34,279 nt of DNA from Deltaproteobacteria bacterium (GTDB lineage: Bacteria > Desulfobacterota > Dissulfuribacteria > Dissulfuribacterales > JALVPX01). The notes beneath the pieces are model-generated. The model saw only the letters and a program-made list of their open reading frames with translations. It did not search any database and was not told the origin of the DNA. The translations under genes were made by a program, and so were the position numbers. Below, piece by piece: positions 1 to 34,279 of this stretch (position 1 is its first letter; every line of letters starts with the position of its first letter). The stretch spans positions 1-34,279 of the forward strand of contig JALVVK010000087.1 of assembly GCA_027023445.1 (NCBI GenBank). The letters are read 5' to 3'.

Positions 1-76
1 GGAATGGAGAACACCGAACCGGACAGGCAGGAATTATCAACCATAAGCGGCCGATCGGTACCAGGAGGAATTAATC

Positions 77-328
77 ATGCCAATACATGAATTTACATGC
101 AACAGCTGTCATCATACCTTTGAAATCCTGATCATGAACAGGGAAGAAATGGATCTTATCAGATGCCCCAAGTGCCAGAGTCCTGATGTAGGCCGGCTCA
201 TGAGTGCGGCAAACGTGTCAGTCGCCTCCGGTTCATCTTCTTCGGAGCCTTCCGGACCTAAGATAAATTCCCATTCCTGTTCTTCCGGAAGCTGCACAAG
301 CATTGAACTGCCCGGATATAAAAGATAA
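77..328 (+). CDS. FmdB-family putative regulatory zinc-ribbon protein
   Basis: MPIHEFTCNSCHHTFE...RCPKCQS with two CxxC pairs; AGGAGG RBS just upstream. Confidence 0.85.
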   Translation: MPIHEFTCNSCHHTFEILIMNREEMDLIRCPKCQSPDVGRLMSAANVSVASGSSSSEPSGPKINSHSCSSGSCTSIELPGYKR

Positions 329-358
329 CAGTCATAATCCAGAATAATATTGTGGCAA

Positions 359-389
359 AAGGCCCCTGCTTTTACATGCAGCGGGCCTT
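359..389 (+). terminator. Hairpin downstream of the FmdB-like gene (terminator-like, no strong U tract)
   Basis: AAGGCCCCTGC (359-369) pairs with GCAGCGGGCCTT (378-389) with one bulged base. Confidence 0.45.
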
Positions 390-628
390 CCCCGTCTTTC
401 CGCACTGCTCATATCCATAAAACTCCCCCCCTGGCTATACCTCCACGGAATTCCTCACAAAACGACGTGTCAAAAAAATGACTCTAATGGATATCCGGTT
501 CTTTCGGCATGTCCGCCTATCCCCAACATGTTGGGTCATCATTTTTAATATCATCTATTTCTGCCTTTTCTATGCTGTCCCGACCGCATCTTCTATTGGC
601 ACCGGTATTGCTTTTGAACAGCCTGACT

Positions 629-655
629 GCCGGCATTTATTGCCGGCTGTTTTTC
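629..655 (+). terminator. Intrinsic terminator or attenuator upstream of the TPR gene
   Basis: Perfect 7-bp stem GCCGGCA-TTTAT-TGCCGGC followed by TGTTTTT. Confidence 0.5.
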
Positions 656-688
656 ACCCGTCAGGCCAGGGAGGTATCTGGAACGAGG

Positions 689-2983
689 ATGTCCAGCGTC
701 ATTGGGAACAAAAACAGAATCCGGTTATGCATCTGGTCGCTACTTTGCGTAACGGCAATCCTGCTGTTTCCAGGCCCTGAAACCGTCTATCCCCGTGTCA
801 CCAAGGCTGAGCCTGGCAGGCATGCCTCAATATCCCCGTCTTCGGAAAAAGATGCTGGCGATATTGAAGGCGAGGCCGAAGCGATGGCCGCCGCTACTAA
901 TGAATGGAAAAAACTTCTTCCGAGGATCCAGACATTCTGGAAAGAAAACGAAGACTCTTCCCATGTGCCGGAGGCAGATGTCTGGCCCCTTATCCAGGAA
1001 CTCAAGAGGTTTGTGGAGCTCTTCCCAGACTCTCCTCATGCCCCTCAATGTTACTATGTCCTTGGAAAGGCATACGCTGCCGTATCGTTTTTGCCCGAGG
1101 CCATAGCCTACTGGAAAATTGCTGCCAAACATTATCCTCAAAGCCAGTGGGCCAGTGAGGCCCTTATGGCAATTTTACTGAATTTTGAAAAACAAGGGAA
1201 AAAGAAGGAAATCAAAAAGTTATACCAGGATATAGTTAGTCAATATTCTGACAGTGCCGCGGCCAGGGCTGCCTGGATCATCATGGCCCTTGATTTTTTA
1301 ACACCTGATAACGTCAACAAGGTTGCCAGACAGGTGAAAATGCTGGAATCCAGGAATCCGGAAATCTACATAAAGGTACCCCAGATTCTGGACTTAAAGG
1401 GCCGCATTGCTGAATTACAGGGCAGAGACAAGGACGCGCGCAAATACTGGCTGCATTATCTGAACCTGACTGGATTCAAGGCCCAGAGAGCCGCCACTCT
1501 CTTCAGGATCGCAGAGAGCTGCAGACGTAATGATAAGACCATAATGGCCCTTAAATATTACAATATACTGAAAAAGGATTATCCATCTCAGCCAGAAGCC
1601 CTTTTCGCTGTATTCAGGCTGTCCCAGCTGAAAAGATCTTTCAGGCAAAGGATTTCCAGCCACATTTCCGGACTGCCGCCGGTCACGGTTGATCCCCACA
1701 CCATCAAGTTATACAGGGAAATCATCAAACGCTTCCCCCGGTATCCCCTGACACAGGAGGTGGAACTTAATCTCATGCAGGTGCTGCTGGCGCAGGGTAA
1801 ATTCCGGGACGCGATCGAACTGGCCCAGCGGTTTCTGGACAGCTGGCCCGGAAGCAAGTTTACGCCCAATGTCATTAAGGTCGGAGACAAGGCCATCGAC
1901 TCCCTTGAGACAGGCGGTGCGAATGTGCAGGGCCTTGAAAAAGCGGTGGAGTACAGCAAAGAGTTCGTCAGGCTTCACCCCCGAAGCCCCTTCTGCAAGC
2001 CAATATCTACTGCGGCGCAGACCATCTGGGGAACGTACATAAAGGCTCTTCTCAATGCGCGCGAGTTCGCGCGGGCACTTGAACAGGCATGGGACTTTGA
2101 AAAGGCCTTTCCAAATACCAAGGCGGCAAAACTCGCGGCTGGCTTATCAGAAAAGGCCCTTATTGCCCTTGACGAGGATTTTCTGAACAGAGGGCGCCCC
2201 CTGGATCTGCTGAATTTCTATTATAATCACCGACCGCTTGTGAGAAAAATGCGTTCCTCAAGGCACCATTTCATGGCGGCAAAGGCATGGCGCGATCTTG
2301 AGTGCCCGGATGCAGCCCTGCGTGAATTTTTCACGGCCTGGGATCTTGCGTCCGGATTCAAACAAGGCGGGTACATGCTTTCCTTATGGGCGGATACCGC
2401 TCTTGAGGCGGGAGACCTTGTTACCGCCAGGGCCATTTCAGGTCTTTATCCTGACCCTGACTCACCGGACGCGCTGGAACTCGCGGCAAAACTCGCGGCA
2501 TCAAGGGAACAATGGTCAGCTACCAGGCGGTTGTCACAGCGACTCTTAAATGGACCGGCAAGTGTCCGGCAAAAAAGGCAGGCCAGGAAAATGCTTTTTA
2601 CTTCAGCAGTACGACTTGGAAACTGGAAACAGGCCAGGGAGATATGGGGCCAAATAGAGCCCTCTCTCAAATCAGGGGAAAAGGTGCGGCTGCTCAGGAT
2701 GTGGGGTGATACAGCCCTTAAAAAGGGCGATTATTCCTCTGCTTCAGAAGCCTATGGCATATGGGTGACAATTCAGCCCCAGGCCCCCGAGGCCTCGTGG
2801 CGCATGGCACTTGTCCATCTCAGGATGGGGAAGACCTCCATGGCCATGGAAGAATTAAAGGCACTGACACAGGACGCTGAAGAACCATGGGCGATGGCGG
2901 CAAGCCGCATGCTGTCCAATGAAAATTTCTGGAATGGGCCTGCCGGATTCCTGCTTGATTCCGGCCAGGCCATGAATATGTGA
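689..2983 (+). CDS. TPR-repeat periplasmic/exported protein (the ORF track extends to 509; start at 689 preferred)
   Basis: Long TPR-like repeats; MSSVIGNKNRIRLCIWSLLCVTAILLFPG resembles a signal peptide or anchor; terminator-like hairpin lies upstream of this start. Confidence 0.75.
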   Translation: MSSVIGNKNRIRLCIWSLLCVTAILLFPGPETVYPRVTKAEPGRHASISPSSEKDAGDIEGEAEAMAAATNEWKKLLPRIQTFWKENEDSSHVPEADVWPLIQELKRFVELFPDSPHAPQCYYVLGKAYAAVSFLPEAIAYWKIAAKHYPQSQWASEALMAILLNFEKQGKKKEIKKLYQDIVSQYSDSAAARAAWIIMALDFLTPDNVNKVARQVKMLESRNPEIYIKVPQILDLKGRIAELQGRDKDARKYWLHYLNLTGFKAQRAATLFRIAESCRRNDKTIMALKYYNILKKDYPSQPEALFAVFRLSQLKRSFRQRISSHISGLPPVTVDPHTIKLYREIIKRFPRYPLTQEVELNLMQVLLAQGKFRDAIELAQRFLDSWPGSKFTPNVIKVGDKAIDSLETGGANVQGLEKAVEYSKEFVRLHPRSPFCKPISTAAQTIWGTYIKALLNAREFARALEQAWDFEKAFPNTKAAKLAAGLSEKALIALDEDFLNRGRPLDLLNFYYNHRPLVRKMRSSRHHFMAAKAWRDLECPDAALREFFTAWDLASGFKQGGYMLSLWADTALEAGDLVTARAISGLYPDPDSPDALELAAKLAASREQWSATRRLSQRLLNGPASVRQKRQARKMLFTSAVRLGNWKQAREIWGQIEPSLKSGEKVRLLRMWGDTALKKGDYSSASEAYGIWVTIQPQAPEASWRMALVHLRMGKTSMAMEELKALTQDAEEPWAMAASRMLSNENFWNGPAGFLLDSGQAMNM

Positions 2984-2990
2984 GGACAGG

Positions 2991-4442
2991 ATGTATCCAC
3001 AGGGCGGAATAATGGAGGAAGTGGCGCGGGAGTCTCAAAACTGCCATGCAAAGGTACTGGTAGCCATACCAAGGGCTAATGACAGATTGAGGATCAAGGC
3101 ATGCCTGGATGAGGTTGGATATGATGTCACGCCGGTCCCTGATCTGGACACATTAAAGGCCCTTCTAAATACCCGGCCTGCTGAACTGGTATTAATGCTT
3201 CACGATCCTGATGCCGGCATGAACGCCCTGGAGTTCCTGCGGGAAATGCGTGGAGCACGGAACGCCGCGGCACCGGAAATCATTTTGCTGTCTCCGAAAC
3301 CCTCTGTCGAAGATGCGGTCGCCGCCATGAAATCGGGAGCAATGGACTTTCTTTGCGGCCCATGGGATGAACAGGTGCTGAAGTATGCGGTTAAAAGGGC
3401 GCTGCGCACCCCTCATCCCGCACCTGCTCCATGGACAAAGCGCCTGAAAAAGGCCAGAAGCCACGAGAATTCCAGATACGACATCATTACGCGCGACCCT
3501 GCCATGGAAAGGGTGCTCGCCCAGGCAAGGAATGTTGCTGCAAGCAGGGCCACCGTCCTGATCCAGGGCGAAAGCGGCACTGGCAAAGAACTCCTGGCCC
3601 GCTTTATTCACCGCAACAGTGACAGAGCCAGCGGGCCTTTCGGCGCCCTGAACTGCGCCGCCCTTCCTGAAACGCTTCTTGAAAGTGAGCTCTTTGGCCA
3701 TGAAAAAGGGGCCTTTTCCGGCGCTGTTTCGAAAAAACCAGGCAAGTTTGAGCTTGCCGATCATGGCACCCTTCTCCTTGATGAAGTAACCGAGATGGAC
3801 CTCGGGCTTCAGGCAAAATTACTCCGTGTGCTGCAGGAAGGAGAGGTGGACAGGCTGGGGGCCACCATGCCTGTCAAGGTGGATGTAAGAATTATTGCAA
3901 CAACCAACAGGAATATAGCTGAGGCGGTTCGCTCCGGCAAATTCAGGGAGGATCTGTATTTCAGGCTTAACGTCATTCCATTAAGGCTGCCGCCCCTGAG
4001 GGAAAGAAAAGAAGATATAGGGCTTCTTGCTGAGACTTTCAGGGAAAAATACGCGGTGGAATATGGAAAGGATGGGCTGAAATTTGCAGAAGGAGTATTG
4101 GAGGGCCTTGAGGCGCAAGCCTGGAGGGGCAATGTAAGGGAGCTTAAAAACGTGGTGGAACGCGGGGTCCTGCTGGCACAGGGAAATGAGATCACCATGG
4201 CGGATCTTTTTATGGACGAATCATTGACCTATGGCCCGGAAGGGATTTCCGGCCCTGGTGAAACCTTTCCCGGTATCGGAACGGAAAATTTCAGCCTGAG
4301 CGAAGTGGAGAAGGAAATGGTTAAAAGGGCGCTTGCCCGAACCAAAGGAAACCGGACCCATGCGGCAAGGCTGCTCGGTATCAGCGTAAGGACCCTTAGG
4401 AACAAACTGGCGGAATATAGACAGACGGGGCTGGTGCTATGA
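2991..4442 (+). CDS. Sigma-54 dependent transcriptional activator with degenerate receiver domain, AAA+ and Fis HTH (FleQ/FlrC-like flagellar regulator)
   Basis: GESGTGKE Walker A, GAFSGA loop, LLLDEV Walker B, C-terminal NRTHAARLLGISVRTLRNKL HTH; directly precedes and overlaps flgB. Confidence 0.92.
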   Translation: MYPQGGIMEEVARESQNCHAKVLVAIPRANDRLRIKACLDEVGYDVTPVPDLDTLKALLNTRPAELVLMLHDPDAGMNALEFLREMRGARNAAAPEIILLSPKPSVEDAVAAMKSGAMDFLCGPWDEQVLKYAVKRALRTPHPAPAPWTKRLKKARSHENSRYDIITRDPAMERVLAQARNVAASRATVLIQGESGTGKELLARFIHRNSDRASGPFGALNCAALPETLLESELFGHEKGAFSGAVSKKPGKFELADHGTLLLDEVTEMDLGLQAKLLRVLQEGEVDRLGATMPVKVDVRIIATTNRNIAEAVRSGKFREDLYFRLNVIPLRLPPLRERKEDIGLLAETFREKYAVEYGKDGLKFAEGVLEGLEAQAWRGNVRELKNVVERGVLLAQGNEITMADLFMDESLTYGPEGISGPGETFPGIGTENFSLSEVEKEMVKRALARTKGNRTHAARLLGISVRTLRNKLAEYRQTGLVL

Positions 4443-4921
4443 AAGGGCTTTTCGGAAAAGCAATAGACGTGCTGGGATATGCCATAGATCTGCGCACGAA
4501 AAGGAACATTGTCCTATCTTCCAACATAGCCAATGTTGACACACCTGGCTACAAGGCCAGGGATATACCTTTTAAAAAGATAATGGCGGAATACTTGGAT
4601 GGGGCACAGGAACCGGTTACCAAAATGAGGTGTACCCGTCCGGGCCATATGGCCCCTGACACGGGAGAAGGCATCGGGCCGGGCGCGCCTGAGGCGTTCA
4701 TGGTAACCACGGATCCAGGACATATCGCCACTCATTCCATTAAACCCGAGGATGTTCACGTGGTTCAATCCAAGGAAACAGGTACACCCAATAACGTGGA
4801 CCTGGATAAGGAGATGGCAAAACTTGCGGCTAATAACCTGCAGTATCAGACAACGGTTCAGGCACTCATCAAGGAACTTGAACTGATCAAAGTCGCAATA
4901 ACAGAAGGAGGCAGGGTATGA
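4439..4921 (+). CDS. flgB: Flagellar basal-body rod protein FlgB
   Basis: SSNIANVDTPGYKARDIPFKK motif; operon context. Confidence 0.95.
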   Translation: MKGLFGKAIDVLGYAIDLRTKRNIVLSSNIANVDTPGYKARDIPFKKIMAEYLDGAQEPVTKMRCTRPGHMAPDTGEGIGPGAPEAFMVTTDPGHIATHSIKPEDVHVVQSKETGTPNNVDLDKEMAKLAANNLQYQTTVQALIKELELIKVAITEGGRV

Positions 4922-5361
4922 ATCTTTTAAACGCCATAGATATAAGCGCATCAGGGCTTTCGGCCGAGAGGACACGACTGAACATAGCGTCCATGAACCT
5001 GGCTAACGCCCATGTGACAAGAACCCTGGACGGGGGACCATACAGGGCGAAATCCGTGATCTTTACCTCCGTGCCTTACAGAGATGGAAATGCGGTGGAT
5101 GGGCCATTCGATAAAACCCTTGCAACCGCCCTCAGGGAGGTCCGGGTCTCTGAGATCGTGGACGATCCGGAACCGTTCAAGGAGGTTTATGATCCTGCAA
5201 ATCCGGACGCGGATAAAAGGGGAATGGTGAAATTGCCAAATGTTAACGTAATGGAACAGATGGTGGACATAATGACCGCCTCCAGGGCGTACGAGGCGGG
5301 GGTTACGGCTATTGATACGGCCAAGGCCATGACAATGAAGGCACTGGAAATAGCGAAATAG
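4918..5361 (+). CDS. flgC: Flagellar basal-body rod protein FlgC
   Basis: IDISASGLSAERTRLNIASMNLANAHVTRT; PNVNVMEQMVDIMTASRAYEA. Confidence 0.96.
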   Translation: MNLLNAIDISASGLSAERTRLNIASMNLANAHVTRTLDGGPYRAKSVIFTSVPYRDGNAVDGPFDKTLATALREVRVSEIVDDPEPFKEVYDPANPDADKRGMVKLPNVNVMEQMVDIMTASRAYEAGVTAIDTAKAMTMKALEIAK

Positions 5362-5371
5362 AGGGGGCAGG

Positions 5372-5671
5372 ATGAAGATTGACGCGAATCCGTATCAGAA
5401 TCCAGTGAAACCTGAGACCGACAGGAACGGGGATGCCTCTGGATCTGATCAATCAGGCTTTTCCGACATGATAGAAAAGGCGGTTTCTTCGGTAAATGAC
5501 AGCATAATCAAATCCCAGGAATTGTCCAAGCATATGGCAGCGGGTGAACCCGTGGATGTCGCCCAGACCATGATAGCCCTATCCAAGGCGGATATTTCCT
5601 TCAGATTGATGGTCCAGGTAAGAAACAAGGCGCTCAGCGCCTATGAAGAAATTATGCGGATGCAGGTGTAA
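5372..5671 (+). CDS. fliE: Flagellar hook-basal body protein FliE
   Basis: C-terminal ALSKADISFRLMVQVRNKALSAYEEIMRMQV. Confidence 0.95.
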   Translation: MKIDANPYQNPVKPETDRNGDASGSDQSGFSDMIEKAVSSVNDSIIKSQELSKHMAAGEPVDVAQTMIALSKADISFRLMVQVRNKALSAYEEIMRMQV

Positions 5672-5691
5672 TGCCGGAGGTTTTTTGATAT

Positions 5692-7311
5692 ATGCCTTCT
5701 TTTTCCGAGGTGCGTGAACAGGCTGAGAAGCTCTATCAGGATCTTACAGTCAGACAGAAACTCATTTCAGCGGCAGTAATTTTTACAGCGGTGGCCGGTT
5801 TCGTGGCCCTTTTTGTGCTTACTAATCAGCCAAATTATCGTACCCTTTATTCAGATCTTAGCCCGGATGACGCGGCAGATGTGGTCAACTGGCTGAAAAA
5901 CGAGAAAATTCCCTACAGGATTTCCGATGCCGGCAGCACCATTAAAGTACCCGAAGACAAGGTTTACGAGACCAGGCTTGCGCTGGCAAGTTCCGGCCTT
6001 CCAAAAGGCGGTAGCGTAGGATTTGAAATTTTTGACAAAAGCGGTTTAGGGGTCACTGATTTTGTTCAGCACATCAATTATCTGCGTGCCCTTCAGGGAG
6101 AACTCGAACGCACCATTGAACAATTTCCCCAGGTGAAGAGCGCAAGGGTCCATCTGGCCCAGCCCAAGGAAAGCCTTTTTACCAGTGAGAAGCGTGAACC
6201 TACCGCGTCCGTTGTCTTGACACTGAAACACGGGGAGGAACTGGAGCGTTCCCAGGTCCAAGGGATAGTGCACCTGGTGGCCAATGCCGTTCCGAGGTTG
6301 AAAAAAGACAACATTACCGTGGTGGATACCGAAGGACAGGTCCTGTTTGAAAATCAGCTTCCTCAGGACAATCTCTCAAACCTTACCTCTGCGCAGCTGA
6401 TATATCAGAGACGCCTGGAAAGCTACTATAAACACAAGATACAAAGCATGCTTGAGGACGCCCTTGGACCAAACCGTGCGATTGCCCGGGTATCCGCCGA
6501 AATAGACTTTGACCGGGTGAAGGTGAACGAAGAGCGATATGATCCTGATATGGTGGCAATCAGGAGTGAGCAGAAGCTTAAAGAGACTCAGTCAGGTCAG
6601 GAACCAGGCGGAATCCCCGGGGTTAAGGGCGGCCTGGCCACAAAACTCCAGGGCAATCTCGGGCAAGCTGACTCGGGAACCGTGACCACAAAGGAACAGA
6701 ATACCACAAATTACGAAATAACCCGGACACAGCGCCAGGTAAATGGCGCCATTGGAAAACTCAAACGCCTGTCAGTAGCCGTTTTGGTTGACGGAACTTA
6801 TAAGGAGAAAAATGGAAAGGCCACCTATATCCCCAGGACTCCCGAAGAGATGGCGAAGCTGCAGCAGATTGTCAAGGCAGCCATGGGCTTCAGCGAAGAA
6901 CGCGGCGATGATATCAGCCTCGTAAACGTCCCGTTTAACTCCAGGGAGCCTGCCCAGCCGGAAATGGCAAGGATACTGGATGTGGGCACCAAGCTACTTA
7001 AACCCCTGGCCAATCTGATTCTGGCACTGCTTTTCATATTCCTGGTAATAAAGCCTCTTTTGAAAAAATATGTATTCGTATCCCCGCAGGAAGAGGGTAT
7101 GGCCCATCTTCCGGAAGGAGAAGGTGGGATGGGGGACATGGAACTGCCCGAGCCTGAGCCGATGCCCGCGCTTAAACCCATGCCTAATCCCCAGGAAAGG
7201 CTTCAGAATCTTGCCCATGAATATCCGGAAAGGGCCGCGGCCCTGATCAAGGTTTGGCTGAGGGAAAAGATGGAGGAAGACAAGGATAAAAAGGATGGTT
7301 CCCGTGGCTAA
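5692..7311 (+). CDS. fliF: Flagellar MS-ring protein FliF
   Basis: RTLYSDLSPDDAADVVNWL; two TM segments; C-terminal acidic tail. Confidence 0.97.
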   Translation: MPSFSEVREQAEKLYQDLTVRQKLISAAVIFTAVAGFVALFVLTNQPNYRTLYSDLSPDDAADVVNWLKNEKIPYRISDAGSTIKVPEDKVYETRLALASSGLPKGGSVGFEIFDKSGLGVTDFVQHINYLRALQGELERTIEQFPQVKSARVHLAQPKESLFTSEKREPTASVVLTLKHGEELERSQVQGIVHLVANAVPRLKKDNITVVDTEGQVLFENQLPQDNLSNLTSAQLIYQRRLESYYKHKIQSMLEDALGPNRAIARVSAEIDFDRVKVNEERYDPDMVAIRSEQKLKETQSGQEPGGIPGVKGGLATKLQGNLGQADSGTVTTKEQNTTNYEITRTQRQVNGAIGKLKRLSVAVLVDGTYKEKNGKATYIPRTPEEMAKLQQIVKAAMGFSEERGDDISLVNVPFNSREPAQPEMARILDVGTKLLKPLANLILALLFIFLVIKPLLKKYVFVSPQEEGMAHLPEGEGGMGDMELPEPEPMPALKPMPNPQERLQNLAHEYPERAAALIKVWLREKMEEDKDKKDGSRG

Positions 7312-8341
7312 GGTAATGAGGAATAAAGAAATCGACCTGACAGATCCCAAGGGTCCGTTAAAGGCCGCCATGTTTCTCCTTTCCATGGGGGAAGAATTTA
7401 CTGCCGAGGTGTTTAAGTATCTCAGGGAAGACGAGGTGAGGGAGGTTTCGGCCCTTATGGCCACGATAGAGCACATCCCCGGCGAGGCGGTGGAGAAAAT
7501 CATGAGCGAGGTAAGGGAAAAGATGTCCCTGGTCAAGGGGGAAGTGGCCGTTCCCGTTGAAGAATTTTTGAAAAAGGTTCTTTTTTCCTCCATGAGCAAG
7601 GAACAGGCGGAAAAGATTTATGAAGACATCATGCGCCAGCTTTACCCTTCCACGTTCAAGAAGCTTTCAAGCCTGGAGCCAAAGATTATAGTCAACTTCC
7701 TGAGCAATGAACATCCACAGACAATGGCCGTTATAATTGCCCACCTGGAACCTGATCTGGCCGCAGCCATACTGGAGGAACTGCCGGAAAAACTCCAGGC
7801 CGAGGTGATGATGAGAATTGCCAATCTGGAGAAGATCAGCCCGGATATCGTGGCCGAAATAGACAGGGTCCTGGAGGAAGAACTCTTCTCGGTTGAGATG
7901 AGCGATGTCACCAAGGTGGGTGGCGCGGAAAAGGTAGCAGAGATCCTGAATAATGTGGACCGGAATCTGGAAGACACTCTCATGGAACAGATTGAGTCTT
8001 CTTCTGAGGAACTGGCCGAGGAAATCCGGAAACTCATGTTCAAGTTTGAGGATCTCCTGAATGTAGATGATTCAGCGATAGTCAGCATCCTTAAAGAAAT
8101 CAGCACAGAAGAACTGAAGCTTGCGCTCAAGGCGGCATCAGAGGAACTCAAGGAAAAATTCTTCACAAACATGTCTGAAAGGGCCTCCCTCCTGCTTAAA
8201 GAGGACCTGGAGGTAATGGGTCCGGTCCGCCTCAAGGAGGTGGAACTTGCGCAGCAAGCCATTATAAAGGTGGCCAAAAAACTGGAAGGAGAGGGTAAAA
8301 TTATTCTTGGCGGCAAGGGAGGCGAAGAGGTACTTGTCTAA
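7295..8341 (+). CDS. fliG: Flagellar motor switch protein FliG
   Basis: EHPQTMAVIIAHLEPDLAAAILEELPEKLQAEVMMRIANLEKISPD; overlaps the fliF 3' end. Confidence 0.97.
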   Translation: MVPVAKVMRNKEIDLTDPKGPLKAAMFLLSMGEEFTAEVFKYLREDEVREVSALMATIEHIPGEAVEKIMSEVREKMSLVKGEVAVPVEEFLKKVLFSSMSKEQAEKIYEDIMRQLYPSTFKKLSSLEPKIIVNFLSNEHPQTMAVIIAHLEPDLAAAILEELPEKLQAEVMMRIANLEKISPDIVAEIDRVLEEELFSVEMSDVTKVGGAEKVAEILNNVDRNLEDTLMEQIESSSEELAEEIRKLMFKFEDLLNVDDSAIVSILKEISTEELKLALKAASEELKEKFFTNMSERASLLLKEDLEVMGPVRLKEVELAQQAIIKVAKKLEGEGKIILGGKGGEEVLV

Positions 8342-9173
8342 GATTATAAAGGCGGGAGACTGTTCTTTTTTGTCCCTGAATGACACAAACAACCGTAAGG
8401 CCGAGACAGGCCAGGATGAAGACGGAATCTTCAGCTGTCTTACGTCACTGCTGAATGTTTCGTCTGAAGCTGGGAATTCTGATGCCTGCGGAGGGGGCGT
8501 GGCCGGTGAGTCGCGTTCAGCCGGGGAGCTTTCCGTTGCCAGAAAAGAGGCGGAGGACATCCTGAGCCGGGCCAGAGAAGAGGCAGAGTCGCTTAAATCA
8601 AAGGCACGGCAGATGATCGCTGATGCCAGGAAAAAATCAGAGGAGATTGAAAGTGAGGCGTACAGCCAGGGATTTGACCAGGGCAAAAAGGATGGGGAGG
8701 AGTTGGGAAGGCGGCAATACGAAGCTACTGCCCAGAGACTGGGCAGAATCATTGAAAGAATGCAGACCCAGGGGAATGACCTGCTTTCCATGTACGAGGC
8801 CCAGATGGTTCGGCTGGTTCTTGAGGTATCACGGAGGATAGTACATCATGAGATCCAGACGGACCCGGAAACCGTGTTAAGATGCATAAGGGCAGCCATG
8901 GAAAAGGTTGTGGAGGGCAGCCATCTCTGTATTCATCTCAATCCCAGGGATGCGGAGATTGTAGAGGAGAAAGTCAAGATAGAATTTACGGCTCCGGGAC
9001 ATCATCCCGTTGACATCAAACCTGACATGAAGGTTGAACGCGGAGGATGCCTGATTGAAACGGAATTTGGCTTTGTGGACGCGAGCCTGAGCTCAAAATG
9101 GCAGGTTGTAACCCAGGAACTGGAACGAATACTTACCGAAAGAACTGGCCTGGATCTGAAAAAAGACCTATGA
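8334..9173 (+). CDS. fliH: Flagellar assembly protein FliH (TTG start at 8334 proposed)
   Basis: LSKIIKAG start after GAGG; Ala/Glu-rich coiled coil and C-terminal FliH domain; between fliG and fliI. Confidence 0.85.
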   Translation: MSKIIKAGDCSFLSLNDTNNRKAETGQDEDGIFSCLTSLLNVSSEAGNSDACGGGVAGESRSAGELSVARKEAEDILSRAREEAESLKSKARQMIADARKKSEEIESEAYSQGFDQGKKDGEELGRRQYEATAQRLGRIIERMQTQGNDLLSMYEAQMVRLVLEVSRRIVHHEIQTDPETVLRCIRAAMEKVVEGSHLCIHLNPRDAEIVEEKVKIEFTAPGHHPVDIKPDMKVERGGCLIETEFGFVDASLSSKWQVVTQELERILTERTGLDLKKDL

Positions 9174-10507
9174 GCCAAGACATGACTGATCATGAAAAAA
9201 TAGACTTTTCGCCTTACCTGCAGGCAGTGACCGGGCTTAATACCATCAGGGCCTGCGGTGTTGTCAATCAGGTCATAGGAATGGTTCTCGAGGGCAAGGG
9301 GCCTGGAGTTCCGGTAGGAGGGCTGTGCCGGGTAGAGGTAAAAAAAGGGGAGAGCCTGCCTGCCGAGGTGGTCGGCTTTAGAAAAAATCATGTTCTATTG
9401 ATGCCCCTTGGCGAGATGCGAGGGATTGAACCAGGCGGAAAGATATGGGTTTCCGGCCAGGAGGCACGGGTTGCGGTGGGTAAAAGGCTTCTTGGCAGGG
9501 TGCTGAACGGCCTTGGAGAACCTATAGACAACAAGGGCCCCGTCATCCCTGAAGAGGAATATCCGCTTTATCCTGACGTGCTGAATCCCATGGACAGGCC
9601 GATAATTGACCAGCCTGTGGACGTGGGTATCAGGGCCATAAACGCCTGCCTGACCCTGGGCAAGGGCCAGAGGATAGGAATAATGGCCGGCTCCGGGGTG
9701 GGGAAGAGCACGCTTCTTGGCATGATTGCCCGACATACCGCGGCTGATGTGAGCGTGATTGCTCTCATAGGCGAACGGGGCAGGGAACTGAGAGAATTCA
9801 TCAAAACAAGTCTTGGCCCGGAGGGGCTGGCCAGGTCAGTAGTAGTTGTGGCCACCTCAGATCAGCCCCCCCTTGTCAGATTAAGGGGAGCTTATCTGGC
9901 GACATCCATTGCCGAATATTTCAGGGACCAGGGCAACGATGTGATTTTTATGATGGATTCGGTTACAAGGTTTGCCATGGCATACCGGGAAGTAGGGCTC
10001 GCGGTCGGGGAGCCGCCTACCTCCAGGGGATACACTCCATCGGTGTTCGCGCAACTGCCAAAGCTTCTGGAAAGAGCAGGGAGGAAATCCGGAGCAGGCA
10101 GCATTACCGGTATCTACACGGTTCTTGTCGAGGGAGATGACATGAACGAGCCCATAGCCGATACTGTACGCTCCATTGTGGACGGCCACATTGTCCTGAA
10201 AAGGGAAATAGCTCATCAGGGGCATTACCCTGCCATAGACATCCTCTCCAGCGTGAGCAGGGTGATGAGGGACATCGCAGCACCCGGTCAGATTCAGGCC
10301 TACCAGAAACTCATATCGGTTCTGTCCACTTACAGCAGGGCGGAGGACCTGATCAATCTTGGTGCCTACAGCAGGGGCACCAACCCTGAAATCGATTTTG
10401 CCCTTGAAAAAATCGACCAGGTAAAGGCTTTCTTAAAACAGGACGTGGATCACCCATCATCATACAAGGCAAGTATTGAGGAACTTATAGGAATTTTCCA
10501 GAGGTAG
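9170..10507 (+). CDS. fliI: Flagellum-specific ATPase FliI (start at 9170, ATGA overlap with fliH)
   Basis: GIMAGSGVGKST Walker A, MMDSVTRFAMAYREVGLAVGEPPTSRGYTPSVF. Confidence 0.97.
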   Translation: MSQDMTDHEKIDFSPYLQAVTGLNTIRACGVVNQVIGMVLEGKGPGVPVGGLCRVEVKKGESLPAEVVGFRKNHVLLMPLGEMRGIEPGGKIWVSGQEARVAVGKRLLGRVLNGLGEPIDNKGPVIPEEEYPLYPDVLNPMDRPIIDQPVDVGIRAINACLTLGKGQRIGIMAGSGVGKSTLLGMIARHTAADVSVIALIGERGRELREFIKTSLGPEGLARSVVVVATSDQPPLVRLRGAYLATSIAEYFRDQGNDVIFMMDSVTRFAMAYREVGLAVGEPPTSRGYTPSVFAQLPKLLERAGRKSGAGSITGIYTVLVEGDDMNEPIADTVRSIVDGHIVLKREIAHQGHYPAIDILSSVSRVMRDIAAPGQIQAYQKLISVLSTYSRAEDLINLGAYSRGTNPEIDFALEKIDQVKAFLKQDVDHPSSYKASIEELIGIFQR

Positions 10508-10514
10508 GTGCGCC

Positions 10515-10973
10515 ATGGCATTTAAGTTCAGGCTTGAAACCCTTCTGAGGCTGCGGGAACGACAACTGGAGCTTGCGGAGGGAGAACTTGCGAGTTTTTT
10601 GAAACAGCTTGCTTCGGCCAGGAATTCCCATGACATCAAATTGACCGAGGTACGGCAGGCGGAATCCGCCCTGAAAGAATCACTGAGTAAGGGGGTGGAG
10701 GCAGAGCGGTACAGGCAGATGTCCCTTTACCTTGAGAGGCTCAAGGCAGATCTTGCCCGACTTGAGCAACGCATCAGTCAGATAGAGGCCGCGGTGGCAC
10801 AGGCACGCGAAAAGGTTATGGACCGACACAGGGAGAAAGAATTGGTGGAAAAACTCAGGGAAAAGGAATACCAGGCCTATACGGCAGAAATCCAAAGACA
10901 GGAGCAGGTAGAGGCGGATGATCTTTCCAGCGTGGGGTTTGTAAGGCGTGAGCATGAAAAACAACTCATCTAA
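10515..10973 (+). CDS. fliJ: Flagellar export protein FliJ
   Basis: MAFKFRLETLLRLRERQLELAEGEL coiled coil directly after fliI. Confidence 0.9.
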   Translation: MAFKFRLETLLRLRERQLELAEGELASFLKQLASARNSHDIKLTEVRQAESALKESLSKGVEAERYRQMSLYLERLKADLARLEQRISQIEAAVAQAREKVMDRHREKELVEKLREKEYQAYTAEIQRQEQVEADDLSSVGFVRREHEKQLI

Positions 10974-11568
10974 AATCGGTTTCGGTCTTGTCGTCAGGCT
11001 TCTTCTCGGCGTTGGCACGGTAAAATTGTGCCTTGCCTGCCTGTTCCTCTTCAGCTCCTGGATTACCCCTCTTTCCGACACAGGCGCCGTATTTGCGGAA
11101 TCCGCGTCCGACCAGCCTCCGGCAGCAGCCACCCCGTCGGGTGTCTCAAAAGACAAGACGGTATCGCCGTCGTGTAATCCTGAGGTATTGGAGATTATCA
11201 GAGCCGAGGCAAGGCAGTGGGATGACAAAAAACGCCTGCTGGATTCCAGGGAAAAGGACCTGGATATGCTGAAGGCTGAAATAGAGAAACGCCTGGATGA
11301 ATTGAAAATGCTCCAGACCCGTCTTGAGGAACCCTTAAAGAAGGCCAAGGCCTCTTATGACAACAGGTTCCAACATCTCGTGGGAGTTTACAGTTCCATG
11401 GATCCCGCGCGGGCGGCAAGTCTTTTGGACCAGCTGGACGAGGCCACGGTGGCAAAAATCTTTGAGGCAATGAAGAGCAAAAAAGTAGCGAGGATCCTGG
11501 CCCTTATGAATTCTGAAAAGGCCGCGAAAATCAGTAATATCCTGTCCAGGTGGAAAATGGCCGAGTAA
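10948..11568 (+). CDS. MotE-like / MgtE-N-domain flagellar accessory protein
   Basis: N-terminal TM, coiled coil, then VGVYSSMDPARAASLLDQLDEATVAKIFEAMKSKKVARILALMNSEKAAKIS; overlaps fliJ. Confidence 0.8.
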   Translation: MSMKNNSSKIGFGLVVRLLLGVGTVKLCLACLFLFSSWITPLSDTGAVFAESASDQPPAAATPSGVSKDKTVSPSCNPEVLEIIRAEARQWDDKKRLLDSREKDLDMLKAEIEKRLDELKMLQTRLEEPLKKAKASYDNRFQHLVGVYSSMDPARAASLLDQLDEATVAKIFEAMKSKKVARILALMNSEKAAKISNILSRWKMAE

Positions 11569-11635
11569 TCATTGTTTCTTTTTGCAGAGACCATGTGTTA
11601 TCCTTGGCGGCATTTGAGCGAAAAGGGGGAAAGCC

Positions 11636-11950
11636 ATGGACAACACGAATAAATGGACAGGACGGGATGTCTGGCATCTTGCCGTAATGATATTTATTAC
11701 GGTCTCTTTTGCCTTGCGTCGGGGACCTTTCCCCGATGCTGAGATTACCACCATTCGTTATCTCGCAGCCTATATCCTTTACGGATTTATAACGGTATTT
11801 ATCTTCCTGGGCCTTGGCAAAAAGATGCTTAAACTCAATCCGTCAAGAAAGCAGATAATCAAATGGGCATTCGGGCTTGCCGCCTTTTTTTCTGTTAACC
11901 AGATGATATACGAATTTTTCCTGGCCTTTACCGGTCAACATGTGCCATGA
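11636..11950 (+). CDS. Small hypothetical membrane protein
   Basis: 104-aa ORF with hydrophobic segments; ATGA overlap with the downstream gene. Confidence 0.65.
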   Translation: MDNTNKWTGRDVWHLAVMIFITVSFALRRGPFPDAEITTIRYLAAYILYGFITVFIFLGLGKKMLKLNPSRKQIIKWAFGLAAFFSVNQMIYEFFLAFTGQHVP

Positions 11951-12882
11951 AAAGAAAAACCAAACGCCTGTTACCTGATTTTTTTCTTGGCCTGTGCCTT
12001 GTCGTCCTGGCAGGCATAGCTTCATGGGCTATTGTCCAGGCAGTTGACCTGGTTTCCCTGTTTAAGAATCCTTCAGCCTTCTCTTCCCCTGAAAAAATCG
12101 GACGCCTTGGCCGTTTTTTGACAGGACTTGCCGTCCTGGTGGTGCTTCTGTCGGCCTCGACAGCCTTTCTACTGTGGCGCATGGTACAGCTGACAGTCCG
12201 ATTTGACCGCGCGCTTGCGATCAGCAGGCAGGGCTGTCAACGTTACAGGCTGTTCGCCGAGGCCCCACCCTCCGTGGGCATGGTACGAGTCTCTCTGTCT
12301 AAGGGCACATCTATTGATGCGAATCGAATTATCTTCAAGATGCTTGGCCTTTCAAGGGGGGAATTTGTCGGCAGACCCCTGTCCTCCTTTGTACGTCATG
12401 AGGACAGGGATCAGTTTCAGAGACAGCTGACACGGCTTCAGGAGGGGAAACATTCCCTGGAATTTACAGTAGGCATGATGGGCAGCACCGGGACCATAAT
12501 GGATATCCAGTGGCATCTGGCCCGTACCATGACGATCACAGATTCTGATGCCGAGGCGATAGCAATACTGACCGATGTGAGCGATCGAAGGCAGGCCGAG
12601 GCCGAAAGGGCTGAAAGGGAACGGCTGCAGGGGGTGCTCGAAATGGCAGGCGCGGCAGCACATGAGTTGAATCAGCCCATCCAGGTTATAATGGGATATA
12701 CAGATATACTTTCATCCAGGACAGATCCCTCTGATCCCAATCATGATCTCATCGCCAGACTTCAGGAAGAAGTGGACCGTATGGGAAAGATAGGGAAAAA
12801 AATTGCCGCAATAAGCAGGTACAAGGTAAAACCTTATGTGGGAGACACAAAAATTATTGATATAGATCAGGCGTCTTCCTGA
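11947..12882 (+). CDS. PAS-domain protein with HisKA-type H-box but no HATPase domain
   Basis: Two TM segments, PAS-like region, AAAHELNQPIQVIMGYTDIL H-box; stops after KIIDIDQASS. Confidence 0.8.
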   Translation: MKRKTKRLLPDFFLGLCLVVLAGIASWAIVQAVDLVSLFKNPSAFSSPEKIGRLGRFLTGLAVLVVLLSASTAFLLWRMVQLTVRFDRALAISRQGCQRYRLFAEAPPSVGMVRVSLSKGTSIDANRIIFKMLGLSRGEFVGRPLSSFVRHEDRDQFQRQLTRLQEGKHSLEFTVGMMGSTGTIMDIQWHLARTMTITDSDAEAIAILTDVSDRRQAEAERAERERLQGVLEMAGAAAHELNQPIQVIMGYTDILSSRTDPSDPNHDLIARLQEEVDRMGKIGKKIAAISRYKVKPYVGDTKIIDIDQASS

Positions 12883-13571
12883 TGTAACGCACGCCTGAAG
12901 AAGATCAGACATCTTCCATGTCCCAGGACGGGCAGATGTTTCTCAAGGATTTTTACCTCAAGTCTTTTCTCCCTCACGATATCCATGCTTTCCTCAAGTT
13001 CCTCAGGTCCGCCAGGCCCCTTCATCGCGGTTATTAATCCTGAAGGAGACAGAAGCGGCAACGCCATCTTGATGAGACACGGAATACTGCCAAGCGCCCG
13101 GCTTGTTATCAAATCAAAGCCTTCTGCAGGCATTCGCGCGGGCACACCGGTATCCCCTACCCTGCCATGTTCTGCCTTAATCCCTTCCAGGTCCAGCCGG
13201 GCAATAATCGTCCGGAGAAAGGAAACCTTTTTCCTTACCGCATCAACGAGAACCACCTCCAGTTCAGGTCGCAGAATCTTCAACAGGAGCCCGGGCACAC
13301 CGGCCCCTGAGCCTATGTCCAGGAGAGTACCCGTGTTTACCGGCAGCTCATGCGCCAGGACAAGGGTATCTCCGAGGTGTTTGAACACCATGTCCTCCAT
13401 GGATTTCAGTCCTGTGAGATTGATGCGGCGGTTCCAGCGATTGAGTTCAGTAAAATAATCAGCCAGCCGGGCTGTCAGCAGTGGATCCGGGGTGGTTTTT
13501 GCACCTGCCAGGGTGCGATTTATGAGTTCGGTAAGCCTATTGATAGTCCTGTTCCACGGATAGATTGGCAA
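12867..13571 (-). CDS. rsmG: 16S rRNA (guanine-N7) methyltransferase RsmG/GidB (start codon uncertain)
   Basis: LLDIGSGAGVPGLLLKILRPELEVVLVDAVRKKVSFLRTII; candidate TTG start overlapping the dnaB 3' end. Confidence 0.88.
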   Translation of the reverse strand: MPIYPWNRTINRLTELINRTLAGAKTTPDPLLTARLADYFTELNRWNRRINLTGLKSMEDMVFKHLGDTLVLAHELPVNTGTLLDIGSGAGVPGLLLKILRPELEVVLVDAVRKKVSFLRTIIARLDLEGIKAEHGRVGDTGVPARMPAEGFDLITSRALGSIPCLIKMALPLLSPSGLITAMKGPGGPEELEESMDIVREKRLEVKILEKHLPVLGHGRCLIFFRRALHQEDA

Positions 13572-14910
13572 AGGAGGAATACTGTGCGAGGAAGGCCAGC
13601 TTGACCAGGCCGGTCGGGCCGTTTCGCTGCTTGCCAACAATGATTTCAGCCGTGCCCCGGTTGGGATTGTCCTCGGAGCGGTTATAGACTTCATCCCGGT
13701 AGATAAAGGCAATTACGTCCGCATCCTGCTCTATGGCGCCGGATTCCCTGAGGTCTGCCATCTGGGGCCGCTTATTGGGGCGGTCTTCCACCTTCCGGTT
13801 AAGCTGCGACAGGGCCACTACCGGGACATCCAGTTCCTTTGCCATTGCCTTGAGGGACCTGGATATCTCGGAGATCTCCTGTTCCCTTCGCTCGCTTCTG
13901 TCGCGGCCCCGCATGAGCTGGAGATAGTCAACAAGCACAAGGCCCAGGCCATGTTCGCTTTTCAGCCGTCTTGCCTTGGCCCGCATCTCCAGGACCGATA
14001 GGGCGGGGGTGTCATCAATGAAAACAGGGGCGCTCGACAGAAGATCTGCGGCACCTATAATGCGAGTCCACTCATTGTCTGACAGAAAACCTGTCCGCAC
14101 CTTTTGCGCGTTGACCTTTGCCTCTGAACACAGCATCCTCAAGGCAAGCTGTTCCTTGGACATCTCAAGGGAAAAAATGGCTACGGGCACGCCATGATTG
14201 ATGGTGGCGTGCTGGGCTATGTTCAGGGCAAGGGCGGTTTTCCCCATGCTGGGGCGCCCGGCCACGATTATGAGATCTGATGGCTGGAATCCGGCGGTTA
14301 ATTTATCAAGTTCGACAAACCCCGTGGGTACGCCCGTGATCAGCTCTTTCCTGGCAAAAAGGTCCTCAACCTTTCTTATGCTGTCCTTGAGAACACTTTT
14401 AAGGGGATGAAACGACTGGTTTATTTTTGCCTGGGAAATTTCAAAGATGGCGGCCTCGGCGCTTTCAAGGATTTCATCAACATCCCCTGCTTCCTCGTAG
14501 CACAATGTGGCAAGATCAGAAGTTTTCTGGATGAGCCGCCTGAGTACGGCCTTGTCCCTGACTATTTTGGCATAATAGCTGATGTTGGACGCAACAGGAA
14601 TTGTTTCGGCCAATTCCCCCAGGTACGCTACACCTCCCACATCATCAAGCACCCCCTTGGATTTTAACAGGTTCGAAACCGTGAGGATATCCTGGGGCTC
14701 GTTGCGGTCAAACAGTTCCAGCATGGCCCTGTATATTATTCCATGGGCCTCTTTATAAAAATCTTCAGGGGATATGGTTTCAACAACCTTGAGAAGCGCC
14801 CTGTCCTCAATAAGGATGCCTCCCAGAACACACTGTTCCGCCTCGATGTTCTGAGGCGGAACGCGGTAATCCAAGCTGGGGGATGCGCCCTTCATGCGGG
14901 TTACGGCCAT
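13537..14910 (-). CDS. dnaB: Replicative DNA helicase DnaB
   Basis: RVPPQNIEAEQCVLGGIL...IIVAGRPSMGKTALALNIAQ...VDYLQLMRG. Confidence 0.97.
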   Translation of the reverse strand: MAVTRMKGASPSLDYRVPPQNIEAEQCVLGGILIEDRALLKVVETISPEDFYKEAHGIIYRAMLELFDRNEPQDILTVSNLLKSKGVLDDVGGVAYLGELAETIPVASNISYYAKIVRDKAVLRRLIQKTSDLATLCYEEAGDVDEILESAEAAIFEISQAKINQSFHPLKSVLKDSIRKVEDLFARKELITGVPTGFVELDKLTAGFQPSDLIIVAGRPSMGKTALALNIAQHATINHGVPVAIFSLEMSKEQLALRMLCSEAKVNAQKVRTGFLSDNEWTRIIGAADLLSSAPVFIDDTPALSVLEMRAKARRLKSEHGLGLVLVDYLQLMRGRDRSERREQEISEISRSLKAMAKELDVPVVALSQLNRKVEDRPNKRPQMADLRESGAIEQDADVIAFIYRDEVYNRSEDNPNRGTAEIIVGKQRNGPTGLVKLAFLAQYSSFANLSVEQDYQ

Positions 14911-14915
14911 TTAGC

Positions 14916-15365
14916 CTATTCCTCTATGGGCGTTACGCGTACCTTGAGCACTGCTGTGACATCAGGGTTAAGCCTGACGCTTACCTCGTGTTCTCCCAGG
15001 GTCTTTATGGGCTCGTCCAGAACGATTTTGCGTTTGTCAACAGTATAGCCCTTTTCCGCTATTGCCCTGGAGATATCCATGGTTGTGACAGAGCCATACA
15101 TCTTTTCCTCTTCGCCCACGCGTACAGGAATGATGATGTCCAGGGACTGGAGCTGTGATGCAAGTGCCTCAAGCTCCTGTAATTCCTTTGCAGCCCTTTT
15201 CAGGATGGCGGCCCGCTGGCGCTCCATCTGTATAATGTTTTTCTTATTGGCTATTATAGCCTTACCCTTGGGAAGGAGATAGTTCCTTGCATAGCCATTG
15301 GCCACCTTGACCGTGTCTCCCGCCTTCCCCAGGGAGGTAATGCTTTCTCTGAGGATAATTTCCAT
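14916..15365 (-). CDS. rplI: 50S ribosomal protein L9
   Basis: MEIILRESITSLGKAGDTVKVANGYARNYLLPKGKA. Confidence 0.98.
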   Translation of the reverse strand: MEIILRESITSLGKAGDTVKVANGYARNYLLPKGKAIIANKKNIIQMERQRAAILKRAAKELQELEALASQLQSLDIIIPVRVGEEEKMYGSVTTMDISRAIAEKGYTVDKRKIVLDEPIKTLGEHEVSVRLNPDVTAVLKVRVTPIEE

Positions 15366-15376
15366 AAAAGGCCTCC

Positions 15377-16336
15377 CTATCTTGTGTTTTCTTTTTTGGT
15401 GTCGGGTTTGATCCTGGATCTGAAATCAAACCAGGTATCGAATATGCCCAGAAGGGCCACAAATATTAGACCATACCACTGTATTAATATCAACAAATAG
15501 AATATTCCCCTGGCTATGCCAGGCAATTTTAACCACTTGAAATAACGAGATATTATAGCCAGCCCCAAAATCGAATAAAGCCCGCCCATCCCAAGCAGCA
15601 TATTGTCGCCCACCTGTTTGAGCAAGTCACTGCCGAAAAGGCTCGCCGCGCCGGCAAGTATAACGCCCCATATAAGGAAGTCCGGGAAATACCATGAATC
15701 AATGTCTTCCGCAAAAATACCCGCCCCCTTTTTTTTGCGAAGCGACCATCGGGCTATCATGAGATTTGAAAAGCTGGTTATCACAAACATGCAAAAGATT
15801 ATGCCCGGCAGAAAACTGAGCACCGTTTTTTTTACATCCAGCATCCATGCGTCAATCCCGGTGTTGTCCGGGCTGGCCATGGCTTGCCTGTAAAGGGCCA
15901 GGCTGTGATCCAGGTCCTTTGAAACCATATTCTGCATCTGGGCGTATGCCTCTGGCAGATTGCCTCCTGACGCCAGGAAAAGAGCAATGCAGAAGGTGAT
16001 GCAAAGGAACACGGTTCCCACCAGAAAAAGCCTGGACTGGGATGCGCCCTTGTCTGCCAGGACCAGAAACAGGCCCGCAAGGCCGGCTCCCTGGATGAGC
16101 CAAAGCACCAGAGAATACTGACCTGCAACAGCGGCCAGTGCCAAACCGATACCCGCTCCTGTAGCCAGTATCATGCCGGAGAGCCTGGTGTCCGTTCCGT
16201 AACAGCATGCCACCAGCAGACCCGGGCCTGCAAGCTGCATGGGCGGAGACATGGCCGGGACCAGTATCGGCATATTTATAACAACACAGGCCAGGAACCA
16301 CCGATACAGATATTCTGCCGGTATGTATTTTGCCAT
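15377..16336 (-). CDS. DUF2232-family multi-pass membrane protein
   Basis: Polytopic membrane protein between rpsR and rplI, a known context for DUF2232. Confidence 0.8.
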   Translation of the reverse strand: MAKYIPAEYLYRWFLACVVINMPILVPAMSPPMQLAGPGLLVACCYGTDTRLSGMILATGAGIGLALAAVAGQYSLVLWLIQGAGLAGLFLVLADKGASQSRLFLVGTVFLCITFCIALFLASGGNLPEAYAQMQNMVSKDLDHSLALYRQAMASPDNTGIDAWMLDVKKTVLSFLPGIIFCMFVITSFSNLMIARWSLRKKKGAGIFAEDIDSWYFPDFLIWGVILAGAASLFGSDLLKQVGDNMLLGMGGLYSILGLAIISRYFKWLKLPGIARGIFYLLILIQWYGLIFVALLGIFDTWFDFRSRIKPDTKKENTR

Positions 16337-16391
16337 TTTATAAGCGAGCCGAGGGCAGGCGCTGTACCGTCCCCGTTTGTCGTAAAATGAA

Positions 16392-16652
16392 CTAATCCTT
16401 CAGTGCGTGACCGGAGGTAAAGGGCAACAGCGCCATGATTCTTGCCTGTTTAATGGCAGTAGTCAGCCGCCTCTGGTGTTTAGTGCAAGTGCCGGTGATG
16501 CGTCTCGGCAGAATCTTGCCCCTTTCGGTAATGAAATGCCTGAGGGTTTTGGCATCTTTGTAGTCTATGACGAGGGATTTGTCCGCACAAAACCTGCATA
16601 CCTTCCTGCGGACATATATGCGGCGCCTGTAACGATTTCTTTGCATAACCAT
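16392..16652 (-). CDS. rpsR: 30S ribosomal protein S18
   Basis: [61 protein letters not shown]. Confidence 0.98.
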
Positions 16653-17038
16653 TATTCTTCTCCTCCTGAGGCTTCAGAGGTCTCCTCCTCTGTTTGGTCG
16701 GTGTCTTTGCCAGCTTCTGTGGTTTTAAGAGCTTCCGGGTCGAATTCGTCATCCTTTTTCAGGGTCATGAATTTCAATACCCGCTCATCAATCCTCAGGT
16801 TACGGGTAAGCTCCTGGATAACATCACCTGGAGCGCCATACTCCATGAGCACATAATAACCGTGAGTCTGCTTTTCTACCCTGTAGGCCAGCTTCTGAAG
16901 GGGCCACGGGTCGACCTTGATGATTTCCCCGCCACCTTGCGTGATAATATCCTGCAGCTTCCGGGAAATCTCCTGGCGTGTTTCATCGTTCAGCTCCGGG
17001 TGGAGAAGATAGAGGGTTTCGTAAAAACGTGGTTTCAT
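16652..17038 (-). CDS. rpsF: 30S ribosomal protein S6 (start at 17038 rather than 17128)
   Basis: [32 protein letters not shown] upstream of this ATG; ends in TAATG overlap with rpsR. Confidence 0.95.
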
Positions 17039-17043
17039 AAGAA

Positions 17044-17091
17044 CCTCCCTTCGGACATTGTGTTTTGGCCCTTTGCACAAGGGCAAGGAGG
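17044..17091 (-). promoter_or_regulatory. Putative S6:S18 (rpsF) leader autoregulatory RNA element
   Basis: Transcript CCUCCUU-[GCCCUU GUGCA AAGGGC]-CAAAACACAAUGU-CCG-AAGGGAGG: outer stem sequesters the SD, inner hairpin, CCG in the 3' asymmetric bulge. Confidence 0.65.
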
Positions 17092-17275
17092 AAACGGTTG
17101 AAAAACAGTTCTTCCTGTAAAGTTGCATTCTTTACCCGAGAGTTAAGGAATAGTCAAGTATAGCCGGAAAGTTGTCTTCTGTTCAAAAAACCATCACTTT
17201 ATCGCAGGCATAGCGCAATCCAGAATAATACGCCTTGCCCACCTTCCCCACATGTTTTAACGTAAAATATCAGTA

Positions 17276-17538
17276 AGTAATCCGTATCATGCAGCTTGTA
17301 AGTTTGCCAAAGATGCGAGGCGGAGAGCACGCAGGCGCACCTTGGTACTTCAAGTGCCTGACAACAAGGCAGATTCGGTAAAATTGCGAGCCCCCTGCGG
17401 CTTCAAATGCCTGAAGATCTGTCACGGATTAGACTTCACCTTTTGGCTGAAGGCACAACGGGAACAATTACATACTAACCATGCAATAATTCAATGAAAT
17501 TATTTTCTTCATACATTTGAAGTGCATAACCGGGATTA
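17276..17538 (+). repeat. Palindromic MITE-like dispersed repeat, copy A
   Basis: Shares GCAGATTCGGTAAAATTGCGAGCCCC (17369-17394) and extended flanking similarity with the reverse complement of 28578-28828. Confidence 0.85.
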
Positions 17539-17671
17539 ATTGTGGTTGAACATACTGACAGGGGATAACGCCTCAAAACAACGGATTTGTCCGTGGGCTG
17601 TCGCCTCTGGCGCATAGGTGGTTTTCAGCACGTTTTTTAATGCGTGCCGTTCAGGTCAATGGAGGAAAGAG

Positions 17672-18109
17672 ATGCCTATCATCAAAATAAATGTTGGAGG
17701 GAGGCTGGGGCACGTCCGCGATGACGTCAGAAGGCTTATGGACGAATTATTCCAGGTGTCCGTGCCCAGGATCAATCTCACCGAGGGCTGGATGCCTGAA
17801 CTGAATGTATGCGAGACGGAAGACGCGCTGTATGTGCTGGCCGACATGGCGGGAGTGGACACTGACAGCCTGTCCGTTGTGATTGACGGCAGCTTTCTGC
17901 GTATGAAGGGATGCAGGAAATGTTTTCTGCCCAAGGGAAATAAACGTTTTTACCTGATGGAAATCGGTCAGGGGGAATTTGAGCGCATGATACATCTCCC
18001 TGTTCCAGTGGACTCAGACAGTGTGGACGCAAGGTACGATAACGGCCTTCTGATTATGCGTCTGCCCAAGGTTTCGGTAAGGGAATCCATCAGGATTCAT
18101 GTGGATTAG
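17672..18109 (+). CDS. Hsp20/alpha-crystallin family small heat shock protein (start at 17672)
   Basis: MPIIKINVGG after GGAGG; ELNVCETEDALYVLADMAGVDTDSLSVVIDGSFLRMKG and GEFERMIHLPVPVDSDSVDARYDNGLLIMRLPK. Confidence 0.92.
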   Translation: MPIIKINVGGRLGHVRDDVRRLMDELFQVSVPRINLTEGWMPELNVCETEDALYVLADMAGVDTDSLSVVIDGSFLRMKGCRKCFLPKGNKRFYLMEIGQGEFERMIHLPVPVDSDSVDARYDNGLLIMRLPKVSVRESIRIHVD

Positions 18110-18143
18110 ACAGTGGCTGGAGCAAGGATAAAGAGGTGCGATT

Positions 18144-20519
18144 ATGGCTGAGAAATCTCGTGCAGAAGAAAATACTGCTCAAAATCACCATACCATAAAA
18201 GAACTTCCTGTTCTGCCGGTAAAGGAGCTGGTGCTTTTCCCTCACATGGTTGTGCCATGGATTGTGGAATCCGAACACCTGATCAAGATGGTGGATGACG
18301 CCCTGGCAACCGATAGAACCATCGCAGTGATAACACTGAGGAAAAATGACAAAGACGAACAGGTCCTTAACAACATGGGGACAGTAGCCCTTATCCTCAG
18401 AATGGCAAAAGACGAGGAGGGACACGCAAGGCTGATCCTTCAGGGCGTAACCAGGGTAAAGATGATAGAAGTCACGGAAGAGGAGCCATACATCAAGGCA
18501 AAGGTAAGGCCTGTACAGGACACATCGTCTCATGATGTAGAATCCCAGGCGCTGGTAGTGAATATCCGCCAGATATTCTCCAAGGTCCTGGAGCTTTCCC
18601 CGCATCTGCCCAAGGAGCTGGGCAGCATAACCATGAATGTGGATGACCCGGGGGTGCTGGCAGATATAGTGGTAAGCAATCTTAACATCCCCGCCGAAGA
18701 AAAGCTTTCTATCCTTGAGTCCTTTGATGTCAAGAAGAGGCTTCAGAAGGCATTGAAAATCCTGACCGAACAGGTGGAGATCCTGGAGCTTGGGCACAAG
18801 ATACAGTCCCAGGTAAAGGACCAGATGGATAAGACCCAGCGTGAATTTTATTTGCGAGAGCAGCTAAAGGCCATAAAGAAGGAACTGGGCGAAGAGGAAG
18901 ACCGCGGGCAGGAGATCGTTGAGCTTCGGGAAAGGCTGGATAGTCTCCAGCTTCCCGACGAGGCAAGGGAAGAGGTGGAAAGAGAGCTGGAACGACTGTC
19001 CAAGATGCATCCATCCTCATCCGAATACACGGTTTCAAGGACCTATATCGACTGGATGCTGGAGCTTCCCTGGAACAAGATGACCGAGGATCATCTTGAC
19101 ATAAAAAAGGCAGAGGATGTGTTGAACAGGGATCACTATGACCTTGAAAAAATAAAGAACCGTATTCTTGAATATCTGGCCGTGCGTAAGCTGAAACCCG
19201 ATGCCAAGGGGCCGATTCTCTGTTTTGCCGGCCCTCCCGGAACAGGCAAGACCTCCCTTGGACGCTCCATTGCCAGGGCCATGGGCAGAAAATTCTGGAG
19301 GATAGCGCTGGGTGGCGTCCGGGATGAGGCAGAGATACGGGGGCACCGCCGGACCTATGTGGGCGCCATCCCGGGCAGAATTATTCAGGGACTGCGCAAG
19401 GTGGGAGTCAAAAACCCCGTGTTTATGCTGGATGAAATCGACAAGATAGGAACGGATTTCCGTGGTGACCCCGCATCTGCCCTGCTTGAGGTGCTTGATC
19501 CGGAGCAGAACGTGGCCTTTACGGATCATTACCTTGGGGTGGCGTTTGATCTTTCCAATGTGATATTCATTGCCACGGCCAATATGCTGGATACAATTCC
19601 CGGGCCCCTCCTGGACAGGATGGAGATACTTGAACTCGCCGGCTACACCCAGGAAGAGAAACTCCAGATTGCCATCAGATATCTTGTCCCCAGACAGATT
19701 GAGGCCAACGGCCTTGATTCAAGGTTTATATCCATATACAAACCGGCCCTTGCAAGGATAATCTCGGATTATACCAGGGAAGCCGGGGTCAGAAACCTTG
19801 AACGTGAGATAGCTGCCGTTTGCAGAGGAGTCGCCAGGCAGGTGGCTGCGGGACGGACTGAAAAGGTTAAGATTACCGCAAAATCCCTGCCTCGGTATCT
19901 CGGCCCGCCAAAATTCGAGCCAGAGATCGCCGAGAGGACCAGGGTGCCGGGGGTGGCAACCGGGCTGGCCTGGACCCCGGTGGGCGGGGAAATCCTCTTT
20001 ATTGAGGCGACCAGAATGAAAGGTTCCGGAAGGCTTATCCTTACAGGCAAGCTGGGAGAGGTGATGAAAGAGTCCGCCCAGGCGGCTCTGAGCTATATCC
20101 GTTCAAAGGTGGATGACCTGGGTATAAAGGAGTCTGTATTCAAGGAGGATGATATCCATATCCATGTTCCTCAGGGTGCCATCCCCAAGGACGGTCCTTC
20201 AGCCGGGGTGACCATCTGCATGTCTCTTGTTTCACTGCTTACAGGAAAGCCGGTAAGGCCGGATGTGGCCATGACAGGAGAAATTACCCTAAGGGGGCTG
20301 ATCCTGCCCGTGGGGGGAATCAAGGAAAAAATTCTTGCCGCTCACAGGGCAGGGATCAAAGAAATCGTTCTGCCCAAACGCAACAGAAAGGACCTGGAAG
20401 AAATACCGGAACATGTGAAAAAGTCCCTCACCTTTCACCTTGTGTCCCGGATTGACGAAGCAATAAAGGCGGTATTTGACAGGATTAACAGTCGTCCCGC
20501 CCCTGGCGGGGGTGCATAG
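18144..20519 (+). CDS. lon: ATP-dependent endopeptidase La (Lon)
   Basis: [49 protein letters not shown]; catalytic [14 protein letters not shown]. Confidence 0.98.
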
Positions 20520-20549
20520 GATTACCGCTATACCAGGGAACGGTAATCC
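20519..20549 (+). terminator. Hairpin at the lon 3' end
   Basis: Perfect 9-bp inverted repeat GGATTACCG / CGGTAATCC; no U tract. Confidence 0.35.
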
Positions 20550-20563
20550 TGGCAAACCATCTG

Positions 20564-20592
20564 TTGACACTCATATGTATATTAAGTAAATT
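20564..20592 (+). promoter_or_regulatory. Putative sigma-70 type promoter upstream of ffh
   Basis: TTGACA - 17 bp - TAAATT. Confidence 0.4.
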
Positions 20593-20686
20593 ATTTTGAT
20601 TTATTCGCGGGGGAATTATTTTTTGTTTTCAGCCATAACTGACAGCTGACACCTTAAAGCTGTCTTGTTTTACCCAGGTGTTTTTT

Positions 20687-22015
20687 ATGTTTGGCAATCT
20701 CAGCGGGCGACTTGATGCGGCCTTTAAACGTCTGAAAGGCTATGGAAAGCTTTCCGAGGAAAATATCCAGGAAGGCCTGCGCGAGGTGCGTCTTGCCTTT
20801 CTTGAGGCGGATGTAAACTACAAGGTCGTAAAAGATTTCATCGCCAGCGTCAGGGAAAAGGCGGTGGGCCAGGAGGTAATGGACAGCCTTACCCCGGCCC
20901 AGCAGGTGATCAAGATTGTCCACGAGGAATTGATCAATCTCCTTGGCCGGAAATTTCAGGGACTGAACCTCGCGGGCCGGCAACCAGCGGTAATCATGCT
21001 GGCCGGGTTGCAGGGTTCGGGCAAAACGACCACTGCGGCCAAGCTGGCCCGCTGGTTAAAGGGCAAGGGCAGGCGTCCCTACCTGGTGCCGGCGGACGTT
21101 TACAGGCCGGCAGCTATTGACCAGCTGAAAAGCCTTGGCGCCCAGATAAAGGTGGAGGTCCACCCTACGGAACCCGGCGCATCCCCTGTGGATATTGCCA
21201 GACAGGCGGTTTCCAAAGCTGCCCTGGCCAACCTGGATACGGTCATCATCGACACGGCAGGTCGGCTGCATGTAGATGAGGCACTGATGTCAGAGCTCAA
21301 GGACATGAAATCTGTGGTCGAACCGCAGGAGACGCTCCTTGTAGCCGACGCCATGACAGGCCAGGACGCGGTAAACATAGCAAACCACTTTGACAAGGAG
21401 ATAGGCATTACCGGGGTTGTCCTCACAAAACTTGAAGGGGATGCCAGGGGAGGCGCCGCGCTTTCCATAAGGGCTGTAACCGGGAGGCCAATCAAGTTTG
21501 TGGGTGTGGGCGAAAAACTGGACGCCCTTGAGCCATTTCATCCTGATCGTGTGGCCAACCGCATTCTTGGCATGGGCGATGTCATGAGCCTCATCGAGAA
21601 GGCTCAGGAAACCATAGATCAGAAAAAGGCACAGGAACTCAGGGAAAAGCTGAAAAAGGACGCCTTCACCCTTGAGGATTTCCGTGACCAGCTGAAGCAG
21701 ATCAAGAAGATGGGAAGCCTGGAACAAATTATCTCAATGATTCCGGGCATGAAAAAAATGAAACAGTTAAAAGGGCTTATGCCGGACGAAAAGGAGCTGA
21801 TCCGGGCGGAGGCCATTATTAATTCCATGACCAGGGAGGAACGCCGCAACTACACCATTATAAATGCCAGCCGCCGGAAAAGGATTGCCCGGGGCAGCGG
21901 GACCCGCGTCCAGGATGTAAACCGTCTGCTGAAAAGTTATGCTGAGATGCAGAAGGTTCTTAAAAAAATGAAAAAATCCAGGTTTAAATTTCCCAACGGA
22001 ATGCTTCCTTTTTGA
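20687..22015 (+). CDS. ffh: Signal recognition particle protein Ffh (ATG at 20687 preferred over GTG at 20678)
   Basis: [50 protein letters not shown] before 20687. Confidence 0.97.
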
Positions 22016-22031
22016 TTCCGAAGCATTTTTT
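22000..22031 (+). terminator. Intrinsic terminator overlapping the ffh stop codon
   Basis: AATGCTTC (22000-22007) / GAAGCATT (22020-22027) followed by a T run. Confidence 0.55.
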
Positions 22032-22098
22032 ATGTACTATTGAAAAGAAACTATATTGAACATATCAAACCGAAATCAGTTTCGGCAAGGAGGAATAC

Positions 22099-22356
22099 AT
22101 GTCAATACGCATACGTTTAACCCGTGGAGGTCGCAAGAAGAAGCCATTTTACCGTGTTGTGGCAGCCAATGTGGAGGCCAAGAGAGACGGTCGTTTTCTG
22201 GAAATTCTGGGAACCTATGATCCGCTCAAGGAACCGGCCGAGTTCAAGGTGGACCCTGCCAAGCTGGATAAATGGCTGGGCCAGGGAGCCAAGCCGAGTG
22301 ATACGGTCAGAAGTTTGCTCAAGAAGGCAGGTTATTCCAGCAAGACCCTTTCATAA
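22099..22356 (+). CDS. rpsP: 30S ribosomal protein S16
   Basis: [42 protein letters not shown]. Confidence 0.98.
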
Positions 22357-22415
22357 CAGGATTGATTTCAGGTTGTTTTACGCCAATTCAAGGACGAAGC
22401 GCGTGGAGGTGGTCC

Positions 22416-22646
22416 ATGAAGGATTTGATCGAATATATAGCCAAGGCCCTTGTAGATCATCCTGAAGACGTCCAGGTTAACGAAATCGCAGGAGAGCAGA
22501 CCTCTGTAATTGAACTGAAGGTCGCGAAGGATGACCTGGGCAAGGTGATTGGCAGACAGGGTCGCACGGCCAGGGCCATGAGGACCATCCTGAGCGCGGC
22601 ATCCACAAAGCTGAAAAAAAGGTCGGTGCTGGAAATCCTGGAATAA
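22416..22646 (+). CDS. khpA: KH-domain RNA-binding protein (KhpA/YlqC-like)
   Basis: [21 protein letters not shown]...[21 protein letters not shown]; rpsP-rimM context. Confidence 0.92.
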
Positions 22647-22649
22647 TCC

Positions 22650-23180
22650 ATGTCCGGTTCCTCTTATGTGGTTTTGGGCAGGATTATCCGTGCCCATGGA
22701 ATACGCGGGGAGATGGACGCCTGTAGTTATGCCGGGGATCTCCGGGCCTTCACAGAATTTCACAGGCTATTTCTGGCAACATCTTCAGGTCGGCGTTTGT
22801 CGTGCAAAATCAGGAAGGTCAGGCCCAAAAAAAAACAAGTAGTTATTCTGTCCCTTGAAGGGGTTGAAGACAGGAACCAGGCGGAGGCGCTTGCAGGAAG
22901 TGAGATATGCGTGTCCAGGAAAGACCTGCCGTCACTCATTGATGGCGAATATTACTGGCACGATCTGATAGGAATGAAGGTACGGACTCTGGAACGGGAA
23001 GAACTTGGACGGTTGACTGCCATAATGTCCACAGGAGCCCACGATGTGCTGGTAGTGAAAGGGCCGCGTGGCGAGATACTGATCCCCATGGTAGAGGAAA
23101 TGATAGAGGACGTTGATATATCGTCCGGGATAATTACCGTAGATCCGGTTCCGGGTCTTCTGGACATGAATGCTCTTTGA
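22650..23180 (+). CDS. rimM: Ribosome maturation factor RimM
   Basis: VVLGRIIRAHGIRGEMDACSYAGD; YYWHDLIGMKV; LIPMVEEMI. Confidence 0.95.
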   Translation: MSGSSYVVLGRIIRAHGIRGEMDACSYAGDLRAFTEFHRLFLATSSGRRLSCKIRKVRPKKKQVVILSLEGVEDRNQAEALAGSEICVSRKDLPSLIDGEYYWHDLIGMKVRTLEREELGRLTAIMSTGAHDVLVVKGPRGEILIPMVEEMIEDVDISSGIITVDPVPGLLDMNAL

Positions 23181-23904
23181 TATTTTAACCATATTCCCTG
23201 ATTTTTTTGCTTCTCCCCTGGGACAAGGTGTGATCAGGCGGGCAATAGACGCGGGAATTATCCGGGTTCGTCCCGTGGACCTGAGGCAGTACACCACGGA
23301 CCGCCACCGGACCACGGATGACAGGCCTTACGGCGGTGGAGAAGGCATGGTGATGAAGCCCGAACCCGTTTTCAGGGCGGTTACCGCCCTGAACGCCGAG
23401 CTACCCAGGCCAGAAGTAATCATGCTGTCTCCAAGGGGACGGCTTCTGGATCAGGCACTGGTCCGGGAACTGTCAAAACGATCCCGGATTGTACTGATTT
23501 GCGGCAGGTACGAGGGTTTTGATGAAAGGATCAGGAAGCGGATTGTTAACCTTGAGGTTTCCATAGGCGACTACATACTTGCCGGGGGCGAAGTGGCCGC
23601 TCTGGTTCTCATTGAAGCGGTGGCAAGGCTTATCCCCGGAGTTCTTGGCTGCGGGGCTTCGGCCCAGAAGGATTCATTCAGTGACGGTCTTCTGGAGTAT
23701 CCCCAGTACACCAGGCCCAGGGAATTTATGGGTATGGAGGTTCCGGAAATACTGCTTTCCGGCGATCATGAAAAAATTGCGAAATGGCGCCGCAGGCAAT
23801 CTCTTAAAGTAACCTTGCATCGGCGGCCTGACCTGCTTGACAAGGCGCGCCTTAACGAGGAGGACCTGAACTACCTTAAATCACTGGGGTACACCGGAAG
23901 ATGA
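23170..23904 (+). CDS. trmD: tRNA (guanine-N1)-methyltransferase TrmD
   Basis: MLFDILTIFPDFF; DDRPYGGGEGMVMKPEP; YEGFDERI; SIGDYILAGGE. Confidence 0.98.
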   Translation: MLFDILTIFPDFFASPLGQGVIRRAIDAGIIRVRPVDLRQYTTDRHRTTDDRPYGGGEGMVMKPEPVFRAVTALNAELPRPEVIMLSPRGRLLDQALVRELSKRSRIVLICGRYEGFDERIRKRIVNLEVSIGDYILAGGEVAALVLIEAVARLIPGVLGCGASAQKDSFSDGLLEYPQYTRPREFMGMEVPEILLSGDHEKIAKWRRRQSLKVTLHRRPDLLDKARLNEEDLNYLKSLGYTGR

Positions 23905-24470
23905 TATTCGTGGCCCTTATTCACTATCCTGTTTTGAACCGTCAGGGGGAGACGATAACCTCCGCGGTCACCAATATGGATCTGCACGATATATCGAGGG
24001 CTGCCAGGACGTATGGTGCCGAAGCGTTCTATGTTGTTACTCCCCTCGCAGAGCAACAGGAGCTTGTCAGGGAACTTGTGGGCCACTGGACCAGCGGTGT
24101 GGGCGGAACACTGAACCCGGACAGGAAGCGGGCCATGGAGCTGATCAGGGTCTGTCCGGACATACAGGAAACTGTAACCGAAATTTCACTTGAGTTTCAG
24201 TGCAGGCCCGTTATATATGCGACTACCGCCAGGGTTTTGCCTGATCAGCTGAGCTGGGAAAAACTGAGAAAAAAGATTGAGGCTCCTGGATCAATGGATG
24301 TTTTGTTGCTTTTCGGTACTGCATCAGGGCTGCATTCCCAGGTGCTGGATCAGGCTGACGGGGTACTTGAACCTATCAGGGGCACGGGCGATTATAATCA
24401 CCTGTCTGTGCGCAGCGCCGTTTCAATAGGCCTGGACAGGCTGAAGAGATATTTTGATCCGTCTATATGA
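23901..24470 (+). CDS. SPOUT-type RNA methyltransferase (Methyltrn_RNA_4-like)
   Basis: IFVALIHYPVLNRQGETITSAVTNMDLHDISRAARTYG...LLFGTASGL...RGTGDYNHLSVRSAVSIGLDRL. Confidence 0.85.
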   Translation: MIFVALIHYPVLNRQGETITSAVTNMDLHDISRAARTYGAEAFYVVTPLAEQQELVRELVGHWTSGVGGTLNPDRKRAMELIRVCPDIQETVTEISLEFQCRPVIYATTARVLPDQLSWEKLRKKIEAPGSMDVLLLFGTASGLHSQVLDQADGVLEPIRGTGDYNHLSVRSAVSIGLDRLKRYFDPSI

Positions 24471-24642
24471 CACAACAAGTTAAAATTTAAGATACAGACT
24501 GCTCAACAACAAATATTTAACGGCAGCCGGCTACTTATTCACAATTTACTAAGTGAATTATTATCTTAGCTTTGATTCATTATTTACTCTCTATGGCCCA
24601 ATACTCTTTTTCAGAGATGTTTAACAAGGAGGACATAACAAA

Positions 24643-24993
24643 ATGGATATTCTGAAAAAAATCGAGTTGGAAGAGATGAGGCTCGATGTCCCACCTTTCA
24701 GACCGGGTGATAAAGTCCGGGTTCATGTCAAGATTCAGGAAACAGAAGAAAAGGAACGGATCCAGGTATTTGAGGGCGTGGTTATAGCCAGGTCAGGCGG
24801 CGGAATCAACGAGACCTTCACTGTCCGCAAGGAGTCCTATGGTGTGGGTGTTGAAAGAATTTTTCCTGTCAACTCGCCCAGGATAGAAAAAATAGAACTG
24901 GTTGAGGAAGGAAGGCATAATAGGGCCAAGCTTTATTATCTGCGTGGACTCAGGGGCAAGGCCGCCAGGCACAAGGTTCGTCGCAGGTCATAG
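24643..24993 (+). CDS. rplS: 50S ribosomal protein L19
   Basis: [17 protein letters not shown]...[37 protein letters not shown]. Confidence 0.98.
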
Positions 24994-24995
24994 GC

Positions 24996-25628
24996 GTGGT
25001 GGATCTGCCACATGGGGCGGAAGACCCTGATTTGCTGTATTTTGAGCGGCGTTTCTGGGATCAGGGATATTACCCCGTGGCGGGCCTTGACGAAGTCGGC
25101 AGGGGCTGCCTGGCAGGACCGGTAGTGGCAGCCGCCGTGGTTTTGCCCAGGGATATTGAACTGCCCGGGGTAAATGATTCCAAGACCCTTTCTCCGGGAA
25201 CAAGAACAGAAATGGATACCCTCATCAGGGATCGTGCCGTATCTGTATCAGTAGCCCAGGTGTCCGCCGGTGAAATTGACCGGATCAATATACTTCAAGC
25301 CAGCCTCAAGGCCATGGCCATGGCGGTAGATGCTCTTTCTGTCCGTCCGCAGGTGCTGCTTGTGGATGGCAACAGGCAGATTCCTCATCCGCTTCCTCAG
25401 AAGACCCTGGTCAAGGGGGATCGGCGCAGCCTGTCCGTTGCCGCAGCCTCTATTGTGGCCAAGGTTTACAGAGATCACTTGATGGTGGAGCTTGACAGTA
25501 AATATCCAGGGTATCATTTTGCCGGACATAAGGGATATCCGACCGCCATCCATAAAGAGGCCCTTAGGCGTAACGGATGCACTCCTGTTCACAGGCGTAC
25601 ATTCAGGGGTGTTAAAGAGGTTTTGTGA
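24996..25628 (+). CDS. rnhB: Ribonuclease HII
   Basis: VAGLDEVGRGCLAGPVVAAAVVLP; DRRSLSVAAASIVAKVYRD. Confidence 0.97.
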   Translation: MVDLPHGAEDPDLLYFERRFWDQGYYPVAGLDEVGRGCLAGPVVAAAVVLPRDIELPGVNDSKTLSPGTRTEMDTLIRDRAVSVSVAQVSAGEIDRINILQASLKAMAMAVDALSVRPQVLLVDGNRQIPHPLPQKTLVKGDRRSLSVAAASIVAKVYRDHLMVELDSKYPGYHFAGHKGYPTAIHKEALRRNGCTPVHRRTFRGVKEVL

Positions 25629-25634
25629 CGGGTC

Positions 25635-26021
25635 ATGTTTTTTGAACAAAATCGTAACCTGGGCCTTCTGGCCGAAGAAATCGCTGCCGCCTTTTTTTCC
25701 AGGAAAGGCTATAAGCTGCTGGAACGGAATTACCGGACGCCATGCGGAGAGGTAGATCTCATTTTCCAGAATCGCCGCGGGCAGATAATATTCGTAGAGG
25801 TCAAGGCAAGGGCGACAGGGCGATACGGATTGCCTCAGGAGGCGGTCACAGCCCGCAAACAGCAGCACATAATCAGGACTGCCATGTGGTTTCTCCAGCA
25901 GAAGGGCTGGTTTGACAGGCAGATAAGGTTTGACGTTCTGGCCGTTCGTTTTCTAAAAAAAAACAAACCCGAAATTGAACATATTCCGTGGGCCTTTGAC
26001 GCTCAGGGGGGAGCCCTATGA
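25635..26021 (+). CDS. YraN/UPF0102 family nuclease-like protein
   Basis: LGLLAEEIAAAFFSRKGYKLLERNYRTPCGEVDLIFQNRRGQIIFVEVKAR. Confidence 0.93.
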   Translation: MFFEQNRNLGLLAEEIAAAFFSRKGYKLLERNYRTPCGEVDLIFQNRRGQIIFVEVKARATGRYGLPQEAVTARKQQHIIRTAMWFLQQKGWFDRQIRFDVLAVRFLKKNKPEIEHIPWAFDAQGGAL

Positions 26022-27388
26022 CCAGCCGGATCCAGAAGGAAATAAGCCAGATTAAAAACTTGCTTCTCCAGATGTCCTCAATGGTTGAAGAGGCCGTAAG
26101 GACATCCATACAGTCCTGTCAGCTTCTTGACACGAAACTTGCCGAGCGTGTTATAGAAAGGGACTGGGAGATAGACTACATAGAGGTGCAGATTGACAAC
26201 CTTGTGCTGAAAACCCTTGCGCTCCAGCAGCCAATGGCCAGCGACTTGAGATTTCTCACCTCCGCCTTGCAGATAGCCGGGCAACTGGAACGGGTTGGCG
26301 ATCACGCTGTTAACATTTCCGAGCAGGTGATCGCTGTTATGAAAAAAGCGGATATCGTTGCCGTTACCTCTCATGGATTAAAAGACATGGCCCGGTTGGC
26401 GTTAAAAATGCTCGGAGACAGCATAAATGCATTTGTTTATCAGGACGTTGAGATGGCCTATAAGGTGCGGATGGGCGACAAGGAGGTGGATGATCTGTAT
26501 TCAAGGGTTGTCGCCGACGAGATAAAAGACGCTGAAGATAATTGTTCAGAGGTCAGATCCAGCATCTACAATATCATACTTGCCCTTAATATAGAGCGCA
26601 TTGCAGATCTTGCTACAAACATAGCAGAGGATGTCATCTTTCTGGTCGAGGGCAAAATAATACGGCACGTGGATGACGAGGCGGTAAAGCTGCAGCATGT
26701 GGATTTAACAGAACCGCATTCAGAGGGCGGACCCTGCGCGCCGCCAGGCTCCAGGGAGCCGCTGGAATGCCTGCAGAGACATTCCAAATATGTGCACAAC
26801 TGCCTTGAACAGGCGGCCCTGGCGATTCAGGCCTACCTGAACGAAGATGACGAAAGTTTTGAGGAATATTCCTCAAACGTGGTTGAGCTTGAACACGCTG
26901 CCGACCTGATCCAGCGAAACGTCCGTGCCCACCTGCCCAGGGGCATTATCATGCCCATAGACAAATTTGAGCTGTTCCTTTATCTAAATGAGCAGGACGC
27001 CATTGCCGATACGGCAGAAGACCTGCTTGAATGGCTGACATACCGGAAAACAAAGGTCTCGGACGACATAAAGCAGGGGCTGAAAAATCTTCTTGACAAG
27101 TGCCTTGACATCTCCCAGGACCTTCCTCCGATATTAAACGCCGCTGCCACCTATTTTGAAACTGGAGATGAAGATACCAGGGTCTGGATCAAGGACCGGA
27201 TCAGGAACCTGAGGGTAAAGGAACATGAGGCGGATATAATAGAACACCGGCTCAAAAAGATGGTATTTGCCCTGAACAACGACCCGATGGATATCTTTTA
27301 TCTGGTAAAATTTGTGGAACTTGTTGGCCAGTCAGCTGATCATGCGGAAAGCGCGGCAGACATATTGCGTTCCATGATTGCCAAATAA
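26018..27388 (+). CDS. PhoU domain protein fused to a DUF47/TIGR00153-like (PhoU_div) C-terminal domain
   Basis: N-term QQPMASDLRFLTSALQIAGQLERVGDHAVNISEQ (PhoU); C-term VVELEHAADLIQRNVRAHLPRGIIMPIDKFELFLYLNEQDAIADTAEDLLEWLTYRK (DUF47-like). Confidence 0.87.
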   Translation: MTSRIQKEISQIKNLLLQMSSMVEEAVRTSIQSCQLLDTKLAERVIERDWEIDYIEVQIDNLVLKTLALQQPMASDLRFLTSALQIAGQLERVGDHAVNISEQVIAVMKKADIVAVTSHGLKDMARLALKMLGDSINAFVYQDVEMAYKVRMGDKEVDDLYSRVVADEIKDAEDNCSEVRSSIYNIILALNIERIADLATNIAEDVIFLVEGKIIRHVDDEAVKLQHVDLTEPHSEGGPCAPPGSREPLECLQRHSKYVHNCLEQAALAIQAYLNEDDESFEEYSSNVVELEHAADLIQRNVRAHLPRGIIMPIDKFELFLYLNEQDAIADTAEDLLEWLTYRKTKVSDDIKQGLKNLLDKCLDISQDLPPILNAAATYFETGDEDTRVWIKDRIRNLRVKEHEADIIEHRLKKMVFALNNDPMDIFYLVKFVELVGQSADHAESAADILRSMIAK

Positions 27389-27488
27389 GCCTGCAGCCTT
27401 CCCTGTCTTACACGAATTTTACATGGAAGCGGCCATTCCAGGGATGGGCACAACGAAACATGCTCCCCTGTGGACATCTTATTTTTAG

Positions 27489-27512
27489 TCCATGTAGTCC
27501 GTGTATCCATGG
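27489..27512 (-). repeat. Short dispersed repeat, CCATGGATACACGGACTACATGGA type
   Basis: Reverse complement resembles 32863-32889 and 33783-33809. Confidence 0.6.
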
Positions 27513-27573
27513 TCAATCAAAAAATGCTCCGGATAAAATTTGTGGCTGAAGGCCTAAATCCTGTTTGCGGAGC

Positions 27574-28515
27574 TTATAGTCCTTGATCCCGTAGCGGCGG
27601 GCATGGAAATTCATTCTTCTTTTTATCGATCAGCATAAATCCTATTCTTACCTTGGTATATATCCGGACTATGCCATCCTGTTCTATCTCCATCATCCGT
27701 TTTTTTACCAGGTCCTTTTCTTTATCTTTCAACGGACGTATTGTTTCCAGTTGCCAGATCAGCCCTTCCACCTGCCTGTCCACGGGTCTGGCCCGTTCCC
27801 AGCATCCATGGAAAAATTTCAGTTCGGGTGCGTATCCCATTGAATAAAGATAGTTAAATAGAATGATTATGTCGCTTCTGTACCTCCTGTCGCGTTTTTC
27901 ACCATGGATTTCCTCATGGAGGCGGTCAAGAATGGGATTTTCCTTAATTCCGGCCCAGCATACAATGGCCAGGAATCTGTCTGAATATTCAAGGAATCTG
28001 TCAATATTATCCATGGATTGAAGCAGGGGTGTCATGGACACGAAAACCAGGCCAAACCTTTCATCACAGCTGAAATGGTGCCAATCCGCCTGGATAGTTC
28101 TGACATTTTGTATGCCTGTTTTTATCTGTTTTTCTTTGAGCCGGTTCAGCATCCCCTCAGAAATATCCAGGGCCACTACTTCCCTGCAGTGGGGGGCCAT
28201 GCGAAGCGCGTAGGTCCCGGTCCCGCAGGCCACATCCAGCACATTTTGATCCTGTGACAGGGCACCGTGTTTTTTCAACGCCTTCATTATGGTGTTTACC
28301 TGATACATATAATCGGAGCATACTTCGAGATCATCATATGTGGAGGCGGCCTTGTCCCAGCAATCTCCTTTAAGATATTTGTGCCCAGAGTCCCCGGCCA
28401 GCCTGCGGCTGAAGTCCTTCCAGAAATCAGGGGTCAGGTGATGGGGGTATTCTGTTTTATCATTCATGTTCACACCTTTATATCGACAAACCAAAAAGTT
28501 GTCTTTTTTTGCCAT
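27574..28515 (-). CDS. Class I SAM-dependent methyltransferase
   Basis: NVLDVACGTGTYALRMAPHCREVVALDISEGMLNRLKEK. Confidence 0.88.
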   Translation of the reverse strand: MAKKDNFLVCRYKGVNMNDKTEYPHHLTPDFWKDFSRRLAGDSGHKYLKGDCWDKAASTYDDLEVCSDYMYQVNTIMKALKKHGALSQDQNVLDVACGTGTYALRMAPHCREVVALDISEGMLNRLKEKQIKTGIQNVRTIQADWHHFSCDERFGLVFVSMTPLLQSMDNIDRFLEYSDRFLAIVCWAGIKENPILDRLHEEIHGEKRDRRYRSDIIILFNYLYSMGYAPELKFFHGCWERARPVDRQVEGLIWQLETIRPLKDKEKDLVKKRMMEIEQDGIVRIYTKVRIGFMLIDKKKNEFPCPPLRDQGL

Positions 28516-28577
28516 TTACCATTTACGGTTTACAATTTATGATTATACACTTTTTTATAACAAACGGTTCAAACCTT

Positions 28578-28828
28578 TAAACCCGGATTATGCACTTCAA
28601 ATACCTGAAAAAAGGATTTTCATAAAATAATTAAATGGTTGCCAGGCTTTTCCTTCGCCCAAAAGGTACGGCTTTCTCCAGTGTTATGTCTCAGGCACCT
28701 GAAGCCGCAAGGGGCTCGCAATTTTACCGAATCTGCTACGTTGTCGCGCAGTTGAAGTACACAATTACGTCTGCGTGCCCTTCGCCTTGCATCTTCGGCA
28801 AACCTGCGAGCCGCATAATCCGGGTTAA
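28578..28828 (-). repeat. Palindromic MITE-like dispersed repeat, copy B (inverted relative to copy A)
   Basis: Terminal inverted repeats ACCCGGATTATGC (28581-28593) / GCATAATCCGGGT (28813-28825); inner arms 28713-28731 and 28794-28812. Confidence 0.88.
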
Positions 28829-28843
28829 AACAGGGGGTAGATA

Positions 28844-29458
28844 ATGAACAGATCTTTTGATGAACTTCTGGACGAATCGGTCCGTATCCACGGCCACCTG
28901 TGCGCCGGCCAGGTGCTGGGTGTCCGGATGGCCATGCTGGGTCTGCGCCTTTTAGGGATTGATGATCCGAGAGGGGCGGACAGAAAATCCTTTATGGTGT
29001 ACGCGGAGATAGACCGTTGCGCTACCGACGCCATACAGTCGGTCACGGGTTGTTCCCTTGGGAAACGGTCGCTTAAATGGATGGATTTCGGGATAATGGC
29101 AGCCACCTTTATAAAATTACCTGGGGGCAGGGGCTACAGGATCGTGGCCAGGGAGGAATCCAGGGAGACCTCCAAAAATTATTTCCCGGAAATAGAAAAT
29201 AAATACAAGAGGCAGCTTGCCGCCTACAGGATCATGAGTGATGAAGAGCTTTTTTCCGTGCAGGAGGTCCAGGTGGATGTCCCTCAATGCGACCTTCCCG
29301 GCAGACCCATAAAAAGGGTCCGTTGCGAATTGTGCGGGGATTACGTCCAGGACTGCCGGGAGGTGGAAAAGGACGGCAGGATATTGTGCAGGGCGTGCGC
29401 CTACGGGGCCTATTACCGTCCGGTATCCGGGGCGGAAAAGGAAGAGGAAAACAGGTAA
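28844..29458 (+). CDS. FmdE-family (formylmethanofuran dehydrogenase subunit E-like) protein with C-terminal zinc ribbon
   Basis: HGHLCAGQVLGVRMAMLGLRLLG; DRCATDAIQSVTGCSLGKRSLKWMDFG; C-term CELCGDY...CRAC. Confidence 0.9.
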   Translation: MNRSFDELLDESVRIHGHLCAGQVLGVRMAMLGLRLLGIDDPRGADRKSFMVYAEIDRCATDAIQSVTGCSLGKRSLKWMDFGIMAATFIKLPGGRGYRIVAREESRETSKNYFPEIENKYKRQLAAYRIMSDEELFSVQEVQVDVPQCDLPGRPIKRVRCELCGDYVQDCREVEKDGRILCRACAYGAYYRPVSGAEKEEENR

Positions 29459-30492
29459 TGTCTGTAAAAAAACTGATAGATGTTGAAGACGCTGTGGGAA
29501 TGGTACTTCCGCACGACATGACGGAAATCGTGCCAGGGGAAACAAAAGGGCCTGCCTTTAAAAAGGGCCATGTGGTAACATCCGACGATGTGGAACACCT
29601 CAAATGCCTTGGGAAAAATCATATCTATGTGATAGAGGTTTCCGGGGATGAAATGCACGAGGATGATGCGGCCATCGCAATGGCCGAGGCCATCGCGGGT
29701 CCGGGTGTAACATTTGATCCGAATCCATCCGAGGGTAAGATAGCCTACAAGGCCGGAACAGACGGCCTTTTCCGTGTGGACAGAGAAAGGCTCCTGGCCC
29801 TTAACCTGCTTGGGGATGTTATGCTTGCCACCGTACATGATAACTCAATGGTAAAAGCAGGGGACACCATTGCGGCGGGAAGGGCCATACCTCTTGTAAT
29901 TGATAAGGCCGTTGTGGACAAGGCGGTGGAAATATCCTCAGGTGATGGCGGACTCCTGCGGGTGGTGCCGAGGATGATCAACAGGGGAGCCATAGTGGTG
30001 ACCGGCCAGGAGGTTTATGAGGGAAGGATCAAGGACTCCTTTGGTCCAAGGATGAAAAAGAAACTCCAGGATTTTGGCCTTGAGGTCCTTTCTGTCACTC
30101 TGGCCCCTGATGATATTCAGACAATATCCGATGAAATAAAAAGGGCCGTGGATTCAGGCGCGGAACTGATACTCTGTACCGGCGGCATGTCTGTTGATCC
30201 GGATGACGTAACAAGGGCCGGCATCGCGCGGGCCGGGGCCACGGATATAGTTTACGGCTCCCCGGTTTTACCGGGCGCCATGTTTCTGGTATCTTCCCTG
30301 GGTGGGATTCCCGTCCTGGGCATACCTGCATGTGGCATGTTTTTCCGCACCACGGTTCTGGACCTGGTTTTGCCAAGGGTCCTTGTGGGAGAGAAGATCG
30401 GCAGGAGGCAGATAGCGGAACTGGGCCATGGCGGTCTCTGCCTGGGCTGTAAAAAATGTACATACCCAACATGTCCCTTTGGAAAGGGGTAA
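29458..30492 (+). CDS. Molybdopterin-binding (MoaB/Mog/MoeA-type) protein with Cys-rich C-terminus (start at 29458, not 29287)
   Basis: ILCTGGMSVDPDDVTRAGIARAGATDIVYGSPVLPGAMF; immediately downstream of the FmdE-like gene. Confidence 0.88.
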   Translation: MSVKKLIDVEDAVGMVLPHDMTEIVPGETKGPAFKKGHVVTSDDVEHLKCLGKNHIYVIEVSGDEMHEDDAAIAMAEAIAGPGVTFDPNPSEGKIAYKAGTDGLFRVDRERLLALNLLGDVMLATVHDNSMVKAGDTIAAGRAIPLVIDKAVVDKAVEISSGDGGLLRVVPRMINRGAIVVTGQEVYEGRIKDSFGPRMKKKLQDFGLEVLSVTLAPDDIQTISDEIKRAVDSGAELILCTGGMSVDPDDVTRAGIARAGATDIVYGSPVLPGAMFLVSSLGGIPVLGIPACGMFFRTTVLDLVLPRVLVGEKIGRRQIAELGHGGLCLGCKKCTYPTCPFGKG

Positions 30493-30498
30493 AATATC

Positions 30499-30798
30499 AT
30501 GTTTGTGATCAGTAATCTGCTACATTCCCTTGCAACTGTAATTGACATAGTCCTGAATCTTTACATGTGGGTGCTGATTATACGCGCGCTCATATCGTGG
30601 GTGAACCCTGACCCGTATAATCCCATTGTAAGATTTCTCTACAGCATAACGGAGCCACTTCTGTACCGGGTAAGAAGATATCTTCCCGTGCAGTTTTCAG
30701 GCATAGATTTCAGCCCGATGCTGCTGATATTGCTCATTATATTTCTAAGAAGCTTTCTGGTCCCCACCTTAAACATGATGGCATATAAACTCGCTTAG
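30499..30798 (+). CDS. YggT family membrane protein
   Basis: IRALISWVNPDPYNPIVRFLYSITEPLLYRVRRYLP. Confidence 0.93.
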   Translation: MFVISNLLHSLATVIDIVLNLYMWVLIIRALISWVNPDPYNPIVRFLYSITEPLLYRVRRYLPVQFSGIDFSPMLLILLIIFLRSFLVPTLNMMAYKLA

Positions 30799-30807
30799 AG
30801 GTACGAC

Positions 30808-31440
30808 ATGACATTGAGTCCCAATGATATATTGGACCAGGAGTTTCCGAAGAAATTTCGTGGCTATGATCCTGAAGAGGTGACCTCTTTTCTGGAAAAA
30901 GTTGCCGACGTTCTGTCAGAGACCATCAAGGAAAAAAATACCCTTAAAGATAAACTCGCGGCCTGCAAGGCCAGGGTGGAGGAGTTTGAGAAAAGAGAAG
31001 AGGATATTCGCCGGGCGCTGACCACGGCCAACAAACTTTGCGACGAGATGAAGTCTCAGGCCAGCAGGGAGGCTGAACTGATAGTGGAGCAGGCCAAGGT
31101 GGATGCTGAGCGCATTGTCTCTGACGCCCACCAGGAGGCAGTTCAGCTTGAGGCCAGGATAAGGGGCCTCAGGAGGCTGCAAAGGGAGGCCCTGTTTAAA
31201 ATTCGCTCCAACATCGAGGGGTATCTCCGGATCCTGGATGACGAGGCCCTGCCCACAGGAGAATTCGACCAGCTGCTTGAGGAAACGGCCTCCGAGATGC
31301 GGGCAATACAGTCAGACGCCCCGGTTTCCATCTCTGAGGTTAATGACCCGGAGACAGAAGAAGGCACCAGTTCCGCTGAGGCAGGGGGAGAGCCCGATGA
31401 GGGAAACATCTCAGCGGAGATCAAGCCAGAAATACCTTAG
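30808..31440 (+). CDS. DivIVA-domain protein
   Basis: LSPNDILDQEFPKKFRGYDPEEVTSFLEKVADVL plus coiled coil; downstream of yggT. Confidence 0.92.
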   Translation: MTLSPNDILDQEFPKKFRGYDPEEVTSFLEKVADVLSETIKEKNTLKDKLAACKARVEEFEKREEDIRRALTTANKLCDEMKSQASREAELIVEQAKVDAERIVSDAHQEAVQLEARIRGLRRLQREALFKIRSNIEGYLRILDDEALPTGEFDQLLEETASEMRAIQSDAPVSISEVNDPETEEGTSSAEAGGEPDEGNISAEIKPEIP

Positions 31441-31487
31441 GCGCGGGCAAAAGAAAGTAACCGGTCGGCAATAAAGAAACGCAAGGG

Positions 31488-32459
31488 CTACATGTCATTG
31501 AAAAAATTGTCGATCAGGGATGCTATTTCATAAGGTGTTTGAGCCCTGTTTATGGATTCCCTGAATATCGCTCCTCCCCGCCTTCCTTTTGTGTAATAAC
31601 AAAGATGTCTTCTCGCCAGCCAGATCCCCACGGGTTCCCCGTAAAAATCCAGAATCATGTCAAGGTGATCCAGCATGAGCCTGTGTATCGTTTCATGACC
31701 GGGGTCAGGAAGCACTTCCCCGGATTTCATGAAGTGATCAATCTGGCTGATCAGCCATGGCCGTCCCAGCGCGCCTCGTCCTATCATCAGCCCGTCCGCC
31801 CCTGAGAGTCTCAGGCATCTTTTGGCATCCTCCGGGGTTTTAATGTCTCCGTTTGCCACGACGGGTATCCGCACGGCCTCTTTTACCGGCCTGACCTGAA
31901 TCCAGTCAGCGGTGCCGCCGAACATCATGGATCTGGTTCTCGCGTGTACAGTGATCATGGAAACCCCTTCCGATTCAGCGATCTTTGCGATTCTCGGTGC
32001 GTTTAGATGCCCGGAATCCCAGCCAAGGCGGATTTTGACGGTAACGGGTATGTTGACTGAACGTTTCACCGCCCTGATAATGCGTCCTGCCAGGACCTCG
32101 TCTTTCATCAGCGCGGCCCCTGCTCCCGTCCTGACGATTTTTGGCTGGGGACAACCCATATTGATATCAATAAGCGCGGCTCCTGTATCCTGGATTATCC
32201 CAGCCGCACGCGCCATCACCTCAGGGTCTGAACCGCTTATCTGGACGGACAGGGGAAATTCATCGGGGGCGCTTCCGGCCATTTTAAGGGATCGCCTGCT
32301 GTCTCTGACCAATGCCTGTGAGGCGATCATCTCACTCGTCACGAGGCAGGGACTGAAGCGTCTGACCAGGTTTCTGAAGGGTAAATCCGTGATCCCTGCC
32401 ATGGGGGCAAGGATGACAGGACATGGGATTATCTCGCTGGGAATACTGATGGCGGACAT
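31488..32459 (-). CDS. dus: tRNA-dihydrouridine synthase
   Basis: VILAPMAGITDLPFRNLVRRF; DINMGCPQPKIVRTGAGAALM; VTVHARTRSMMFGG-like region; GRGALGRPWL. Confidence 0.96.
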   Translation of the reverse strand: MSAISIPSEIIPCPVILAPMAGITDLPFRNLVRRFSPCLVTSEMIASQALVRDSRRSLKMAGSAPDEFPLSVQISGSDPEVMARAAGIIQDTGAALIDINMGCPQPKIVRTGAGAALMKDEVLAGRIIRAVKRSVNIPVTVKIRLGWDSGHLNAPRIAKIAESEGVSMITVHARTRSMMFGGTADWIQVRPVKEAVRIPVVANGDIKTPEDAKRCLRLSGADGLMIGRGALGRPWLISQIDHFMKSGEVLPDPGHETIHRLMLDHLDMILDFYGEPVGIWLARRHLCYYTKGRRGGAIFRESINRAQTPYEIASLIDNFFNDM

Positions 32460-32483
32460 GATCTTTTAAAGAGGAAAAGGCTG

Positions 32484-32729
32484 TCAGTTTCTGGTTTTTT
32501 CGATGATGAGTCTTATGTAGGTATCATGAACTTCCTTTAAAAGGATTCTGCCGCCAACGACTGGAAGGAGCTTGTTCATCTTGGGCATTATATCCACGTC
32601 CATAAGAACCTCCAGTTGGTAGCCCCTGGGGGTGGACGGATTTCTCAGGCGCAGCCCTACGCCCGCAAGGGCCTTTCAGCAATCGCCCCTGCTGTTGATA
32701 AATTCATTCGGATGAAGCAGTTCAGCCAT
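32484..32729 (-). CDS. Candidate selenoprotein, TusA/SirA-like, with in-frame UGA at complement(32676..32678), 81 aa
   Basis: MAELLHPNEFINSRGDC-U-KALAGVGLRLRNPSTPRGYQLEVLMDVDIMPKMNKLLPVVGGRILLKEVHDTYIRLIIEKTRN; one internal TGA only, no frameshift; 24 nt upstream of dus on the same strand. Confidence 0.65.
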
Positions 32730-32806
32730 GTATGATATACTTTCTCCGTTAAGCCGGAGTGTCAAGCTTTTTCATGACAACGTAACGGATTTCGGCTTCG
32801 CAATTT

Positions 32807-32836
32807 TTTCTCACGCAAAGGCGCAAGGCTCGCAAA
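32807..32836. repeat. Low-complexity dispersed repeat of the CACGCAAAGGCGCAAGG(C)TCGCAAA type
   Basis: tttctcacgcaaaggcgcaaggctcgcaaa; quasi-periodic CGCAA motif. Confidence 0.5.
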
Positions 32837-32862
32837 AACAATCTGATACATTTTTTGATGAG

Positions 32863-32889
32863 CCATGGACACACAAGGACCTACATGGA
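32863..32889 (+). repeat. Short dispersed repeat CCATGGACACACAAGGACCTACATGGA
   Basis: Near-identical to 33783-33809. Confidence 0.75.
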
Positions 32890-32927
32890 AAAAAGGCTCA
32901 AAGCAAAAGACATGGTTTCCTGCCTTT

Positions 32928-33683
32928 TCAGTGCCTGTGAAGGATCAGATGATCTTCCCCCGGGATCAGTGCCTGTGCCCTGGGAGATGAACAGAATTCT
33001 TCATGAGTGCCATGGAACACCATACGTTTGTTCAGGCACGCCACCTTGTTCACATATTTGTTTACCACCCCGATATCATGGGTTACCAGCACAATGGTTA
33101 TGCCTGCCCTGTTAAGCCTGTCAAGCAGATTATAAAAATCTTCCTGCGCTGTTGCGTCGATGCCCGTGGTAGGTTCGTCCAGAAACAGGATCCTGGGCTG
33201 ATTTACAATGGCCCTGGCTATGAATACCCTTTGCTGCTGCCCCCCGGACAAATCGCCGATACGCCTGTGGGCCAGGCCCCACATTCCAACATCGGTCAAG
33301 GCCTCTTTGATGATGTCCCTGTCGTTGTTTTTTATCCAGCGTGGAGGCCTTTTGGCGGCAAGAAGGCCAAGTCCGACCACCTCTGCAACGGAAATGGGGA
33401 AAATAGGATCAATATGTGTGGCCTTCTGAGGAACATAGCCAACAAGATGCCACTGATGAAAGTGGTGCAGCGGAGTCCCAAACAGGGTTATTTCACCCCT
33501 TGATGGAGTCAGCAGGCCCAGGATTAGCTTGATCAGGGTGGATTTGCCCGATCCGTTAGGGCCTATGATCGCCAGGAAATCTCCCGCTCCGATGGAAAAG
33601 GTTATATCTTCAAGGACATCTCTGCGTTTGTAGGCAAAGTAGATGCCCTTGACATTGATTAATTTATCTTCCCGGTCCGTCAT
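32928..33683 (-). CDS. Metal (zinc/manganese) ABC transporter ATP-binding protein, ZnuC-like
   Basis: IIGPNGSGKSTLIKLILGLL; VGYVPQKATHIDPIFPISVAEVV; LSGGQQQRVFIARAIVNQPRILFLDEPTTGID. Confidence 0.92.
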   Translation of the reverse strand: MTDREDKLINVKGIYFAYKRRDVLEDITFSIGAGDFLAIIGPNGSGKSTLIKLILGLLTPSRGEITLFGTPLHHFHQWHLVGYVPQKATHIDPIFPISVAEVVGLGLLAAKRPPRWIKNNDRDIIKEALTDVGMWGLAHRRIGDLSGGQQQRVFIARAIVNQPRILFLDEPTTGIDATAQEDFYNLLDRLNRAGITIVLVTHDIGVVNKYVNKVACLNKRMVFHGTHEEFCSSPRAQALIPGEDHLILHRH

Positions 33684-33782
33684 GATAGAAAAGGCAATGG
33701 GCCTGGTTTCTTATGGATGAAGGTTTGTAATAATATCTCAAGTTTCGGGATTGTATAATTAGCTTAAAAAACATTAGATTAG

Positions 33783-33809
33783 CCATGGACCCACAAGGAC
33801 TTACATGGA
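33783..33809 (+). repeat. Short dispersed repeat CCATGGACCCACAAGGACTTACATGGA
   Basis: Near-identical to 32863-32889, same orientation. Confidence 0.75.
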
Positions 33810-33817
33810 CAAATACC

Positions 33818-33847
33818 TTTAGTCATGCCCGACCGGGCATGACTAAA
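33818..33847. repeat. Perfect 30-bp palindrome
   Basis: TTTAGTCATGCCCG-AC-CGGGCATGACTAAA. Confidence 0.8.
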
Positions 33848-33912
33848 ACTCCAAAAGTTATTTTAAGTCAGAAACTTGAGATAATATAACATCCGGTAAT
33901 CGTTAAATACAG

Positions 33913-34009
33913 TGTTAAATGGTAAATTCTGAATGTTAAATTAAGGTGCCGAGCTATTATATCTTTCTGAATTTAATAAAAATTTGCTTGCACAATTTAC
34001 CATTTAACA
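33913..34009. repeat. Inverted repeat pair in AT-rich intergenic DNA
   Basis: TGTTAAATGGTAAATT (33913-33928) / AATTTACCATTTAACA (33994-34009), perfect 16-nt pair. Confidence 0.7.
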
Positions 34010-34065
34010 TTTTAAATTCAGATGGAGGCGTTTGAACTTGATACGAGCATCAGAGGGAATCCCCT

Positions 34066-34278
34066 TCAAGACGAGCTGACAGGAATTGAAACTGTAATTT
34101 TGCATCCCCTGCCAGGCGCCGAGTCGATGGAAACCTCACCGCCCCAGGATTTTATTAACTGGTGGGCAACGGCAAGACCAAGGCCCGTTCCATCAGGACG
34201 GGTGGTAAAAAAGGGATCAAATATCCTTGGAAGATTTTCCGGATCGATTCCCACCCCGTTATCATCAACCGAAAATTC
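34066..34278 (-). CDS. Histidine kinase, C-terminal HATPase_c fragment (truncated by window end)
   Basis: EFSVDDNGVGIDPENLPRIFDPFFTTRPDGTGLGLAVAHQLIKSWGGEVSIDSAPGRGCKITVSIP. Confidence 0.93.
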   Translation of the reverse strand, partial: EFSVDDNGVGIDPENLPRIFDPFFTTRPDGTGLGLAVAHQLIKSWGGEVSIDSAPGRGCKITVSIPVSSS

Positions 34279-34279
34279 G

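Follow-up and report, generated by a model that had tools for sequence, protein, structure and literature searches.

The repeat that occurs twice in the window, a stretch of 34,279 nucleotides corresponding to the complete contig C87 of a 2.24 Mb deltaproteobacterial draft genome (G000), is best explained overall as a MITE mobilized by an IS1380-family transposase, with a conserved interior fold that serves the element itself. The probability of this combined reading is put at about 0.7. MITEs are usually viewed as transposon ends flanking a dispensable interior. Here the interior appears to be the conserved part: the architecture, and often the length, is similar in distant lineages, while ends and stems change sequence in concert. 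Should the fold prove important for movement, the element would be a parasite of a DNA transposon whose needs are RNA-like.

Copies A and B and the repeat family

Copy A (17281–17534, forward strand, 254 bp, delimited by alignment to the family) lies between rpsF and hsp20, and copy B (28582–28824, reverse strand, 243 bp) lies between a methyltransferase gene and fmdE. As noted in the original prediction, both intergenic regions are divergent, and the copies stand about 11 kb apart in opposite orientation. The description of A and B as inverted and diverged copies of a single element, with an exact 26-nt core (17369–17394), was also borne out: in a search of the genome, A aligns to inverted B with 72% identity over query positions 9–270 (E 9e-34), and this full-length alignment rules out a likeness confined to the core. 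The right terminal motif is present in B as GCATAATCCGGG, and A reads GCATAACCGGG (17523–17534, forward strand), one base having been deleted from the family form. The left terminal inverted repeat of A (17281–17293, forward strand) is degenerate, as had been described; it begins TCCGTATCATGC, with 3 of the first 12 bases differing from CCCGGATTATGC. The flanking target duplications of A, AGTAA at 17276–17280 and ATTAA at 17535–17539, match at four of five bases. B has perfect 12-bp ends and identical TTAAA duplications at 28577–28581 and 28825–28829. With three changes at its left end and one deletion at its right, A is evidently an old, decayed insertion. Its closest relatives are copies on contigs C31, C1 and C39 (85–88% identity), not B.

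Further copies are numerous. In its own genome the element has about 50 matching places (50 matches with A, 66 with B), comprising full copies and fragments, and 27 of the 41 genomes searched, own genome included, contain matches. These extra copies, the terminal inverted repeats, the 5-bp duplications and the two-hairpin fold did not figure in the original prediction. Intact copies have terminal inverted repeats of 12–13 bp (CCCGGATTATGC..GCATAATCCGGG) plus a 5-bp target duplication, and the terminal stem is 95.6% paired across 79 copies. Perfect duplications of 5 bp flank 16 of the 30 own-genome copies with recognizable ends, and none of the 30 is perfect at 6 bp; the mean flank match in this set is 81% at 5 bp against approximately 40% at 4 or 6 bp. 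Among relatives, 46 of 63 copies have a perfect 5-bp duplication, compared with 3.8 expected by shuffling (maximum 14). The duplicated targets are A+T-rich. The element is about 255 bp long, its longest stop-free stretch has a median of 67 and a maximum of 84 codons, and it contains no transposase gene. A short repeat with terminal inverted repeats, target duplication, dispersed copies and ends in common with an autonomous-type element has the characters by which MITEs are recognized, and the family is almost certainly one. Carriage as plasmid or phage cargo was rejected, as searches of plasmid and phage collections with B, and of the plasmids with the form found in genome G147 (below), gave no match.

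An empty site documents the insertion. In genome G019, the copy at L252 1707–1962, with TTCAA on each side, interrupts a different repeat, which a gapped search within the same genome finds uninterrupted and with a single TTCAA at L252 5721–5804 and L179 10261–10344. At the level of sequence comparison, this exact empty site demonstrates insertion. An ungapped empty-site search gave no match, owing to small indels; in the sister species of G019 the element is absent, but the flanks are too diverged for nucleotide-level empty sites. The target repeat (beginning GGTTTCCCCCACAGCAAAAGCC, and also present at L252 753–838 and L179 60–147) is larger than the element and unrelated to it.

Shorter forms occur as well. 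One contains H1, the first of the two interior hairpins, without the second (L063 1470–1593, 124 bp), and three of 147–148 bp contain only the second, H2 (L065 1559–1705, L061 839–985 and L069 1539–1686), all with perfect 5-bp duplications. Given these forms, the long element looks modular. In the own genome, a further locus (L066, contig C25, about 760–1030) has ends CCTAAATCCTGCA, the same H1 and a TTATA duplication on both sides. L192 holds a relative of the element with ends CCCAGATTATGCA and, again, the same H1.

IS1380 ends and transposases

Which enzyme moves an element that has no transposase gene? Pieces of an IS1380-family transposase are found in the own genome at the ends of contigs C9 and C94 (NF033539, E 9e-45; PF13701). 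The IS ends on these contigs begin CCCGGATTATGCAGCTC.. and read CCCGGATTATGCAGCTCAAAGG and CCCGAATTATGCAGCTCAAGG, the first having 17 bases identical to the left end of the repeat. Complete IS copies with CCCAAATTATGC ends and perfect 5-bp duplications are present in other metagenome-assembled genomes, at L102 (about 1642 bp, TTGAA) and L103 (ATAAT). IS1380 elements duplicate 4–5 bp (PMC12116815), and IS1247, a member of the family, duplicates 5 bp (PMC3281130). Both features expected for IS1380 mobilization, CC..GG ends and a duplication of 4–5 bp, are present in the IS and in the repeat. From the matching IS ends, the 5-bp duplications and the empty site, the repeat is therefore classed as an IS1380-type MITE, and an IS1380-family enzyme very probably moves it in this bacterial order. 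The transposase, whose action in trans we infer from the matching ends, would recognize the terminal inverted repeats and insert the ~255 bp MITE at A+T-rich targets, duplicating 5 bp.

The own-genome IS1380 copies, cut by contig ends (L088 1–690, L087 1160–2048 and the end of L089), look decayed in sequence: L088 has an apparent frameshift at an A-run in its N-terminal part, and a stop codon interrupts the frame of L087. The L103 contig (QMNG01000095.1, 3.1 kb) is filed as candidate division Kazan, its IS1380 element resembles those of these Deltaproteobacteria, and misbinning is possible. At least part of an IS1380 transposase is present in G000, G018, G019, G029 and G126. The PF13701 transposase was not found in G113, G147 and G175, three distant genomes rich in the element, where the mobilizing enzyme may have been lost, nor was an IS1380 transposase found at the threshold used in G006 and other carriers. 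For G147, a pattern search for an autonomous parent and inspection of two single ends led to ordinary genes. An IS1380-family element in G126 (L221) has a right end, CCTGAATTTTGCG, that closely resembles the termini of the repeat in G147, which belongs to another family of the phylum.

Like the IS1380-family elements IS1247 and ISEcp1/ISEc9, the repeat has ends beginning CC and a short A+T-rich duplication, but it has no transposase and an interior non-homologous to the IS. The Tn3-derived TIMEs are reported to be non-autonomous as well and to rely on a larger transposon's enzyme for movement, but that transposon belongs to another family (PMC4133298). Searches of the open-access journal literature returned no IS1380-type MITE in this group.

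The interior fold within and beyond the family

In the family consensus, the inverted repeats pair into a terminal stem, which leads into a junction in which H1 (~98 nt), a short conserved piece forming a mini-hairpin, and H2, with an A+T-rich loop, follow one another. In A, all on the forward strand, H1 occupies 17294–17391 (covariance model R1, 103.6 bits, E 6.9e-27), the conserved junction piece CCCCTGCGG, which folds, 17392–17400, and H2 17401–17522 (family columns 121–242, stem 96.4% paired). The junction piece corresponds to family columns 112–120, which are 94–100% conserved except for one column at 71%; its counterpart in other lineages is a CCCGnAGGG mini-hairpin. In B, on the reverse strand, H1 lies at 28714–28811 (116.4 bits, E 1.5e-30) and, from the fold of this copy, H2 at approximately 28595–28704. 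The fold of B has a z-score of −5.6, none of 200 shuffles being equally stable; that of the decayed A (z −1.4) is not clearly better than shuffled sequence.

This interior is not IS-derived. Similarity between repeat and IS stops after the ends, and model R1, built from H1 alone, finds no H1 inside any IS, its single match there (in L100) falling outside the IS. Because the IS contain no H1, the interior was not made by shortening an IS, and an origin of the element by internal deletion was rejected.

In the 79 copies, pairing at the named pairs amounts to 94.2%, whereas random reassignment of partners gives 90.5% (maximum 90.8); changes on both sides of a pair number 195, compared with 33–52 in slid registers. 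Within the window's own family, no single pair reached significance in an all-pairs covariation test against a tree-based null, because subfamilies differ at many columns simultaneously. The structural claim thus rests on the family pairing, on covariation of H1 across the phylum and on an excess of G-U over A-C pairs. In 28 H1 sequences from different lineages, whose alignment was made with R1, itself built from the same hairpin, and leans towards its 13 pairs, pairing is 91.3% and there are 188 double changes against 13–36 in slid registers. The covariation score in this set is 0.549 compared with 0.05–0.11 when slid, and none of 500 shuffles scores as high; this strong signal needs the distant lineages, not the window's family alone. 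For pairs whose commonest form is Watson-Crick, chosen from folds of the H1-to-H2 strand, G-U exceeds A-C in 37 pairs and the reverse holds in 19 within the family (sign test p 0.011), with 16 against 6 in the phylum-wide set (p 0.026). The effect is modest and favors selection on the H1-to-H2 strand in single-stranded form over a double-stranded cruciform. Template-switch correction of palindromes, and not selection, could account for some of the pairing between the arms. Overall, a conserved fold is very probable. It is not a known Rfam RNA: no Rfam family reaches its gathering score in the window, and none credibly matches the element in six related loci.

R1 has matches in 13 of 198 genomes of the phylum, with at least 20 each in G113, G147 and G175. 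The flanks of these matches were unseen by the model, and around the distant ones they contain inverted ends beginning CC, then H1, the mini-hairpin and H2, often with 5-bp duplications. The ends themselves differ: CCTGAATTTTGCA in G147, CCTAAAACCTGCA in G113, CCTAAATTGAGCG in G175 and G225, CCTCGATGTTGCA in family f20, where the H2 stem and the duplications are less regular, and CCCAGATTATGCA in G014. Length constancy across lineages is partial: most of the inspected G147 copies measure 256–258 bp and most of those in f20 257, but the figures are 197–209 in G175 and 274 in G113. The predicted fold architecture therefore recurs in distant lineages with different termini and arms. It is conceivable, though we regard the idea as tentative and rather doubtful, that these forms make up one phylum-wide mobile family whose conserved part is the folded core, as RNA or single-stranded DNA, rather than the ends, the core swapping ends to suit the available IS1380-like transposase and being active in transposition or persistence.

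The Correia/NEMIS, ERIC, RUP and CIR repeats, bacterial MITEs whose transcripts form stem-loops (PMC2229807), are, like this element, small, non-coding, intergenic and present in many copies that fold as single strands. Several share with it inverted ends and a target duplication, and NEMIS, too, comes in a longer and a shorter version, distinguished by an internal segment. The element differs from them in its 5-bp duplication and IS1380-type CC..GG ends, which are not of the TA type, and in a two-hairpin junction fold that recurs phylum-wide with exchanged ends. It has covariation-supported structure in common with Rfam RNA families, though it matches none of them.

Alternative readings and gene order in relatives

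What does the fold do? One of its strands, either as RNA or as single-stranded DNA, would act in the spread or survival of the element itself. A role in the element's own spread rather than in the host is preferred because no copy was detected at the A and B sites in several relatives and the gene settings are varied, and on these grounds we give service to the element and not to the host an even chance. An ordinary MITE would have ends that mobilize and a passive interior, the fold being a relic of nested inverted repeats made symmetrical by template-switch correction and recent spread. The H1-only and H2-only forms agree with this, since their perfect duplications indicate that an element lacking one or the other hairpin can still insert, as does the unsuccessful all-pairs test within the family. 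It is nonetheless an unlikely account: distant lineages keep the architecture, and often the length, despite exchanged ends and arms, the asymmetric unpaired core is conserved, and symmetric correction of double-stranded DNA does not give a G-U excess on one strand. Alternatively, the transcribed fold could be a mobile riboregulator acting on RNA stability, translation or termination of neighboring genes, with copies retained for host benefit. B sits between a promoter-like site (28509–28536) and the likely ribosome-binding site of fmdE and may be 5′ untranslated, most copies are intergenic in a rough ORF scan, and transcripts of Neisseria MITEs have been proposed as RNase III targets (reviewed in PMC2229807). 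The element was, however, undetected at the A and B sites in several relatives, its copies lie in mixed gene settings and orientations, and a consensus promoter match does not prove use, so that a regulatory role appears improbable. Rough ORF calls gave no clear orientation bias relative to neighboring genes, and a second orientation scan counted many copies twice, once per strand, owing to the palindromic ends. Promoter-like sites upstream of B extend over 28509–28543, and B may thus sit in the fmdE 5′ untranslated region.

Two further readings fare worse than the IS1380-mobilized MITE. The opposite orientation and ~11 kb spacing of A and B had suggested a substrate for inverting the lon-ffh-trmD-phoU segment, a proposal that found no support and is very improbable as the purpose of the pair. 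Lon-anchored comparison with three genomes from other genera shows gene order and relative orientation unchanged: G018 agrees over the whole rpsF–fmdE interval, G006 between hsp20 and fmdE, and G001 from rpsF until the conserved run ends at the methyltransferase gene. The longest A-B identity, 26 bases, is ordinary, being equaled or exceeded in about 70 of 300 own-genome copy pairs (up to 100 bases), and many other copies could pair equally. No recombinase gene was noticed near A or B. Nothing marks this pair for inversion, although inversion by chance recombination is conceivable. A REP/BIME-type palindrome or an IS200/IS605-derived palindromic element would also be an intergenic palindromic repeat. 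Such an identity is scarcely credible here: the element has terminal repeats in pairs, duplicates 5 bp of its target and left an exact empty site to compare with, all of which are features of DDE transposition, and the 5-bp duplications likewise make a REP element with a RAYT (Y1 transposase) unlikely.

Of the two things that the original prediction proposed to look for in relatives, empty sites were seen to the extent that no copy was detected at some sites, and an inversion was not seen. G018 has no detectable element at either site, and in G001 and G011 none was detected between rpsF and hsp20. Near the hsp20 site, G006 contains a relative with different ends, and the matches in G029 and G030 are partial. 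The matches at or near rpsF/hsp20 (window 17040–17670, L182 about 14604, L183 14887–14941 and L180 4347–4414) come from four genomes of different families (G000, G006, G029 and G030) and differ in form and orientation; the region is possibly an insertion hot spot or the place of an old insertion.

With its borders and covariance model, the repeat family is ready for use in annotating genomes of this phylum, in which copies of the element are often near contig ends. Near the contig end of the window itself (33711–34018) there are imperfect inverted repeats, with arms at 33711–33746/33871–33906 and 33908–33942/33980–34014.
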